Shown: positions 1 through 64,000 of the stretch, in pieces
Layout: every line of letters starts with the position of its first letter
Position numbering within the stretch: the stretch's first letter is position 1
Assembly (NCBI RefSeq): GCF_001677275.1
Contig: NZ_CP016178.1
Span: 1-64,000 of the forward strand
Length of the DNA stretch: 64,000 nt
Source: Vibrio breoganii
Lineage (GTDB): Bacteria; Pseudomonadota; Gammaproteobacteria; Enterobacterales; Vibrionaceae
Direction of reading: 5' to 3'
The notes under the pieces: model-generated
The model's database searches: none
The model's input: the letters and a program-made list of their open reading frames with translations, nothing else
Told to the model about the DNA's origin: nothing
Program-made: the position numbers and the translations under genes

Positions 1-1977
1 TCAAGTGCCTGATGCGATCTCTCTCAGCACTCGCATAACGGTTTCATCATAATGGCCTTCTAGGATCTGGCGACACACTTTACGCCTAACCGCTAATCCC
101 AAAATCAATCGCTCGATCGTTAGATGTGCGCCCGAAGAATCTTGATTGTACAACTCGATAGTACGACTCAGCGCCTCATAGCTGACAACCTTGTCCCCTA
201 CCCTCAGCCAATCTAGCTTCTCTAACAGCTCCTGACACTCTTCTCTGATAGAAGTAGGTGAGTGTCCGGTCATTGCTGATAAAGCCGTTATACTGCGTTC
301 TAGAGCTTCTGGAGAGGTATATTTGGTTAAGCTGATGGTGATCTCTTCAGCATTGATTTCAACCAGGTGCTTACGCAGCTTCACGCGACGACCCAGATTC
401 CCTCTTGGTGACGACTTTTTACGTTGAATAGGTTCAAACTCGCCATCGATGATCTCCGCCAATTCCTCAAGCTTTTGCTTAGACACCATTTCATGTCTAA
501 GTGGATTGGGCAGCGTTGGCGCCATGTTACGTTTACCCGCGTTGGTAGTACGAGCCCTCGCGTAGCGAACCACTTCTTCTGCGTTGCACTTAATATCTAC
601 TTGGTAATCTTTGACCTTACCTTTTGGCTCCAATGCGCTTAACGTCAGGTGATAACCCCATAAATTCACCACAAACAGTTCGTCGTTACCCTTGCCTTTA
701 GAGAGTTTCTTCAGCTCTCTAAGCAAATCCATTGAGAAGCGCCGCCATTCGATATTGCGCGCAAGCTTTTGATTTAACTCACTAAGTAGCATCATATCAG
801 AAGAGCGACGTGACATACGGCTCCTGAAGTAGGAATACAACTGGAACACCAAGGTATGCTGGCGAAGGATTTCTGGTGGGAACAAGAAGAAGTAATCTTT
901 AGTCAGCAACTCCTCATAAAACGATGGCTCCCATACCAAGATATACAGGTTTGGTTTTATTTTTATCTCACCAGCTTCATTTTCGGTTGGAGCCTCTTCA
1001 GACGCGGTAATGGTTCGCGCTAGAAAACGGAAGCGATCACTCTTAAAGCCTTCGGGCATGTTCTCGCTTAACCACTGGCCTGTGAGTTCGTGCAGTTGGA
1101 AGTCCGTGTATTCGATGCGATCAATGCTATCGCGAATAGAATCGCGTGCAGGTCCGCTGTCCTTTTTTCCCCTCAAAGAGAGAATATCCGTGATATACAA
1201 AGGGGTTTTATTAGGCGCTACCTGAGCATTAATGTGGTAGTTATCTTGGTGATGATCATGGTATTGCACGGTTAGCGTAAACAAGGCAAATAACGTCATA
1301 AGATCATCAACTGTCATGATGTTTTTTGACGATCTCGTTTCGATAACAGCTCGTGTACCAGAGATCGAAACCATTGATTTCTGGTAATTTTTCCGTGTTC
1401 TTGGTGGCGCTAACGCTTGATCAATGATGCCAGCCCAGTTAGTCGGTGAAACAACAAACTGTTCAGCTTCGTCCAACATTGCTGGTGGATTATTCAATCC
1501 ATGCTCGCTTAACAGCTGCTTGTTAACGTGTGTTTGAGCAAGCGCCTGGGTCTTTTTCTTCTTGGCCGTCGTCTTGGTGGATTCGGTTTGTAAGCTTCCG
1601 GTACCTAATGCAGTGATAAGCAATGATGGGTTGACGAAGTGATGCAGCATAGTCTTGCCCGCTAGGCCAGTTTCAAACCTAACCGGTGTTTGTTTGAATA
1701 AACCAATGTTTACTGCGGCTCTAAGGCGTTGTTGGATTGCAGCCCTAGTGATTTGTCCATCTGTGGCATCAATTAACTCTGTTGTCGAAACAAGACCGTC
1801 TTTGCTAGTCATGCCACGTAGAGAAATCAGATTAAGTAATTCAACTATGCTTTTGGTAACACCCTTGAAGTGTTGATACTGTTCTATCCATTCAACGGCG
1901 TTGTTGTTAACTTCAAATAAATGTCCATCTTTATGACTTCGAGGTTGTTTTATCAGGATCTTGTCTTCGTTGGTCAT
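1..1977 (-). CDS. rctB: RctB, chromosome II replication initiator
   Basis: RctB is the Vibrionaceae-specific initiator that binds the 12-mer and 39-mer sites of oriCII, opens the origin and represses its own promoter. The 658-aa product has the length I recall for Vibrio cholerae RctB, and the gene is divergent from parA2 across a GATC-rich origin, which is the diagnostic arrangement. The protein is basic (for example KKKK near residue 138) and has no Walker motif, as expected for a non-AAA initiator. The ATG lies at 1977 and the TGA occupies the first three bases of the window, so the gene is complete. A 39-mer-like operator lies about 30-45 bp upstream of the start, suggesting autorepression. 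Identity is secure from family and context. Confidence 0.97.
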   Translation of the reverse strand: MTNEDKILIKQPRSHKDGHLFEVNNNAVEWIEQYQHFKGVTKSIVELLNLISLRGMTSKDGLVSTTELIDATDGQITRAAIQQRLRAAVNIGLFKQTPVRFETGLAGKTMLHHFVNPSLLITALGTGSLQTESTKTTAKKKKTQALAQTHVNKQLLSEHGLNNPPAMLDEAEQFVVSPTNWAGIIDQALAPPRTRKNYQKSMVSISGTRAVIETRSSKNIMTVDDLMTLFALFTLTVQYHDHHQDNYHINAQVAPNKTPLYITDILSLRGKKDSGPARDSIRDSIDRIEYTDFQLHELTGQWLSENMPEGFKSDRFRFLARTITASEEAPTENEAGEIKIKPNLYILVWEPSFYEELLTKDYFFLFPPEILRQHTLVFQLYSYFRSRMSRRSSDMMLLSELNQKLARNIEWRRFSMDLLRELKKLSKGKGNDELFVVNLWGYHLTLSALEPKGKVKDYQVDIKCNAEEVVRYARARTTNAGKRNMAPTLPNPLRHEMVSKQKLEELAEIIDGEFEPIQRKKSSPRGNLGRRVKLRKHLVEINAEEITISLTKYTSPEALERSITALSAMTGHSPTSIREECQELLEKLDWLRVGDKVVSYEALSRTIELYNQDSSGAHLTIERLILGLAVRRKVCRQILEGHYDETVMRVLREIASGT

Positions 1978-2004
1978 TTAGTATCCGTCTACACTTTATC
2001 GTAA

Positions 2005-2023
2005 CTTAATCATTGTTCCGTAT
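2005..2023 (+). promoter_or_regulatory. RctB operator in the rctB promoter (29-mer-like)
   Basis: The motif CTTAATCATTGTTCCGTAT lies about 30 bp upstream of the rctB start. It resembles the CTTGATCATYGWTCC core repeated in the distal part of the origin, but its GATC is changed to AATC. In V. cholerae a shortened 39-mer (29-mer) in the rctB promoter mediates autorepression, and this is the equivalent position. Confidence 0.7.
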
Positions 2024-2191
2024 AGCTTAAGAAAATTTCTTTTAAAAAGAAAGAAAAAAATCTTGTTGCTCCTAAGACTGATCTTTATGTTTAAAACTGA
2101 TCTTATTGATATAGTGATCTAATGATCCGGGCGCAGAAACCACTGTAAGCGCATGTTTTAAAAGGTATTTATTTCCCACTGGATCGGAACG

Positions 2192-2317
2192 ATGATCATA
2201 GGCAAGACGTAAGCATGATCAAACAAAGTCTGTAAACATGATCAAAGAATGTTGGAAGTGTGATCAACGTAATTATTGATAGATGATCAAGAGAGCATTG
2301 AAAGCATGATCATTGAA
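2192..2317 (+). repeat. Array of six RctB 12-mer iterons
   Basis: Six ATGATCA-type 12-mers start at 2192, 2215, 2238, 2260, 2283 and 2306. The fourth has G in place of the first A. Spacing is 22-23 bp throughout, about two helical turns, so all sites face the same side of the DNA. Each carries a GATC Dam site. This matches the six-iteron array of the minimal oriCII. Confidence 0.93.
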
Positions 2318-2327
2318 TACAAACAAC

Positions 2328-2336
2328 TTATCCACA
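2328..2336 (+). promoter_or_regulatory. DnaA box
   Basis: A perfect TTATCCACA lies 10 bp after the last iteron. A single DnaA box is a known and necessary part of the minimal oriCII. Confidence 0.88.
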
Positions 2337-2414
2337 TCTGCATTGTTTATTAAGTGTTCGAATTACCTTGTTGGTACTCTCTAATAGTATGATCGTTTCT
2401 CTAGTGCCCTACCC

Positions 2415-2460
2415 TATCGTTTATTTTTTGTGATTTTAATTGTCTTTTCATTTCGGAAAA
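2415..2460. other. Probable DNA unwinding element
   Basis: This T-rich tract (few G or C, with TTTATTTTTTG and TTTTAATTG) lies beyond the DnaA box and directly before another 12-mer at 2461. Position and composition fit the duplex-unwinding region of oriCII. The exact limits are inferred. Confidence 0.5.
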
Positions 2461-2620
2461 ATGATCAAGTGGCGTGTTGATCTATCGTTTCGATGATTGC
2501 TGTGTTTTTCAATCATTCCATTTACGGAGTCACTGGCGAACGATTGCGACAAACCATTTTCTTTTTATTGTGAATAGATGCAGCAATAGCGGCTCAAATG
2601 TTGGAAGCATGATCAAGAGT
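2461..2620 (+). repeat. Two isolated 12-mers outside the core array
   Basis: ATGATCAAGTGG at 2461-2472 and ATGATCAAGAGT at 2609-2620 match the iteron consensus but are not phased with the core six. Such extra 12-mers in the control region of V. cholerae titrate RctB or take part in pairing. Confidence 0.65.
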
Positions 2621-2758
2621 TCTTCGGATAGATGAGTTTCTATGCCCAATGCAGTTGAATTCATGGTGATTTTGTCTGGATTCCGCTCCATTGCCCATTC
2701 TGCCTAATGTTGACCGTAATCTAGCGGAACATTTACATGCTTCCGAGGATTAAAAACA

Positions 2759-2934
2759 CTTGATCATCGATCCGTAAAGGATCCTTCATATTCATGAAAT
2801 AGCCCGTTAAAGTCGATCCCCTTTTTTACAGTACGAGTTCCTTGATCATTGATCCAAGATCTCCGGTTTTTGTGGATAAATAAAAATTTTGCTCAAGGAA
2901 CGATGATCAAGATATATCCTTGATCATCGTTCCA
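2759..2934. repeat. 39-mer-like RctB sites of the inhibitory (inc) region
   Basis: Four copies of a CTTGATCATYGWTCC motif occur here: 2759-2774 (+), 2841-2856 (+), 2897-2911 (-) and 2919-2934 (+). The last two form a perfect inverted repeat. A further copy on the minus strand (2185-2197) overlaps the first 12-mer. In V. cholerae 39-mers bind RctB as inhibitory sites and restrain initiation, and this part of the window has the matching place and motif. Confidence 0.7.
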
Positions 2935-3217
2935 TAAATTCTAATGAGATTAATAATTAGCCGATACTGGTAGTAATCCACTTATGGTAATTTTCAGTCA
3001 GTTTAGTTTCAGGCTGATTTGGGGGAATATCGAACCGCTAGCTAACAAAGGAGCATTGATTTGCAAATGACCGTAATTCATACAGTTCTTAACATCGTTC
3101 CGAAAACGCTCCGAAACATCCTGAGAACGTTTCTACGTAATCTATGTTATTGAGTGGGTTGACTCTAGATTTTGCCCTTTTCCCCTACCCCACGCTTATT
3201 TCACTAAAAATGAGTTC

Positions 3218-3230
3218 TTTACAATGTAAA
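3218..3230. other. parS2: parS2 centromere site upstream of parA2
   Basis: TTTACAATGTAAA is a perfect match to the Vibrio chromosome II centromere consensus TTTACA-N-TGTAAA bound by ParB2. It lies about 200 bp upstream of parA2, where ParB2 binding could also affect the operon promoter. Confidence 0.9.
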
Positions 3231-3419
3231 TACGTGACTCCTGTAACTTTTCAAATCTGTAATACTTTACCTGTGGTTATTCATTAAAAACTGTGCGTTA
3301 GTATGGCTAATTAACAGGCTATTTATGTGATTCAACTCATTAATAATTGTTCAGCACTTTATTGTAATTATATCTATTCGCTGTACAATTATCTAAGTCA
3401 TACATTTATGGGAAGAATG

Positions 3420-4640
3420 ATGAAAAGAGAATCAACGATAGATAATCTTTACCAACTGGCTGAACAGACTAAACAAGTTCAAGCTGATCGTATTGAAATA
3501 GTGTTGGAAGAGCGAAATGACGAGCACTTCCCGCCTATGTCAAAAGCATTGATGGAAACTCGCTCTGGTTTGACTCGAAGAAAACTAGACGACGCTATTA
3601 GCAAGATGGAAGCCAAGGGCCACCAGTTTACTAAAAACAACGCCAATCACTATTCAATCTCACTTGATGAGGCCCATCTTTTGATGGAGTCTGCCGGCGT
3701 TGAGAAGTTTCACGAACGTAAGCGCAATCAAAACAATAAACCTTGGGTAGTAAACGTTCAGAACCAGAAGGGGGGTACAGGTAAATCAATGACTGTAGTT
3801 CACCTTGCTGCCTGTTTGGCGTTGAATTTGGATAAACGCTACCGTATATGTCTTATTGACTTGGATCCCCAGGGCTCTTTGCGTCTGTTTTTGAACCCAC
3901 AAATCAGTATCAGCGAGCATGACAATATCTACTCTGCCGTTGATATTATGCTAGACAATGTGCCAGATGAAGACGAGGTAGACTTAGAGTTCTTGCGTAA
4001 GAACGTATTGCTTCCTACTCAGTATCCAAACTTGAAAACCATTTCAGCTTTCCCTGAAGATGCAATGTTTAACGCGGAAGCGTGGCAATCTCTTTCTCAG
4101 GACCAGTCTTTAGATATCGTTAAACTGCTTAAAGAAAAGCTGATTGATAAGATCGCAGACGATTTTGACGTGATTATGATCGACACTGGCCCTCACGTAG
4201 ACCCGTTGGTATGGAATGCAATGTACGCATCCAATGCGTTATTAATTCCTTGTGCAGCTAAGCGTCTTGACTGGGCATCGACGGTTAATTTCTTCCAGCA
4301 TCTACCTACCGTTTATGAGATGTTCCCTGAAGATTGGCATGGCTTGGAGTTTGTTCGTATGGTGCCAACCATGTTTGAGGATGACAACAAGAAGCAGGTT
4401 TCTGTTCTTACTGAGATGAACTATTTGCTGCAAGATCAGGTGATGATGGCAACGATTCCAAGAAGTCGTGCGTTTGAAACCTGTGCAGATACCTACAGCA
4501 CCGTATTTGACCTCACTCCAGGTGACTTTGAGGGGGGCAAAAAGACCCTCGCGGTTGCTCAAGATGCCGTGCAAAAAAGTGCACTAGAGTTAGAGAGAGT
4601 GTTACACAGTAACTGGGCGTCATTGAGCAAGGAGGATTAA
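3420..4640 (+). CDS. parA2: ParA2, chromosome II partition ATPase
   Basis: ParA2 is the Walker-type ATPase that, with ParB2 and parS2, segregates chromosome II. The chosen start gives 406 aa. It has an N-terminal helix-turn-helix-type region (about residues 1-100, P1 ParA-like) and a deviant Walker A, KGGTGKS, at about 117-123. DLDPQGS and IMIDTGPH follow as the Walker A' and B strands. I chose the second ATG of ATGATGAAA, preceded by GGAAG. The frame stays open upstream to 3327, but that part is AT-rich and has no ribosome site. It is followed after 4 bp by parB2, and the pair forms one operon. Confidence 0.95.
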   Translation: MKRESTIDNLYQLAEQTKQVQADRIEIVLEERNDEHFPPMSKALMETRSGLTRRKLDDAISKMEAKGHQFTKNNANHYSISLDEAHLLMESAGVEKFHERKRNQNNKPWVVNVQNQKGGTGKSMTVVHLAACLALNLDKRYRICLIDLDPQGSLRLFLNPQISISEHDNIYSAVDIMLDNVPDEDEVDLEFLRKNVLLPTQYPNLKTISAFPEDAMFNAEAWQSLSQDQSLDIVKLLKEKLIDKIADDFDVIMIDTGPHVDPLVWNAMYASNALLIPCAAKRLDWASTVNFFQHLPTVYEMFPEDWHGLEFVRMVPTMFEDDNKKQVSVLTEMNYLLQDQVMMATIPRSRAFETCADTYSTVFDLTPGDFEGGKKTLAVAQDAVQKSALELERVLHSNWASLSKED

Positions 4641-4644
4641 GAGT

Positions 4645-5619
4645 ATGGCGATAAAAACTTCCGATTTGAACGCCAAGCTATTTGGTAAAGCAAATAAGCG
4701 CAGGGCAACAACGCCTGCTGAGGCTCAAACTGCAGCTAAAGATAATGCTCAAGTTATTGAGTTGGCAGTAGCAGGGCAGGACATGGTTTCTTTTGAGTTG
4801 CAGCGTATCCCTGCAACGGAAATCGAGCAAAAGACCATTGTTTTTTCTGACAATTCTCGTGAGCAATCGTTTTTAAACGAACACGCATTGTCTGATATCT
4901 TGGTCACCCTTAAAGAGCGCGGCCAACAATATCCAGCAGTAGGTAGAAAAAACAGTGAAGGCAAGATTGAAGTTCTCGATGGTAGCCGTCGTAGAATGTC
5001 TTGTATCTTGGCTGAGAAAGATTTTCTTATCTATGTGGCAGAAGACATTAACGGCGAACACGCTAAGTTCTTGTCTGACGTGGCTAACGCACATAAGCCT
5101 CTCTCTTTGTATGAAAGAGGCCGTGAGATGCAAGCAAAGCTTGATTCTGGCGAGGTGACAGATCAGAAGGGACTTGCAGCTCTGTTCCAATGCAGTGAGG
5201 CACTTGTGAGTGGTGCACTTAAGGCGGCATCTTTGCCTCTGCCTTTGCTTCAAGCTTACCCTAATGTCACTGAACTCGGTCGACCAACCATCGTTAAGCT
5301 ACATAAGCATTTTAATGAGCTTGATGAAACCGCTCAGCAAGGCATTCTAGATAAGTGTCAGAAAGACGGCGCGTATGTTTGGCAACGCTTTGGCGACATG
5401 AGCGAAGCTAAAATCACTAAGCAAGTTTCGGTGCTACTTGAAGGCTGGATTTCTGAGGTTAATCAAACGGTCGAAAAACCCGCTAAGAAGCCAGTGGAAC
5501 TAGTGAAAGGTAAGGCAAGTTACGTAAGAAAGGGTCAATCTTTGGCGCTGAACCTTAAGAAAGTCGACGACGCATTGGCACAAGAGATTATTCAGTTTAT
5601 CGAAGATAAGCTTAAGTAA
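4645..5619 (+). CDS. parB2: ParB2, chromosome II centromere-binding protein
   Basis: ParB2 binds the parS2 sites and loads the partition complex. The product has 324 aa. The ParB/Srx-like domain contains the segment VLDGSRRRMSC (about residues 111-121), which corresponds to the GERR nucleotide-binding box of ParB proteins. A helix-turn-helix region follows (LAALFQCSEALVSGALKA, about 178-195). A lysine-rich linker and a C-terminal dimerisation segment complete it. It starts 4 bp after the parA2 stop with AAGGAGGATTAAGAGT as ribosome site and ends before a strong terminator. Confidence 0.95.
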   Translation: MAIKTSDLNAKLFGKANKRRATTPAEAQTAAKDNAQVIELAVAGQDMVSFELQRIPATEIEQKTIVFSDNSREQSFLNEHALSDILVTLKERGQQYPAVGRKNSEGKIEVLDGSRRRMSCILAEKDFLIYVAEDINGEHAKFLSDVANAHKPLSLYERGREMQAKLDSGEVTDQKGLAALFQCSEALVSGALKAASLPLPLLQAYPNVTELGRPTIVKLHKHFNELDETAQQGILDKCQKDGAYVWQRFGDMSEAKITKQVSVLLEGWISEVNQTVEKPAKKPVELVKGKASYVRKGQSLALNLKKVDDALAQEIIQFIEDKLK

Positions 5620-5644
5620 GTTTTTGCTAAGTAGATAGAGTAGG

Positions 5645-5677
5645 GCGGGTACCATTAGTTTGGTACCCGCTTTTTTT
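5645..5677 (+). terminator. Rho-independent terminator of parA2-parB2
   Basis: GCGGGTACCA and TGGTACCCGC form a perfect 10-bp stem with a 6-nt loop, followed by seven T. It lies 25 bp after the parB2 stop. Confidence 0.93.
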
Positions 5678-5678
5678 G

Positions 5679-6943
5679 TTAGTGAATAGCGGAAATTGGC
5701 TTAACCGTTTTTAGGTTAAACTCCTTCATGATTGAGTATATATGGTCGAACAAATCGGCCTGTGCACGCTCGTAGTCTTTGATATTGGTCTTGTTGACGT
5801 AACAGTACACCTCTACCGGTAATCCAAAGCGGTTACTTTCCAGTTGCCTCACCACAATCGTTAGATCTTTAATTACTGCAGGGTGGGTGGCTAGATAACT
5901 GGCGATGTACTCACGAAAGCAACCTAGATTGGTGAGTCGTCTAAAGTTTATGGGGTCCGCATTATCAGGAAGAGTATGGTTGTACTCTTGGATTTCTTGT
6001 TGTTTACGCACAATATAAGACTTAAGCAATCTGAACTTACCCATGTGTTCAAGCATATCGGCATCCACAAAGTTTATCGTCTCCGCATCAATGAATATGG
6101 CCCTTTTTATGCGTCTTGCCCCAGTTTCATCTACCCCGTACCAGTTGATAAATGGTTCTGAAACGAGAGTTTGAGAAGGGATCATGGCAATGGTGTTGTC
6201 CCAGTTTTTTACTTTAACCGTGGTTAACGTTACTTCTTGTACTGTGCCATCTACTTTGTGGTTATCTAATTGAATCCATTCCCCCGTTGATATCATCTTA
6301 TTGGCGGCCAACTGAATGCCGGCAATGAACCCTAGAATGGTGTCCTTCATAATAAAGGCCAACATACCGGCCATTACGCTGACGCCAGAGATAAGATAAA
6401 TAGGGGTTCTGTCTAGGATATGTGACGTCGCAATGAGTGCTGCCAGTGCTACAAAACTGAGTTTAAAGAATTGCACAATGCCGTGTAGCGGCAAACGATG
6501 CGCGAAATGTTTGTTGGCAACCATAATGAGCAAGAGATCAAACGCCGCAAACAGAGTTCGTAGCACCAATATCGCAGCGCCAATCTCCAATACTCCATCA
6601 ATGAGTTGACCCGGAATAGTGGTTTTGGGGACGATAAGCTCACTTGTGGACATGAACAAATAATAAGGGAATAGAACCGATACTTTTTCAGGCAGGTGCT
6701 TACGTTTGATAGTGAGCTTTGTTTTGGCGTTGTAATGTTGGCTACTTGTATGAATGAATCTTCGCATGAAGTGACGCGCCACCAGATAGGTGAACGTTGC
6801 AACTAACAAGGTAACGACAAATAACGCTACGTCTGCGATTAAGCTACTTCTATCAAATGTGATAGAAAATAATGACAGCAGATCAATTAAAAGGCTCCTA
6901 GATGCTCGACAATGGGCTCTGTTACAACTTGCTCATTTTCCAT
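5679..6943 (-). CDS. YbdG-type mechanosensitive channel, frameshifted near its start
   Basis: This MscS-superfamily inner-membrane channel resembles E. coli YbdG (MscM). The shared beta-domain includes KNWDNTI, IPSQTLVSEPFINW and GARRIKR. Several membrane segments precede it. The frame that is open throughout has only a weak TTG start at 6809. A better start is ATG at 6943, behind a GGAGG nine bases upstream, but its frame runs only 18 codons (MENEQVVTEPIVEHLGAF) and stops at a T-run. Below that point the main frame is already open and continues in YbdG fashion. One missing base in the T-run (plus-strand AAAA at 6889-6892) explains this. Corrected, the protein would be about 421 aa, close to YbdG (415). 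A sequencing error, a true mutation or slippage are all possible. Confidence 0.8.
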
Positions 6944-7142
6944 AAGTTAAAACCTCCGTGTTCTTACTCTATCGTATATCAAGCTAGCTCGAAGTAATGT
7001 ATTAAGTTGCAAATTCTTAGCACTAGATAGGTATGTTCTATGGCTACAGTTATTTTGATGAAGAGGGGCGTAGTAATAGTCACTCTGATCTTGATTCTGC
7101 TATTCTAAGCACATTGATTATTCAGTCACTTAGGCGATTACC

Positions 7143-9179
7143 TTGTCACATCACCCTCATCTTCAAACCTTGGTCTCATTAAAACTCAATGCCTCTCAAT
7201 CTATGCATCGCTGCGGCGTCGTGCTTGATGGAAGTAGAGAGTGGCAGTTGGAGCTATTAGAAGCGTTTGGAGCGGCTGTAGAGCACCACAGGGCGCTAAT
7301 TATAGGTAACCATGGCTTGAGCTATGGTGAAAGTCTTACGTTTAAGCAGGCGCGTCAGAAGCTAGGACAAGAGTCAGACCTGATAGTGGCTGACTTAAAT
7401 TCACCTTTTGATGCCAATGGCTTTACCGCTGCAAGTGGCACATTAAAGGGGGGTGGGATGTTGATTGTGTTGCCTTCGAGCAAAAATGAGGGTGATAACT
7501 ACTCATCGTTGTGGCTTGAACGAGCACTTAAGTCTTTTCATCGTATCAAACAGAATGGAGACACTTTCCCTGAAATCAAGAAAGTAGAGCCCCTTGCAAG
7601 CTTTGACCGATACGAGCAACAGCAACAGGCCATTCAGGCTATCTCGCGTGTGCTTAGCGGACACAGGAAACGACCTTTGATTATAACTGCTGATAGAGGA
7701 AGAGGGAAATCGGCGGCTTTAGGAATGGCGGCAGGACGAATCATTAAAGATGAGACTAAGAAGATTTTGGTGACCGCTCCGAATACTCAAGCGGTTAAAA
7801 CATTATTTGAACACGCGAAGTCTGCATCTGGTTGTAGTAATCAAAAGCCTAATATCGCTTCTTCCATTAAAGGTGGGAGCGTTGAGTTTATTGCACCTGA
7901 TGAATTGCTACGTGAGCAGCAGGTTTGTGATTTGCTGTTAGTTGACGAGGCTGCTGCGATACCGCTGCCAATCCTTAAGTCTATCGTCGAGCGTTATCAT
8001 AGAGTGTGTTTTGCCACAACTGTGCACGGCTATGAAGGATGCGGGCGAGGCTTTGGCATTAAGTTTGAAGCGTGGTTAAGCGAGCATCGACCAGGTTGGA
8101 ACTCAGTTAAGCTTACTCAACCTATACGTTGGAACCCAGACGATCCAATGGAAGCATGGTTATTTGATACCTTCTTACTCGATGCGGAGGTTGAATCTGC
8201 GCCACTAGATACTGACCTCACCATTCATCTGCAAAAAATTGAGGCAGACAGTTACGCTCGTTCGCCAGAGATATTGAGAAAAGGATTTGGCTTGTTGGTC
8301 AATGCTCACTATCAAACGACGCCAAACGATCTGTTTCAGCTTTTGGATGACCCCAATATTGTATTTTACCAAGCACTGCAGGGTGAGCACGTCGTCGGGG
8401 TTATTGTTGGGTATTTGGAAGGGGGCTTAGAGGAATCGATACTTGCTGACGTGCAGCTAGGTCGACGACGTCCTGCAGGACATATGGTGCCGGTCTCTTT
8501 GGTTTCTCAACTTGCCGATAACGCACCTGCACGGGTTAAAAGCCTACGAATTATGCGAATAGCAGTCCACCCTGATCTTCAGGGACAAGGCATTGGAGGC
8601 TGGATGTTGTCTCAGTTATCTGAAAAGCAAACAGACGTGGAATATTTATCAACGAGCTTTGGCGTGACTGGGGAACTGGCAAACTTTTGGGTAAGCAATC
8701 ATTTTCAGTCTGTGCGCTTAGGTAGCAAACAAGACCAAGCCAGTGGCTGTTTCTCCGTCACTATGGTTAAGCCCTTGAGCCGTTCTCTTTCATGGTTGGA
8801 CGGTGCTAGATTTCAACTAAAAGAGGGCTTGCTGGATACGGCATCCGATATTCACCGCAATCTATCTAGCGACGTTTTAATGCAGCTGCTCAGTGACAGA
8901 GGCGTGAACCCTTCTCATCAACAAGAATGCCATTTACGAGTGTTGGAAAATTACGTTCAGGGTGGAGCAAGCTTTGAAGGTACCCGGTTAAAAATTCGAG
9001 AATTATTGCTCGCTAATTTGCATAGCGTAAAGTTTGAGAAAGTAAGCCTTATCTCTGACTTGGTCATAAAGAAGCTGAGTTGGTCTGACGTTTGTAAGAA
9101 TCATGGCTTCACAGGACGAAAGCAAGCGGAAGCGAATTACCGCCAAGCCATCCAAGAACACCTACTTAGCACTCGATAA
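7143..9179 (+). CDS. tmcA: tRNA(Met) cytidine acetyltransferase TmcA
   Basis: TmcA makes N4-acetylcytidine at the wobble position of elongator tRNA-Met, using ATP and acetyl-CoA. The 678-aa product has the RNA-helicase-like module with Walker A ADRGRGKS (183-190) and Walker B VDEAAA (267-272). A GNAT acetyltransferase domain follows, with the acetyl-CoA loop in RIAVHPDLQGQGIG near residue 480. Length fits E. coli TmcA (671). The start used is TTG with AGG eight bases upstream. The next in-frame ATG lies 20 codons in and would remove conserved N-terminal sequence. The gene stands alone, and two parS2 sites follow its stop. Confidence 0.93.
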   Translation: MSHHPHLQTLVSLKLNASQSMHRCGVVLDGSREWQLELLEAFGAAVEHHRALIIGNHGLSYGESLTFKQARQKLGQESDLIVADLNSPFDANGFTAASGTLKGGGMLIVLPSSKNEGDNYSSLWLERALKSFHRIKQNGDTFPEIKKVEPLASFDRYEQQQQAIQAISRVLSGHRKRPLIITADRGRGKSAALGMAAGRIIKDETKKILVTAPNTQAVKTLFEHAKSASGCSNQKPNIASSIKGGSVEFIAPDELLREQQVCDLLLVDEAAAIPLPILKSIVERYHRVCFATTVHGYEGCGRGFGIKFEAWLSEHRPGWNSVKLTQPIRWNPDDPMEAWLFDTFLLDAEVESAPLDTDLTIHLQKIEADSYARSPEILRKGFGLLVNAHYQTTPNDLFQLLDDPNIVFYQALQGEHVVGVIVGYLEGGLEESILADVQLGRRRPAGHMVPVSLVSQLADNAPARVKSLRIMRIAVHPDLQGQGIGGWMLSQLSEKQTDVEYLSTSFGVTGELANFWVSNHFQSVRLGSKQDQASGCFSVTMVKPLSRSLSWLDGARFQLKEGLLDTASDIHRNLSSDVLMQLLSDRGVNPSHQQECHLRVLENYVQGGASFEGTRLKIRELLLANLHSVKFEKVSLISDLVIKKLSWSDVCKNHGFTGRKQAEANYRQAIQEHLLSTR

Positions 9180-9187
9180 GCTGGTGA

Positions 9188-9240
9188 TTTACAGTGTAAA
9201 TTCAATAATTTCTGTCTCATAGGTCAATTTACACTGTAAA
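9188..9240. other. parS2: Pair of parS2 centromere sites
   Basis: TTTACAGTGTAAA (9188-9200) and TTTACACTGTAAA (9228-9240) are perfect parS2 motifs with starts 40 bp apart, just after the tmcA stop codon. Confidence 0.92.
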
Positions 9241-9369
9241 TTTCACCTCTCACCAAACTGTCTCTCTTAAAAACATGAATATAGCCAATAGCACTGTTCA
9301 TGTTTTTCGGTCGCCCAGTTCGTTAGTCTGTTGCTATCCGCATTTTATATTATTGAGGCTAGTCGACTT

Positions 9370-9579
9370 ATGCTGTCAACAACTCAGGAAATCTTCAACA
9401 AGCTTACAAAACTGGTATTTGTCTTGTTGGGAATCGTTGTTTTATTTGTTGTGCTTTGCTTAGGGCTACTTCATAAGAACCAGCACATATCATCTGAAGA
9501 GTTTCTGGCAATTGCTGGCGTTGGTGTATTAATCGAAGGCGTGCTTTTTGCAATCTATCAGGGTGTAAAGTTCAAATGA
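9370..9579 (+). CDS. Small putative membrane protein
   Basis: I do not recognise this protein. From the ATG at 9370 it has 69 aa and two hydrophobic stretches: LVFVLLGIVVLFVVLCLGLL near the N-terminus and FLAIAGVGVLIEGVLFAIY near the C-terminus. It is therefore probably a two-span inner-membrane protein. A possible ribosome site GAGG lies 11 bases upstream. A TTG at 9331 could add 13 residues. It sits between parS2 sites and ends just before a hairpin shared with the convergent lap operon. The hydrophobic pattern supports a real gene, but I infer no function. Confidence 0.55.
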   Translation: MLSTTQEIFNKLTKLVFVLLGIVVLFVVLCLGLLHKNQHISSEEFLAIAGVGVLIEGVLFAIYQGVKFK

Positions 9580-9582
9580 AAA

Positions 9583-9610
9583 GGGCAGTAACTTTTCAAA
9601 GTTACTGCCC
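9583..9610. terminator. Hairpin between convergent genes
   Basis: GGGCAGTAACTTT and AAAGTTACTGCCC form a perfect 13-bp inverted repeat with almost no loop. It lies between the small membrane gene and lapB and could end transcription from both sides. There is no long T-run. Confidence 0.6.
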
Positions 9611-9614
9611 TCGA

Positions 9615-9627
9615 TTTACACTGTAAA
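9615..9627. other. parS2: parS2 centromere site
   Basis: TTTACACTGTAAA is a perfect parS2 motif immediately beside the hairpin and 4 bp beyond the lapB stop codon. Confidence 0.92.
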
Positions 9628-9631
9628 TCAT

Positions 9632-11749
9632 CTACTTATTGACTGATTTAAGGTTTCCCTTTTGTAATTCAGCCAGTACCTTTTCTTTCGGGCCATCTGC
9701 GACAACAGAGCCAGCACTCATCACTATCAATCTATCAACCACTTCTAGCATCGATGTTTTGTGAGTGATTAGAACTAAAGTTTCTTCGTTGGATAAATTC
9801 TTTAGTTCGTTTTTAAACAGTGCTTCGGCGCGGTTGTCCATGGCACTGGTGGGTTCATCAAGAAGAAGGATAGGGGGCCTTCCTAGTAATGCGCGTGCTA
9901 CCGCTACCGCCTGACGTTGACCGCCTGATAGTAATAGGCCACCTTCACCCACTTGTCTTTCCAGTCCAGCAGGGTCTTTCATCGTAAATTCTGTCACACC
10001 TGCGCGTTTGGCTGCGATCATGACTTCGTTGTCTTCAGCAAGTTGCTTACCAAGGGTGATGTTATCGCGTATGGAACCGTAAAAGAGGGTAATGTCTTGC
10101 GGGACACAGCCTATATTGCTTCTCACATCGGTATGGTGCAATTGTTGGATATCGGTGTCATCAATGCGTACATGACCTTCTGTTGGCTTGTAAAGCCCCA
10201 TAATCAACCGTTCTAGGGTTGTTTTACCGGACCCGATACGTCCGATGATGGCAACCTTCTCTCCTGGTCGAATAGTTAAGCTCACATCTCGAATCGAAGA
10301 GACAGGAGCGTCAGGGTAGTTGAACGTGACTTTATCCAGTTCAATCTTGCCTTGTAGCACAGGACGGTGAATGTAGCGCTTATCCTCTTCTTGCTCATCT
10401 GGCATGCTCATCACTTGCTCGATGATGGTCATTGAAGACTTAGCTTGGTTGTAGCGAGTCGATAGCAAGGCTACTTGCACCAAAGGACCTATGGCGCGAC
10501 CACTCAACATAGTGGCGGCAATCAAGCCACCCATGGTTAGCTCTCCCTCTGAAATCAGGTATACCCCCATAATCAACATGCCGACGTTTGACGATTGCTG
10601 AAGGAAGCCTGCTGAATTTTGAACGCTGTCAGTAATGCGGCGGCTCTTAATATTCCAGTTAGCCATATGCGCGACCGCTTCTTCCCAGCGATACTGGAAC
10701 TGACTTTGAGCCCCAAACATCTTCAATGATTCTAAACCGGAAAGCGCTTCGATTAGATTCGCATATTTTTGCGAGGCTAGACGTGAGCCCTCTTCGATAC
10801 TGTTTCTAAGTGGTCGTTGAATCAGTAGAGAATGGAGAATCAATAAAGTAACGCAGACGATAGGTACTAATACGACGTTGCCTGCTATTAGCCAAATCAC
10901 TACTAGGAAAAGCACAGCAAAGGGTAAATCAATGAGAGCGGCGATGGTGGCAGACGTGAAAAACTCTCTAATGGATTCAAACTCTTGTAGATGCCTTGCA
11001 AAAGCACCTACAGATGGAGGGCGAGCCTCCATTCTTATTCCCATTACTTTGCTAAACAGCTTGGACGAGATAATGATGTCTGATTTTTTTCCCGCAACAT
11101 CGATAAAGTAGCTGCGAAGAGATTTAAGCAATAAATCAAAAATAAAGATAACGGCAATTCCGCTTGCCAGTACCCATAACGACTCAAAGGCGAGGTTGGG
11201 CACAACCTTGTCATACACAATTCGAGTAAAGAGAGGTGTAGCAATAGCGAATATATTGATCAAGATGGAGGCGATGAGGACGTCTCGATAGATAGACCGA
11301 GACTCTTTCAAGGTTCCCCAAAACCAGTGCCCCTTGCGTGTTTTCAATATTTCAGGAGAACGTTGATCAAAGCGAAATTGTTTTTTGATGAGAAAGTAAC
11401 GTCCGCTGTAATCTTCTTCTAGGTCTTTTAACGTTACAGTTGTGGCTACAAAACCAGTATCCCGACCTACAATCTCTGCTTGTCCTTTTTCGTGATCCAC
11501 ACTGAGTAATACGCAGGCTTCGTTTTCACCGGTAAGAAGAACGGCGGGAAGAACCAGATCGGAGACCTTTTTCAAAGGCGCAGATTGTTCTTTAGCGACT
11601 AGGCCTGCTCTTTCGGCCGCTCTAGGAAACAGAATCGGTGTCAGCATGCCCTCGGGAAGAGGCAAGCCGTTGATCAGTGCTTCCGGCGAATTTGAAAGGC
11701 CGTAGTAGCGACTGACGTAAATCAGAGAGTGAAGTAATGAGTCTTTCAT
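9632..11749 (-). CDS. lapB: LapB-type type I secretion ABC transporter
   Basis: This is the inner-membrane permease-ATPase of a type I secretion system that exports a large adhesin. The 705-aa product has an N-terminal C39-peptidase-like domain without an evident catalytic cysteine, then a transmembrane domain (about 160-440) and an ATPase. In the ATPase, Walker A GRIGSGKTT starts near residue 503, LSGGQRQ near 607, LLLDEPT near 628 and the H-loop histidine near 663. The lack of a peptidase cysteine fits transporters of RTX/Lap adhesins. The start overlaps the lapD stop by 4 bp, showing translational coupling. It is the last gene of lapC-lapG-lapD-lapB. Confidence 0.9.
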   Translation of the reverse strand: MKDSLLHSLIYVSRYYGLSNSPEALINGLPLPEGMLTPILFPRAAERAGLVAKEQSAPLKKVSDLVLPAVLLTGENEACVLLSVDHEKGQAEIVGRDTGFVATTVTLKDLEEDYSGRYFLIKKQFRFDQRSPEILKTRKGHWFWGTLKESRSIYRDVLIASILINIFAIATPLFTRIVYDKVVPNLAFESLWVLASGIAVIFIFDLLLKSLRSYFIDVAGKKSDIIISSKLFSKVMGIRMEARPPSVGAFARHLQEFESIREFFTSATIAALIDLPFAVLFLVVIWLIAGNVVLVPIVCVTLLILHSLLIQRPLRNSIEEGSRLASQKYANLIEALSGLESLKMFGAQSQFQYRWEEAVAHMANWNIKSRRITDSVQNSAGFLQQSSNVGMLIMGVYLISEGELTMGGLIAATMLSGRAIGPLVQVALLSTRYNQAKSSMTIIEQVMSMPDEQEEDKRYIHRPVLQGKIELDKVTFNYPDAPVSSIRDVSLTIRPGEKVAIIGRIGSGKTTLERLIMGLYKPTEGHVRIDDTDIQQLHHTDVRSNIGCVPQDITLFYGSIRDNITLGKQLAEDNEVMIAAKRAGVTEFTMKDPAGLERQVGEGGLLLSGGQRQAVAVARALLGRPPILLLDEPTSAMDNRAEALFKNELKNLSNEETLVLITHKTSMLEVVDRLIVMSAGSVVADGPKEKVLAELQKGNLKSVNK

Positions 11750-13644
11750 TCATTGTCATCCTTGGTGTCAATAGCGAAGCCTTGCAGTCCATTGACGTTA
11801 TGCATGGCTAACTTATTAATTTGTCTTTGGTTTTCTACTCTTGTGGCTATGACAAATGCGCCAATATCATGCGCGAGCTTGGCAACTGAAGATAAGGTTT
11901 CTGTGGTCTTTTCATCGTCTAGATTCAGAGTGAATAAGTAGTCTAGTTTGACGTAATCAGGTGAAAACTCTTGTAAGTAATCGAGAGATTTTAGGTGGTG
12001 CGCATAGTTGTCTACGCCAAATTTAGCGCCGCTGCGACGAATGGTAGACACCAATAGTCGAGTCATCTCTTTGTGATAAATGAACACGGCTTCATGCAGT
12101 TCGAAGTGCAGATACGCAGCAAGCAGAGGGTGTTTCTGCAGTCTATCCTCTAGCCATGTAATGAACTCTGGTGACGTTACCGTGGCAGGTGCTAGATTGA
12201 TTGCAACAGGAACTGGTGAACTGTCATTGCTAAGCTCCTTGATCATGCTTTCGATAATGTGTTGATCGTAGATATGTGCTTTGTTCATTTTTTCCATAGG
12301 CGCAAGGAACATAATCGCAGGAGTGTAGTTTCCTTCATGTTCAATACCCGAGAAAATTTCTCGATGATACGCATCACTGGCTATGCCTTTGACCAGTTGT
12401 GATTTGGTCATTACTGCATTGCGAGACATTGCACCTTCTACTAACTCTATCCATTGTGTAGCTGAAAGCGCTAACCCTTTGTTTTCATGGTGAATATATT
12501 GGTTACTCGGCTCCAGCTTAGCTTTTGTTAAAGAGATATCTACTGAGCTTAGAATGGATTTAGAATCTGCAAAGCCGTCAGTAATGACAGCGCCAATTTC
12601 AAACTTTGTTTCCTTTGCGGACTTGGAGAGGCTGGAGAGTTGCGCTAGAAGTTCGCTTAATTGCTGTTCGTCTTCATAAGGGGCAATGACACCTACTTCA
12701 TCATCGAGCAGGCGAGCACAGACTATGGAACTGTCGTTGGTCAATGTCTTAAGCGCAGGACCAACTCGCTGCATGAGTTCGGTTACAGCTTCAAAGTCAT
12801 GCCTTGTCTTGGCTTGAGTTGCTTCTTCATAACGGATAACCGCTACTACCAGCGTCTGTCCTTCAGAGTTTTTGGACTCAAGTTGACTGGTAAAGTAATT
12901 GCGATTACCCAGTGTGGAGGGTTTATCGATAAAGGCTTGTATGCGCAGAATATCGGCTTGTCTGGTTTGTTCTTCAACAAAGGCTTTTATACGAATGACC
13001 ATTGACTCAAATGCATTAAATACAGGAACTAGATCTTGTGTATCAGGCTTACTCAATGAAATATTGAAATCCCTATTAGCGATTTGAGTTGCCGCGCCTG
13101 AAAGTTGATTCAAGGGCTCAAGAGATCGTTTGACGAAGAAACTAGTGAGCAGTAGAGCAAAAAGAAAGGCTGCGATACCCACACCCAGGGTAAATTCCAT
13201 ATTCCTCCAAAGCGCCGCATAAGCGACGCCTGGGTGGCTTATTATTTCAATCTCTGCTAGCTGTAACCATCCACTGGTAACGACACGTTTCTCATGAATG
13301 GTTTGAAAGATATCTAGTTCAACCAGCCAGTTAGGTGCATTCTCACCTCTAATGGGATAGCTTCTTACTATCTCATCACCCGTTTGTAGCATTACCACTC
13401 TGACAGAAGAAAAAGAGCTCCCGTCAAATAGGGCATTGACCGCTGTTTCTACAGCGACCGGATCATTGTCTTCTAGGTAGGGAGAGAGAGCGAGACCGAC
13501 AGTATTGATCGCATTCTTCACCTCTGAAAATTGCTTCTGTGCAATGAATTGACGGGATTGGTGATAATCGACGTAGAACAAACCTACAAACAATAAACTG
13601 AAGGTAAGTGAGATACTGATAAGCAGTTTTGTATATAAAGTCAT
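11746..13644 (-). CDS. lapD: LapD-like c-di-GMP receptor (degenerate GGDEF-EAL)
   Basis: LapD is an inner-membrane receptor that binds c-di-GMP and sequesters the protease LapG, so the adhesin stays on the surface. The 632-aa product has an N-terminal membrane helix, a periplasmic domain (about 25-150) and a second helix near 155-170. HAMP, GGDEF and EAL-like domains follow. LDDEV occupies the GGDEF signature, and no intact EAL signature is seen, so both enzyme domains look inactive, as in known LapD. Its position beside lapG supports the role. The start is ATG at 13644, 4 bp after the lapG stop. Confidence 0.9.
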   Translation of the reverse strand: MTLYTKLLISISLTFSLLFVGLFYVDYHQSRQFIAQKQFSEVKNAINTVGLALSPYLEDNDPVAVETAVNALFDGSSFSSVRVVMLQTGDEIVRSYPIRGENAPNWLVELDIFQTIHEKRVVTSGWLQLAEIEIISHPGVAYAALWRNMEFTLGVGIAAFLFALLLTSFFVKRSLEPLNQLSGAATQIANRDFNISLSKPDTQDLVPVFNAFESMVIRIKAFVEEQTRQADILRIQAFIDKPSTLGNRNYFTSQLESKNSEGQTLVVAVIRYEEATQAKTRHDFEAVTELMQRVGPALKTLTNDSSIVCARLLDDEVGVIAPYEDEQQLSELLAQLSSLSKSAKETKFEIGAVITDGFADSKSILSSVDISLTKAKLEPSNQYIHHENKGLALSATQWIELVEGAMSRNAVMTKSQLVKGIASDAYHREIFSGIEHEGNYTPAIMFLAPMEKMNKAHIYDQHIIESMIKELSNDSSPVPVAINLAPATVTSPEFITWLEDRLQKHPLLAAYLHFELHEAVFIYHKEMTRLLVSTIRRSGAKFGVDNYAHHLKSLDYLQEFSPDYVKLDYLFTLNLDDEKTTETLSSVAKLAHDIGAFVIATRVENQRQINKLAMHNVNGLQGFAIDTKDDNE

Positions 13645-13648
13645 AATA

Positions 13649-14317
13649 TTATTCGTCCAAATTGACCAAAGGCTGGTTTAATACGAGCTTTTTTTGTCGT
13701 TCTCGAACTTGATTCCACAAGCTTAATCGAGAGGACTTTCCAGCCACTTTTCCTTGGATACTTTCTTTTGCGAGCCATAAGTGGTCGCCGTTAAAACTGT
13801 AAATAGGCACAATGTCAGGGCGCTGCGATGCGGGTAAAATACGAAAATCCAAATTATCTAGAACGAGAGGAACTGAGTTTGGAGTAGGGTAGTAGGCAAC
13901 CACCATATGAAACTGATTCAGTTCAACAGCTTTGCCATAGATAAGCCTGAGTTTGTTTTCATCAATACCAAGCTCTAGGAGGCTGAAGTATTTAGCTATG
14001 GTGAAGTCTTCGCAGTCTCCCGCGCCCACACCAACAAACTCCATCGGTGTCGCCCAATAGTCCTTTTTTCCCCATAAATAGATATCATCAACAAACATGA
14101 ACTGATTGAAGAAGTCGTTGATGAGCTTTAACTGTTCCAATTCTGGCTTACCCGCCGCATCCGATACGGCATTGCGCCATGCGACGACTCGTTTTCCTGC
14201 TCGTTCTCCATAGGCTGCCTCTACCTTGGACTTCCAGAGCAGTTCTTCTTTGTCGAGCGCAGGAACGCTAAATGTAAGCGTCCCTGCTAGTAGTGAAATG
14301 ATTAAGGGTCTAGTCAT
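13649..14317 (-). CDS. lapG: LapG-like periplasmic cysteine protease
   Basis: LapG is a transglutaminase-like cysteine protease that cuts the N-terminal region of a LapA-type adhesin and releases it when c-di-GMP falls. The 222-aa product has a signal peptide (about residues 1-20) and the triad Cys102 (in GDCEDF), His137 and Asp154. The His-Asp interval of 17 equals that of Pseudomonas LapG. The acidic residues around the cysteine (D101, E103, D104) fit the calcium site of the family. It lies between lapC and lapD with gaps of 4-5 bp. Confidence 0.92.
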   Translation of the reverse strand: MTRPLIISLLAGTLTFSVPALDKEELLWKSKVEAAYGERAGKRVVAWRNAVSDAAGKPELEQLKLINDFFNQFMFVDDIYLWGKKDYWATPMEFVGVGAGDCEDFTIAKYFSLLELGIDENKLRLIYGKAVELNQFHMVVAYYPTPNSVPLVLDNLDFRILPASQRPDIVPIYSFNGDHLWLAKESIQGKVAGKSSRLSLWNQVRERQKKLVLNQPLVNLDE

Positions 14318-14322
14318 TTCTT

Positions 14323-15714
14323 CTATTCACGCAAGGCGCGCCCTTTGGCGCTTAACACTGGCTTGAGCAAATAGTCCAGCACGGTTCGCTTACCTGTAAT
14401 GATGTCCACAGAAGCCGTCATGCCTGGGATGATGGGCAACTCTCCATCACTACCAAAACCCGTTTGGTCGGTATGAACTCGAACTAGATAAAAACTGTTT
14501 CCTTCTTCATCTTGAATGGTATCGGCACTGATGTGCTCTAAGCGACCTACAAGACCACCATACTTAGTAAAGTCATAGGCACTGAATTTGACGATAGCTA
14601 GCAGGCCGGGGCGCAGGAAAGCAATATCTTGAGGGGCGATCTCTGCCTCAACCACCAGCATATCTTCAGTAGGGACAATCTCGACAAGGTCCATACCTGG
14701 CTGTATAACACCGCCTACGGTATTGGTGTGAAGCTTCTTGATGGTTCCTGTTACTGGCGAAGTCACTATCGTTCGGCTTACTCTATCTTCTAAGCCGACA
14801 GTGCTTTGTGTAATTGCTGAAAGCTCATCTTGGCTGAGGTTGAGCTTCTCTTGCTGTTCCGATCGAAAACCTAACGCAACATCGACTCGACTGAGTAATG
14901 CCTCTCTGATTTCGGCGTTAAGTACGGGCACACGTCCTCGAGCAGAGTCTAGTTCACGCTTGGTGTCGTTGACTTGTCGTTTCAATTTGATGAATTCAAT
15001 CTGCGGTACGATGCCTTCTTCGGCGAGCGGCGCCATTAGCTCATATTCTGTCTGAGCAAAGTCGTAGCCTTGTTTAAGGTTAGAGATGCGGCTTCTTACC
15101 TCATTAAGGTCTTGAATTTTTTGATCAACTTGTTGATCTAGCACCCTTAACTGGTTTCTAAGATTATTAAGGTCTTGTCGATATTCTGAACGTTGCCTAG
15201 CGGCCAATCTGGGTTGGGTTTCTTCAAAATTGGCAGGGTAAACAAGCTTGTCTGTGCTAATAGTGACACTGTTGCGCCAATTTCTAAGAGTGACATTCTC
15301 TTTTACTTCGATACTGGCGACAGAAGCCGATAATTGCAGAACCTTAGCGGTTAGGTTGTAGATCTGCTGTTCACGTTCACGAAAATCAGAACGAAAGCGA
15401 GTATCGTCGATGAGCAGAAGTTGTTGACCCTTAGTGACCTGCTGACCTTCTCTTACTAGAAGTTCTTTAACAAGACCACCCTCTAGGTTTTGTACCACCT
15501 GTAGTTGACTGGAAGGGATAACCTTGCCACTGCCTACGGTAACTTTGTCTAACTCAGCCCAACTTGCCCAACCGATAGCGCAACTGAAGAATAGAAGAAC
15601 AAACCAGAGCAGTAATCTGGCATTTGATGGGGTGTTTAACAGCAGAGCTGCGGTTTTATCATCCACATACTCTAACTCGGTACGACCGAGATTTTTTAGT
15701 TTCTCTTGACTCAT
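14323..15714 (-). CDS. lapC: LapC-type HlyD-family membrane fusion protein
   Basis: This periplasmic adaptor joins the LapB transporter to an outer-membrane TolC-type channel. The 463-aa product has one membrane helix (about 32-52, LLLWFVLLFFSCAIGWASW), a biotinyl-lipoyl strand region (KVIPSSQLQVVQNLEGGLV) and a long coiled coil (about 140-290). A second lipoyl and beta-barrel part follows (TSPVTGTIKKLHTNTVGGV). It is the first gene of the operon. Neither the adhesin gene nor an outer-membrane channel gene is in the window. Confidence 0.9.
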   Translation of the reverse strand: MSQEKLKNLGRTELEYVDDKTAALLLNTPSNARLLLWFVLLFFSCAIGWASWAELDKVTVGSGKVIPSSQLQVVQNLEGGLVKELLVREGQQVTKGQQLLLIDDTRFRSDFREREQQIYNLTAKVLQLSASVASIEVKENVTLRNWRNSVTISTDKLVYPANFEETQPRLAARQRSEYRQDLNNLRNQLRVLDQQVDQKIQDLNEVRSRISNLKQGYDFAQTEYELMAPLAEEGIVPQIEFIKLKRQVNDTKRELDSARGRVPVLNAEIREALLSRVDVALGFRSEQQEKLNLSQDELSAITQSTVGLEDRVSRTIVTSPVTGTIKKLHTNTVGGVIQPGMDLVEIVPTEDMLVVEAEIAPQDIAFLRPGLLAIVKFSAYDFTKYGGLVGRLEHISADTIQDEEGNSFYLVRVHTDQTGFGSDGELPIIPGMTASVDIITGKRTVLDYLLKPVLSAKGRALRE

Positions 15715-16065
15715 AGGCCATCCATTTGCGCATTGAGTGAACGAGGGAAATTGTATCTATAACTAGTCTGATATTATCGCGCTGAGATATAGCGAATGTT
15801 TTCTCTATAGTATTCTTATTTGTTGTGAATGTTAAGTATACGTTCAATTGATTCACTCGGTGTTCACAACATTATAATGTGCAGTAGGTTATTGAATTTT
15901 CGAAGTAATCTTTTCGAGTGAATCGGTTGTTAATTGCACCAATGCATGTACAAAGTGACTCAAACTAGGGGAGATACGCGTATCATGCATGTTTCAACTA
16001 AAAACGCCCTTGAGTTCTTTGGCATTGGCGCGCAAAATTTAACAAAATCGATTTGAGGATGTGAA
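15715..16065. other. Divergent promoter region lapC / pdxH
   Basis: This 351-bp gap must hold the promoters of the lap operon (leftward) and pdxH (rightward). It is AT-rich and contains no convincing gene. I could not identify a specific operator. A ribosome site GAGGATGTGAA precedes pdxH. Confidence 0.5.
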
Positions 16066-16704
16066 ATGAAGTTAACGGATATTCGTCGAGACTATACCTT
16101 AGGTGGTCTTCGCAGAAAGGATTTGAAAGCAAACCCTGTTGATCAGTTTAATTTATGGTTAGAGCAAGCGGTTGAAGCAAAGCTGACGGATCCTACCGCA
16201 ATGACAGTGGCGACGGTTGATGAGCGCGGCCAGCCTTATCAGAGAATTGTTTTGCTTAAGAGTTTGGATGATCGTGGCTTTGTGTTTTACACCAATCTTG
16301 GAAGCCGCAAAGCGATTCAGCTGAAAGAGAACAATCGAATTAGCCTACATTTCCCTTGGCACCCACTAGAGCGTCAGGTTCATGTTACAGGTGTAGCGGA
16401 AAAACTTACCGCAGCCGAAAATTTCAAATACTTCACTTCTCGTCCAAAAGAGAGCCAGCTTGCCGCTATTGCGAGTAAGCAGAGTTCGCGTATTTCTGCT
16501 AGAGGCATTCTTGAGGGTAAATTCCTTGAGCTGAAAAAGAAGTTTGCTGATGGAGAAATTCCAATGCCGTCTTTTTGGGGCGGATATCGAGTAAAGGTCG
16601 AGTCGATTGAGTTTTGGCAGGGCGGTGCGAATCGACTGCATGATAGATTTATCTATACCGCCGACAAAGAGCATGATTGGGAAATAGAGCGTTTAGCGCC
16701 TTAA
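16066..16704 (+). CDS. pdxH: Pyridoxamine 5'-phosphate oxidase
   Basis: PdxH oxidises pyridoxamine- or pyridoxine 5'-phosphate to pyridoxal 5'-phosphate using FMN. The 212-aa product begins with the family's N-terminal [15 protein letters not shown]. It contains the FMN-binding segment [18 protein letters not shown] (about 65-82) and [11 protein letters not shown]. The C-terminal substrate motif is [14 protein letters not shown] (about 185-198). Length is that of bacterial PdxH. A parS2 site begins one base after the stop codon. Confidence 0.95.
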
Positions 16705-16717
16705 TTTACAGTGTAAA
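16705..16717. other. parS2: parS2 centromere site
   Basis: TTTACAGTGTAAA is a perfect parS2 motif, directly after the pdxH stop. Confidence 0.92.
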
Positions 16718-16723
16718 GATTAC

Positions 16724-16765
16724 ACTAGGTGCTAGGTGCTAGGTGCTAGGTCCCAGAACCCAGAA
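16724..16765. repeat. Array of six 7-bp repeats
   Basis: Four units of the RCTAGGT type (16724-16751) are followed in the same register by two CCCAGAA units (16752-16765). The same modules appear in a larger array at 29996-30107. Confidence 0.85.
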
Positions 16766-16787
16766 CCTCCAACCCTAAGGAAACACA

Positions 16788-17183
16788 ATGTCAGGAATTA
16801 AAGAGTTAGATCAATTGCTTAAGTCGATGAGGCCACACTTAGTAGACGGTGAGTTTGTGTTTTGTACCGTACAGGGCAAGCTCAGTGACTATATTGAGCT
16901 AAATCCTGTTGGCACTTTTGTTGAATCTGAAGGCTTAACCTTAGTACTTGAACGAAGTGCCGCAGAGGAGCATCAATTGTCATTCGATGGCCACTTTTGC
17001 ATGATTACATTAACGGTACACTCTAGCCTTGAGGCTGTGGGGTTAACTGCCGCAGTTTCCAACAAGTTGGCTTCAAAGGGAATCAGCGCAAATGTGGTAG
17101 CTGCTTATTATCATGACCATATCTTCGTTCAGGCTGCAAAGGCTGAGCTAGCGCTACAAGCTCTTAATGAGTTTAGCCAGTAG
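16788..17183 (+). CDS. ACT-domain protein
   Basis: This 131-aa cytoplasmic protein has the two-part ACT-like fold seen in small stand-alone amino-acid-sensing proteins (DUF2241/ACT_7 type). One half includes FVFCTVQGKL and GLTLVLE. The other includes MITLTVHSSLEAVGLTAAVSNKLASKGISANVVAAYYHDHIFV, the typical ACT ligand-binding and dimerisation strand order. The ribosome site AAGGAAACACA precedes the ATG. Ligand and partner are unknown. A bidirectional terminator separates it from btuB. Confidence 0.8.
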   Translation: MSGIKELDQLLKSMRPHLVDGEFVFCTVQGKLSDYIELNPVGTFVESEGLTLVLERSAAEEHQLSFDGHFCMITLTVHSSLEAVGLTAAVSNKLASKGISANVVAAYYHDHIFVQAAKAELALQALNEFSQ

Positions 17184-17207
17184 CGTATCTACAAAAGCAT
17201 TCAATAC

Positions 17208-17240
17208 AAAAATCCCGACACACAAGCGTCGGGATTTTTA
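17208..17240. terminator. Bidirectional terminator
   Basis: AAAAATCCCGAC and GTCGGGATTTTT form a perfect stem with A- and T-runs on both sides, between the ACT gene and the convergent btuB. Confidence 0.9.
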
Positions 17241-17261
17241 TTAACAATGAACTATTTAATA

Positions 17262-19100
17262 CTAGAAGCGGTAGTCGATACCCGCATAGTAACTACGCTC
17301 AGGGCCTACATAATCGAAGCCACCCCAACCTTCAGAGGTTTCGTATTCTTCATCCAGCATATTCAGTACCTTGAACTTAGCATCTAGGTTTTTGGTGATT
17401 GCATATTGCGCCGCGAAGTCAAAAGTAATGTAGCTATCTAAAGTCTTGGTTGCGTCTGGGCGCTCGCCGACATAGATAGTGGCTAAGCTCATATTCAATG
17501 CATCGTAGCTATACGCCGCGATCCACTTGTAGTTCTGTTTAGCACGTCTTATTAATTGCTGACCCGTTGTTTTGTCTTCAGGATCGCTCCAATCAGCACT
17601 TAATACATGATTAACAGGACCGGTATCAAAATCGACGGAAACCTCAATTCCTTTTACCTCGGCTTCGTTGATGTTTTTAAGTGAGAAGCTCGAACTGTCC
17701 CAGATAATAAGGTTATCGGTGTTTGTTTGGTATGCTGTTACGCTCCAAAACGCCCATGAGTGATAACCAGAGAAACCAACTTCAAGTGATTCTGATTCTT
17801 CTGGCTTTAGATCCTTGTTGCCACCCAGACCATAAAGGTCGAAGAAGGTAGGTGCTCTAAACGCTGTTCCATAGTTAGCGGTAAACTGTATCTCTGGAGT
17901 GATAAACCAAGCAAGTCCTGCGCCCCATGTGGTGTTGCCATCGTACGCGCTGTTTTCGTCATGTCTTACATTCGCTTCCAATGTAACAGGGTCTAAGTTG
18001 ACATTGCCCCCAACAAAAACGGCGGTGTTGTTGCGCGTGTTTTCATCAAAGTCGCTTACGGGGAAACCACCCGATACCCCTGTATTGCTCGCCTCTTCAT
18101 ATGAGTAATCAACGCCACCAATAAGGTCGGTATTTTCTATACCCTTATAATGGTTCACCCAAAGTACAGATGTTCGTTTTGATTCGATGAAGGACTTGAG
18201 GGAGTTAGTTCTATCTGGGCCGTCAGTCTGAGTTTCCTGAGAAAAGCTTACCTGCAAGTTTGAGTTGAAATCATCTCGAGCATAATCGACATTACCAGAG
18301 ATAATGTAGGCTTCAGTTTCTTGTTTGTTTGGCAGGCTGACAGGATCATTTCCTACATATTGATTCTCATAGTTTTGATAAACACCGTTAAAGCCAGCAG
18401 ACCAATTCGAGTCTATATGCTTGGTCACGCCACCTGTTAGAAACTGAGAGTCAAAGCCATAGTCGTTATCCGTTGGCTGGCTGGTGATATTGTAGCCCTT
18501 GCTTCCTTCGTTGCTTACCACAAAGCTGCCGTGGCTGGTGTCAGAAAGTTCACCTGCAGAGCGCCAACCTTCTTGATGGTAGTTATTAGAGCCACCATTT
18601 AATGTCAGTTCATGTACAGAAGACTCTTTATTGTTGGTCGTGATACTTATGACCCCACCGATGGCATCGGCTCCGTAAACAGCAGCACGTGGCCCTCGAA
18701 CAAGTTCAATTCGTTCAATGGCAAAAGCAGGTATCAAGCCAAGGGTGTTGGTTGTACCACCAGCTGCGGTATTGAGTCGCACGCCATCGAGCAGCACTAG
18801 TGTTTGGTTACTATTGGCACCACGAATAAAGATGCTACTAGTGGAGGCTTTGGTTCCCTGAGAAACGACTTGTACACCAGGTAGTGTCTTTAACACATCA
18901 TAGGCGCTATCCGCTTGCAGTTGCTCTATTTGTTCACGTTCAACAACGCTAACAGAGGCCAATGCAGAGGTTTGAGTTTGTTCAAAGCGGTTTGCTGTGA
19001 CAACGATGGTTTCATCAACTTCTGTTGAATCAGTATCTTGAGCAAAAAGTGCAGGGGCATACAGCGAAACAATAGCTGTTGCCAGAATGGATTTTTTCAT
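17262..19100 (-). CDS. btuB: BtuB-type vitamin B12 TonB-dependent receptor
   Basis: This outer-membrane receptor imports cobalamin using TonB energy. The 612-aa product has a signal peptide (about 1-20, ending ALFAQ), a TonB box ETIVVTANR near residue 30, and a plug domain (about 45-160, with SSIFIRGANSNQTLVLLDGVRLN). A 22-strand barrel follows and ends in the aromatic YRF. Length matches E. coli BtuB (614). The start has AGGA six bases upstream. A cobalamin riboswitch with an attenuator hairpin lies in the leader and identifies the substrate. Confidence 0.94.
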   Translation of the reverse strand: MKKSILATAIVSLYAPALFAQDTDSTEVDETIVVTANRFEQTQTSALASVSVVEREQIEQLQADSAYDVLKTLPGVQVVSQGTKASTSSIFIRGANSNQTLVLLDGVRLNTAAGGTTNTLGLIPAFAIERIELVRGPRAAVYGADAIGGVISITTNNKESSVHELTLNGGSNNYHQEGWRSAGELSDTSHGSFVVSNEGSKGYNITSQPTDNDYGFDSQFLTGGVTKHIDSNWSAGFNGVYQNYENQYVGNDPVSLPNKQETEAYIISGNVDYARDDFNSNLQVSFSQETQTDGPDRTNSLKSFIESKRTSVLWVNHYKGIENTDLIGGVDYSYEEASNTGVSGGFPVSDFDENTRNNTAVFVGGNVNLDPVTLEANVRHDENSAYDGNTTWGAGLAWFITPEIQFTANYGTAFRAPTFFDLYGLGGNKDLKPEESESLEVGFSGYHSWAFWSVTAYQTNTDNLIIWDSSSFSLKNINEAEVKGIEVSVDFDTGPVNHVLSADWSDPEDKTTGQQLIRRAKQNYKWIAAYSYDALNMSLATIYVGERPDATKTLDSYITFDFAAQYAITKNLDAKFKVLNMLDEEYETSEGWGGFDYVGPERSYYAGIDYRF

Positions 19101-19125
19101 TTTGAGTCCTAATACGCGTAGTGAT

Positions 19126-19149
19126 AAAAACGCTTATGTTTGCGTTTTT
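19126..19149 (-). terminator. Attenuator hairpin of the btuB riboswitch
   Basis: On the minus strand AAAACGC and GCGTTTT form a stem ending in a T-run, between the riboswitch core and the btuB start. It is the likely expression platform: cobalamin binding would favour termination. Confidence 0.75.
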
Positions 19150-19345
19150 TCTTACTGGCAGGTATTCGGACTAATGAGCACTGTAGAGGAACCCCTACAA
19201 CCTAGCGTCTCACTTCCCGCAATAGACTATTGCAGTGTGCTGGGTTACCCCTTAAGACGTTCGTTCTCAAATACCGCTGCGCGTCAGTTTTGGATTCACA
19301 CCAAATTCCCTTTTAAGCCTGAAATCTCTGATTTCATGACACCAG
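19150..19345 (-). ncRNA. Cobalamin riboswitch (AdoCbl class)
   Basis: The minus strand has the ordered landmarks of the B12 riboswitch: AAAGGGAA then GGTGTGAATCC (complement of about 19292-19314), ACTGACGCGC, then a central region and the 3' part GTCCGAATACCTGCC (complement of about 19156-19170), equivalent to the GCCAGGAGACCTGCC box. It lies just upstream of btuB. Confidence 0.93.
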
Positions 19346-19446
19346 CGGGGGGAGATTTTATAGAGTGTTAAAGGGGGTGTCTAGTTCCCTGAAACACTTG
19401 TTAAATGTGACGAAATGTAATGTTAAGTGGCTGTAATCACATTTCT

Positions 19447-19465
19447 CTTGATCATTGTTCCGTAT
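19447..19465 (+). promoter_or_regulatory. RctB-operator-like site upstream of putA
   Basis: CTTGATCATTGTTCCGTAT differs at one base in 19 from the operator at 2005-2023 in the rctB promoter. It lies 76 bp upstream of the putA start and 17 kb from the origin. It could be a distal RctB-binding site. The match is seen in the sequence; the function is inferred. Confidence 0.55.
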
Positions 19466-19540
19466 TCTTTGCTATGGCTAGTGCTGCTCTGTAGGATTGT
19501 CGCCAAATTCATGGTGGTTTTATAGAGCTGAGGAAAAGCA

Positions 19541-22500
19541 ATGTTTACAGCATCTAGTGTTTTAAATCCCGATTTCATTAACCAACCCAAAGAGACACTT
19601 TGGTCTCTCATTTCACCTATGTATATGGTGGATGAATCGGCTTGGTTGAATGAGTTATTAAAGCTAGCGACACCTCTTGAAGAGGAAAAACAGCGCACAA
19701 AACGTCAAACTACGGCGCTAATTGAAGCGATCCGCGCCGATAAGCGCTCAATCCAGATGATTGACGCCCTATTGTTGGAATACAGCCTAGATACGCAAGA
19801 AGGCATTTTGTTGATGTGCCTTGCCGAAGCATTGATGCGTATTCCTGACTCTGAAACCGCCGATGCCCTAATTAAAGACAAGCTTACTGTAGCCGATTGG
19901 AAGTCTCACCTGAGCCAGTCTGATTCTGTATTTGTTAATGCTTCTACTTGGGGTTTAATGCTGACTGGTAAGGTGGTTGGCGTTAACAACCAAGAAACAA
20001 CCAGCCCAAGCTCTGCGCTGTCGAAGCTAGTGAACAAAATGTCTGAGCCAGTAATTCGTAAGGCAATGCACCAAGCGATGAAGGTCATGGGACACCAGTT
20101 TGTTCTGGGTCGTGACATTAAAGAAGCACAGAAAAACGGTGCGCCATTGCGTAAGAAGGGGTTTACTCACTCTTTCGATATGTTGGGTGAAGCTGCTTTA
20201 ACCTCAGAAGATGCACAAAAGTATTTCAATGATTATTTGATGGCGATCGAGTCTGTTGGTCGAAACAAACAAAATGATGACTCAAGCCCTGCGCCCTCTA
20301 TTTCGATCAAACTGTCCGCATTGCATCCTCGCTATGAGGTGGCAAACAAAGAGCGCGTCCTTAACGAGCTTCATGATACCTTGATCAAGCTATTAACTCG
20401 CGCTATCGAGTTGGATGTCGCCATCACCATTGATGCAGAAGAAGCAGATCGTCTTGAATTGTCTCTACAGCTGTTTGAGAAGGTCTACACCAACGATCTT
20501 GTTAAAGGCTGGGGTAAGTTTGGTCTGGTGATCCAAGCGTATTCTAAGCGCTGCTTACCGGTTCTGGTATGGGTGAATGCCTTAGCCAAAGAACAAGGCG
20601 ATCTTATCCCACTGCGTTTGGTTAAAGGCGCGTATTGGGACAGTGAGATCAAATGGTCACAGCAGGCGGGTTATGCAAACTACCCTGTCTACACTCGCAA
20701 AGAAGCCACTGATATGTCTTATCTGGCGTGTGCTCGCTTTTTATTGAGCGACGGTGTGCGTGGCAATATTTTCCCGCAATTCGCGAGCCACAATGCTCAT
20801 ACCGTTACCGCTATTGCAGAGATGGCTGAGCATACCGACTATGAGTTCCAGCGCCTGCATGGCATGGGCGACTCGCTCTACTACCATGTGATGGAAAAAT
20901 ATGGCCAACCTGTACGCATCTACGCGCCAGTAGGAAGCCATAAAGACTTGCTGCCTTACTTAGTGCGCCGCCTACTGGAAAATGGTGCTAACAGCTCGTT
21001 TGTACATAGATTGGTTGATGCCCGTTGTCCGGTTGAAGACCTAACGCACCACCCTGTTGATACCTTGTTAGGTAATGAAACCTTGCACAATGATCAGATC
21101 CCGCTTCCACCGCAGATCTTCGGTGAGCGCGTGAACTCTATCGGTATCAATGTGGATGTTGAGAGTGAAGCGATGCCTTTTGAACAGCAAGTGGTTAGCT
21201 TCCTTGCTAAGCAATGGCAAGGCGCTCCAATCATCAATGGATCTATGATCTCTGGAACTATGATCAAGGAAGAAAGCGTTGTTGCGCCTTTTGATCGTAG
21301 TGTAACGGTAGGTAAGATCGGGTTTGCAAACCTTGATCATGTTTCCGATGCGATTACCTCAGCCCAGTCTGGCCTTGAGCACTGGAGATATACACCGGTT
21401 GCTCACCGTGCTGAGTGTCTGAGAAATCTAGCGGATAAGCTAGAAGAGAATCTTGCTGAATTGGTTGCCCTTTGTCATATGGAAGCGGGTAAAACCATTC
21501 ATGACAGCATTGATGAGGTGCGAGAAGCCGTTGATTTTTGTCGTTACTATGCCGACAATGCCACTCATCTTGGTCCTGAATCTATTCAAGGCTTTGATGG
21601 CAATCTGCAATGGTGTGAGAGACATGGGCGTGGCGTGTTTGTCTGTATCAGTCCATGGAACTTCCCACTAGCTATCTTCCTAGGTCAAATATCGGCAGCA
21701 CTTGTTGCGGGCAATACCGTTGTGGCCAAGCCGGCTGAGCAAACCAGCTTGATTGCGGCTCGAACTGTTGAGTTAATGCTGGAATCTGGTTTCCCTTCTG
21801 ATGTCATTCAATTCCTACCCGGGCGCGGTGCAGAGATTGGCTCTGCCTTGACTTCTCATCCTGCCATTGCCGGTGTGGCGTTTACTGGCTCTACCGCAAC
21901 CGCTAAGCGAATTAATCTATCTTTGGCTGAGCGTGATAGCCAACCGGTTCCGTTCATTGCTGAAACGGGCGGTCAAAATGCAATGATTGTCGATTCAACG
22001 GCGCTTCCTGAGCAAGTGGTTCGCGATGTAGTACGCAGTGCGTTTGCTTCGGCAGGCCAGCGCTGCTCGGCGCTACGCGTATTGTTTGTACAAAAAGACA
22101 TAGCGCCAAGAATTACTAAGCTGATTCAAGGTGCAATGAAAGAGCTCAGCGTAGGCCTACCTTATTTGCACAGTACAGATGTGGGTCCTGTAATAGATGA
22201 GCTTGCACAGCAGAAATTACTCGCACATATCGAGACGATGCGCAAAACCCAGAAAGTGGTTGCTGAAGTTGAATTAGACGAGCAATGCAATGCCGGTATG
22301 TATGTACCACCTACCGCAATCGAGATCAGTGATATCTCTGTGTTGGAAGAAGAGCAGTTTGGTCCAATCTTGCATATCGTACAATTCGAGGCGAGCCAGA
22401 TCGCAGAGGTCGTAGACAAGATTAACACTACGGGCTTTGGTCTAACCATGGGTATTCATTCTCGCAATGAAACCACTTATCGTTGGATTGAGGAAAATGC

Positions 22501-22711
22501 TCGAGTGGGCAACTGCTATATCAACCGTGATCAGGTGGGTGCTGTGGTAGGCGTTCAACCTTTTGGTGGACAAGGGCTATCAGGCACAGGTCCAAAAGCG
22601 GGTGGGCCAAACTATTTGTATCGCTTTACGGAGCATGTATGTCGAAACCGCCAGGTGGCGGATTCAGCACAGACGCAACAATCTTCGCAAACTGATGAGC
22701 AAGGGGTATAG
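19541..22711 (+). CDS. putA: Bifunctional proline dehydrogenase / P5C dehydrogenase
   Basis: PutA oxidises proline to glutamate in two steps. The 1056-aa product has an N-terminal helical part, a FAD-dependent proline dehydrogenase barrel (about 180-480, with RLVKGAYWDSEIK) and an aldehyde dehydrogenase domain (about 560-1030). The latter has ISPWNFPLAIFLGQ, FTGSTATAKRI, the ETGGQNAM segment and the catalytic cysteine in FASAGQRCSALR. The N-terminal DNA-binding ribbon-helix-helix of E. coli PutA (1320 aa) is absent, so it should not repress itself. The C-terminal extension of long PutAs is also missing and may be the next gene. The ribosome site is GAGGAAAAGCA. Confidence 0.95.
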   Translation: MFTASSVLNPDFINQPKETLWSLISPMYMVDESAWLNELLKLATPLEEEKQRTKRQTTALIEAIRADKRSIQMIDALLLEYSLDTQEGILLMCLAEALMRIPDSETADALIKDKLTVADWKSHLSQSDSVFVNASTWGLMLTGKVVGVNNQETTSPSSALSKLVNKMSEPVIRKAMHQAMKVMGHQFVLGRDIKEAQKNGAPLRKKGFTHSFDMLGEAALTSEDAQKYFNDYLMAIESVGRNKQNDDSSPAPSISIKLSALHPRYEVANKERVLNELHDTLIKLLTRAIELDVAITIDAEEADRLELSLQLFEKVYTNDLVKGWGKFGLVIQAYSKRCLPVLVWVNALAKEQGDLIPLRLVKGAYWDSEIKWSQQAGYANYPVYTRKEATDMSYLACARFLLSDGVRGNIFPQFASHNAHTVTAIAEMAEHTDYEFQRLHGMGDSLYYHVMEKYGQPVRIYAPVGSHKDLLPYLVRRLLENGANSSFVHRLVDARCPVEDLTHHPVDTLLGNETLHNDQIPLPPQIFGERVNSIGINVDVESEAMPFEQQVVSFLAKQWQGAPIINGSMISGTMIKEESVVAPFDRSVTVGKIGFANLDHVSDAITSAQSGLEHWRYTPVAHRAECLRNLADKLEENLAELVALCHMEAGKTIHDSIDEVREAVDFCRYYADNATHLGPESIQGFDGNLQWCERHGRGVFVCISPWNFPLAIFLGQISAALVAGNTVVAKPAEQTSLIAARTVELMLESGFPSDVIQFLPGRGAEIGSALTSHPAIAGVAFTGSTATAKRINLSLAERDSQPVPFIAETGGQNAMIVDSTALPEQVVRDVVRSAFASAGQRCSALRVLFVQKDIAPRITKLIQGAMKELSVGLPYLHSTDVGPVIDELAQQKLLAHIETMRKTQKVVAEVELDEQCNAGMYVPPTAIEISDISVLEEEQFGPILHIVQFEASQIAEVVDKINTTGFGLTMGIHSRNETTYRWIEENARVGNCYINRDQVGAVVGVQPFGGQGLSGTGPKAGGPNYLYRFTEHVCRNRQVADSAQTQQSSQTDEQGV

Positions 22712-22713
22712 CA

Positions 22714-23409
22714 ATGAAAAAAGCATCTATTTGCTTCTCAGAAGCACAACACGCATGGGCACTGTGGAATCAAACGCCATACGCTACTCGCTACCAACTT
22801 CTTAATTCGGTAGCTACTGAACTTGCTTTGGAGAGCTTTAAGGTTCCACTGGCATTTCACCATAAGCACAGCGCTCAGTTATTAACTGAACCTGAATTGA
22901 TGCCGGGTCCTACGGGTGAAACCAATGAGTTGTATACTGCAGGTCGTGGCGTCGCGCTGATCGTTGCTGATAAGTCGGTGGATCTCGGCTGTGCAAAAGC
23001 ACTCTATGCACAGTTATCGGTCGCGTTGATGTCGGGAAATTGTGTGTTGCTGTGTGTGCAAGACAGTGAGTTAGCTCAGCAAGTATTGACGCTTATCAAC
23101 AATCTATCACTTCCAGCGGGTGTGCTTAGCTTGGTGGAATATGATCAGTATGCTCAACTGTTGGATAGCGATGTTCGTGTTGTCTGCGTGTTGGGTGAAG
23201 AAGTGCTAGTGCAATCAGTTAATCGTCGCTTGGCGGGTAAGGCTGGAGCCATTGCTCCGCTAGTGGCTGAGATTGATTTGTACAATATGCCAGTAGCGCA
23301 AGATCCTAAATTGTCACTTCGCTACATTACAGAGCGTACACGAACGATAAATATTACTGCGGTTGGCGGAAATGCGACCTTGCTAGAGTTAGGCAGTGCT
23401 GAACATTAG
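22714..23409 (+). CDS. PutA-associated aldehyde-dehydrogenase-like protein
   Basis: This 231-aa protein starts two bases after the putA stop, with AAGGGG as ribosome site, so the two are co-transcribed. It resembles part of the aldehyde dehydrogenase fold: GRGVALIVADKS and YAQLSVALMSGNCVLLCVQDSELAQQ recall the Rossmann segment that in PutA reads SAALVAGNTVVAKPAEQ. It has no catalytic cysteine motif and cannot be a complete dehydrogenase. I infer that it supplies in trans the ALDH-like C-terminal domain that longer PutA proteins carry, perhaps to cap the substrate channel or aid oligomerisation. Vibrio genomes often label it P5C dehydrogenase. Confidence 0.75.
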   Translation: MKKASICFSEAQHAWALWNQTPYATRYQLLNSVATELALESFKVPLAFHHKHSAQLLTEPELMPGPTGETNELYTAGRGVALIVADKSVDLGCAKALYAQLSVALMSGNCVLLCVQDSELAQQVLTLINNLSLPAGVLSLVEYDQYAQLLDSDVRVVCVLGEEVLVQSVNRRLAGKAGAIAPLVAEIDLYNMPVAQDPKLSLRYITERTRTINITAVGGNATLLELGSAEH

Positions 23410-23475
23410 CGCTAAACATTAAGGTCGGTATACCCGTCTTATAATGTAGAAGTAACGGCAACGCTCAAATACCAT

Positions 23476-23514
23476 AATACCGAGTTGAAACCTTTGGCTT
23501 CACTCGGTATTTTG
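23476..23514 (+). terminator. Terminator of the putA operon
   Basis: AATACCGAGT and ACTCGGTATT form a 10-bp stem with a 16-nt loop, followed by TTTG. It lies after the putA companion gene. Confidence 0.75.
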
Positions 23515-23543
23515 TTATCTGGCGTATTTAAGGAAATTGGAAC

Positions 23544-24638
23544 ATGGAAATTGAGTGTACGAATAAGTATTCGCTAGTGGTTCAGGGCGGGGGACAAAAG
23601 GGGGCATTTGCTGCTGGCGTCTTGGATACCTTTATTGCCGCCAACTATGACCCGTTTTCTTTGTATTTGGGCACTTCTGCTGGCGCGCTCAATGTCTCTT
23701 CATTTGTGACCAAACAGCCTGGCTTAGGTTTAGATTTCATCCTTAATTACACCACGCAAAATCGCTTCTTTGACTTTAATAGATTGGTTAACAAGGAGCT
23801 GGTGGCTATGGATCTCGACTGGGCCTTTCAGTTTGTGCACAGCGGTGAGTTCCCATTAGATCTGGAAAAGGGCGCTAAGAACCTAGGTTCAGAAAAACAG
23901 GCGTTGGCCTGTGTTACCCATGTTGAAGAGATGAAGGACTATTACTTTCCTATCTTTTCTGAAAATTGGTATGACGTACTAAGGGCCACCTGTGCTATCC
24001 CTCTGTTATACCATCAAGAGATTAATATAGATGGAGCAAACTGGGTTGATGGCGGTGTTACCGCCACTGTTCCTGTTCACGAGGCATATCGACGTGGAGC
24101 GTGTAACATGGTGGTGATTACCACAGAGCCCATGATTGAAAAAACGTCTGCAAGTAAATTAGCGATAAAAGCAGAGCCACTTGAAAAGCTCAAACTAGAA
24201 TTGGCTCGAGGTATAGAGCCCTACATCAATCGAATTGCTCCTTTAAGCAAGAATGAACGCATGAAACAATTGAGTGACGTGTTCCTAAATCGAGTCAGTC
24301 AGCTTAAGCAAAGCCATCAGTTTCCCGCGCTCAACTCCTTGCCTAAAAACTGGCTGCCGGATACAGAGAAACTGACAGAAATGATTGCCCATCAATCACA
24401 TAAGCAGTTCAAAGCACATGCACCCCGCTCGATGGAAATGTTATTTGCTCATTACATGAATCATTCCAGTATTTCTGAGTTTATGAATCAGCCTCCAGAG
24501 GGGGTTACCATCAGAGAGATCGCACCACATAAGCCTCTTAACTGCACAGGTTTGTTGAGCCACAAAGACGATATCTTTGCAGACTATGAGTCAGGTGTAT
24601 TGGCAGGCAAAGACTTTTTATCTAACCTGCCAAGTTAA
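23544..24638 (+). CDS. Patatin-like phospholipase
   Basis: This 364-aa protein is a patatin-family serine hydrolase, probably acting on lipids at the inner face of the membrane, and is similar to E. coli YjjU. The oxyanion loop GGGQKG (15-20), nucleophile elbow GTSAG (43-47, Ser45) and the aspartate in WVDGGV (near 172) form the Ser-Asp dyad. No signal peptide is seen. It precedes the FetB-like permease by 25 bp, so they may be co-transcribed. Confidence 0.85.
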   Translation: MEIECTNKYSLVVQGGGQKGAFAAGVLDTFIAANYDPFSLYLGTSAGALNVSSFVTKQPGLGLDFILNYTTQNRFFDFNRLVNKELVAMDLDWAFQFVHSGEFPLDLEKGAKNLGSEKQALACVTHVEEMKDYYFPIFSENWYDVLRATCAIPLLYHQEINIDGANWVDGGVTATVPVHEAYRRGACNMVVITTEPMIEKTSASKLAIKAEPLEKLKLELARGIEPYINRIAPLSKNERMKQLSDVFLNRVSQLKQSHQFPALNSLPKNWLPDTEKLTEMIAHQSHKQFKAHAPRSMEMLFAHYMNHSSISEFMNQPPEGVTIREIAPHKPLNCTGLLSHKDDIFADYESGVLAGKDFLSNLPS

Positions 24639-24663
24639 TTTAGCTTCGACAACGGTCTCAACT

Positions 24664-25452
24664 ATGCAGCCTTCTCACGATATTGATTGGTGGCACCTCG
24701 CCACCTTTTCTCTTCTTCTTGTTATCCCTTTTGCTATTAATCGCTTTTATAGGCTTGAGCTAGGAAAAGATATGGGAGTGTCTGTCGCAAGAATGTTTGT
24801 GCAGTTGACTCTTGTAGGGGCGTACCTAGAGTTTGTATTTTCGACCAATAATCTATGGCTAAATTTAGCTTGGATTGCAGTGATGCTTGGAGTGGGTGCC
24901 AGTGCAATTGTGGGTAAAGCAAAGCTCCCTCGTAAGGTACTGTTTACGCCTGTTGTGAGCGGCTTGGTTATTGGCCTTGCTCCTATACTTTTCATTCTGT
25001 GTTGGCTGGTGGTTCAACCCACTCCAATCTACAGTGCGCAATATATGATCCCTTTGGCGGGGATGCTTCTTGGAAATAGCTTAAGTGGCAACATAGTCGC
25101 ATTGCAGAATCTCTATACCGCTTTTGACGAGAGAAATGAAGAATATCAGGTCGCTATTGCGTTGGGTGCTCCGCCTTTATTTGCGGCGCTGCCCTTTGTG
25201 AGAGCGGCTATGCAAAAGGCGTTTGCTCCGATACTGGCTTCGATGGCAACAACAGGCTTAGTGACTTTACCAGGCATGATGACGGGTCAGATATTGGGCG
25301 GCGCTTCACCTATGGTCGCCATTAAATATCAGATGATGATACTGATCGCTATCTTTGTGATGATGAGTATTTCGGTCACGCTGACGTTGCAATTTAGCTT
25401 GCGTAGGTCGATCAATGAAAATGGAAGAGTGATTGTGGGATTGATTAAGTGA
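24664..25452 (+). CDS. FetB/YbbM-like ABC permease without its ATPase
   Basis: This 262-aa integral membrane protein has about seven hydrophobic segments and resembles FetB (YbbM), the permease of the FetAB system linked to iron export and peroxide resistance. Conserved traits are PLAGMLLGNSLSGN, ALGAPPLFA and TTGLVTLPGMMTGQILGGASP. I chose the ATG at 24664; the frame runs upstream into the patatin gene but lacks a better start. A FetA ATPase gene normally lies next to it; none is present here. Confidence 0.8.
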   Translation: MQPSHDIDWWHLATFSLLLVIPFAINRFYRLELGKDMGVSVARMFVQLTLVGAYLEFVFSTNNLWLNLAWIAVMLGVGASAIVGKAKLPRKVLFTPVVSGLVIGLAPILFILCWLVVQPTPIYSAQYMIPLAGMLLGNSLSGNIVALQNLYTAFDERNEEYQVAIALGAPPLFAALPFVRAAMQKAFAPILASMATTGLVTLPGMMTGQILGGASPMVAIKYQMMILIAIFVMMSISVTLTLQFSLRRSINENGRVIVGLIK

Positions 25453-25470
25453 TGCCCGAGGGCATCACTT
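25447..25470. terminator. Inverted repeat overlapping the fetB-like stop
   Basis: AAGTGATGCCC and GGGCATCACTT form a perfect 11-bp inverted repeat with a 2-nt centre, between convergent genes. There is no T-run, so its role as a terminator is tentative. Confidence 0.45.
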
Positions 25471-25491
25471 AGGTTTGTTACGTATTGCTGG

Positions 25492-26586
25492 TTACAATGA
25501 CTTCTGCATAAGTGCCTGCTCAGGTGGATGATCCAGTTTTAAGGTCTGAGTAGGGAAGGCGACATCAGCGCCGTTGTTGCGAATAATCTGCATAATTTGC
25601 AGTAGCACATCTTGTTTCACCTCGTGGAATCGAACCCAGTTTACTGTCTTAGTGAAGGTGTAGACAAAGAAGTCTAAGGACGACGCACCAAACGTATTGA
25701 AGTTCACAATTAATGTTTGATTGGCATCGATATCCGGGTGGTTCTTTAGCATGTGATGCACATCTTCAATGATTTTATCGACCTTAGTTGAATCGCTATA
25801 GCGAAGCCCTATGGTTTCGTAGATTCGGCGATTGGTCATACGCGAAGGATTCTCTACCACGATGCTACTAAACACAGAGTTGGGTACGTAGAGTGGGCGC
25901 TTATCAAAGGTGATAATCTTGGTCATTCGCCAGCCAATACGGTCAACCGTGCCTTCAATACTGCGATCTGGCGAGCGAATCCAGTCCCCTACCTTAAATG
26001 GGCGGTCAAAGTAGATCATCATGCCGCCAAAGAAGTTAGAGAGCAGGTCTTTTGCAGCAAGACCCGCAATCAAGCCACCGACACCACCAAAGGTAAGTAG
26101 GCCAGAAAGACTCAGTCCGAGGGTTTGCATTACCGTAAGCACACCGATAATGACGACCAGCAATCTCGCGAGTTTAGCGACTGCTTGCACTGTAGTGACG
26201 TCTCGGTTTTTTTTCTCAAGCAGCTGGTTTTCAAAGTTTGTAATGATTCGAGATAGAGTCCAAATCGCAATGCAAATAACCAGAATTAGCTTAAGCGTAG
26301 AGAGCCAATTAAAATCATGGGTAAAGTTTTCTTCAAGGAATAATCCCATAGAAACGGTACCAGGCCAGAGCCAGATTAAGGTACTGACAGGAGCCTTAAG
26401 ACCGTGAATAACGGCGTTATCCCACGTGATCTTAGTTTTTTCAGCAATGCTTTCGAGTCTTCCAATTAATAACTTCCAAACCAACCAGAAAACTAAGCTC
26501 AGGGTGGTGATCAAAATTATCTCATTGATGATTGCACTGTCGGTTAACTTGAAGAGATTAAGCCATTCAGCTTTGGTATGTTCCAT
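25492..26586 (-). CDS. MscS-family mechanosensitive channel
   Basis: This 364-aa inner-membrane protein has four to five membrane segments and the MscS pore helix LLTFGGVGGLIAGLAAKDLLSNFFGGMMI (about 160-188), which is rich in Gly/Ala. The beta domain follows (FKVGDWIRSPDRSIEGTVDRIGWRMTKI, YVPNSVF). Size resembles E. coli YnaI (343). It opens when membrane tension rises. The start overlaps the LysR gene stop by one base, so the pair is probably translated from one message. Confidence 0.88.
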   Translation of the reverse strand: MEHTKAEWLNLFKLTDSAIINEIILITTLSLVFWLVWKLLIGRLESIAEKTKITWDNAVIHGLKAPVSTLIWLWPGTVSMGLFLEENFTHDFNWLSTLKLILVICIAIWTLSRIITNFENQLLEKKNRDVTTVQAVAKLARLLVVIIGVLTVMQTLGLSLSGLLTFGGVGGLIAGLAAKDLLSNFFGGMMIYFDRPFKVGDWIRSPDRSIEGTVDRIGWRMTKIITFDKRPLYVPNSVFSSIVVENPSRMTNRRIYETIGLRYSDSTKVDKIIEDVHHMLKNHPDIDANQTLIVNFNTFGASSLDFFVYTFTKTVNWVRFHEVKQDVLLQIMQIIRNNGADVAFPTQTLKLDHPPEQALMQKSL

Positions 26587-27521
26587 TATTGCTTGTTTTC
26601 CTTGAGTTGATTATTTTGCACTGCCGTTGCTACTCGAGATTGTAGCCACTGTTGCTTATCATTGCTTGCCAGCCCGCTCTTCCAAACCATGCTAATGGTA
26701 AAGTCACTCACCTCAATAGCGGGTTTTGCGCGAGTGAGCCCATCAGAAATGTAGGGGATCATCGACATCAGTTTTGGCACAATACAGATGAGATTTCGCC
26801 CTTTTATTAACTGACCAATGGTTAAGAAGTTTCGAGAAATCACCTGCACGTTTCGCTGGTGGTTTTGCTTTGCTAGCATGCTATCAGTCGGGGTCACCCA
26901 TCGACCATCTGGACTCACTAATGCGTGCGGAAGACTACAAAAATCTTCTAAGCTCACCGGTGTACTCAGCCCTGTTGCGACTGGATCGAATAAGAAAACG
27001 TGGCTTTCTTTGTAAAGCTCTTGAGATTCAAAGCCCTCGCCGAGTTCAGGAAAGCTTCCGATAACCAAGTCTAAGCGCTCTTTTTCAATGATGTCGACAA
27101 AGTTGTGCCGATTTACATTGATAAAACTGACCTTAACATTAGGGGCCTGCTCAGTTAATGCGTCGAATATAAGAGGGGCAAAGACAAACTCGGCGTAATC
27201 GGTGAGCCCCAAGCGGCAGGTGCCACTAAAGGTTTCAGCATCGAACTTTTCTGGTGACAGGATATTGTTTTTAATCACAGACAGAACTTGTTCGACATCA
27301 CTCCCCAAGTTGAGAGCCCTTTCTGTCGGCTCCATTTTATGTCCACTACGATGAAATAGTGGATCTCCTAATAAAGTGCGAAGTCGAGATAGGCTGTGGC
27401 TCATCGCCGATTGACTAATGTGCAGCTCGCTTGCCGCTGCAGAAACACTGCGAGCTCTTAGCAGGGCTTGAAACGCGACCAGCAAGTTCAGGTCAACGCC
27501 TTTCCAATTTATCTCCGCCAT
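26586..27521 (-). CDS. LysR-family transcriptional regulator
   Basis: The 311-aa product has the N-terminal LysR winged helix (DLNLLVAFQALLRARSVSAAASELHISQSAMSHSLSRLR, about 9-47). The ligand-binding domain follows (about 95-300). The close match to NodD/LeuO-type HTH spacing places it in the family. It precedes the MscS gene in one transcript and is divergent from chrA, 127 bp away, so either could be a target. The inducer is unknown. Confidence 0.88.
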   Translation of the reverse strand: MAEINWKGVDLNLLVAFQALLRARSVSAAASELHISQSAMSHSLSRLRTLLGDPLFHRSGHKMEPTERALNLGSDVEQVLSVIKNNILSPEKFDAETFSGTCRLGLTDYAEFVFAPLIFDALTEQAPNVKVSFINVNRHNFVDIIEKERLDLVIGSFPELGEGFESQELYKESHVFLFDPVATGLSTPVSLEDFCSLPHALVSPDGRWVTPTDSMLAKQNHQRNVQVISRNFLTIGQLIKGRNLICIVPKLMSMIPYISDGLTRAKPAIEVSDFTISMVWKSGLASNDKQQWLQSRVATAVQNNQLKENKQ

Positions 27522-27648
27522 TGAGCCTCCATGATGTGCTTTGTTTCTTTAATCCTATTTCATTCATGAAATATATCAATACTATTAATTTGAGTCATAG
27601 AGTTGCTTCGCTTAGGGTATCAACAAATTTCATCGCTGGTGATTGGTT

Positions 27649-28797
27649 ATGTTTTCTATTTTTAAAATATTTTTTGCATTGGGGTGGGTTAGCTTTGGCG
27701 GGCCCGCAGCACATATTGGTTATTTCAGAAAAACCTTTGTAGAGCAGAAGCAATGGTTAACGGATGAGGAATATGCGCAGCTGGTTGCGCTGAGTCAGTT
27801 TCTTCCCGGCCCTGGCTCTAGCCAAGTAGGCTTTGCTCTCGGCTATAAGCAAGGCGGTATAGGTGGTGCTTTTGCTGCCTTTTTCGGCTTTACCTTGCCA
27901 TCTGTGATCTTGATGTTAGCACTGGCGCTACTAAGCAGTAGCTTGTTAGAAACGTCGCTATTTATTGCCATTATTCACGCTCTTAAATTGCTGGCTGTTG
28001 TGGTGGTTGCTGACGCTATTGTGGGGATGTACAAGAATTTTTGTCAGACCAAACAGTCTATTGGCTTGTGTCTCTTTGTGGCGGTCACCATGTTGTTGTT
28101 CAGCGGTATTGCGGCTCAAATTGTTGTGCTATTGCTGTGTGCTATGCTGGGTTCGGTGTGGTTCAAACAACAGAATCAACCTGAAACGAGCTCAGTCAAA
28201 GGTAAGCTTTCTGTTACGCCATTAGTGATTTTTGTGTCTGTGCTGTTGATTGGTCCTTTTGTTGCAAGCCAAACCCCTATACTAAAGATTTTCCATGACT
28301 TCTTTTATGCAGGTTCTTTGGTATTTGGTGGTGGGCATGTTGTCCTTCCATTGCTACAAAACTTGATTGGTGATCAGCTCACAACGGATAGCTTTTTAAC
28401 TGGCTATGCGGCCGCACAGGCAGTTCCTGGGCCTATGTTTACCTTCGCTACTTACCTAGGTTATGAATTATTGCCTCAGCAACCTATCGTCGGAGCATTA
28501 GTGGCGACGATGGCGGTGTTCTTACCGGGGTTCTTACTGGTGTTGTGTGTGATCAACAACTGGCAGGCACTGGCCTCTATTCCAAGAGTTTCTGCTGCAC
28601 TAAAAGGCGTGAACGCAGGTGTGGTAGGACTATTGATTGCCGCGTTATACCAACCCATTTTTGTCAGTGCAGTAAGCGGCGCGCAAGATTTTGCTATCGT
28701 GCTTATTGGCTATTTCTTGCTAAAACAGATGAAACTGCCGATTGTCGCCTTGGTAGCAAGCTTCATTGGTTATGGCGTTCTACTTTCGGTCTTTTAA
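27649..28797 (+). CDS. ChrA-type chromate transporter
   Basis: This 382-aa inner-membrane protein has two homologous halves, typical of long-chain ChrA. The first begins FALGWVSFGGPAAHIGYFRKTFVEQ with LSQFLPGPGSSQVGFALG. The second has GSLVFGGGHVVLPLLQN with YAAAQAVPGPMFTFATYLG. ChrA proteins export chromate or related anions. I chose ATG 27649 over TTG 27643. The divergent LysR gene may regulate it. The true substrate in this host cannot be told from sequence. Confidence 0.88.
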   Translation: MFSIFKIFFALGWVSFGGPAAHIGYFRKTFVEQKQWLTDEEYAQLVALSQFLPGPGSSQVGFALGYKQGGIGGAFAAFFGFTLPSVILMLALALLSSSLLETSLFIAIIHALKLLAVVVVADAIVGMYKNFCQTKQSIGLCLFVAVTMLLFSGIAAQIVVLLLCAMLGSVWFKQQNQPETSSVKGKLSVTPLVIFVSVLLIGPFVASQTPILKIFHDFFYAGSLVFGGGHVVLPLLQNLIGDQLTTDSFLTGYAAAQAVPGPMFTFATYLGYELLPQQPIVGALVATMAVFLPGFLLVLCVINNWQALASIPRVSAALKGVNAGVVGLLIAALYQPIFVSAVSGAQDFAIVLIGYFLLKQMKLPIVALVASFIGYGVLLSVF

Positions 28798-28805
28798 GGT
28801 TTAGG

Positions 28806-29861
28806 CTAGTTAGAGGCTTTGCTCGCGTTCGCTGCTGGACGCGGGCTCAGCCCATTTTGTTGGGCATACTGCATGGGTGGCAAACCGGTAATGCGCTTAA
28901 AGGCACGGATAAACTTTGACGAGTTGGCATACCCAAGGTGCGAGGCAATATCAGAGATACTGAATCGACCATCTTCTAGTACTCGAATTGCAAACTGCAT
29001 ATGCAGCTGTTCAATGACCTTTCGAAATGTGATGTGTTCATTGTTTAGTTTTCGTTGAATAGTGCGTCTGGAGGTATTGAGGATCTCAGAGGCGCTATCA
29101 AGGTCGAGTTTACGCTCACCAATGTAAGGCATTAACGCGGATGCAAACTGTTCATGATAGGTGGCGAGCACATCGTACTCTGGCAGAGAATACTGGTAAG
29201 GGGTCACATTGAGCTCTTGATAGGCTTCTTCTTCTGACAAGATAATGTACGTACTCTCTCTATCAACAAACACGCCTTGTTTTGCTAACTTCAACTCACC
29301 GCCTAATCTATTGATATCCACATGCTGTAAGCCTACAGAAAGGGGAAGCCAATCCTTACCTAACAGTCGTCGAATGTATTGAACCAAGAAGAATAAACTC
29401 TTCATTTCTAGCCAAAATGCAGAGCCTTGATAACGATTTTCATAGTGGTTAGCCGTAGAGATGTGGATTTTAACTTGGTTTTGATAGCCCTCCAGTTCAA
29501 GCTGGATCTCTGACTGACTAGAGCGAGTTTTAAATTGCTCTGTGACTTGGTTGAGAACTGAGACCAGTGTGCTGTGCTTAGGAGCAATAGGGATAGGCCA
29601 CATAAAGCTCAACTGCGCGGTGCAGTCGACCAAGTAATCAACAAACGTTTGAGATTCAGACTCTTGATACAAGGTTTGCATAAAGTGAATGAAGGCGTAT
29701 TCAGGAATTGACTCTAAATAGGGGCGTTCAAGATTTGAAGGTAACAATTCTATTGCTTTAGCCATCAGAGGCGCAGGAAAGTAATCTTGAGCACAGTTCA
29801 ATACCAGCCTAATGGTTTCGACTCTGATCAGGGGGATGTCGGTATGGGCTGTGCTGTTCAC
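28806..29861 (-). CDS. AraC-family transcriptional regulator
   Basis: The 351-aa protein has an arabinose-binding-like N-terminal domain of the OruR/ArgR group and a C-terminal double helix-turn-helix (LDLDSASEILNTSRRTIQRKLN and FSISDIASHLGYANSSKFIRAFKRITGLPPMQYAQ, about 255-335). It starts at GTG with AGGA eight bases upstream. Members of this subfamily often control amino-acid catabolism, and putA lies 6 kb away, but a link is only a guess. Confidence 0.88.
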   Translation of the reverse strand: MNSTAHTDIPLIRVETIRLVLNCAQDYFPAPLMAKAIELLPSNLERPYLESIPEYAFIHFMQTLYQESESQTFVDYLVDCTAQLSFMWPIPIAPKHSTLVSVLNQVTEQFKTRSSQSEIQLELEGYQNQVKIHISTANHYENRYQGSAFWLEMKSLFFLVQYIRRLLGKDWLPLSVGLQHVDINRLGGELKLAKQGVFVDRESTYIILSEEEAYQELNVTPYQYSLPEYDVLATYHEQFASALMPYIGERKLDLDSASEILNTSRRTIQRKLNNEHITFRKVIEQLHMQFAIRVLEDGRFSISDIASHLGYANSSKFIRAFKRITGLPPMQYAQQNGLSPRPAANASKASN

Positions 29862-29902
29862 GGGTTATTCCTGCTATGTCTCGTATTCAACTAAAGTCGG
29901 CG

Positions 29903-29932
29903 AGATCCCCGATAAAACAATTCGGGGATGAC
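29903..29932 (-). repeat. REP-like 30-nt hairpin
   Basis: On the minus strand it reads GTC, stem ATCCCCGA, loop, stem TCGGGGAT, CT. It has the same 30-nt length and layout as the elements at 30142, 40118-40795 and 46796-46930. Confidence 0.85.
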
Positions 29933-29995
29933 GTTATTCTACCCTAGCTTACTAAATTGAGTATGCGTGAACAATTGTGAAAAATAATACTAGCA

Positions 29996-30107
29996 AGCTA
30001 CAAGCTACAAGCTACAAGCTAGAAGCTAGAAGCTAGAAGCTAGAAGCTAGAAGCTAGAAGCTAGAACCCAGAACCCAGAACCCAGAACCCAGAACCCAGA
30101 AGCTATA
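29996..30107. repeat. Array of sixteen 7-bp repeats
   Basis: In one unbroken register there are three AGCTACA, seven AGCTAGA, five ACCCAGA and one AGCTATA units. REP-like hairpins lie 63 bp before and 34 bp after. The 320-bp gap between the AraC gene and the next gene holds these elements and no gene. Confidence 0.93.
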
Positions 30108-30141
30108 ACCCCGTCCCCCATCCTCCCGAGCCCCAAATTCC

Positions 30142-30171
30142 GTCACCCCCGAGCGCTCCTATCGGGGGTCT
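30142..30171 (+). repeat. REP-like 30-nt hairpin
   Basis: GTC head, stem ACCCCCGA with TCGGGGGT, and CT tail, 30 nt in all. The stem differs from that at 29903 by a paired change. Confidence 0.85.
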
Positions 30172-30182
30172 AAATACTACCC

Positions 30183-31040
30183 CTAAAACAACCCAGCAAA
30201 CTTATTCTCTACCACCGGCGTAATATTCAAGCCAATCATAAAGTCTGGACGTGTCTTCTCGTCTTTCTCGATGTAGTAGTTAGCCTCTAAGCCAATCTTC
30301 CAAGGGCGACTGCCCATAATGACGGTCTTGCTCACTTGAAAGTTCAGCGGGATCTCTGCTTGGTCTGTGTTCCAGTCATAAGTCATTGTTGGAGAGGAGG
30401 CGATAGTCCAGCCATTGCCCAGCAATTCTACCCAGCCAATCTGCACAGAGGTGCGATTAATATCTTCAATGACATGTTCACCATTTATCTTGTCAGAACT
30501 ATTAGAAACCCCCCATAGGTGATTAGGGAAGAAGATAAAGATACGCTCTTTACTTGCCTTACCTAACAGCATCTCAGGGCCCACAGCAAACTGCTCTGAA
30601 CTAAAGCCACTACTACCTGTAGGTAGTTGCGCGATAAGACCAAAGGCGGTGATGTTTCCCGGTGCTGCTTTTGGTGCATACGCCAGATCGAAAGAGATAT
30701 CGCCAAAGCCTGAGTCGTCCCTGTTCAAGTTGCCCACATCGTTGTTGATGACATAAGGCAGTGCAGGGCGGAATATCACCTTGTCGCCGTTATCCATCGG
30801 GAAGGGCAGTGCAGGTTGGAATAAGATAGTTGAGCTATCGCCGCCACCCTCATAACCAGAATAATACTGAAACTTAAAGTTCAGGCTTGCTAACGCAGTG
30901 TTTGGGTTGGCTAACTCTTTAGCCACCTCATCCGCTAAGGCTTTTTTGTCGGTATCTTGTTCGCTGCTTAATACAGGAAGCGCAAACAGCGTTGAAAGTA
31001 GGGCGACTGTAGTGGCGGCTTTTTTGATGGATATCGGCAT
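30183..31040 (-). CDS. Putative outer-membrane beta-barrel protein
   Basis: The 285-aa product from ATG 31040 has a signal peptide (KKAATTVALLSTLFALPVLSS) and then alternating amphipathic strands rich in aromatic and Gly residues. It ends in VENKFAGLF, with a terminal Phe typical of outer-membrane barrels. Similar Vibrio proteins are often labelled neuromedin U or transporter, without experimental basis. An upstream TTG at 31058 is possible. No partner gene is adjacent, and I infer no substrate. Confidence 0.7.
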   Translation of the reverse strand: MPISIKKAATTVALLSTLFALPVLSSEQDTDKKALADEVAKELANPNTALASLNFKFQYYSGYEGGGDSSTILFQPALPFPMDNGDKVIFRPALPYVINNDVGNLNRDDSGFGDISFDLAYAPKAAPGNITAFGLIAQLPTGSSGFSSEQFAVGPEMLLGKASKERIFIFFPNHLWGVSNSSDKINGEHVIEDINRTSVQIGWVELLGNGWTIASSPTMTYDWNTDQAEIPLNFQVSKTVIMGSRPWKIGLEANYYIEKDEKTRPDFMIGLNITPVVENKFAGLF

Positions 31041-31241
31041 AGTATGACTCACTCGCAAACGGGTTAGATTGTTCGAATTGCGTGCATTTTAACCTTTGAG
31101 GTTTATTATGATGTCCAATTTGCGCCACGCTTAAATCAAGTTAGTTTGTAAGAAAATAAATAACTGCGAGCCGTCTATCGGCATTTTTTACTTGTTTATG
31201 GTTTCCTCTATCCCACTATAAAAATGAAAAGCTAGGAAGTT

Positions 31242-32102
31242 ATGATCACGGTTTCTGCACTGCAGCATGTCCCTTGTGGTTTAGGGGAGGGGATTCTTTG
31301 GCACCCTGAACGTCAACAAATGTTTTGGATCGATATTATTGAGCATCGATTGTTATCACTTAAGGGTGAAGAAATTGTCGATACCCCACTAGAACGAACT
31401 CCATCAGCTCTTGGATGGGTAGATAAAGACTCTTTACTTTTAGCCGATGAGGTTGGTCTTCATTTGCTGGATATTGAACAACAGTCGCTTAAGCTGGTTG
31501 TTGGTTTTGAGCATGATCCATTGACGCACCGCAGCAACGATGGACGCGCAGATCCTTGGGGCGGTTTTTGGATAAGTACGATGCATCGCGATGCCATTGA
31601 GGGAGAAGCAGCGTTTTATCGCTACTTTCAGGGCAAGCTTACCAAGGTTATTTCAAATATCACGATACCTAATGGCTGCTGCTTTTCTGCGGATAAACAT
31701 TGGGTCTATTTCACGAATTCTCCTACGGCGCAGATAATGAGAATGAAGCTAGATCAAGACACGGGTTGGCCTATCGCTGAGCCGGAGCTGTTTATCGATC
31801 ATTCAGAAAACTTTAGAGAGCCTGATGGAGCAATTGTGGCTGCCAATGGTGATATGATCAGTGCGCATTGGGGCGCTGGAGAGCTAGTACGTTATTCTTC
31901 GGAGGGTGAGATTGTTGAACGTTATCCTGTTCCCGTTAAACAACCCACTTGTCCTGCATTTGGTGGAGAGAACCTCGATACGCTGTATGTGACCTCAGCT
32001 AAAGTCGGTATTGAAGACCGTTCGGCCAATGAAGGTAAAACTTTGGTATTGACCGGAGTGGGTAAAGGTATAGCTGAGCCTGCAGTGAAGCTATCGCTAT
32101 AG
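31242..32102 (+). CDS. SMP-30/gluconolactonase-family protein
   Basis: This 286-aa soluble protein belongs to the six-bladed SMP-30/regucalcin family, metal-dependent lactonases acting on sugar lactones such as gluconolactone. The metal-site glutamate lies in GLGEGILWHPERQQMFWIDI (about 12-31). The asparagine and aspartate are in THRSNDGRADPWGGFWISTM and EPDGAIVAANGDM. AGGAAGTT precedes the ATG. It stands alone, so the physiological lactone is not known. Confidence 0.88.
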   Translation: MITVSALQHVPCGLGEGILWHPERQQMFWIDIIEHRLLSLKGEEIVDTPLERTPSALGWVDKDSLLLADEVGLHLLDIEQQSLKLVVGFEHDPLTHRSNDGRADPWGGFWISTMHRDAIEGEAAFYRYFQGKLTKVISNITIPNGCCFSADKHWVYFTNSPTAQIMRMKLDQDTGWPIAEPELFIDHSENFREPDGAIVAANGDMISAHWGAGELVRYSSEGEIVERYPVPVKQPTCPAFGGENLDTLYVTSAKVGIEDRSANEGKTLVLTGVGKGIAEPAVKLSL

Positions 32103-32122
32103 TGTTATAAAGCCGATTTTCA

Positions 32123-32148
32123 GAGGCCTGAGAGTAGCATCAGGCCTC
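32123..32148. terminator. Hairpin between convergent genes
   Basis: GAGGCCTGA and TCAGGCCTC form a perfect 9-bp stem with an 8-nt loop between the convergent SMP-30 and AhpD-like genes. There is only a broken T-rich tail. Confidence 0.55.
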
Positions 32149-32163
32149 GATTTCCTTTCTCTA

Positions 32164-32610
32164 CTATTTGTATATAGTCAACTCATTAGCATGGGTTGCA
32201 ACACCTAAGCGATTCCAAGCATTCATCATGGTACAAAGAACGATGAGTTGAGCAACTTCGTCTTCCGAAAAGTGTTGCTCTAACGCTTTATAGGTGTCAT
32301 CGGTAATCCCCTGCGCATAGATATGAACCATCTCTTCAACCAGCGCTAACACGGCTCTTTCTTGACCGGTAAATAGCTTCGATTCCTTCCACACTGACAA
32401 TGCAAAGATACGCTCTTGTGTCTCCCCATGTTGCAGTGCCCCTTTTGTGTGAACGTGTATGCAGTAGGCGCAACCGTTGATCTGAGAGGTACGCACGCGA
32501 ACGATCTCTTCGATAATAGGGTCAAAAGCGCATTGCTTTAGATAAGCTTCTACCGCAAAAAAAGCTTTATAAGCGGCAGGCTGTACATTGTAGATGTTGA
32601 CTCGAGACAT
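32164..32610 (-). CDS. AhpD-like carboxymuconolactone decarboxylase family protein
   Basis: This 148-aa protein has the redox motif CAYCIHVH (Cys47-x-x-Cys50-x3-His54) of the AhpD/alkylhydroperoxidase group, in the usual all-helical fold. Such proteins reduce peroxides or act as thiol-disulphide partners. The ribosome site AAGGATCGTT lies upstream of the ATG. It is a single gene, divergent from the diguanylate cyclase. Confidence 0.85.
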   Translation of the reverse strand: MSRVNIYNVQPAAYKAFFAVEAYLKQCAFDPIIEEIVRVRTSQINGCAYCIHVHTKGALQHGETQERIFALSVWKESKLFTGQERAVLALVEEMVHIYAQGITDDTYKALEQHFSEDEVAQLIVLCTMMNAWNRLGVATHANELTIYK

Positions 32611-32775
32611 AACGATCCTTGTGTGATGTGCTTGCTTCAGGGGCGCTCATTCACCCATTTGCATAATTTTAGTCTATTATAAGCACAGTAATAATGTTCA
32701 TAATCCCTTGATCCAACTGATAAATCTATCTAGATAGTTGGTGTTTTTCGTCATACAACGGTATTTAAGCACTAA

Positions 32776-34344
32776 ATGTCCTTATCAAAAAAAATCCTCT
32801 ACATACTGTTGCCACTTTTAGCTGCCATGGTAGCTGTGAGCTATTTTGCGCACTGGCAGTACGTTTTTCCTGTCTTTAAACAGCTAGAAAGAGAAGATGC
32901 CATTACAAACTTTGAGCGAGTGGCGGCTCGTTTCAATGAGGATATTGTTGATCTAGACCTACAAAACAAAGATTGGGGGGCTTGGGATGATACTTATGAG
33001 TTTATCCAGGGAGAAAACCTCGATTATATTGATGCAAATTTAGGCGTTGAGTCATTTCGAAATGGTCAGTTTGATTTCTTATTTTTCTTCGACCTTGCAA
33101 AACACCTGCATTGGCATGGCATTTATGACCCTGATACTGATTCACTTGTTTATGATGGTAGTTTTGTACAGCGTGTTGTTGATCGCTTAGAAGATAAATT
33201 GATAAAAACAGATCTGGATTTGTTCAGTGCAGAAGCTCATTACACTGGGCTTGTTCTTTTGGAAAACAAACCTGTTGTTTACTCTATTCGTCCTATCCTA
33301 ACCTCTCAAGAGACTGGTCCCTCTAAGGGCTTTGTCCTTCGTGGACGTTATATCGACCCAAGCCTTGTTTCGAACTTCATCAAACAAACTCATGTAAGAT
33401 TTAAGATAACGCCTGTTGCGGATAGGACTAAAACCTACAGTGATGAAATTGTTGTGACTGAACTTGATGATGAAACCATTGAGGTTTCTAGTTACGTGTT
33501 TAGTTATGACGTGCCGATTATGTTAGTAGAATCCTTCTTCCCTAGAGACATCAGTGCGCAGGGTAAGGTGGCGGTCCAATCGGCTCTCTTTACGAGTGTT
33601 TTACTTGGGTTTTTACTGTTGTTTGCATTGTGGATTACTTTGCGGAAGGTAGTGCTGGAGCCAGTAACTCACCTCACACAGAAAGCGACGGCAATCACTA
33701 ATACTAAAGACTATAAAAAGCGTGCACAGGTAGAAACAAGTGACGAGATAGGGGAATTGTCTCGACAACTCAACAAAATGCTCGATGTTATTGAGAATAG
33801 AGAGGCAAGCCTAGAGGAGCTTTTAGCGAGGCTGAAAGAGCTTTCAATGACCGATGCCCTCACTCAAATTTCTAACCGTTTAAAGTTTGATTCAGTGTCT
33901 GAAATGGAGTGGCGCCGGATGCAGCGTGAACAGTTGCCTATTTCAATCATCATGTGCGATGTGGACTTTTTTAAGCAATACAATGATCATTACGGGCATG
34001 TTGAAGGTGATCAGTGCTTAGTCAGTATTGCGAAAGCTCTGGAGGACAGTGTGGCCCGTCCAGCGGATCTGGTTGCTCGTTACGGGGGAGAGGAATTTGT
34101 TATCTTATTGCCGAGTACTGGTCTTGATGGTGCCACACATCTGGCTAAGACGGTATTGGACAAGGTTGCAGCTATGCAACTGCCACACCCAATGAGCGAC
34201 GTGGCACCCCATGTGACTGTGAGCTTAGGTATTGCAAGTGTCGTACCGAGTGAAGATAACTCACTGCTGCAGCTTATTACTGATGCTGATAACGCTTTGT
34301 ATCAGGCCAAGCAGAACGGTCGCAATACGTTAGCGACCAATTAA
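32776..34344 (+). CDS. Diguanylate cyclase with CHASE4-type sensor
   Basis: This inner-membrane enzyme makes c-di-GMP. The 522-aa product has an N-terminal helix (about 7-30) and a periplasmic CHASE4-like domain (about 40-255, with DLDLQNKDWGAWDDTYEF). A second helix (about 265-288), HAMP and a GGDEF domain follow. The active-site signature is GGEEF (437-441), preceded at the correct five-residue distance by RPAD, an inhibitory I-site, so it should be active and feedback-inhibited. It could supply c-di-GMP to LapD. The ribosome site is weak. Confidence 0.92.
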   Translation: MSLSKKILYILLPLLAAMVAVSYFAHWQYVFPVFKQLEREDAITNFERVAARFNEDIVDLDLQNKDWGAWDDTYEFIQGENLDYIDANLGVESFRNGQFDFLFFFDLAKHLHWHGIYDPDTDSLVYDGSFVQRVVDRLEDKLIKTDLDLFSAEAHYTGLVLLENKPVVYSIRPILTSQETGPSKGFVLRGRYIDPSLVSNFIKQTHVRFKITPVADRTKTYSDEIVVTELDDETIEVSSYVFSYDVPIMLVESFFPRDISAQGKVAVQSALFTSVLLGFLLLFALWITLRKVVLEPVTHLTQKATAITNTKDYKKRAQVETSDEIGELSRQLNKMLDVIENREASLEELLARLKELSMTDALTQISNRLKFDSVSEMEWRRMQREQLPISIIMCDVDFFKQYNDHYGHVEGDQCLVSIAKALEDSVARPADLVARYGGEEFVILLPSTGLDGATHLAKTVLDKVAAMQLPHPMSDVAPHVTVSLGIASVVPSEDNSLLQLITDADNALYQAKQNGRNTLATN

Positions 34345-34349
34345 TACCA

Positions 34350-35564
34350 CTATTTTTCTTGCAATAGAGCTTTATCTTGAAGGTTCTTCTTCAGCACTGA
34401 ACACAGCAATACGGCGCCCATGCTTGCCCCAATGCACAAGTAAAGAGCCCCAAGCTCCATCTGATTCGTCACCCAATTACCCACTAGATAGCTTCCAAAA
34501 AAGCCTGCAATACACATCTGCACCGACCCAGAAAGCGCTGAAACTGAACCTGCGTCTTTTTTGTGTGGCTGTAGCAGTAGCGTGATTGACAGTGGGAAGG
34601 AAAGCCCCTGCGCCACGGTGAGCCAGGTAAATGCCCAGATCAGATTGAAGACAGTAAATGGGGTAATGAGTAGCCAAAGCCCAGCAAAGAAGAATAGCCC
34701 AATGCTGAGAGCGAGCAATTGAAAGGCGCTGTATCGCTTATTCAGCATGTTCAGCAACAGACTGCCACCAAGCAGACCGGCCGAGGGTATGATCATTAGG
34801 GTGCCGTAGTCAGCGGCGCTCATCCCCATTTCTTGCTGCATCAAGTAAGGCATGATGGATAGCGATACCACTGCCGCCAGATAGCTGAACCAATTGTAGG
34901 ATGCAGAGCCAATGACTTGCGGGTTTTTAATGAGTTGTAAGTACTTACTAAGAACTGAAGATGGCCTGAATTTTTGCTTAGCATACGGCAAGGTTTCTGG
35001 CATCACATACCAACCGATAACAAAGGTAGCGCCGAGATAAACCAGTACGAAAGCGAAGACAGTATGCCAACTTAAATGGAAGGCGATCCATCCCCCAAGC
35101 ACAGGGGAGAAGATTGGCATGATAGATGCTGTTACAGACAAATAAGCCAAGGCTTTTGTTAATTGTCCGCCGTCATAACTGTCTCTAAGCACACTACGGC
35201 CCAGTACTGAAGCACTACCTGCTCCTAGTCCCTGAAATAATCGACCGGCCTCAAGAGTAGTGATGCTATCGGAGAACGCAAGACAGATCACGGTGCCGAT
35301 AAGATAGATAAACTGCCCAAGTAAGAATACTGGACGTCTGCCAATGGCGTCTGATAAGGGACCATAAAAGAGTTGTGAGACACCAAAACCGACCAAGAAT
35401 AGGGTAACGATCGACTGCAGTTGAGATTTGTCCACCTGCAGGCTTTCGCTAATTAAAGGCAGTGACGGTAAGTAAATGCTCACCCCCATCTGTCCTGTAG
35501 CAATGATCATCATTGCCAAGACTAATGGGCCTAGTTTCATCTTTGAAGAGTGTTTTAATTTCAT
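34350..35564 (-). CDS. MFS multidrug efflux transporter (Bcr/EmrD group)
   Basis: This 404-aa inner-membrane antiporter has 12 predicted segments. The MFS loop 2-3 signature is GPLSDAIGRRPVFLLGQ (about 68-84), and the drug:H+ antiporter motif region is GAGSASVLGRSVLRD. It resembles EmrD/Bcr, which export toxic compounds. The 78-bp gap to the divergent LysR gene suggests that regulator controls it. Its stop is 5 bp from the cyclase stop. Confidence 0.88.
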   Translation of the reverse strand: MKLKHSSKMKLGPLVLAMMIIATGQMGVSIYLPSLPLISESLQVDKSQLQSIVTLFLVGFGVSQLFYGPLSDAIGRRPVFLLGQFIYLIGTVICLAFSDSITTLEAGRLFQGLGAGSASVLGRSVLRDSYDGGQLTKALAYLSVTASIMPIFSPVLGGWIAFHLSWHTVFAFVLVYLGATFVIGWYVMPETLPYAKQKFRPSSVLSKYLQLIKNPQVIGSASYNWFSYLAAVVSLSIMPYLMQQEMGMSAADYGTLMIIPSAGLLGGSLLLNMLNKRYSAFQLLALSIGLFFFAGLWLLITPFTVFNLIWAFTWLTVAQGLSFPLSITLLLQPHKKDAGSVSALSGSVQMCIAGFFGSYLVGNWVTNQMELGALYLCIGASMGAVLLCSVLKKNLQDKALLQEK

Positions 35565-35642
35565 GCCGAATAGTTTAGATTAAAATGCAGTGGATGATAA
35601 TTGCCCGATTAGGAATTAGATTGATTCCTGTAAGGATATAAT

Positions 35643-36533
35643 ATGGATTGGATTCAGAGCCTGAAAAGCTATGTGCTGGTGGTTGAAGAGGGGAGCTTTA
35701 ATGGGGCTGCCAGACGTTTATCGACGACCAGTTCTGCCGTAAGCAAGCGCATACAATGGCTAGAGGATAGAATAGGCGTGCAGCTATTGAAGCGCACCAC
35801 TCGTTCGGTCACTCAGACAGAAGCGGGCGCCTTGTTTTATGATAGAACCAAGCAACTTCTCGACCAACTCCAGTCGGTAGTAGACGAAACTCGTTCTGTT
35901 AGTGAAAGCCCGAATGGGATGCTGAAGATTGGGGCGACCATCGCAGTAGGTTCGAAATTCTTAGTTCATTACCTTGATGGATTCTTGAAGAAATACCCAG
36001 ATATTCGAATTCAACTCATTACCACGACGCCCGGACAGATGCCGGAAATGAGTCTAGATCTGTTTATCACCCGAGAGCTCGAACATCTGAATTCACTGAG
36101 CTTCAAATCTAAGCCATTATTTGAAGATCGCTTGGGTTTTTATGCTTCGCCGAAATACTTGCTCGAGCACGGCGAGCCGCAAGATACCACTGAACTGCAA
36201 CAGCACAATGTATTGATTTTTGGTGAGCAGCTTCATCGAGAGTTGAAACTTGCTGATGGGAAACGACTCTCTCTCAATGGAAATTTTGCTTCGACTAATC
36301 CGGAGGCGATGTTTCACGCTGCCAAGAGTGGAATGGGTATTCTGATTTCCAATGCCGTGATGATTCAACAAGAATTGATGCAGGGAAGCCTAGTTAAGAT
36401 CCTCCCAGATGTGCAAGCAAAAGACACTATGGTGTACGCATATTACCCTAAGCTTGATTATGAGCATACGCGTACCCGACTGTTTCTAGAGTACTTGCAG
36501 CAACGTTTAGAAGAAGAGCAGAACGCTTCCTAG
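35643..36533 (+). CDS. LysR-family transcriptional regulator
   Basis: The 296-aa product has the LysR DNA-binding helix (YVLVVEEGSFNGAARRLSTTSSAVSKRIQWLEDRIG, about 11-46) and an effector-binding domain. The ribosome site AAGGATATAAT precedes the ATG. It is divergent from the MFS pump, the commonest arrangement for a LysR regulator and its target, so control of the pump is likely but inferred. Confidence 0.9.
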   Translation: MDWIQSLKSYVLVVEEGSFNGAARRLSTTSSAVSKRIQWLEDRIGVQLLKRTTRSVTQTEAGALFYDRTKQLLDQLQSVVDETRSVSESPNGMLKIGATIAVGSKFLVHYLDGFLKKYPDIRIQLITTTPGQMPEMSLDLFITRELEHLNSLSFKSKPLFEDRLGFYASPKYLLEHGEPQDTTELQQHNVLIFGEQLHRELKLADGKRLSLNGNFASTNPEAMFHAAKSGMGILISNAVMIQQELMQGSLVKILPDVQAKDTMVYAYYPKLDYEHTRTRLFLEYLQQRLEEEQNAS

Positions 36534-36553
36534 CTTCTGCTCTTTGCTCAATA

Positions 36554-37645
36554 TTAGTGGGTATTTGCTAGCGCTGTCTTGAACTCTTCTTTGTAAGGCT
36601 TCAATTCGCGCCACCATGCATACTGAGCATGACTACTTGGTGACTCTACATCGACCATTTGGCCAAATAGTGGAGTGACCAATTGAACCTGCTTACTGTT
36701 GGCATGGATAAGAGCGCGCTCAAGTGGCTCAAACCAATCATGCAGAGCAAGATCGAAAGTGGAGTTATGGATAGGTAGCATTGCCTTGCCTTTAAGGTCT
36801 ATGTGCGCCTGAACACTTTGCTCTGGCGTCATATGAATATCACTCCAGGCATCGTTGTAGGCACCCGTTTCCATCATGGTCAGATCAAAGGGGCCATATT
36901 TTTCTCCAATAGCCTTAAATCCAGAGAAGTAACCAGAGTCGCCACTGAAGAATAGGTTTGCTTGCTCGCCTTTTATTACCCAACTGGCCCACAAGGTTTG
37001 GTCTCTATCAAACAGACTGCGACCAGAGAAATGCTGGGTTGGTGTCGCGGCGAAGGTAATTGAGCCTATCGTCTTTTCCTGCCACCAATCTAATTCTGTG
37101 ATCTTTTCTTGTGGAACGCCCCAGCTTTGCAAGATTTTGCCAATACGCAGTGGAACCAAAAAATGTTCAACCTTGGTGTGTATCGATTTGATGACGTGTT
37201 TGTCTAGGTGATCGTAATGATCATGACTGATGACAACCATATCAATAGCGGGAAGCGCTTCAATGGTGATAGCCGCAGGTTGGAAACGCTTGGGGCCAGC
37301 CCATTGCACTGGTGATGCACGATCACTAAATACGGGATCAGTGAGAATCGTTTTACCATCTAGGCGAATGAGCATACTGCTATGGCCTAGGCGTGCAACT
37401 GCAGGGTTAGTGGTATTCTCAATCTCCTCTCGGGATAGGGGAACGCTTGGCAAAGCCTGTTGCGGAGTTGGGTGTTCACGATCGGCAGTAACATAGGATT
37501 TAATGATGCCGTAAAGATCACCAAAACCACTTTTGTATTCGATCTCGCTGTTTTGAAATTTACCGTTTTTCTCAACCGATGAAAATTCAGCTGCGTTGAT
37601 GGTTGTTGCAGACATAAGCAGTGCTCCTAATACAAATCGTTTCAT
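36554..37645 (-). CDS. Exported metallo-beta-lactamase-fold hydrolase
   Basis: The 363-aa product has a signal peptide (FVLGALLMSATTINAAEF) and the metal motif HDHYDHLD (about 131-138). Further ligands lie in TPTQHFSGRS, FFSGDSGYF and a late histidine in LPIHNSTFDL. It belongs to the UlaG/NAPE-PLD-like group, so a phosphodiester or lactone substrate in the periplasm is plausible. It is divergent from a TetR gene, with a palindrome between them. Confidence 0.85.
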   Translation of the reverse strand: MKRFVLGALLMSATTINAAEFSSVEKNGKFQNSEIEYKSGFGDLYGIIKSYVTADREHPTPQQALPSVPLSREEIENTTNPAVARLGHSSMLIRLDGKTILTDPVFSDRASPVQWAGPKRFQPAAITIEALPAIDMVVISHDHYDHLDKHVIKSIHTKVEHFLVPLRIGKILQSWGVPQEKITELDWWQEKTIGSITFAATPTQHFSGRSLFDRDQTLWASWVIKGEQANLFFSGDSGYFSGFKAIGEKYGPFDLTMMETGAYNDAWSDIHMTPEQSVQAHIDLKGKAMLPIHNSTFDLALHDWFEPLERALIHANSKQVQLVTPLFGQMVDVESPSSHAQYAWWRELKPYKEEFKTALANTH

Positions 37646-37664
37646 GTAAATGCCACTAGTTAAA

Positions 37665-37687
37665 GTAAACTATACGGTGTAGTTTAC
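37665..37687. promoter_or_regulatory. Candidate TetR-family operator
   Basis: GTAAACTA and TAGTTTAC form a perfect 8-bp inverted repeat with a 7-bp centre, 20 bp upstream of the hydrolase start. A further GTAAACT half-site lies near 37703. The spacing and place suit a TetR dimer. Confidence 0.6.
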
Positions 37688-37769
37688 ATGCGGTGCTTTA
37701 AAAGTAAACTGCTTAGTGTAAAATAAAGTAATGGTTATTTCTCCACCATAAATAAGACTCTGATAAATA

Positions 37770-38378
37770 ATGAAAAAGACACGTAGTGAATTAAAGCGCG
37801 AAGCGATCCTTACCGCAGCAAAGCAATCCTTTCTTGAGTTTGGCGTTAAGAACACCAGCATGGATAAGCTTGCTAGCCTTGCCAATGTGTCTAAGCGCAC
37901 CGTATACAATCACTTCAGTTCTAAAGAAGCATTGGTGATAGAGCTGGTGGGCATTATGTGGCGAGAAGCGGTCCAAGAGATTAACCTCGACTATCAGCCA
38001 GATATGCCGCTGGAAGAGCAGCTAGAAAAAGTGTTACTGGCAGAAATTGAGGCGAGTTGCGGGCCTGACTATATTGAGCTGGCTCGTGTTGCTATCGGTC
38101 ATTATTTTTATTCTCCTGAAGAGCTGCAATTGCAGGTGGCAAAGTTTTCCAAAGAAGATAGCGCGATCGCGGTTTGGGCAAAACAAGGGATGGCAGATGG
38201 TAAACTGAAGGAGTGCGAGGTTAGCTTATTTACTGAGCAAGCCTATGCATTGATAAAAGGATATTATTTCTGGCCGTTGTTAGTAGGAATGAGAGATTTC
38301 CCTACGCAAGAAGAAAAGTGTTTACACGCGGAGCGTAGTGCTGAATTATTGTTAAGTCATTATAAATTAGTATGTTAA
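37770..38378 (+). CDS. TetR/AcrR-family regulator
   Basis: The 202-aa product has the TetR helix-turn-helix (ILTAAKQSFLEFGVKNTSMDKLASLANVSKRTVYNHFSSKEAL, about 12-54) and a C-terminal helical ligand domain of the AefR-like type. It is divergent from the metallo-hydrolase gene with a palindromic site between, so it probably represses that gene and itself. Confidence 0.9.
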   Translation: MKKTRSELKREAILTAAKQSFLEFGVKNTSMDKLASLANVSKRTVYNHFSSKEALVIELVGIMWREAVQEINLDYQPDMPLEEQLEKVLLAEIEASCGPDYIELARVAIGHYFYSPEELQLQVAKFSKEDSAIAVWAKQGMADGKLKECEVSLFTEQAYALIKGYYFWPLLVGMRDFPTQEEKCLHAERSAELLLSHYKLVC

Positions 38379-38417
38379 AGAGTGTATTAGGCCTCTTAAA
38401 TACTCCCTAATAATGGG

Positions 38418-38435
38418 TGTAAACCAAATTATACA
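38418..38435 (+). promoter_or_regulatory. TyrR-box-like site upstream of aroG
   Basis: TGTAAACCAAATTATACA has the TGTAAA-N6-TTTACA layout of a TyrR box, with one change in the second half. It lies 183 bp upstream of aroG, a gene that TyrR controls in enterobacteria. Confidence 0.4.
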
Positions 38436-38617
38436 TCTTGCGTAAAATTTATATATTGTCGAAATATTGCTTTTTAATTAAAAAAGTGATTGAAACTCGT
38501 TTTCTTCTTAGTTAAGTTGCATGGACACAAGCAAAACAGATGCCGTTACTGCACTGCATACAATTAGAATGCTAAGTGCTTATTCTGTAAGCGGTAAGAA
38601 TTTAAGGATAATCTACT

Positions 38618-39670
38618 ATGTACCAAACCGATGACGTTCGCATCAAAAGAGTAAAAGAACTACTACCGCCAATTGCTATTTTGGAACGCTTTCCAGCAAC
38701 AGAAACGGCTGCTGCGACCACATATAATTCACGAAAAGCGATTCACGACATTTTAAATGACCAAGATGACCGTTTATTGGTGATCGTCGGCCCTTGTTCG
38801 ATTCACGATACAGAGGCGGCACTTGAGTATGGCAAGCGTCTAAAAGTTCTTCGTGATGAGTTAGGTGATCGTCTAGAAGTGGTTATGCGTGTTTACTTTG
38901 AAAAGCCTCGTACCACAGTTGGCTGGAAAGGCTTAATCAACGACCCGTACATGAACGATACGTTCAAGCTTAACGATGGCCTAAGAATGGCTCGTAAGCT
39001 GCTTCTAGACTTAACTGATTTGGGCCTACCGACGGCGGGTGAGTTTCTAGATATGATCACGCCTCAATATGTAGGTGACTTGATCAGCTGGGGCGCTATT
39101 GGTGCTCGTACTACAGAATCTCAGGTTCACCGTGAGCTGGCATCAGGCGTATCTTGCCCAGTTGGCTTCAAAAACGGTACCGATGGCAACATCAAGATTG
39201 CGTCAGATGCGATTCGCAGTGCAGAGGCATCGCACCACTTCCTATCGGTAACCAAATACGGTCACTCTGCAATTGTGGAAACCGGTGGTAACCCAGATTG
39301 TCATATCATTCTTCGTGGCGGCAAAGAGCCAAATTACAGTGCTGAGCACGTTGCTGATATTAAGCAACAGCTAGAAGCCTCTAAGCTACGTCAGAAGGTG
39401 ATGATTGATTTCAGCCACGCGAACAGCAGTAAGCAATACCAACGTCAAATCAACGTCTCTGACGACGTTTCAGCGCAACTAGCGAACGGTGAGCAAGCTA
39501 TCTTCGGTGTTATGATTGAGTCACACCTAGTGGAAGGCAGACAAGACCTAGTTGACGGCAAAGCGCCAACATACGGACAGTCTATTACTGATGCTTGTAT
39601 TGGTTGGGAAGACACTGAGAAGGTACTGCACCAACTTGCAGACGCTGTGACTGCACGTCGCAACGCATAA
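38618..39670 (+). CDS. aroG: DAHP synthase (3-deoxy-7-phosphoheptulonate synthase)
   Basis: This enzyme joins phosphoenolpyruvate and erythrose 4-phosphate in the first step of aromatic amino-acid synthesis. The 350-aa product has the class I DAHP synthase features VIVGPCSIHD (about 54-63), MRVYFEKPRTTVGWKGLINDP, GARTTESQVHRELASG and the metal histidine in VMIDFSHANSSKQ. Length is that of E. coli AroG (350). It is closest to the phenylalanine-regulated form. AAGGATAATCT precedes the ATG. Confidence 0.93.
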   Translation: MYQTDDVRIKRVKELLPPIAILERFPATETAAATTYNSRKAIHDILNDQDDRLLVIVGPCSIHDTEAALEYGKRLKVLRDELGDRLEVVMRVYFEKPRTTVGWKGLINDPYMNDTFKLNDGLRMARKLLLDLTDLGLPTAGEFLDMITPQYVGDLISWGAIGARTTESQVHRELASGVSCPVGFKNGTDGNIKIASDAIRSAEASHHFLSVTKYGHSAIVETGGNPDCHIILRGGKEPNYSAEHVADIKQQLEASKLRQKVMIDFSHANSSKQYQRQINVSDDVSAQLANGEQAIFGVMIESHLVEGRQDLVDGKAPTYGQSITDACIGWEDTEKVLHQLADAVTARRNA

Positions 39671-39710
39671 GCTTTCTAGGGGCAACAGACCCTAAACATT
39701 CGAATAAAAT

Positions 39711-39743
39711 AAAACGCCCTGATGTGAGTCAGGGCGTTTTTTA
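39711..39743 (+). terminator. Rho-independent terminator of aroG
   Basis: AAAACGCCCTGA and TCAGGGCGTTTT form a perfect 12-bp stem with a 6-nt loop, ending in TTTTTTA. Confidence 0.95.
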
Positions 39744-39766
39744 TTGGTATTTAGTTGTAGCTTTAG

Positions 39767-39958
39767 CTATTTGGCCTGATCCAATGCTTTGATCATATCT
39801 ACCAGCTCGTCCTCAGTTTTGGGCTCTTTATGAAAGTCCACCGAAGGTGAAGCCCCTCCTTTGAGTACATAAGCCTTTGTCCCGCAGTGATCATAGTGAT
39901 ACCAAAGTCCGTTTACGCATACGTCGGTGTAGCATCTTGGGTCTTGTTTTAGTTCCAT
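39767..39958 (-). CDS. Small cysteine-containing protein of unknown function
   Basis: I do not recognise this 63-aa protein. From ATG 39958 it has AGGAG seven bases upstream, a strong ribosome site, which decides the start over the longer frame from 39997. The N-terminal half is cysteine- and aromatic-rich (three Cys among CYTDVC and HCGTKA, with WYHYDH), and an acidic C-terminal helix follows (EPKTEDELVDMIKALDQA). The cysteines could bind a metal or form a disulphide, but this is inference. It ends 23 bp from the aroG terminator. Confidence 0.7.
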   Translation of the reverse strand: MELKQDPRCYTDVCVNGLWYHYDHCGTKAYVLKGGASPSVDFHKEPKTEDELVDMIKALDQAK

Positions 39959-40073
39959 GCGAATACTCCTTTGTTCACACTTTGTTAACAACTTCACCTT
40001 AATTCAGCTGAGCATTTCAGAAAATGATCTAGATCAATGTTGTTGCGGTTTTGTTGTTGGGTTGTGTTTTTTT

Positions 40074-40103
40074 AGCTGTCAGCTATCAGCCTTCAGCCAG
40101 AAG
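40074..40103. repeat. Short array of 7-bp repeats
   Basis: AGCTGTC, AGCTATC, AGCCTTC and AGCCAGA follow in one register just before the 108-bp array. They share the AGC core of the other heptamer arrays. Confidence 0.7.
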
Positions 40104-40117
40104 ACTAATATGACTTC

Positions 40118-40803
40118 GTCATTCCAGAGTGCTTCTAGCTGGAATCTAGGAACGAAGGTGCATGTAGATCCTCGATATGAGCCCTCGAGGATGACGAGCT
40201 TACAGTCAGCGACGTGCTCAATGAGGTCATTCCAGAGTGCTTCTATCTGGAATTTAGGAACGAAGGTGCATGTAGATCCTCGATATGAGCCCTCGAGGAT
40301 GACGAGCTTACAGTCAGCGATGTGCTCAATGAGGTCATTCCAGAGTGCTTCTATCTGGAATCTAGGAACGAAGGTGCATGTAGATCCTCGATATGAGCCC
40401 TCGAGGATGACGAGCTTATAGTTAGCGACGTGCTCAATGAGGTCATTCCAGAGTGCTTCTATCTGGAATCTAGGAACGAAGGTGCATGTAGATCCTCGAC
40501 AAGAGACCTCGAGGATGACGAGCTTACAGTCAGCGACGTGGTCAATGAGGTCATTCCAGAGTGCTTCTAGCTGGAATCTAGGAACGAAGGTGCATGTAGA
40601 TCCTCGACAAGAGGCCTCGAGGATGACGAGCTTACAGTCAGCGATGTGCTCAACGAGGTCATTCCAGAGTGCTTCTAGCTGGAATCTAGGAACGAAGGCG
40701 CATTGAGATCCTCGATAAGAGACCTCGAGGATGACGAGCTTACAGTTAGCGACGTGCTCAACGAGGTCATTCCCGAATGTTTCTATCGGGAATCTAGGAA
40801 TGC
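40118..40803. repeat. Tandem array of six 108-bp units with paired REP-like hairpins
   Basis: Six complete units start at 40118, 40226, 40334, 40442, 40550 and 40658, exactly 108 bp apart. A diverged partial seventh begins at 40766. Each unit holds a 30-nt hairpin in the plus direction (stem ATTCCAG/CTGGAAT) and, 18 bp on, a 30-nt hairpin in the minus direction (stem ATCCTCGA/TCGAGGAT). A stretch resembling the heptamer arrays follows. The seventh start has stem ATTCCCGA/TCGGGAAT. Because 108 is divisible by three the array reads as repeating open frames, which I regard as accidental. Confidence 0.95.
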
Positions 40804-40865
40804 TGGGACATAGAGGTTGCCAATAAAAGTCTTGGCAATGACCGCTCTCAAAAAGATTCTTTTTC

Positions 40866-40893
40866 TGACAGCTTTAAGCTTGCAGCTGACAGC
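40866..40893. repeat. Short array of 7-bp repeats
   Basis: TGACAGC, TTTAAGC, TTGCAGC and TGACAGC follow in one register, 70 bp beyond the last REP-like hairpin. Confidence 0.6.
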
Positions 40894-40904
40894 TATTTTT
40901 AATA

Positions 40905-41055
40905 AAGAAAAACCCAAGGTGGATAGCCTTGGGTATGGAGAGTGGGTCTGATATATGTAAGTTAGCCAACTGATACAGATAAGACCAAATTTATGAGGCT
41001 TTAAGCTAAGCCTTCTCATTTTGTAGTCGTTGAGAATGGTGACTACAAAATAATC
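40905..41055 (-). ncRNA. Candidate structured small RNA
   Basis: On the minus strand a run of hairpins ends in a clear intrinsic terminator. First is TTTTGTAGTC with GACTACAAAA (41050-41019), then AGGCTT with AAGCCT (41013-40996), then ACCCAAGG with CCTTGGGT and a T-run (40934-40905). A weak TTTACA...TAAAAT promoter-like pair lies just upstream. No convincing ribosome site supports the 78-codon frame in the region. It may be an independent RNA or the processed 3' end of the ast transcript. Confidence 0.4.
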
Positions 41056-41110
41056 CTATCTGGATTTTAGTCGCAAATCTACTCAATTTGTAAACAAATC
41101 GAGGTATATC

Positions 41111-41150
41111 AATAGAGTGCAACTAATTTCATACTTTGTTGCACTCTATT
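41111..41150. terminator. Perfect 13-bp inverted repeat after astB
   Basis: AATAGAGTGCAAC and GTTGCACTCTATT are perfectly complementary around a 14-nt loop, 13 bp beyond the astB stop. It could end or stabilise the ast message. The T-run is weak on the minus strand. Confidence 0.55.
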
Positions 41151-41162
41151 TTGCGTTTCCGG

Positions 41163-42524
41163 TCATGCTCCTGTCTTCTGGAAGTCATACACCGAACCTA
41201 GTTTCAGTATCTGAGTGAGTTCATCCAGTGCTGACTGACTCTCTGTTAACAATGCAGGGTCTACCAGGTCTTGCGCTGAAATAGAGTCACGATAATGCGC
41301 ATCTACCCATTGATTTAGCGTGGCAAATAGCGAGTCATTCATAATGACAGACTGGTTCATCGCCGCTTGCTCCTCAGGAGAAAGAACTACACGTAAACGT
41401 AGACACGCTGGACCACCGCCATTTTGCATACTCTGCTTCAAATCAAAACAGAGTAATTCATCGATGCCTTGCTTGCTGGCAATTAAGGTTTGCAGGTAAT
41501 CAGAGACTTGCGGGCTTTCTTCACATTCTCTAGGAACGACCAACGCTGTTTTGCCGTTTGGTAGGCTAAGCAATTGGCTGTTAAATAAGTAACTTCCTAC
41601 TGCGTCGGCAACCGATACTGCAGAGTCAGGAACTTCTATGACATTTAATGGCTTATCTAGCGCGGTACTTAGGCTGTTATAAACGGCGTCTTTGTTTAAA
41701 AAGGCGTGTTCGTGGCAGAACATGACGTCTCTGTTACCCACGGCAATTACGTCATTGTGAAATACACCCGCGTCAATAACATCAGGATTTTGCTGAGCAA
41801 ACACTACCTTATCTTCCGCTAAGCCATGTATGCGAGCGATAGCAGAGCTTGCCTCTAACGTTTGGCGTGCCGGGAAGCGTTTTGGTTTTGGCATAGCACC
41901 ATTAAACGCACTCTCACCAAACACAAAGAACTCTACACCTCGGTCACCGTACTCATTACAGAAGCGGGTATGATTTGCGGCACCTTCGTCACCAAAATAG
42001 TTACTAGATGGAAGCGCATCATGGTGAGCAAAGTGGTTAGCGTCACTGAACATCCCCTTTAGGATTCGACCCGTTTGTGGGTGTTCAATCGAGCGATGAA
42101 ATTTGTTGATTAGGTTTGCAGGCGTAAAGTGCAGTTTGCCATCGTGAGTATCGCTGCTTGGAGACACAGTCGCCGCGTTTGCTGTCCACATGCTTGATGC
42201 AGAGCAGCAAGCAGCCAAAAGTGCAGGAGAATGCTTAGCGGCTTGTTTTAACACGGAAGCGGTATCACCGGTAAAGCCTAATTGACGAAGTGTGCCGATA
42301 TCAGGGCGAGCAAGAGGTGCGATTACGCCCTGAACCATTCCAAGGTCGTGCAACGCCTTCATTTTTTTTAGGCCTTCTTTGGCCGCTAGTTTAGGGCTAG
42401 ACGCCTTGGTTTGATTGTTCTTCGAGGCAAGGTTTCCGTCAGAAAGACCAGCATAGTTGTGTGTAGGGCCCACAAGACCATCAAAATTGGCTTCAACATG
42501 TTGGGTTGAGTTGTTCATCTTCAC
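41163..42524 (-). CDS. astB: N-succinylarginine dihydrolase
   Basis: AstB converts N2-succinylarginine to succinylornithine, ammonia and CO2, the second step of the arginine succinyltransferase pathway. The 453-aa product has the family start [21 protein letters not shown], the central [21 protein letters not shown] and the late [14 protein letters not shown] holding the catalytic cysteine. Length matches E. coli AstB (447). It follows astA by 14 bp in one operon. Confidence 0.94.
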
Positions 42525-42538
42525 TCCTTGAATGGATT

Positions 42539-43576
42539 CTACTCTTGCTCTGCTAGAGCGTTAAACAGTGGAACAAACGGCGCAGAATCGCCTTCTTTTA
42601 GCTGCAATGTATCTGCAAGCTTGGTATCCATAATGATGGTATTACCGTCAAACTGAATCGCTTTGGTTGCTAGGGCTCTAAAGTGCTTCACTTTGCCATT
42701 GCTGACTAGATAAGGTATCTCGCTTGGAGTGATGTCTTCAGCCACTTTTACCGTGGCTAAGCGTTGTTCTCGAACCGCTCTAATATCCCTGACTTGTGAT
42801 TCCAACATAGGGCCTGCATCGAAAATATCGACGTAGTGATTGAAGCGGAATCCTTCTGACTCCAGAAGCTTGCGTGCTGGCAGAGTGTGTGGGTGTGTGT
42901 GACCAATCACTTCTTGAGCTTCTTCTGGAAGCAAGTTGGTGTAGATAGGGTTCTTTGGCATTAATTCAGCGATGAACACCTTATCGTGCATCGATAACTT
43001 ATCCGCGATTGCAAAGTCTAGGTTGAAAAAGTGACGTCCTAGGCCTTCCCAAAATGGTGAGCTCCCTTCTTCGTCGCTAAAGCCGCGCATTTCAGCAATA
43101 ACAGTAGAATCAAAGCGTTCTTGGTTTTGTCCCATGAACAAAAAACGACTCTTAGAAAGCAAATGGCCGTTGTAGCCCTTTCTTGATTCAGGAAGCAAAA
43201 ACAGAGTGCACAACTCAGTGCATCCTGTATGGAAATTGCTGAGGCTTAGGGTTTGCACCTTGCTGTATACATCAAGTTCACGAGAGGCATGGACAGTAGT
43301 GTCTAGGTGATAGCTGTAGAAAGGGTCCTGTAGGCCGACACCGGCTTGAACTGCACACGTCCCTACTAATGCTTGTTGTTCTAGATCTTCAGCAACAAAC
43401 AAATAGTATCCATCTTCCAGAGGAGTATCGCTCTCAAACGCAGCACAGCCATCTTCGATCATCTGGTCGATGCGCTTTGGATCATCCTGCATTGAGGTGA
43501 AACCAGTACCTGTTTGTTTCGCTAATTCCGCCAGTCCTTGACGATCGCTTGCTGTAATTGGACGTATCAACAGCAT
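42539..43576 (-). CDS. astA: Arginine N-succinyltransferase
   Basis: AstA transfers succinyl from succinyl-CoA to arginine, the first step of the pathway. The 345-aa product begins [19 protein letters not shown] and has [29 protein letters not shown] (about 118-146), the acyl-CoA-binding region. [17 protein letters not shown] and the GNAT-like fold follow. Length matches E. coli AstA (344). It is the promoter-proximal gene of astA-astB. astC and astD are not in the window. Confidence 0.94.
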
Positions 43577-43957
43577 AATAAATGCATCCCTTGCAATCTA
43601 AAATGAGAAGTCACAATACAGGCTTAGAAGGGCTTAGCAAGCCTCAAATATTCATTGTGATTGAATAACCCCTTTATTTATTCACTCCTTATGCAGTTTG
43701 GGTATCTAGGTATTCAGTTATTGTCGATTTAAAGGGTTGACGTTATAGAAAGCGAGTGACTATTTATGAGATCCCATAAATAGAGCAATAATTTCAAATT
43801 CCATTCCGAAAGTGTGATCTGTCGTCAAGTTTGTGCTTTGGTTTTGTGGTTGTTTTTTGAGCTTGATTCTTTGCCAATTTATCGCAGTGGAGAGAAATAA
43901 GCGCCTATACTCGTTAATGACTAGGCGGAATTCTCATAGGATAAGCGAGGGCGATGG
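43577..43957. other. Divergent control region astA / amidotransferase
   Basis: This 381-bp gap carries the promoters of two divergent genes. It contains one striking palindrome (43760-43783). The rest is AT-rich with no gene and no hairpin of note. Confidence 0.5.
43760..43783. promoter_or_regulatory. Candidate operator palindrome
   Basis: CTATTTATG and CATAAATAG form a perfect 9-bp inverted repeat with a 6-bp centre, between astA and the divergent amidotransferase gene. It is not an obvious ArgR box. Confidence 0.45.
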
Positions 43958-44698
43958 ATGAAAATAGGGATTCTAGTATGCGGGCATTTAGCGCCAGCAC
44001 TTTCTGAAAATTACGGTCAGTACTCAAATATGATCGCGTCGGTATTCAAAGCGGTCAACAATGAAATCACCTTCTACGAATATGATGCATTCAATCAGCA
44101 GCTGCCTGAGCTAGAAGATTGCGACGGCTACATACTCACAGGGAGTGTCTGTAATGCGTATGATAATGACCCCTGGATCTTAGGATTAATAGACTGGATT
44201 CAACGCTGTGAAGCAAGGCGTAAACCCTTGGTGGGTATCTGCTTTGGTCATCAACTCATCGCTCGTTCACTTGGTGGTACAGTGGAGAAATCATCCAAAG
44301 GTTGGGGACTGGGCAACTATGACGTGAACATTATTGCCCAAAAGCGCTGGATGAACCTGTCTATCGATAGGCTAAGAATGTTAGTGAGTCATCAAGATCA
44401 GGTGATTACCGTGCCTCGAGGGATGCGCGTTGTTGCCTCCAATGATTTTTGTCCAAACTTTATGCTGGCAAAGGACAATCACATATTCACCGTTCAGGGG
44501 CACCCTGAGTTTTCTATGGAGTTTACCGCCGAACTCATCGAAATGCGTAAACACCTAATTAGTGAAGAGCATTATCGTTCCACCTTTGAACAGTTAAAAG
44601 AAGCGCCCGATTCAGCCATTGTGTTGCATTGGATTGATGCTTTTTTTGTGTTCAATACTCAGTCGATTCAAGAAGAAGGCTTTCAGCAGGCAGGGTAA
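43958..44698 (+). CDS. Class I glutamine amidotransferase-like protein
   Basis: This 246-aa cytoplasmic protein has the class I amidotransferase triad: Cys95 in VGICFGHQLIARSLGG, and the His and Glu in VQGHPEFSMEF (near 186-188). Stand-alone members include enzymes that hydrolyse gamma-glutamyl compounds, and others related to GMP synthase. Its place opposite astA suggests a role in amino-acid or polyamine nitrogen use, which is inference. The stop is followed by a hairpin. Confidence 0.83.
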   Translation: MKIGILVCGHLAPALSENYGQYSNMIASVFKAVNNEITFYEYDAFNQQLPELEDCDGYILTGSVCNAYDNDPWILGLIDWIQRCEARRKPLVGICFGHQLIARSLGGTVEKSSKGWGLGNYDVNIIAQKRWMNLSIDRLRMLVSHQDQVITVPRGMRVVASNDFCPNFMLAKDNHIFTVQGHPEFSMEFTAELIEMRKHLISEEHYRSTFEQLKEAPDSAIVLHWIDAFFVFNTQSIQEEGFQQAG

Positions 44699-44705
44699 AA
44701 AGAAA

Positions 44706-44728
44706 AGGCCTAGAAATTCTCTAGGCCT
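44706..44728. terminator. Hairpin between convergent genes
   Basis: AGGCCTAGA and TCTAGGCCT form a perfect 9-bp stem with a 5-nt loop between the amidotransferase and ABC transporter genes. Confidence 0.75.
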
Positions 44729-44767
44729 GATTTGCTGAAGAGTCGAATAATTTAAAGCGTAATAAAC

Positions 44768-46594
44768 CTACTGCGCAATAAACCCGCCGGTTTGATGTGC
44801 CCACAACTGTGCGTAGATGCCCTTACCCTGTATGAGTTCTTGATGGGTTCCTTCCTCCACTATGTGCCCCTTATCTAGAACGATGAGTCTATCCATAGCG
44901 GCGATGGTTGATAGACGGTGCGCAATGGCAATAACGGTTTTCCCTTTCATCAATTCATTCAGACTCTCTTGAATAGCAGCTTCAACCTCTGAATCCAAAG
45001 CGGACGTTGCTTCATCCAGTACCAATATCGGCGCGTCTTTTAACAGCACACGAGAGATGGCAATTCGCTGACGCTGTCCACCTGAGAGCTTCACCCCTCG
45101 TTCTCCCACTTGAGCATCATAACCAAGATTACCAAACGGGTCGGTGAGTGTTTCTATGAACTCATGGGCATGCGCTTGCTTGGTTGCAGCAATCAACTCT
45201 TCCTCACTTGCTGTCGGGTTGCCATACAAGATATTTTCTCGAATGGAGCGATGCAACAGCGAGGTATCCTGCGTCACCATGCCGATATTGCTGCGCAATG
45301 AGTCCTGAGTAATGGCTGAGATGTCTTGTTGGTCGATGCTGATCTTGCCTCCCTCTACATCGTGAAAACGCAACAGAAGGTTGACTAAGGTTGATTTACC
45401 CGCGCCGGAGCGTCCAACTAAGCCTACCTTTTCTCCAGGCTTAATATTCAAGCTGAGATTGCTTATGACGCCCTTATTTTCACCATAGTGAAAGCTAACG
45501 TCATCAAAATGTATTCCACCGTTCTCTACTTGAATAGGTTTCGCATCTTGTTTGTCCTTGATGTCTATAGGTTTCGAAAGTGTCGCCATACCATCAACCG
45601 TGGTGCCCATGTTTTCAAACAGTGCGCCCACTTCCCACATGATCCACATCGACATACCGTTTAAGCGCAGGGCCAAACTGATTGCGATGGCAATGGCGCC
45701 AATGCTGATGGCATTGTCCATCCATAACATGATGGAGATGGCCGCAATAGCGAACACCAATACATAGTTCACCACTTCAACCATCACGTTAAAGCCGGTT
45801 ACAAGACGCATCTGGCGATGAACGGTATCTAGGAAGCCCTCCATGCCTTCTTCGGCATATTCGGTCTCACGTTTACTGTGAGAAAAGAGCTTAACCGTTG
45901 CGATATTGGTATAGCTATCGACAATGCGTCCCGTCATCGTTGAGCGTGCATTTGCTTGCTCTGAAGAGACCTGTTTTAGGCGAGGTACAAAGTAGATCTG
46001 AATACCAATATACGCGAGCAGCCAAGCTAGCATAGGCAGCATTAAGCGATAATCTGCTTGAGCGAGAAGCACTATGATAGAGGTAAAATACACGCAGACG
46101 TACACAAATACGTCCAGAGTCTTCATCACTGTTTCTCTTACAGAAAGGGAGGTTTGCATTACCTTAGTGGCTATACGCCCTGCAAAATCGTCTTGGTAAA
46201 ACGATAAGCTCTGCTTAAGCAAATAACGGTGTGCCATCCAGCGTATAGACATTGGATAATTGCCTAGCAAGGTCTGGTGTTGAACCAGTGAATGCAAGGT
46301 GACTAAAATTGGCATAATGATCAGTACCAACACACCGTAGGTGATCAGCGTACTGGCATTGTCCTGCATGAAGGTGTCAGGATTGCTCGACCCTAGCCAG
46401 TCAACAAGTTTACCCATCATGCCAAATAGGGACACCTCAACAATGGCGACTATGGTACTGAGTAGTGCCATCAATAGCAGAGGTTTTTCAAATCCCTTGG
46501 TGTAATAACGACAAAATGCGAAAACCGTATTCGGCGGCTGTTCAGGTTCGTTTTTTGGGAAGGCTTTGGTGAATCCTTCGAAGATTTTATACAT
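44768..46594 (-). CDS. ABC exporter half-transporter (permease-ATPase fusion)
   Basis: The 608-aa inner-membrane protein has six membrane segments (about 35-330) and a C-terminal ATPase with Walker A GRSGAGKST, signature LSGGQRQRIAIS, Walker B ILVLDEATSALD and H-loop AHRLST. It resembles MsbA/multidrug-type exporters and probably works as a homodimer, since no second half is adjacent. The substrate is unknown. Confidence 0.9.
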   Translation of the reverse strand: MYKIFEGFTKAFPKNEPEQPPNTVFAFCRYYTKGFEKPLLLMALLSTIVAIVEVSLFGMMGKLVDWLGSSNPDTFMQDNASTLITYGVLVLIIMPILVTLHSLVQHQTLLGNYPMSIRWMAHRYLLKQSLSFYQDDFAGRIATKVMQTSLSVRETVMKTLDVFVYVCVYFTSIIVLLAQADYRLMLPMLAWLLAYIGIQIYFVPRLKQVSSEQANARSTMTGRIVDSYTNIATVKLFSHSKRETEYAEEGMEGFLDTVHRQMRLVTGFNVMVEVVNYVLVFAIAAISIMLWMDNAISIGAIAIAISLALRLNGMSMWIMWEVGALFENMGTTVDGMATLSKPIDIKDKQDAKPIQVENGGIHFDDVSFHYGENKGVISNLSLNIKPGEKVGLVGRSGAGKSTLVNLLLRFHDVEGGKISIDQQDISAITQDSLRSNIGMVTQDTSLLHRSIRENILYGNPTASEEELIAATKQAHAHEFIETLTDPFGNLGYDAQVGERGVKLSGGQRQRIAISRVLLKDAPILVLDEATSALDSEVEAAIQESLNELMKGKTVIAIAHRLSTIAAMDRLIVLDKGHIVEEGTHQELIQGKGIYAQLWAHQTGGFIAQ

Positions 46595-46746
46595 ACATCA
46601 TCAATCCTAAAATACACCTTGCTGAGAGACGGTAAGAAAAGCGAGAGCAAGGCTTAAATAGTGTTTTTTAAACAGACACTTAGATACATAGGATAGTCGA
46701 TGATGGGGGAAAGAACATCTGAAGAATGATTCTTTTATCTTTGAAC

Positions 46747-46781
46747 TGATAGCTGTCAGCTTACAGCCTTCAGCGATCAGT
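46747..46781. repeat. Short array of 7-bp repeats
   Basis: TGATAGC, TGTCAGC, TTACAGC and CTTCAGC follow in one register, with a decayed fifth unit, 15 bp before the REP-like hairpins. Confidence 0.7.
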
Positions 46782-46795
46782 TTAGAGCTAAAATA

Positions 46796-46930
46796 GTCAG
46801 CCCCGAGTGTTCTTATCGGAGATCTAGTTATTACATGGCTAGTTAGACTGAACAGCAGATGCTCGATAGAACACTTCGAGCATGACAAAGTTGGGGCTCT
46901 GTCATCCCCGAGTGGTTTTATCGGGGATCT
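46796..46930. repeat. Three REP-like 30-nt hairpins (plus, minus, plus)
   Basis: The elements lie at 46796-46825 (+, decayed stem), 46857-46886 (-, stem ATGCTCGA/TCGAGCAT) and 46901-46930 (+, stem ATCCCCGA/TCGGGGAT). Each is 30 nt with GTC head and CT tail. They fill most of the 383-bp gap between two minus-strand genes. Confidence 0.87.
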
Positions 46931-46977
46931 AATGAGTTCAGTAGTTGAAGAGGTCTACCCTATCTCTTAAACAGTCA

Positions 46978-48858
46978 TCAAGAAGCGGCACTCATGATGG
47001 CAAGGTTCTTGCCGTTTTGCTTGCCTCTGTCAGTGGCTTGTAGTGACGATGAAAGCGTCTTGTCTACGGAGTCACGTAGGTGAGATACACCAATGCTGAC
47101 AGTAAAGTTAACGTTGACGGTATCAAAGACAAGCTTATACCTTTCAATGGCTTCACGAAGGTTTTCAGCCAAGCTAAATGCGTGTTGCTGATCCACTGCA
47201 TGATAAAGCACACAGAACTCGTCGCCGCCTGTTCTAGCGGTTGATAGTGTGGATGAGGCAGGGAAGTGCTTCGAAATCACACTCGACATCTCCAGTATCA
47301 ACTGGTCGCCGCAGGTATAGCCGTGCTTATAGTTAATCAGCTTCAAGTCATCGACATCAATAGTTAGCAGGTACACATCACTGTGACCCTTGTAGCGACT
47401 GATCTTATTGCGCAGTGTAAACAAGTTATCTTGATTTGTTGTCGCATCACGCTGTAGAACTTGCTGTTGAAACAATACGTTAGACAGAGACGTTTCGATG
47501 AAATTCTGTAGTAATTTCATCAAACTTGGGAATGTCTGGAATCTACTCTCAAGGAATATCACGCCAGTAAGCCCATTGTGTCCATGCAAAGGTACACGGT
47601 AATACTTGGCACTGAACTGAATTTGTTTGGCCAGCGGATCTTGGCTTCCTGAACGTTGATACTTCACTTCACTTGTCAGTAAGTCTAGAGCGTATTCTTT
47701 ATCAATGAGTAGCGATTGCTCTTGTCCATGATAGTCGACAGTGTAAAACGTCTGACTCTCGTGATTGTAAAGGCACAGTTGAACACGTCGACGTGTGCAG
47801 AACCTTTCTAATAGAGTCTGAACCTGCTTTTTGAACTCGAGTAAAGTAGTTGCTTTTGACAAGTCAGCGAGTGCTACCTGTAGCTGCTTGTTCAGGTAAT
47901 GAAAGATAGATACGAATAGCAATAAGCTCAGTGCTACGAAGCCAATAAGCAGTACTGAATAGCTGTGAGCAAACAGATCAGAACGAGATATTGACGAGAA
48001 ATAGATCCAGTTCATGCTATTTCTAGCGTTGTAGGATGCCAATTTTGCATCACCATGGAAGAAATAGTTGATTGAACCGTACAGCTGATTGTTCGGCAAT
48101 GCACTGTCTGGGTTAAAGGCGTAGCTTGGTGTATCGGAAAAGTAGTAGCTAACGGGTTGAGTTCTTTCATCTTGAGAGAGCTCACCGGCTATTGAATACT
48201 TATAAACAACCGCTATTTCTCCAATCCTATTTGGATTAGGGTGCAGTATCACCTTGCCAGTCGCTCTATCAACAATAAACACATTGCCACTGTTTAGGGT
48301 GCGCAGATCGATGAACGCCTGACTTGCATACATCAGATCAAATTCAATAATGTATTGTGGAATGCCAGCAGGATTAGTCTCACGTAAACCAACAACCCAA
48401 CGACGGTTCTGGCTGCGATAAAGGCTCGATATCTGAAATCGATTGTCCATAAAACTGATATCGGTCCAGCTAGCGTCCTTCATATCAAACGCAGTAGCAT
48501 CGCTGTTATACATGCTAGCATTAAAAATGGCAGTTTCAGATATCGCTGAGTTTGTGCTTGGGTCATAGCGCAAAATATCATTGTAATTCTCGGTATTACG
48601 GATGATATCGACAGCATTGAGGTTTGCGGCACTAGAGTCTTCGAGTTCAGCGGAGCGATTTAGAGATGAGAAAATATTGACGCTATTTTTCAATTGCGCC
48701 TGGATCAGCTTTGAAGCTGTTCTGAGGTTAGCTTGTGTTTGTTTCAGCGCATCATCTTTAACACTGGCATAGTGCTGATAAGCAACGAAAATCAAAATTG
48801 TACTGAGCACAACCACATAGGGTCGCATAAGCCGAATAATAGTTCTTGGTAAAGCCAT
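46978..48858 (-). CDS. Diguanylate cyclase with periplasmic Cache-type sensor
   Basis: This 626-aa inner-membrane protein has a first helix (about 11-28), a large periplasmic dCache-like domain (to about 300), a second helix (about 303-322, LLIGFVALSLLLFVSIFHYL) and a GAF-like linker. The GGDEF domain has an intact signature, GGDEF (in RTGGDEFCVLYH). No RxxD I-site stands five residues before it, so feedback inhibition should be weak. It probably makes c-di-GMP in response to an external ligand. Confidence 0.9.
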   Translation of the reverse strand: MALPRTIIRLMRPYVVVLSTILIFVAYQHYASVKDDALKQTQANLRTASKLIQAQLKNSVNIFSSLNRSAELEDSSAANLNAVDIIRNTENYNDILRYDPSTNSAISETAIFNASMYNSDATAFDMKDASWTDISFMDNRFQISSLYRSQNRRWVVGLRETNPAGIPQYIIEFDLMYASQAFIDLRTLNSGNVFIVDRATGKVILHPNPNRIGEIAVVYKYSIAGELSQDERTQPVSYYFSDTPSYAFNPDSALPNNQLYGSINYFFHGDAKLASYNARNSMNWIYFSSISRSDLFAHSYSVLLIGFVALSLLLFVSIFHYLNKQLQVALADLSKATTLLEFKKQVQTLLERFCTRRRVQLCLYNHESQTFYTVDYHGQEQSLLIDKEYALDLLTSEVKYQRSGSQDPLAKQIQFSAKYYRVPLHGHNGLTGVIFLESRFQTFPSLMKLLQNFIETSLSNVLFQQQVLQRDATTNQDNLFTLRNKISRYKGHSDVYLLTIDVDDLKLINYKHGYTCGDQLILEMSSVISKHFPASSTLSTARTGGDEFCVLYHAVDQQHAFSLAENLREAIERYKLVFDTVNVNFTVSIGVSHLRDSVDKTLSSSLQATDRGKQNGKNLAIMSAAS

Positions 48859-49213
48859 ACTGAGTTCGTTGTTGTTAATTTAGTTGAGCGTTGAACGCCA
48901 TTAAGTTTCGCGGTTACTTTTTGTCCGCTTTGAAACGAAGGGCGATTGTATATCAATTTAATGTGTGATCAAGTTCTCATTTTTTTGTTGGCATATAATG
49001 ACAAAGGCCATATTAAAACGTGTTTCCATATTTGTAGCCTTGATATAAAACAGGGTGAGGTCGGGTATCTCGGCTCTTTTGTCGGCGAATGACTGATACC
49101 AGAGCGATAAAGTATTGGTAAATGGATAGGGGTTGTTGTTCGTTGTGTATGTATTTTGAAGACAAAAAATAGCCCCAGCAAAGGCTGAGGCTAAGTGTAA
49201 GGGATGAGTGCTA
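48859..49213. other. Intergenic region upstream of the cyclase gene
   Basis: This 355-bp gap holds the glgX terminator at 49164-49192 and presumably the cyclase promoter. The rest shows no gene, repeat or recognisable operator. Confidence 0.5.
49164..49192 (-). terminator. Rho-independent terminator of glgX
   Basis: On the minus strand TAGCCTCAGC and GCTGGGGCTA pair over 10 bp (one G-U) around a 4-nt loop and are followed by six T. Confidence 0.88.
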
Positions 49214-51214
49214 CTAGGCTTCTAAGGTTTCTTGTTTAACTGGCAGTATCTTTGCTGGCCCTTTAGCCTTCAGAATCACCATAGACTGAGGCTTGAGCAA
49301 CATATCTCGACTGATGGTGCCTTTGCCAGTTTCTGATTCCCCGGTATTACAAATCAATGTCCAATGATCGGTTCCACCATCAGGTAACTTGAAGCGAGCA
49401 GGTGTTTGCGATTGGTTGATATAGTACAGCAGCTCTGCACCATCTTTACCGATACCTAACTTCAACGAAACAGCGTTCAGTTGATTCCAGTCATCCATTT
49501 CCATTAAGTTGCCATCTGGACGATGCCAGCTGACTCGGTTGTCGTTACGGGTTTCTCCGCTAAATGCTTCAATGAATGGGATCATGTGTTCGCGGCGTGC
49601 TTGTAGCATATTCGCTAGCCATAATTTGAAGCTCTCTTCATGGGCTTCAAGTTCCCAATCTAACCAACTGGTTTTATTGTCTTGGCAATAGGCGTTGTTA
49701 TTGCCCTTTTGGGTGTGTGACACCACATCTGCGGTAAGAATATGAGGAATACTGAAAGAGAACAGCAGGCTACTCATGAAATTACGCTTGCGCTTTTCTC
49801 GCAACTCTATGACATCAGCGCTTGGTGTTTCACCCTCTACACCCATGTTATCGGAGCGGTTGTCACCATGACCATCATGGTTATGCTCACCGTTCTCCTC
49901 ATTGTGCTTCATTTTGTAAGACACTAAGTCCTGCATGGTGAAGCCATCGTGGTAGGTGATGTAGTTGATGGTCATCTTATGCGGCCAACGACTGGCGCCG
50001 TACAGGTCACGTGAGCCCATTATGCGAGTGGCAAACTCTTTCAAGAAGCCTTGATCTCCTCGCCAAAAGCTACGTGTAATATCGCGGAATTTATCATTAC
50101 ACTCATTCCAACCATCAGGGAAGTTACCCACTTGATAGCCATTTGGACCGATATCCCACGGTTCCGCAATCATCTTCGTTTCTTTAAGAGCAGGGTCTTG
50201 TGCTACCGCCTTAAAGAAAGCAGCTTCACGATTGAAGTTATCGCCGTTGCGACCCAGAGTGGCCGCAAGATCAAAGCGGAATCCATCAACCTTAAACTCT
50301 TGTACCCAGTAACGAAGAGTGTCCATCACCAAGGTGAGCGCGGGTTGGTAATTAAGATCGACCGTATTACCGCAGCCAGTGAAGTTAGCGTAGTGGCAAC
50401 CATGCTTAAGGTAGTATTGATTGTCTAGTAATTTGAGGTTGAAGACAGGGCCACCATCTCCACCTTCAGCAGTATGGTTGTAAACCACATCTAAAATGAC
50501 TTCGATGCCATTTTTATGTAGCTCACGAATCGTGGTTTTTAGTTCTTGAACCGCATCGGTATCTGCATATCGTGGATCGGGCGCCATAAACACATACGGG
50601 TTGTAACCCCAGTAGTTGACCTTTTCCATATCAAGTAGATGCGGTTCATGCATGCAAGCGGCCACAGGTAGCAATTGTAAGCAGTTGATGTTTTGTTCTT
50701 TGTAGAACGCAAGCATCTCGTCACTTACCAGGCCTAGATATTTGCCTCTATGCTGAGAAGGAACCTTCTTATTAAGCTTTGTCAGTCCCTTTGTATGAGT
50801 CTCGAACAACACTATTTCAGAGCGCGCTAAACGAGGGTGCTCGACTTCTTGCCAGTCAAATTCTGATGAGGTGACGACAGACTTGGCCATTGACCAGCTT
50901 TTTTCGTTAGAGAATGGCGTCTTATAGTTGAGAGGTTCGCTTAAGGCTTTGGCGTATGGGTCTGACAGCAGGATCTTTTCGCCATTTGGGTCAATGACGA
51001 TGTAGCCGTATTCTTGGCCCGCAGTAACACCCTCTATATAGATGTGTTTAATGCCAGCGTAGTTTTCGGTAATTGGGTAGGCTTTGAACTCACCTTTGGA
51101 GTCGAAAAGCGCTAGAGAAATCTCTTTGCAGCTAGGTGCATGAATAGAGAAGTTACATCCACTTTTATCTAATTCAGCGCCTAGTGGATAGGGGCGCGAT
51201 TTCTTACTACTCAT
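49214..51214 (-). CDS. glgX: Glycogen debranching enzyme / isoamylase GlgX
   Basis: GlgX cleaves alpha-1,6 branches from phosphorylase-limit glycogen or dextrins. The 666-aa product has an N-terminal CBM48 domain (about 1-110, YPLGAELDKSGCNFSIHAP) and a GH13 barrel. Its conserved regions are DVVYNHTAEG, VDGFRFDLAATLG (nucleophile Asp), MIAEPWD (acid Glu) and ITYHDGFT. A C-terminal beta domain follows. Length is close to E. coli GlgX (657). It is divergent from lamB across a 603-bp control region. Confidence 0.92.
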   Translation of the reverse strand: MSSKKSRPYPLGAELDKSGCNFSIHAPSCKEISLALFDSKGEFKAYPITENYAGIKHIYIEGVTAGQEYGYIVIDPNGEKILLSDPYAKALSEPLNYKTPFSNEKSWSMAKSVVTSSEFDWQEVEHPRLARSEIVLFETHTKGLTKLNKKVPSQHRGKYLGLVSDEMLAFYKEQNINCLQLLPVAACMHEPHLLDMEKVNYWGYNPYVFMAPDPRYADTDAVQELKTTIRELHKNGIEVILDVVYNHTAEGGDGGPVFNLKLLDNQYYLKHGCHYANFTGCGNTVDLNYQPALTLVMDTLRYWVQEFKVDGFRFDLAATLGRNGDNFNREAAFFKAVAQDPALKETKMIAEPWDIGPNGYQVGNFPDGWNECNDKFRDITRSFWRGDQGFLKEFATRIMGSRDLYGASRWPHKMTINYITYHDGFTMQDLVSYKMKHNEENGEHNHDGHGDNRSDNMGVEGETPSADVIELREKRKRNFMSSLLFSFSIPHILTADVVSHTQKGNNNAYCQDNKTSWLDWELEAHEESFKLWLANMLQARREHMIPFIEAFSGETRNDNRVSWHRPDGNLMEMDDWNQLNAVSLKLGIGKDGAELLYYINQSQTPARFKLPDGGTDHWTLICNTGESETGKGTISRDMLLKPQSMVILKAKGPAKILPVKQETLEA

Positions 51215-51817
51215 TTGTTTTTTATTTATTTTGTGAATGGTTTGAGGGTTAAGTTAAAAGGTTTGGCCAGTTAACGCAATAGTGGATTGTGGGATGAAGC
51301 CTGTTCTGAGCAGGTTTTAATTCAAAATATTGAACAGCGTACACTATCTATAGGATGGCTAACTTACCCATTTTTATTGGGCTGGTAGGGGAGGGCTCAC
51401 TAATAAAGCTCTAAAAAGAGCTTTAGACAAGGGGGATTGAGATCTATATCACGAAATATACTATTTAACGAAATTAAATCAAAATCATATGGAACTTTTA
51501 AATAGAGACATAGATCTAACTCTGCACACAATCAACTGTGACCGCTATCTCTAGCAATGAGGGATCTCCTCCTTAATTGTGTGATCAACTAGACAAGTAG
51601 CTAGATCTACGCCCCCTCACCCCCTCCCTACTTCCCCCGCTATTTAACCAAAGGAGGAGGACTCCGACTTTTATCGTTAGAACTATTATCTCTCCTGTCG
51701 AATAAGAACAGTTTTCGCACTTACATTTTTGGTTGGCTGTATTAACGGAATGGACTGTTAAGCAATTAAGAATGTATTAGAAAAACAAAAAAAAATCGTT
51801 TCGGGAGTTAACGAATA
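51215..51817. other. Divergent control region glgX / lamB
   Basis: This 603-bp gap has no gene. Purine-rich clusters resemble MalT boxes (consensus GGGGAKGAGG): GGGGGTGAGG on the minus strand (51615-51624, one mismatch) and AAGGAGGAGG on the plus strand (51651-51660). A weaker copy lies at 51564-51573 (-). TGTGATCA at 51579 is a possible CRP half-site. Together they suit MalT/CRP activation of lamB, and perhaps glgX. Confidence 0.45.
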
Positions 51818-53023
51818 ATGAAAAAGGTAAACCTACTAACAGCAGCGGTTACAGCTGCCCTACTATCTACTTCTGCACTAGCAGTAGATTTCAATGGTTA
51901 CATGCGTGCTGGTACTGGTCTCAGTGGCAATAGCGGTGATGATGTTTCTTACAACAAGAACGGTATCGGTCGTCTAGGTAACGAAAACGACAACTACTAT
52001 GAGTTCGGTTTTGCTGAAGACCTACAAACAGGTGAAGTAAACTGGCGTCTAGAGTCAATGATTGCATCTGGTACTGAAGGTGCAAATGGCTGGGAAGATA
52101 GCGACTTCAACGTTGCTCAGTTTGCTGTTAAAGCAAAAGGCATCATTGCTTCTGATAAAGACGCAACTCTTTGGGCTGGTAAAACATACTACCAACGTAA
52201 AGACATCCACATCACTGACTTCTACTACTTGAACACATCAGGTACTGGTGGTGGTATTGAGAACCTATCTGTAGGTAATCAAAAACTTTCTCTAGCGCTT
52301 ATTCAAGACGGCGAAACTGATGATTCAGCTGGCTTCATCTTCGATGCTCGTCTAGCAAACATCGGCCTATGGTCTGATGCTAATCTTGAAATCGCTCTTG
52401 CATACAACTTTGCAAATGAAAAAGATGGCGGTTCTCAAGAAGCTGATGATGGCTTGCTAGCTACATTTATTCTTCAACAAGGCCTAAGCAACGGCTTTAA
52501 CCAAACTGTATTCCAGTACGGTACTAACGGTTATGGTGTTCAAGCGGCTAACTTCTGGGGTTCAGGCGCATACTACGCACGTGGTACTAATAACTACAAC
52601 GATTCTGCAGGTTACCGTCTATTGAACTGGGGTGTTATCTCAATGGGCGACTCTTGGGAAATGGGTCACCAGTTAGCATTCATGGCTGGCCAAGACATCG
52701 GTGATGACACTGGTGCTACTAACGACACTAACCAATACTCTGTAGTTGTTCGTCCTATGTACAAGTGGAATGACACTATGCGTACAGTATTCGAAGCGGG
52801 TTATAACGCAGGTGAACAGCTAGACAACCTTGGTGGCACTGAAGACTTCGGTAACGGTAAGGTAACTGTGGCTCAAGCTTGGGCAATGGGTAGCAGCTTC
52901 TGGGCTCGTCCTGAAATCCGTGTGTACGGTTCTTACATCGTAGATACTGAAGATGACAATGCATTTGGTCAAGGCAACGATACTGAGTACGTTGTTGGTA
53001 TCCAAGCTGAAGCATGGTGGTAA
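51818..53023 (+). CDS. lamB: Maltoporin LamB
   Basis: LamB is the outer-membrane trimeric channel for maltose and maltodextrins. The 401-aa product has a signal peptide (KKVNLLTAAVTAALLSTSALA), then VDFNGYMRAGTGLSGNSGD, the standard maltoporin N-terminus. WAGKTYYQRKDIHITDFYYLNTSGTGGGIEN (about 126-156) covers the loop lining the pore, and the chain ends in VVGIQAEAWW, with the aromatic C-terminus. The codon use is strongly biased, as in highly expressed genes. The ribosome site is GGGAG. Confidence 0.95.
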   Translation: MKKVNLLTAAVTAALLSTSALAVDFNGYMRAGTGLSGNSGDDVSYNKNGIGRLGNENDNYYEFGFAEDLQTGEVNWRLESMIASGTEGANGWEDSDFNVAQFAVKAKGIIASDKDATLWAGKTYYQRKDIHITDFYYLNTSGTGGGIENLSVGNQKLSLALIQDGETDDSAGFIFDARLANIGLWSDANLEIALAYNFANEKDGGSQEADDGLLATFILQQGLSNGFNQTVFQYGTNGYGVQAANFWGSGAYYARGTNNYNDSAGYRLLNWGVISMGDSWEMGHQLAFMAGQDIGDDTGATNDTNQYSVVVRPMYKWNDTMRTVFEAGYNAGEQLDNLGGTEDFGNGKVTVAQAWAMGSSFWARPEIRVYGSYIVDTEDDNAFGQGNDTEYVVGIQAEAWW

Positions 53024-53055
53024 TCAAACCGTTCTAGTGTGAATTAGGTTTATCA

Positions 53056-53085
53056 AATAGCCGACGTTCAGTCGGCTATTTTTTT
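53056..53085 (+). terminator. Terminator between lamB and malM
   Basis: AATAGCCGAC and GTCGGCTATT form a perfect 10-bp stem with a 5-nt loop and a T-run. malM follows 80 bp later, so the hairpin may give unequal expression of the two genes. Confidence 0.92.
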
Positions 53086-53165
53086 AAGGGCTTTACTCTG
53101 AACTATTTGATATAACTGGCAGTCAGATTTCAAAGTCATTAAAAAAATAACAAAGGAAACATCCA

Positions 53166-53996
53166 ATGAAATTACGAGCCTTAGTGTTAAGTTGTTGTGT
53201 GGCTCTTGCTGGTTGTGCAACCCAAGATACTATTCATCAAGTGGGGCAATCAGATACCGTCGCCACTTCAGTAGCATCACTAGTTAAATCACCTTTTGCT
53301 CTTGATAGTCAAGCATTAGTGACCATTGATCAAAATACTCAAGTATTAAACAATGATGTCATTGATAGCCCTGTTGCTGCTTTCGAAATCCCATCAAACC
53401 GTGGCCCATTGGATATTTCAGTAACGAGCAACATGACTTCAGACAAGAAGTTCTTTTCACCTGAGATCATGATCGTTTCTAACGATGGTGAAGTGATTGA
53501 AAAATACGATTCATCAGCATTTGAATATCGTCGTCCGCGTTTAGCGTGGGGTGACCGTCTAGTTGCCGAAATCAGATTTACACCGCCGGTAGATCAAAAG
53601 ACGGTCACAATGTTGATCTATACCACTCCGGAAGAACTGGCCAAAACAACCGACCGTGTTGACCCGTACCGCGCTATGGTAGAAGGTCAGGGCGGCTACA
53701 TGCCTGAGCTGAAAGACATTCCAACTCCGCACTCTAAAACGGGTAAATTGGTTGTTGAAGTAGCAGGTGCAAGTGCTGGTATCTTTGCAAAAGAAGAAGC
53801 AGACAAAACCTCCAAAAATCTAGATGCAACGGTAGAGAAGTCGACTCAAGATTACTATCACAACGCTATCCGTAAAGCGGTAGAAGAAGACAACATGCCA
53901 AAAGCATTGGCTCTACTAGACGAAGCAAAAGAGCTTAACGTAGAAGGTGCTCAGCAAGTGTACATTGATGCACTAGAGGCTCGCCAAGCCAACTAA
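53166..53996 (+). CDS. malM: MalM, maltose operon periplasmic lipoprotein
   Basis: The 276-aa product has a lipoprotein signal (LRALVLSCCVALAGCATQ, lipobox LAGC) and the MalM domain with fibronectin-like strands (FEIPSNRGPLDISVTSNM, PEIMIVSNDGEVIEKYDSSAFEYRRPRL). MalM sits in the periplasm near LamB, and its exact role is unknown even in E. coli. The position after lamB is conserved. A C-terminal helical part (about 225-275) rich in Ala and Glu is present. Confidence 0.9.
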   Translation: MKLRALVLSCCVALAGCATQDTIHQVGQSDTVATSVASLVKSPFALDSQALVTIDQNTQVLNNDVIDSPVAAFEIPSNRGPLDISVTSNMTSDKKFFSPEIMIVSNDGEVIEKYDSSAFEYRRPRLAWGDRLVAEIRFTPPVDQKTVTMLIYTTPEELAKTTDRVDPYRAMVEGQGGYMPELKDIPTPHSKTGKLVVEVAGASAGIFAKEEADKTSKNLDATVEKSTQDYYHNAIRKAVEEDNMPKALALLDEAKELNVEGAQQVYIDALEARQAN

Positions 53997-54032
53997 ATTT
54001 TAACCCGAAATACTTTGTGTATTTGTCCTGTT

Positions 54033-54069
54033 AGCCAGAGAAGGTTCAAGCCTTACTCTGGCTTTTTTT
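54033..54069 (+). terminator. Terminator of malM
   Basis: AGCCAGAG and CTCTGGCT form an 8-bp stem with a 15-nt loop that can pair further, followed by seven T. Confidence 0.88.
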
Positions 54070-54118
54070 GTCTTCATGATTGAAACAATGCAGATGTTGA
54101 CGCTCCATCCAGCGGTTC

Positions 54119-54370
54119 GTCATTCCAGCCTTGAGCTGGAATCTTAGGTGGTTCGGGGCTGGGTATGTGCACTCTAAGATACTGCTGGGCAGGCATTCCA
54201 TCGTCCGCCAGCATGACGGGTTATCGGGTCGAAGTGATGTGGCCTCCAGCAGTCCGTCATTCCAGCCTTGAGCTGGAATCTTAGGTGGCTCGGGATTGGG
54301 TATGTGCGCTCTAAGATACTGCTGGGCTGGCATTCCAGCGTTCGCCAGTATGACGTCTGTTTTTGACGCA
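54119..54370. repeat. Two tandem copies of a REP-like composite
   Basis: Two copies begin at 54119 and 54256, about 137 bp apart. Each has a plus hairpin (GTC head, stem ATTCCAG/CTGGAAT, CT tail) with a shorter loop than the 30-nt family. A longer inverted hairpin follows on the minus strand (starting GTCAT near 54216 and 54354). The layout repeats the plus-minus pairing of the 108-bp array. Confidence 0.8.
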
Positions 54371-54383
54371 GTAGGTGAGTCAA

Positions 54384-56174
54384 TTAAGCCAAGGTCAGCG
54401 CTACAGACCCACTTGGTGACAACTGCAGGTTAATCCTACCTTCACCATTGTGTACCTTCATTTTATAGATCGGGCCCTCTCCTAAGTTATCGAGGAGTGT
54501 ATAGCTACCATCGTCAAGCCTCCACTTAGCTATGAGTTCTCGCGGTATTGTGATGGAATTATTAAAGGTATTTTCATCGTCGAAATTTGCCGCCACAATT
54601 AAAAACTCAACGGATTTCGTAGCTACAGCTGTGCGAGTAAACAAGTAGACACGGTCTCTGCCTTCGGTCAGTTGGTCTTCATTGGCTTGTTGTAGACTAT
54701 CAAAATCTCCAACTAGAGATTTACACTGTAAAGTGAAGTTCATTAGTTTTGAGTAGAAGTCTCGCAACGATTTCTCTTGCTCTGTGAGTTGTCCGCCATC
54801 GAATTTACCATCATTCATCCAGCGTTGGTGGTGGGGTATTCCGATATAGTCAAAGATGGAGGTTCGTGAAGGCTTGCCAAAGCCGGCATCTTCGTTAGCG
54901 GGTTCGCCAACTTCTTGCCCAAAATACAGCATGGTAGGCGCTGAGCTCATTAGGGCACTGACTACCATCGCGGGCTTTGCCAATTCTGCTTTGCCAGCAA
55001 ACTGCGGCGATGCAATTCGCTGTTCGTCGTGGTTTTCAAGAAAATGCAGCATGTGCTGTTCTATATCGAACAATTCTTTTTGTACACTATCGATTGAAGA
55101 TGTCGATTGCTCTCGCCGCATAACCGCTCTGAGGGTGTCATAGAGGCCAACTTTGTCATACAGGTAGTCCATCTTGCCTAGCTCGATATAGTCGCGATAA
55201 AGGCTAGGTTGATAGATTTCTGCCAATAAAAAAGTACCAGGAAATTGCCTTTTGATGCTGGAGTTCATGAAGCTCCAAAATTCAACAGGCACCATCTCTG
55301 CCATATCGTAGCGGAAGCCATCAACGCCAAGGGCCAACCAATAGAGTGCGATATCTCTAAACTTTCTCCACGAATCAGGTACTTGCTTGTCTTGCCAAAA
55401 TTCGTAATGTTTCTGATAGCTTAGGCGTCGGTAGTGACCTGGAAGCTCCTCGAAATCCTTACTGCCGTCAGGGCGGATTCCATAATTTATTTTTACCGTT
55501 TCATACCAATCATTAAAACTAGGCTGAGCAGTGCGTGCGCCATTGCCTGTCCATCTGGCTGGATATTCGCAAAACTCTGGGTGTGAAGTAAAGTGGGGTT
55601 CTTCCCCTAGAGGTTCAAACTCCGCGGGTATATTAGGAATCACGAAGCTTTGCTTTGGAATGTAGTAAAAGTTGTTATCTGGAGCGTATTCAACACTTGC
55701 ATCATCATTTACACCAAAGTCGGTGACGTTTTTGGGGTTATTTAACCCTCTGTACTGGCGCGCTACATGATTGGGGACAATATCAATGATGACTTTTAGA
55801 TTGTGTTTGTGACACCGCTGAATAAGTTGCTTGAACTCAGATAACCCCACTTCGGGATCGTCTGTTAGATCTGGGTTTACAGAGTAATAGTCTTTAACTG
55901 CGTAAGGCGAACCCGCACGCCCCTTGACTACAAGTGGATGATCGTTTTGAACGTTGATATTCGTATAGTCAGCAATAACGGCGTGATGCGGAATTCCCGT
56001 AAACCAAACGTGTGTCATGCCCAATTTTCGGATTTCCGATAACGCTAAATCCGAAAAATCACTGAATTTCCCCAGCCCATTTTCTTCCTTTGTTCCCCAA
56101 GGTACATACGCTGTCTTTTTGTTGCCAAACAATCGTGTAAATACTTGATAAATATTGAGCTTATTGGGTGCCAT
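54384..56174 (-). CDS. GH13 alpha-amylase-family protein
   Basis: This 596-aa protein has a GH13 barrel with IIDIVPNHVARQ, VDGFRYDMAEM (nucleophile Asp), FLLAEIYQ (acid Glu) and LHFLENHDEQR (third Asp), then a C-terminal beta domain. No signal peptide is present, so it probably acts on maltodextrins inside the cell. The gene lies convergent to malM. A perfect parS2 site (54720-54732) falls inside the coding sequence, in the part encoding FTLQCKSL. Confidence 0.88.
   Translation of the reverse strand: MAPNKLNIYQVFTRLFGNKKTAYVPWGTKEENGLGKFSDFSDLALSEIRKLGMTHVWFTGIPHHAVIADYTNINVQNDHPLVVKGRAGSPYAVKDYYSVNPDLTDDPEVGLSEFKQLIQRCHKHNLKVIIDIVPNHVARQYRGLNNPKNVTDFGVNDDASVEYAPDNNFYYIPKQSFVIPNIPAEFEPLGEEPHFTSHPEFCEYPARWTGNGARTAQPSFNDWYETVKINYGIRPDGSKDFEELPGHYRRLSYQKHYEFWQDKQVPDSWRKFRDIALYWLALGVDGFRYDMAEMVPVEFWSFMNSSIKRQFPGTFLLAEIYQPSLYRDYIELGKMDYLYDKVGLYDTLRAVMRREQSTSSIDSVQKELFDIEQHMLHFLENHDEQRIASPQFAGKAELAKPAMVVSALMSSAPTMLYFGQEVGEPANEDAGFGKPSRTSIFDYIGIPHHQRWMNDGKFDGGQLTEQEKSLRDFYSKLMNFTLQCKSLVGDFDSLQQANEDQLTEGRDRVYLFTRTAVATKSVEFLIVAANFDDENTFNNSITIPRELIAKWRLDDGSYTLLDNLGEGPIYKMKVHNGEGRINLQLSPSGSVALTLA
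54720..54732. other. parS2: parS2 centromere site inside the amylase gene
   Basis: TTTACACTGTAAA is a perfect parS2 motif lying within a coding sequence, 51 kb from the origin. Confidence 0.88.
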
Positions 56175-56422
56175 AGCTCTGAATCCGAGATGAAAGATCT
56201 GCGTTATTAAACAATGAAGAATAGCGAGTATTGGTGACTTTGTGATTACAAAGGTTGAATTAAGTATGGTTAAGACTGAGAAAGTGAGATCTTGAACTAT
56301 AATTTAACGGTATCTTAGTGGCTAGGTTGAACATACTAGTCTAATGATACCCGCGCTTGGTATGTCCAAACCATCACAATGATGGAATGACAGACCAAGC
56401 TTTTGTCGCACGGAGATACTGT

Positions 56423-57064
56423 ATGGATACAGTTACTGAGATGATTGCTACCGTCGGCTCGATTTTAGCCTTTATGATTGTGTTTTTAGGTGTTGCGAAA
56501 TGGTTTTCAAGTCGCACAGAACGGGCAGAGAGACGACGACAAGCTGCTGAGCAGCAAGCTCACTTAGCTGAAGCAGAGCGTGTAAGAATTCATAAAGAAA
56601 AGGTCGCTCTTGCTGATAATGGACATCTGGCTAAGCAACTTGAATTAGCTAAAGAAAATGAGCACGTACACCCTAAAGAGGCTGTGTATTGGTATGAAAA
56701 AGCCGCTTTGCAAGATAGCAGAGATGGTATAGAAGGCTTTGTGAGGGTGTGTGAGGCATCTGCGGATGATGTTGTTCCTCAAGATAAGTATCGTTACTGG
56801 AGAAACGCTCTCGATGCATTGAATGGTGATGAGCAAGCCGAGTATGAGCAGGGTATCGCTCTGTTCGAAGGATTCGGTATTCGTAGTAATATGGATAAAG
56901 GGATTCAGCTTATTGAGCACGCAGCAAACAGGCGTTGTGTTAGAGCGCAGATGTTTTTGGCTGATTGGTATAAATCGCCGGAAAACCCGTTAGCTGATGC
57001 AGAAAAAGCCAAGATGTGGAGAAGCATGTCTGAACACGTTGATTTCAACGAGCACTCTAAATAG
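56423..57064 (+). CDS. Membrane-anchored Sel1-like repeat protein
   Basis: The 213-aa product from ATG 56423 (GGAGA eight bases upstream) has one N-terminal membrane helix (IATVGSILAFMIVFLGVAKWF) and a charged coiled coil (about 30-80, ERAERRRQAAEQQAHLAEAERVRIHKEK). Sel1/TPR-type helical repeats follow (PKEAVYWYEKAALQDSRDGIEG and GFGIRSNMDKGIQLIEHAANRRCVRAQMFLADWY). Such repeats bind partner proteins. It lies 31 bp before yjbE on the same strand, so it may belong to that transcript. The function is unknown. Confidence 0.8.
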   Translation: MDTVTEMIATVGSILAFMIVFLGVAKWFSSRTERAERRRQAAEQQAHLAEAERVRIHKEKVALADNGHLAKQLELAKENEHVHPKEAVYWYEKAALQDSRDGIEGFVRVCEASADDVVPQDKYRYWRNALDALNGDEQAEYEQGIALFEGFGIRSNMDKGIQLIEHAANRRCVRAQMFLADWYKSPENPLADAEKAKMWRSMSEHVDFNEHSK

Positions 57065-57095
57065 AGTGCGCCTGCTCAAATATAAGGTAGGTACT

Positions 57096-57386
57096 GTGAA
57101 GAGTTTTTTAGCACTATTGCTGGTGAGCTTTGCAAGTTTATCTTTTGCCGCTGAAGAGGTGGCAACGGGCACCGAAGGTGCGAGCACTTCAACTGGAGCC
57201 GCAACCTCTGCGTCAACAACGGGTGCCACTACTGGAGGGGTTGCTGCAGGGACTGCCGCCACAACTCTCGCCTCGGGCACGGTTATAGGGGCCGTTGTGG
57301 CTGTGAGTGCTGTTGTTATTGTTGCAGGTGTAGCGATAGCCGATGCCGGAGATGATTCTCCTTCCACAACGGTTCAAAATCGGTAA
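57096..57386 (+). CDS. yjbE: YjbE-like small secreted protein
   Basis: This 96-aa protein starts at GTG behind AAGGTAGGT. It has a signal peptide (KSFLALLLVSFASLSFAAEE) and a mature part of almost only Ala, Thr, Gly, Ser and Val, with a hydrophobic stretch GTVIGAVVAVSAVVIVAGVAIA. It ends in an acidic tail. E. coli YjbE, the first gene of the yjbEFGH exopolysaccharide operon, has the same size and composition. Its place before yjbF supports the call. The exact role is unknown. Confidence 0.8.
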   Translation: MKSFLALLLVSFASLSFAAEEVATGTEGASTSTGAATSASTTGATTGGVAAGTAATTLASGTVIGAVVAVSAVVIVAGVAIADAGDDSPSTTVQNR

Positions 57387-57405
57387 CGCCTAAAAAATCA
57401 TATGA

Positions 57406-57436
57406 ACCACTTCCAGCCAGGAAGTGGTTTTTTTTT
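57406..57436 (+). terminator. Terminator between yjbE and yjbF
   Basis: ACCACTTCC and GGAAGTGGT form a perfect 9-bp stem with a 5-nt loop and eight T. It lies inside the yjb cluster and would make the first gene more abundant than the rest. Confidence 0.93.
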
Positions 57437-57489
57437 GTCTGTAATCTATTGTTAATGAGAATTTCTTTGGACTTTGCAGGGATGGCAAG

Positions 57490-58140
57490 ATGACACAAAG
57501 GATATTACTGCTCTTTATCCTATCTTCATCAATCGTAGGGTGTTCGCAGAAATTTCAAGATGTAGGAGTGACAGTTGAGCAGTCGGTATGGGGTGCTGAG
57601 GATGTTGTTGTTGCTGATGAGCGATTACAAAAACTGCCATATGCCAGCCTTTATGCGCGTGTTGATCAAGGCCCTCAGATACACATGGTATTGGCTTATG
57701 CTGATACCCTCTCGGGTCAGTCTTCTGCTGCATTGAAATGGGTAGCTCAAGATAGGGCTATGATTGTCACAGAAGGTGGGCGAATCATAAAGACTTTGGC
57801 TATGCCCGTTAACAATTTAGCGGAGGCCACTACACAGCAATATCCTTTTGGGTCAGATACTCCAGTCTCATGGCAAGCAACATACGATTGGCAACCTGGT
57901 TATCGCTATGGTTATCAGGCCACAATTACTCGGAGGCTAATAGGGTCTGAAAGCGTTGATACCCCCCTACAACAATTCACAACGAATCATTACATCGAGA
58001 CAGTGTATTTCCAAGTTCTTGATACAGGTTTTGAAAATCATTTTTGGGTAGATAGTGATGGGAGGGTGATTAAAACCATTCAACATATAGGCCCAGACAT
58101 GAGCCGTATTGAGCTCTTGTTAATCCGCGACTTTGGCTAA
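57490..58140 (+). CDS. yjbF: YjbF/GfcB-like lipoprotein
   Basis: The 216-aa product has a lipoprotein signal (RILLLFILSSSIVGC, lipobox IVGC) and the YjbF/GfcB domain (LPYASLYARVDQGPQIHMVLAYAD, WVAQDRAMIVTEGGRIIKTLAM). Members are outer-membrane lipoproteins of the group 4 capsule (gfc) and yjb exopolysaccharide operons. It begins 53 bp after the terminator and is followed by yjbG after 17 bp. Confidence 0.88.
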   Translation: MTQRILLLFILSSSIVGCSQKFQDVGVTVEQSVWGAEDVVVADERLQKLPYASLYARVDQGPQIHMVLAYADTLSGQSSAALKWVAQDRAMIVTEGGRIIKTLAMPVNNLAEATTQQYPFGSDTPVSWQATYDWQPGYRYGYQATITRRLIGSESVDTPLQQFTTNHYIETVYFQVLDTGFENHFWVDSDGRVIKTIQHIGPDMSRIELLLIRDFG

Positions 58141-58157
58141 TGGTCTGAAAGTGACCA

Positions 58158-58937
58158 ATGATTAGCCCTCGTTCGATAGCATCCATTTATGTGGTCTTTT
58201 TATCGATGCTTTGTATCGGTAAGGCTCTGGCTGCGCCGATAACCGTAGAATTGCCTAATCAAGGGACAGAGCTTTATTACTCTGAGGCTGTGCGGTTAAG
58301 TCAAGTGCTGATAGATGCGCAAAGGGTTGAGCCTGAAAGGTTTGTGTTGGCAAATCACTTTGCTCTATTAGACAATAAATCGGACATGACTGCCGAGAAA
58401 AAAGATATCTTCGGTCAGCTTGAGCAGCGAGCCAGTAAGCCCAACCACGAGAGTTTAAATCAATCCTCCCGAGCGATTTTAGATCAGCTTAAGCAGTTTA
58501 CTTATCTTAGACGGTTGCCGTACAGGCTTGATGCTGACTGGGCTCGCAGCCAAATATCAACTGACCCTGTATTAGCCTTTCAAAATGAAAATGCAGGGCT
58601 TCGTTTTCGGCTATTACAATCAAAAAGACCCACACAAATTCGTTTGATGGGAGCCATAGAAAAACCCACCCTAGTGCCATTTAAGCCTCACTGGAAGCTG
58701 TCAGACTATATAGAAAATCATCATGTAAACCTGCTATCGGGAGCTCAGAAAAGCCTCGCTTTTGTTATACAGCCAGATGGCGAGATGACACAACTGCCTT
58801 ATGGCTGGTGGAACGGAAAAGAGGTCTACTTTGCCCCAGGTGCGACAATTTTTATTGGTCTAAGGAGCCTTGCTTGGGAAAACGAGGAGCTCAACCTTCA
58901 GATAGTCGAATTGCTCACTCATAAGGTGGGGCTATGA
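58158..58937 (+). CDS. yjbG: YjbG/GfcC-like periplasmic protein
   Basis: The 259-aa product has a signal peptide (IASIYVVFLSMLCIGKALA) and the GfcC capsule-biosynthesis fold, with two SLBB-like beta-grasp parts. One includes AAPITVELPNQGTELYYSEAVRLSQVL; the other includes KLSDYIENHHVNLLSGAQKSLAFVIQPDGEM. It is a soluble periplasmic partner in polysaccharide secretion. Its stop overlaps the yjbH start by 4 bp, indicating coupled translation. Confidence 0.88.
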   Translation: MISPRSIASIYVVFLSMLCIGKALAAPITVELPNQGTELYYSEAVRLSQVLIDAQRVEPERFVLANHFALLDNKSDMTAEKKDIFGQLEQRASKPNHESLNQSSRAILDQLKQFTYLRRLPYRLDADWARSQISTDPVLAFQNENAGLRFRLLQSKRPTQIRLMGAIEKPTLVPFKPHWKLSDYIENHHVNLLSGAQKSLAFVIQPDGEMTQLPYGWWNGKEVYFAPGATIFIGLRSLAWENEELNLQIVELLTHKVGL

Positions 58938-61117
58938 GGTTGCAGTATGGCGTCGTTATTGGACTGACATTGTTGGGTTTTATAAGCAGCGAGAGCTTGG
59001 CCGACGATCTCTTTTATAGCGCGCAAGCAACCCCTTCCCAATCTGACTTTGGTGGCGTTGGCCTAATGCAAATGCCTACAGGCAGAATGGCGAGAGAGGG
59101 AGAATTTAGCCTAAACGGCACTTGGAATAACGAATACCATTTCTACAGCATTAGCTTACAGGTGCTCCCGTGGCTGGAGACCACGGTTCGCTACACGCTA
59201 GTTCAAGATTTGCTCTACAGTGGAGATCCCGAGTTTAGTGGCGATAACGAACTGGCCGATAAGGCGATTGATTTTAAGATCCGCTTATTGCAAGAGAGTC
59301 GTTATATTCCTGAGCTATCCATTGGCTTCAGAGACTTTGGTGGTACGGGGTTATTTGATGGGGAGTTTATTGCGGCCAGCAAGCGCTTTGGTCCTTTTGA
59401 TGCAACGGTCGGCATTGCATGGGGGTATTTAGGTCAGAGTGGCAACATCTCTAACCCTATGTGCTCAGTGGCGGATCGATTTTGTGAAAGGGCGAATGAT
59501 TATAGTGGCAACGGTGGTCAGTTTGATGTGGACCGATGGTTTTCTGGGCCTGCTTCAATTTATGCGGGATTAGAATATCAGACACCCTATGAACCGCTCT
59601 CGTTTAAGGTTGAATACGATACCAATGATTATTCACAAGATGCCCCAGTAGTAAGAGGCACTGCCGATATGACTCAGCATATTCCTGTTAACTTTGGAAT
59701 GGTATATCGCGTGGATGATTGGGCGCAAATTCGAGTCAGTTATGAGCGAGGCGATACGCTGGCGTTAGGTGTCACCTTATCCACTAATTTTAATGATCTA
59801 TACGCCACCTGGGTTGATGAGCGTCCACCGCATCTTGCTCAACAAAGAGACTCCTCTTCTACTACCGATTATGAAAAATTGTCCCAAGAGCTCTATGATG
59901 TAGCGGGATATAAGGTGCACAGCATCAGGCAGGACGAGCAGCGAATACTCATTTCTGCAGAGCAAGAAAAATACCGAGATAGAGACCTAGCCCGAAATAG
60001 GGCTGCAGTCATTACGCTCAACCATACGCCCCCTTCTGTAAATACCATATCTATTGTCGAAACCAATAAAGCTCTATTATTGACCGAGACGGATATTGAT
60101 AGTCAGACTTTCGTGGCGGCACATGAACAGCAGTATCTCGATGTTAACTATGATGATGCGGTCTCTGTGAGCAATGTCGATGAGGTTGATTCTAGCCCGC
60201 AGTATGAAGACTTCGAACGATTCGATTATGCATTTTCACCGCAGCTTATACAGTCTTTTGGTTCTGCGGAGAGCTTCTACCTGTACAGTATTGGTATTAA
60301 TGCAGATGCCGGATATTGGCTCACCTCTAATTTGCAGATGAGTGGCTCGCTGTATCTCAACCTATTCGATAACTACGACAAGTTTAATTACATAGCACCG
60401 CCAGATGGTACTGACGTGCCTAGGGTACGAACCCTATTTAGGGCATATGTGGATGAGAATCGTCTACGCATGAAGAATCTCCAGCTCACTTGGTTTGAAG
60501 ATTTTGGCTCAAACTGGTACACGCAATTGTATGGCGGGTATTTAGAAATGATGTTTGCAGGAGTGGGCGGAGAGGTCTTGTACCGCCCCTTAAACAGCAG
60601 CTGGGCGTTTGGTGTTGATGTGAATCTCATTTATCAACGCGACCCTGAATCATGGTTTGGGGTGTTTGATAGTCCTACTCAATATAGTGAGGTAGATCAG
60701 CGCTACTACAACGTTATCGTTCAAGGTACTACAGGATTTGTGACTGCTTACTATGCCCCTAAGTGGTCTTTGCTGGACGATACCTTGTTTAAGGTCGGAG
60801 TTGGTGAATTTTTAGCGGGTGACTACGGTGCGCGCTTTGATTTCTCCAAGCAATTTGACTCGGGTGTGATTGCAGGGGTTTTTGCAAGCATCTCTGATTT
60901 AACACCAGAAGAATATGGTGAGGGTAGTTTTACTAAGGGATTTTACGTATCTATTCCCTTTGATGTAATGACAGTGAAGCCTAGCCAAAACAGAGCCAAC
61001 TTTAATTGGCAACCCATCACTCGAGATGGCGGACAGATGCTAATGCGTAAATATCAATTATTTGAGGTGACGGACGCAAGAAATCCTTGGTATCAAAGAC
61101 CTCCTGCGAATCGTTAG
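58934..61117 (+). CDS. yjbH: YjbH/GfcD-like outer-membrane protein
   Basis: This 727-aa predicted outer-membrane beta-barrel has a signal peptide (VVIGLTLLGFISSESLA) and the YjbH start FGGVGLMQMPTGRMAREGEFSLNGTWNNEYHFYS. Many alternating strands follow to the C-terminus. YjbH-type proteins are thought to carry the polysaccharide across the outer membrane. It ends 4 bp from the stop of a second YjbH-like gene on the opposite strand. Confidence 0.88.
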   Translation: MRLQYGVVIGLTLLGFISSESLADDLFYSAQATPSQSDFGGVGLMQMPTGRMAREGEFSLNGTWNNEYHFYSISLQVLPWLETTVRYTLVQDLLYSGDPEFSGDNELADKAIDFKIRLLQESRYIPELSIGFRDFGGTGLFDGEFIAASKRFGPFDATVGIAWGYLGQSGNISNPMCSVADRFCERANDYSGNGGQFDVDRWFSGPASIYAGLEYQTPYEPLSFKVEYDTNDYSQDAPVVRGTADMTQHIPVNFGMVYRVDDWAQIRVSYERGDTLALGVTLSTNFNDLYATWVDERPPHLAQQRDSSSTTDYEKLSQELYDVAGYKVHSIRQDEQRILISAEQEKYRDRDLARNRAAVITLNHTPPSVNTISIVETNKALLLTETDIDSQTFVAAHEQQYLDVNYDDAVSVSNVDEVDSSPQYEDFERFDYAFSPQLIQSFGSAESFYLYSIGINADAGYWLTSNLQMSGSLYLNLFDNYDKFNYIAPPDGTDVPRVRTLFRAYVDENRLRMKNLQLTWFEDFGSNWYTQLYGGYLEMMFAGVGGEVLYRPLNSSWAFGVDVNLIYQRDPESWFGVFDSPTQYSEVDQRYYNVIVQGTTGFVTAYYAPKWSLLDDTLFKVGVGEFLAGDYGARFDFSKQFDSGVIAGVFASISDLTPEEYGEGSFTKGFYVSIPFDVMTVKPSQNRANFNWQPITRDGGQMLMRKYQLFEVTDARNPWYQRPPANR

Positions 61118-61121
61118 CTTA

Positions 61122-63188
61122 TTACTCGTATACCACTTCATCTAGGTAACGCAGATAAGCGTTTCTTAGACGGATTGGGTTGTTTTCAAAGTAATTCGGG
61201 TTGAGCCTTGCTCTGTTGAAGTACTGTCTGTCGAGGTTGTGGTAATTATTCGCTGTTTTGCCTAGCCCAGTGTTTAGCTGGTTATGGCTCTCGCCAACTC
61301 GAGTTTGTACGCTAAAGTTCCATTCGCTAACACCGCGCACGGTCAGATAATCTGGTTTCATACCGCGCCAGAAGGTAAGAGGAATCGATACATTCAAGGT
61401 GACAAATTGTTCGCTTTCACTGTTTAAATAAGAAGCGTCTAGGCGTGTGTCACCAAGCCAATGGCTAGACGTGGCTTTCACCCCTTGGTCGCCACCCCAA
61501 AACTCACCCCCTTGCACCTGCATTTGCCAGTTCCACTGTGCAACGGAGAGTCGATAGTGAGCAAGAAGCGGGGTTCGATCTTCAGTATCAATGCTGTCTT
61601 TAGCGGTGAAATAGCCCGCCTCAAAGCCTAGATTATGCATACCGCTGGTGCTGTACCACTGGGTTTCATTTTGCCCGCCATAGTAATCGCTCCTGATTAG
61701 ACCAGCGCTAAATAGCGTCATGGTGTTAGCAGGTAGACGAAATGCTTGATGCACTAAGGCGCGATCAATTTCGCTTTCCAAAGCATCAGATTCATAGTAC
61801 CCATCATCGTAATCATCACTATTGGCGATAGGTAGGATATGACGAACATCAACAGCAGCGCCTTTCCATAGCGGAGTATAAAGATTGGTACCTAGTCCAA
61901 TGGAATAATCAAAGAAGCCGTATTCGGTTGCAACGGCATAGTTCATTACAGGCGAGAAGATAATTTCGCTGTAGCCAAAGCCGTCGTTGACGGTTTCATA
62001 GCGCCATTGTGTTTGGTCTAATTTTGCAGTTAAGTCCTGATTAGAGAACTGCATCTGCTCACATTCAGCGCCACTTTTCAAAAAGTCGCGATAGCAGTTC
62101 AGCTCTGTATTGATAGAGAGCATTGGAACTTTATTCTGCAAAAGCACTAGCTCTACTTTTTGAGCCTTGCTTGAGCCTCTAGGTAAGTCAGCAAATAATC
62201 CTTCACCTGAGTTTGCAGAGATGATACCTAGGGCCACACCCGCGCCATCCATGGTGTTGTGCTGATAGCGTTTGCTTTCTAGTGCAATAACTAAGGTATC
62301 TAGGTTCGCACCAACACGGATGTTCACGAACCCTTCTTGCTCGAGTTTGCCGATAAGCTGAGTTAGGCTGCTGGCATCACCCTTAGCGAGCTGAGTTTCA
62401 ACCTGTGTTTGTGAATCAGGCTTAACATCTGAGTACTTGTTACGGGTGAAGGTATCACCAAAGAAGGGCACTGAGGCACTTACGCCCCATAGGGTTTGGT
62501 CTTGGTTTTCGTGGCCGGAGTAAAGCTGATATTGAGCGGCCAGTTGTGCCCCGTAAGGCAGCATATCTCGTGGCGTCATTAAGCGAACAGCAGCGTTAAA
62601 TTCCTGCGCGTCGTACTCACCAGCCAGTTGAACAAAATCAAACGGCTGCCATTCTGCACCAGCAAAAGGTCCATCGAGCACACCTAAGCTGAGATCCGAC
62701 TGACCGTAACCACCACTGAGGCGCAAGTTAAACGACTCTATCTCGGTATCGGCAACCACAAAATACGCATCGAAGTTACTTGCAGCGCCACCAATATCTT
62801 GTGCACCAAAGGCAAGGTTAAAGCCAGTAAGGTCTTCGAGATACGGAAGCTGAAATTTAGCGGTAGCAGAGAGATCTCTAATGCCACAACCTTCTGTAAA
62901 ACAATTCGAGTTGTAGTCTGTTGTAACGATGCGCCCACCCACTTCAAGATGCGGGAATACACCAGCATTGACATACCAGTTGTCTAATTCGGCGATGCTT
63001 CCGCGATAGGGCACGCCTTGGCTAAATAAGGCGCTTCCTCGCCCTGCTTCTATGGTTTGCGCATTGGGTGTAAAAATAAGCCCGCTGAAGCCTTGTTGAG
63101 AAGGCAAGATATCAACTTGAGCGAGAACAGGGTAACTAAATCCAGTTACCAGAGAGAGAGCAAGGGTGCGAGAGGCAGTCGTGCGCAT
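61122..63188 (-). CDS. Second YjbH-domain outer-membrane protein
   Basis: The 688-aa product has a signal peptide (RTLALSLVTGFSYPVLAQ) followed by QQGFSGLIFTPNAQTIEAGRGSALFSQGVPY and VFPHLEVGGRIVTTDYN, the same YjbH plan as its neighbour. A C-terminal domain includes SLPLTFWRGMKPDYLTVRGVSEWNFSV-like strands (written here as read around residue 640). I chose the ATG at 63188 over 63200, because the latter would place AGGA directly against the start codon. The sequence has diverged from yjbH, so this is an old paralogue with perhaps a different substrate. Confidence 0.85.
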   Translation of the reverse strand: MRTTASRTLALSLVTGFSYPVLAQVDILPSQQGFSGLIFTPNAQTIEAGRGSALFSQGVPYRGSIAELDNWYVNAGVFPHLEVGGRIVTTDYNSNCFTEGCGIRDLSATAKFQLPYLEDLTGFNLAFGAQDIGGAASNFDAYFVVADTEIESFNLRLSGGYGQSDLSLGVLDGPFAGAEWQPFDFVQLAGEYDAQEFNAAVRLMTPRDMLPYGAQLAAQYQLYSGHENQDQTLWGVSASVPFFGDTFTRNKYSDVKPDSQTQVETQLAKGDASSLTQLIGKLEQEGFVNIRVGANLDTLVIALESKRYQHNTMDGAGVALGIISANSGEGLFADLPRGSSKAQKVELVLLQNKVPMLSINTELNCYRDFLKSGAECEQMQFSNQDLTAKLDQTQWRYETVNDGFGYSEIIFSPVMNYAVATEYGFFDYSIGLGTNLYTPLWKGAAVDVRHILPIANSDDYDDGYYESDALESEIDRALVHQAFRLPANTMTLFSAGLIRSDYYGGQNETQWYSTSGMHNLGFEAGYFTAKDSIDTEDRTPLLAHYRLSVAQWNWQMQVQGGEFWGGDQGVKATSSHWLGDTRLDASYLNSESEQFVTLNVSIPLTFWRGMKPDYLTVRGVSEWNFSVQTRVGESHNQLNTGLGKTANNYHNLDRQYFNRARLNPNYFENNPIRLRNAYLRYLDEVVYE

Positions 63189-63229
63189 AGGAACATCCAT
63201 ATCCTAGGGGGTAGATATTGTCGAGCTGT

Positions 63230-63260
63230 AAAAATTGACGCCTCTATCAAAGAGGCGTCA
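63230..63260 (-). terminator. Terminator of the edge gene
   Basis: On the minus strand TGACGCCTCT and AGAGGCGTCA form a perfect 10-bp stem with a 5-nt loop, followed by a short T-run. It lies between the partial gene and the second YjbH-like gene. Confidence 0.88.
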
Positions 63261-63272
63261 TTGGGCAGTTGT

Positions 63273-64000
63273 TTATCCTGCAGTGCCACCAGTACCACCT
63301 GTCGGTGGTGGGGTTTCCTCGCCCGGAGGAGGAATTACCGCTGGTGGTTCCTCTGGAAGCTCTTCACCATCTTGAAGAGTGTCATCCGGTAACGGCTCTT
63401 CTGGATCAGGGTCTCGAGCAACAACATCCTCAAATGCAGTGTCATCTTTCAAATCTTCAGACACGTCAATATAGGTTGGTGCACCAGTATCTTGATTTAC
63501 AGGGAAGTTAGGATCCTCAGCCAATGAAGTTGCAATAGTCTTGGTGACGTTTGTTAGTTCATCAGTTGACTTGTCTGGCTGAGCTACCAATGCGTCAGAC
63601 AAAACGATTGTTGATGCTTGAACTTTTGCGGCTACATCGTCGCTCATTGAAGCTAAAGCAGCATCAGGATCGCTTAGAAGTTGGCGTTTTTGAGCATCAG
63701 TAAGATCTGCGCCATCAGGCAAAGAGTCTTCAAAAACATCATCGATAATGTCATCGATGATGACATCTTCTCCTGCCGCTTCAAGCTCTTCTATACGCTT
63801 GTTAATCAGAGTCGTGTATGGCGTAGCAGCTATAACGGTGTTTGCTTCATACAGCTCAAGTGGAACAATGTACTGAACATCGCTCATATCTTTACTGTTA
63901 GTTTCATCAATAGCACCTTGAGTAGGTCCAAAGCTGACAACACACTGATCTGGGTTTTCAGTAAACTCAGGGAAGTTGCCTAGACCAATCTCTAGGAAGC
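63273..64000 (-). CDS. Partial acidic protein of unknown function (5' end outside window)
   Basis: The frame is open from its stop at 63273 to the window edge, so at least 241 residues are present and the N-terminus is missing. An internal ATG at 63887 is probably not the start, since the sequence before it (FLEIGLGNFPEFTENPDQCVVSFG) reads like protein. It is very acidic (IIDDIIDDVFEDSLPDGAD) and ends in a Pro/Gly/Glu-rich tail (PPPGEETPPPTGG). The composition suggests a secreted or surface-exposed protein. I do not recognise the family. It lies upstream of, and on the same strand as, the second YjbH-like gene, with a terminator between. Confidence 0.65.
   Translation of the reverse strand, partial: FLEIGLGNFPEFTENPDQCVVSFGPTQGAIDETNSKDMSDVQYIVPLELYEANTVIAATPYTTLINKRIEELEAAGEDVIIDDIIDDVFEDSLPDGADLTDAQKRQLLSDPDAALASMSDDVAAKVQASTIVLSDALVAQPDKSTDELTNVTKTIATSLAEDPNFPVNQDTGAPTYIDVSEDLKDDTAFEDVVARDPDPEEPLPDDTLQDGEELPEEPPAVIPPPGEETPPPTGGTGGTAG

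What the first reader, a model, noticed from the sequence alone, without database searches (positions are those of the whole stretch)
19447..19465. Copy of the rctB operator 17 kb away, upstream of putA
CTTGATCATTGTTCCGTAT (19447-19465) matches 18 of 19 bases of the operator at 2005-2023 in the rctB promoter. The one difference restores a GATC Dam site that the rctB copy lacks. It lies 76 bp before putA. It may be a distal titration or pairing site for RctB, or it may put proline catabolism under replication-initiator control.
Basis: partly seen in the sequence, partly recalled or inferred. Interest (0 to 1): 0.72.

Follow-up and report, generated by a model that had tools for sequence, protein, structure and literature searches.

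The report
Conserved satellite sites for chromosome-2 initiator
A short DNA site in front of the proline-degradation gene of this Vibrio looks like a docking site for the protein that starts copying the second chromosome; it is found once per genome in most of its relatives, and two partner sites are written into the proline gene itself so strictly that even its silent letters are nearly frozen.

Summary
The 19-mer at 19447-19465 is 18/19 identical to the rctB-promoter site, and in the 4.49 Mb genome all five places within 3 mismatches lie in this window.

It is one half of an RctB "39-mer" (19425-19463, minus strand): GGAAC, 20 bp, TTACAG, with an iteron ATGATCAAG nested inside. That is how V. 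cholerae RctB site chrII-10 is described (PMC3937223), and a V. cholerae-group genome has the version with TTACGG before AraC-putA.

The exact composite occurs once in 249 of 329 Vibrionaceae genomes and never twice; reversed control 0. It usually sits before an AraC-family gene, 1.0-1.6 kb before putA. It survives loss of AraC (this window), of putA, and of both. So it is probably not a putA operator by origin.

Two more iterons lie inside putA (21253-, 21332+). Over 117 Vibrio putA genes they are the two most silently constrained stretches of the gene. By spacing they match V. cholerae chrII-5/-6.

Best reading: an RctB-binding satellite locus that restrains Chr2 initiation, known in V. cholerae, here shown to be old and constrained. 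Proline control by RctB is unsupported but untested.

The parts
19425..19463 (-). Composite RctB site: 39-mer form (GGAAC, 20-bp spacer, TTACAG) with nested iteron ATGATCAAG; counterpart of V. cholerae chrII-10. Overlaps the reported 19-mer 19447-19465
   Evidence: upstream of Vibrio putA all 97 YTACRG boxes found within 3-44 bp of a core are at spacing 20; B box is TTACAG here, YTACGG in most species
1993..2021 (-). 29-mer form of the same site in the rctB promoter (GGAAC, 10-bp spacer, TTACGA)
   Evidence: matches the layout of the V. cholerae 29m sequence given in PMC11711613 section 7
3065..3103 (-). ori2 39-mer (GGAAC, N20, TTACGG), no GATC inside
21253..21268 (-). Iteron A inside putA (codons 572-576, usually GAA AGC ATG ATC AAG; here GGA ACT ATG ATC AAG); probable counterpart of one of V. 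cholerae chrII-5/-6
   Evidence: within 2 mismatches in 115 of 117 Vibrio putA
21332..21347 (+). Iteron B inside putA (codons 598-602, CTT GAT CAT GTT TCC); probable counterpart of the other of chrII-5/-6
   Evidence: within 2 mismatches in 115 of 117 Vibrio putA
12238..12253 (+). Iteron-like site inside a lapD-like GGDEF/EAL gene; among 30 lapD genes compared, exact only in the window and its 3 closest relatives
19541..22711 (+). putA, bifunctional proline dehydrogenase / P5C dehydrogenase gene that hosts iterons A and B
   Evidence: relatives in 222 of 227 Vibrio genomes
1..1977 (-). rctB, Chr2 replication initiator, the presumed binding protein
   Evidence: relatives in 223 of 227 Vibrio genomes

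Best explanation
The 19-mer belongs to a composite binding site for RctB, the Chr2 initiator: a 39-mer (inhibitory class) whose spacer carries a Dam-site iteron. With two iterons inside putA it forms a satellite RctB-binding locus, the counterpart of V. cholerae chrII-10, -5 and -6. Most likely it works by binding RctB away from ori2: it titrates the initiator and may bridge to ori2 iterons (handcuffing), so that once the locus is copied soon after ori2 fires, a second initiation is less likely. Shown here: the anatomy, rigid spacing, single copy per genome, conservation in 7 of 13 genera of the family, and extreme silent-site constraint in putA. Shown by others in V. cholerae: RctB binding and replication inhibition by chrII-10, -5 and -6. 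Inferred: that these are the same loci, and that RctB binds them in this species.
For: Anatomy: GGAAC-N20-TTACRG with nested ATGATCAAG. Upstream of 117 Vibrio putA there are 144 GGAW..TGATCA cores; a YTACRG box follows 97 times at spacing 20 and never at another spacing from 3 to 44. Exact composite in 249 of 329 Vibrionaceae genomes, at most one each, reversed control 0 of 329; simulated upstream regions give 0 in 1200. G091, a V. cholerae-group genome with the exact published 29m ([quoted passage not shown] Using its spacing, iterons A and B fall near 1,024,976 and 1,024,884 on V. cholerae chrII, inside the published 1024390-1025604 fragment that holds chrII-5/-6 (my arithmetic). The 6-codon windows 571-576 and 597-602 are the two most silently constrained of 740 scored over 117 putA (mean H/H0 0.047 and 0.071; window mean 0.843, sd 0.115; next 0.468). 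The composite survives without AraC (window clade), without putA (G031) and without both (G161, beside the same PEGA-domain gene as in V. mimicus, 67% identical), so the site itself seems to be what is kept. In the own genome 10 of 16 matches to CTTGATCATNNTTYCG (up to 1 mismatch) lie in the first 21.4 kb of C2 (reversed control 6).
Against: No binding or replication experiment exists in this species. In this window the B box is TTACAG, not TTACGG, so the 39-mer half may be weak. The nested iteron reads ACTGATCA in G207 and G075. The composite is lost in 6 of the 11 genomes with the closest PutA, and no genome of genus g2 (0 of 14) has the exact pattern, so it is dispensable. In V. cholerae deletion of chrII-10 had no growth phenotype (PMC3937223). 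In 9 of 61 genomes it lies more than 100 kb from rctB, up to 435 kb, which weakens an early-duplication model. Position check: in G091 the composite is about 40.7 kb from the 29m, while the published coordinates imply about 44-45 kb in N16961 (chromosome length and rctB position recalled), so the strains differ or the match is not exact. The supplementary site tables could not be read.
Confidence: 0.72

Rival explanations
1. RctB (or another protein reading the same motif) is a transcriptional regulator of the downstream gene: the AraC-family gene in most species, putA directly in this clade, possibly by looping to the intragenic iterons as auxiliary operators.
For: The site is close upstream of a start codon: median 104 bp to the AraC start (extrapolated from alignment, range -77 to 1448), 75 bp to putA here. 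The 29-mer represses rctB in V. cholerae (PMC6090056 passages). In 5 genomes the site is kept directly before putA although AraC is gone.
Against: The composite persists in G161 without PutA and without a close AraC relative (best 29% identity) and in G031 without putA. In 7 genomes AraC and composite lie together away from putA while the intragenic iterons stay. No sigma-70-like promoter was found on the + strand at 19100-19700 (weak test). RctB changed one of two other tested genes weakly and the other not (PMC11711613 section 6).
Confidence: 0.15
2. The conserved sites are bound by a different DNA-binding protein whose motif resembles iterons, and the link to RctB is coincidental.
For: Binding was not measured here, and the motif carries a Dam palindrome that other factors can read.
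Against: Same two-box geometry (10 and 20 bp) at rctB and ori2; V. cholerae chrII-10 bound purified RctB in both iteron and 39-mer modes (PMC3937223 passage); one exact composite in 196 of 227 Vibrio genomes, 223 of which encode RctB.
Confidence: 0.05
3. The putA-internal conservation is protein-level or codon-bias constraint, unrelated to DNA binding.
For: The residues ESMIK and LDHVS are themselves conserved in Vibrio (0.96 and 0.98; gene mean 0.86).
Against: Synonymous choices are frozen too (of the sequences with the main residue: ATC 115/115, AAG 113/114, CTT 111/113, TCC 113/116). Flanking residues vary (0.65-0.74). All 12 non-Vibrio PutA examined lack LDHV, and neither peptide shows in the printed stretches. 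In lapD, ESMIK is written with the iteron codons in 4 of 30 genes and with other codons in 4 more; 22 have nothing within 3 mismatches.
Confidence: 0.03
4. Chance match or relic of duplication of the rctB operator.
For: The 19-mer alone is short.
Against: 0.02 expected against 5 found; conserved geometry and single copy across the family.
Confidence: 0.03

Closest known systems
V. cholerae chrII-10 RctB site (Baek and Chattoraj 2014, PMC3937223)
   [quoted passage not shown] outside ori2; V. cholerae-group genome G091 has a full copy (TTACGG) before AraC-putA about 41 kb from ori2; binding and replication inhibition shown in V. cholerae.
   Different: Here AraC is lost, so the site is 75 bp before putA and 17.5 kb from rctB; the B box is TTACAG instead of TTACGG.
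V. cholerae chrII-5 and chrII-6 iterons (PMC3937223)
   Same: Two iterons about 3 kb further from ori2 than chrII-10; iterons A and B of putA fall on that place by spacing.
   Different: The passages read do not say that they lie in a gene or that silent positions are constrained.
RctB 29-mer operator of rctB
   Same: GGAAC and TTACG boxes; shares 18 of 19 bases with the reported site.
   Different: 10-bp instead of 20-bp spacing, and no intact GATC in the spacer here.
E. coli datA (functional analogue)
   Same: An initiator-binding locus near the origin that restrains re-initiation (as discussed in PMC3937223 passages).
   Different: Binds DnaA; no sequence relation claimed or tested.
crtS on Chr1
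   Same: Another RctB site outside ori2, conserved in Vibrio.
   Different: On Chr1, enhances initiation, and has no likeness to iterons or 39-mers (PMC6090056 passages and PMC11711613 section 6). Not looked for here.

Membership tests
RctB 39-mer class | GGAAC box and TTACGG box separated by 20 bp (10 bp in the 29-mer) | tested here: met
   GGAAC-N20-TTACAG in the window, one base off TTACGG; all 97 YTACRG boxes found near cores in relatives are at spacing 20
RctB 39-mer class | RctB binds it independently of Dam methylation | not testable with these tools
   reported for chrII-10 in PMC3937223 (passage)
RctB iteron (12-mer) class | TGATCA core with Dam GATC in an ATGATCA context | tested here: met
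   nested iteron and putA iterons A and B
RctB iteron (12-mer) class | methylation-dependent RctB binding | not testable with these tools
   known for V. cholerae iterons (PMC6090056 passages)
[quoted passage not shown]
   (the window copy has 1 mismatch, so it is not among the exact matches)
chrII-10 locus | same chromosomal place as the published site | tested here: inconclusive
   spacing to the putA iterons fits; distance to ori2 in G091 is 40.7 kb against about 44-45 kb expected; N16961 itself was not available
chrII-10 locus | inhibits Chr2 replication | not testable with these tools
   reported in V. cholerae (PMC3937223 passages)
putA operator | conserved with putA across species | tested here: not met
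   persists without putA in G031 and G161; lies with AraC away from putA in 7 genomes; lost from 6 near relatives that have putA
putA operator | overlaps a promoter | tested here: inconclusive
   consensus scan found none on the + strand

The most novel reading that the evidence does not exclude
A replication initiator dictates part of the amino-acid and codon sequence of a metabolic enzyme across a genus. Two RctB iterons are written into putA under near-absolute silent-site constraint, and with a single-copy composite site that is older than the genus they form a conserved control locus for second-chromosome copy number, perhaps also coupling proline catabolism to Chr2 replication.
Probability: 0.55. 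Interest if true: 0.75.

Novelty: new member of a known kind. Interest (0 to 1): 0.62.

Why it matters
RctB sites outside ori2 have been described in one species, with small or no effects when removed one at a time. The data here say that one of them is kept once per genome, with fixed geometry, in 249 of 329 Vibrionaceae genomes, and that two others freeze the silent positions of a metabolic gene across Vibrio. Selection is therefore strong somewhere, and the site list gives exact bases to recode in a harmless Vibrio to find out what for.

Tried and rejected
Considered and set aside. (1) putA operator as the origin of the site: rejected as the main account because the composite follows the AraC locus and outlives putA. 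(2) A genus-wide lapD iteron: the window 12238 site is exact at the homologous place in only 4 of the 30 lapD loci compared (30 of the 190 genomes that matched); it served as a negative control instead. (3) A named V. cholerae chr2 in the plasmid collection: 5 Vibrio records matched, none named V. cholerae. (4) The species of the window was not identified and not pursued. (5) AraC elsewhere in the own genome: none at E<=1e-15. (6) Supplementary tables of PMC3937223 and PMC11711613: no look-ups allowed, so the gene names of the published sites stay unread. (7) Folding, structure prediction and RNA models were not used; they do not bear on the question.

Of the 80 named putA loci, L031-L085 entered only the motif scan. 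Regions were fetched for 110 of the 222 genomes with PutA, chosen from the listed rows (one search does not list all). One of the 97 AraC-plus-site loci (L142) is counted through a companion site; its exact composite lies just outside the fetched stretch. The first distance table (56 genomes) had missed 5 genomes whose rows were listed; one search redoes it for all 61 whose composite and rctB rows were both listed and on one contig, the own genome included (rows copied by hand; both lists are capped). Papers: PMC11711613 abstract, outline, sections 6-7 and passages; PMC3937223, PMC3688505, PMC5395669, PMC6090056, PMC9201469 and PMC5854411 passages only; others only as search listings.

Full report
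Observation. The 19-mer at 19447-19465 and its 18/19 match at 2005-2023 are as stated; the difference creates GATC. Five matches with up to 3 mismatches occur in the window against 0.02 expected, and no others in the 4.49 Mb genome. With a looser 16-mer (CTTGATCATNNTTYCG, up to 1 mismatch) the own genome has 16 matches, 10 of them in the first 21.4 kb of contig C2; the reversed control gives 6.

Anatomy. Read on the minus strand, the rctB-promoter copy is GGAAC-N10-TTACG and the distal copy is GGAAC-N20-TTACAG. The V. cholerae 29m is printed in PMC11711613 as TTGGAACTATAGTGATATTACGGTAAGTG (section 7 read), i.e. GGAAC-N10-TTACGG; a 39-mer is the same site with 10 more central bases (PMC6090056 passages). 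The reported site is therefore a 39-mer-form RctB site, 19425-19463, whose spacer carries the iteron ATGATCAAG. An ori2 39-mer of the same spacing lies at 3065-3103.

Relatives near putA. I compared 117 distinct Vibrio putA loci. A composite within 2 mismatches lies within 3 kb upstream in 102 of 117: 97 of the 99 loci that also have an AraC-family gene there (V. mimicus protein: Pfam HTH_18 and HTH_AraC), and 5 of 18 without it. The 15 misses are one AraC locus without the site (L016), one locus cut by a contig end (L185), 7 loci where AraC and an exact composite lie elsewhere, and 6 near relatives of the window that have lost it (G098, G155, G128, G063, G047, G057; one search finds in them no composite, at most 2-mismatch sites, those fetched lying beside rctB). 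The five AraC-less loci with the site are the window, G035, G207, G075 (motif start 93 bp before the putA ATG) and G076 (136 bp). No AraC orthologue was found in these 11 genomes. Spacing is rigid: of 144 cores upstream of putA, YTACRG follows at 20 bp 97 times and at no other spacing from 3 to 44. Simulated sequence gave 0 composites in 1200 regions.

Whole genomes. The exact pattern (box spacing 20-21) is in 249 of 329 Vibrionaceae genomes, never more than one copy, reversed control 0; 7 of 13 genera have it. Recounted from the table, 196 of 227 Vibrio and 53 of 102 others have it; 0 of 14 genomes of genus g2 do. The window copy has one mismatch and is not among the 249. The site persists in G031, which lacks putA (none at E<=1e-5) but keeps AraC. 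It also persists in G161, which has only separate aldehyde-dehydrogenase-like matches to the C-terminal half of PutA and no AraC relative above 29% identity; there it lies beside the same PEGA-domain gene (67% identical) that flanks the site in V. mimicus. Over 61 genomes its median distance to rctB is 31.3 kb; 49 are below 60 kb, 3 between 60 and 100 kb, 9 above 100 kb. Shared synteny contributes to this closeness.

Iterons inside putA. A minus-strand iteron at codons 572-576 and a plus-strand iteron at codons 598-602 are each present within 2 mismatches in 115 of 117 Vibrio putA; misses are L124 and L173 for A, L111 and L120 for B. Synonymous codon entropy relative to gene usage averages 0.843 over 740 six-codon windows (sd 0.115); the windows at 571 and 597 score 0.047 and 0.071, and the next independent window, at the start of the gene, 0.468. 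Residues at the sites are conserved at 0.96 and 0.98 against 0.65-0.74 in the flanks and 0.86 over the gene. All 12 non-Vibrio PutA examined lack LDHV, and neither peptide shows in the printed stretches. As a control, in lapD the exact iteron is in 4 of 30 genes, 4 more encode ESMIK with other codons, and 22 have nothing within 3 mismatches; none of those codons is among the 14 most constrained listed for that gene. The whole gene shares one phylogeny, so a ranking within the gene is not an effect of relatedness.

Link to V. cholerae. [quoted passage not shown] These bound RctB in vitro and lowered mini-chrII copy number; deletion of chrII-10 raised the oriII/terII ratio without a growth phenotype. 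G091 has the exact published 29m (so do G031, G090 and G211), a Chr2 contig of 1,074,151 bases, and GGAAC AATGATCAAGTGCACATAAA TTACGG before AraC-putA. Its iterons A and B lie 3.04 and 3.13 kb further from ori2; carried to the published coordinates they fall at about 1,024,976 and 1,024,884, mid-fragment. VCA1072-1073 is listed as similar to PutA and PutP (PMC9201469 passage). The absolute distance to ori2 differs by roughly 4-5 kb between G091 and N16961, so identity is inferred, not proved.

Mechanism. Homology and the V. cholerae experiments favour an RctB satellite locus that binds initiator and restrains Chr2 initiation; titration and bridging to ori2 are both possible. Regulation of AraC or putA is not excluded, but the site outlives both genes. 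In this clade the changed B box (TTACAG) and the losses in six relatives suggest relaxed selection on the 39-mer half, while the putA iterons stay.

Literature. No paper of 5.39 million in the library holds both whole words RctB and putA; the word-start search and the searches showed no description of this conservation in the titles and abstract starts listed. Supplementary tables were not readable, so a gene-level listing may exist there. In PMC11711613, RctB ChIP-seq found 6 Chr2 regions, and of two other genes tested one showed no and one a weak RctB effect (section 6 read).

Noticed in passing
window 19140-19361 (-): Cobalamin riboswitch (Rfam RF00174, 78 bits) in front of a TonB-dependent receptor gene (17262-19100), divergent from putA; this pair occupies the putA upstream side where most Vibrio loci compared have the AraC-family gene.
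   Followed up: partly
window 3218-3230: TTTACAATGTAAA, an inverted repeat containing the parS2 half-site TGTAAA named in PMC3688505 (passage), close to ori2 and the following parA-like gene (gene label recalled, not searched); possibly a ParB2 site.
   Followed up: no
L019-L024, about 1.1-1.9 kb upstream of putA: Photobacterium, Salinivibrio and Enterovibrio loci have 3-5 iteron-like copies in a cluster, most on the opposite strand to the composite and often spaced 39-48 bp, with no RctB match at E<=1e-15 in the fetched stretch: a larger satellite array.
   Followed up: partly
G022, G029, G064, G086, G087, G088, G194, G215, G221: A second iteron-like site (GGAAGCATGATCAAGG...) lies 203 bp from the composite in these genomes, within 2 mismatches of the composite pattern; in L239 it falls at the 5' end of the AraC reading frame.
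   Followed up: no
L006, 1.33-1.35 kb upstream of putA; near-copies in L007, L009 and others: The composite is doubled head-to-head into a palindrome ATGATCATCGTTCCGGAACGATGATCAT in L006, near-perfect in several other species.
   Followed up: no
G000 C2:1343362-1343377 and C3:296915-296930: Exact CTTGATCATNNTTCCG motifs elsewhere in the own genome, one on the third contig; context not examined.
   Followed up: no
window 12238-12253: Iteron-like site in a lapD-like gene. G098, G155 and G128 also have an exact copy 5-7 kb before putA, though whether in lapD was not checked.
   Followed up: partly
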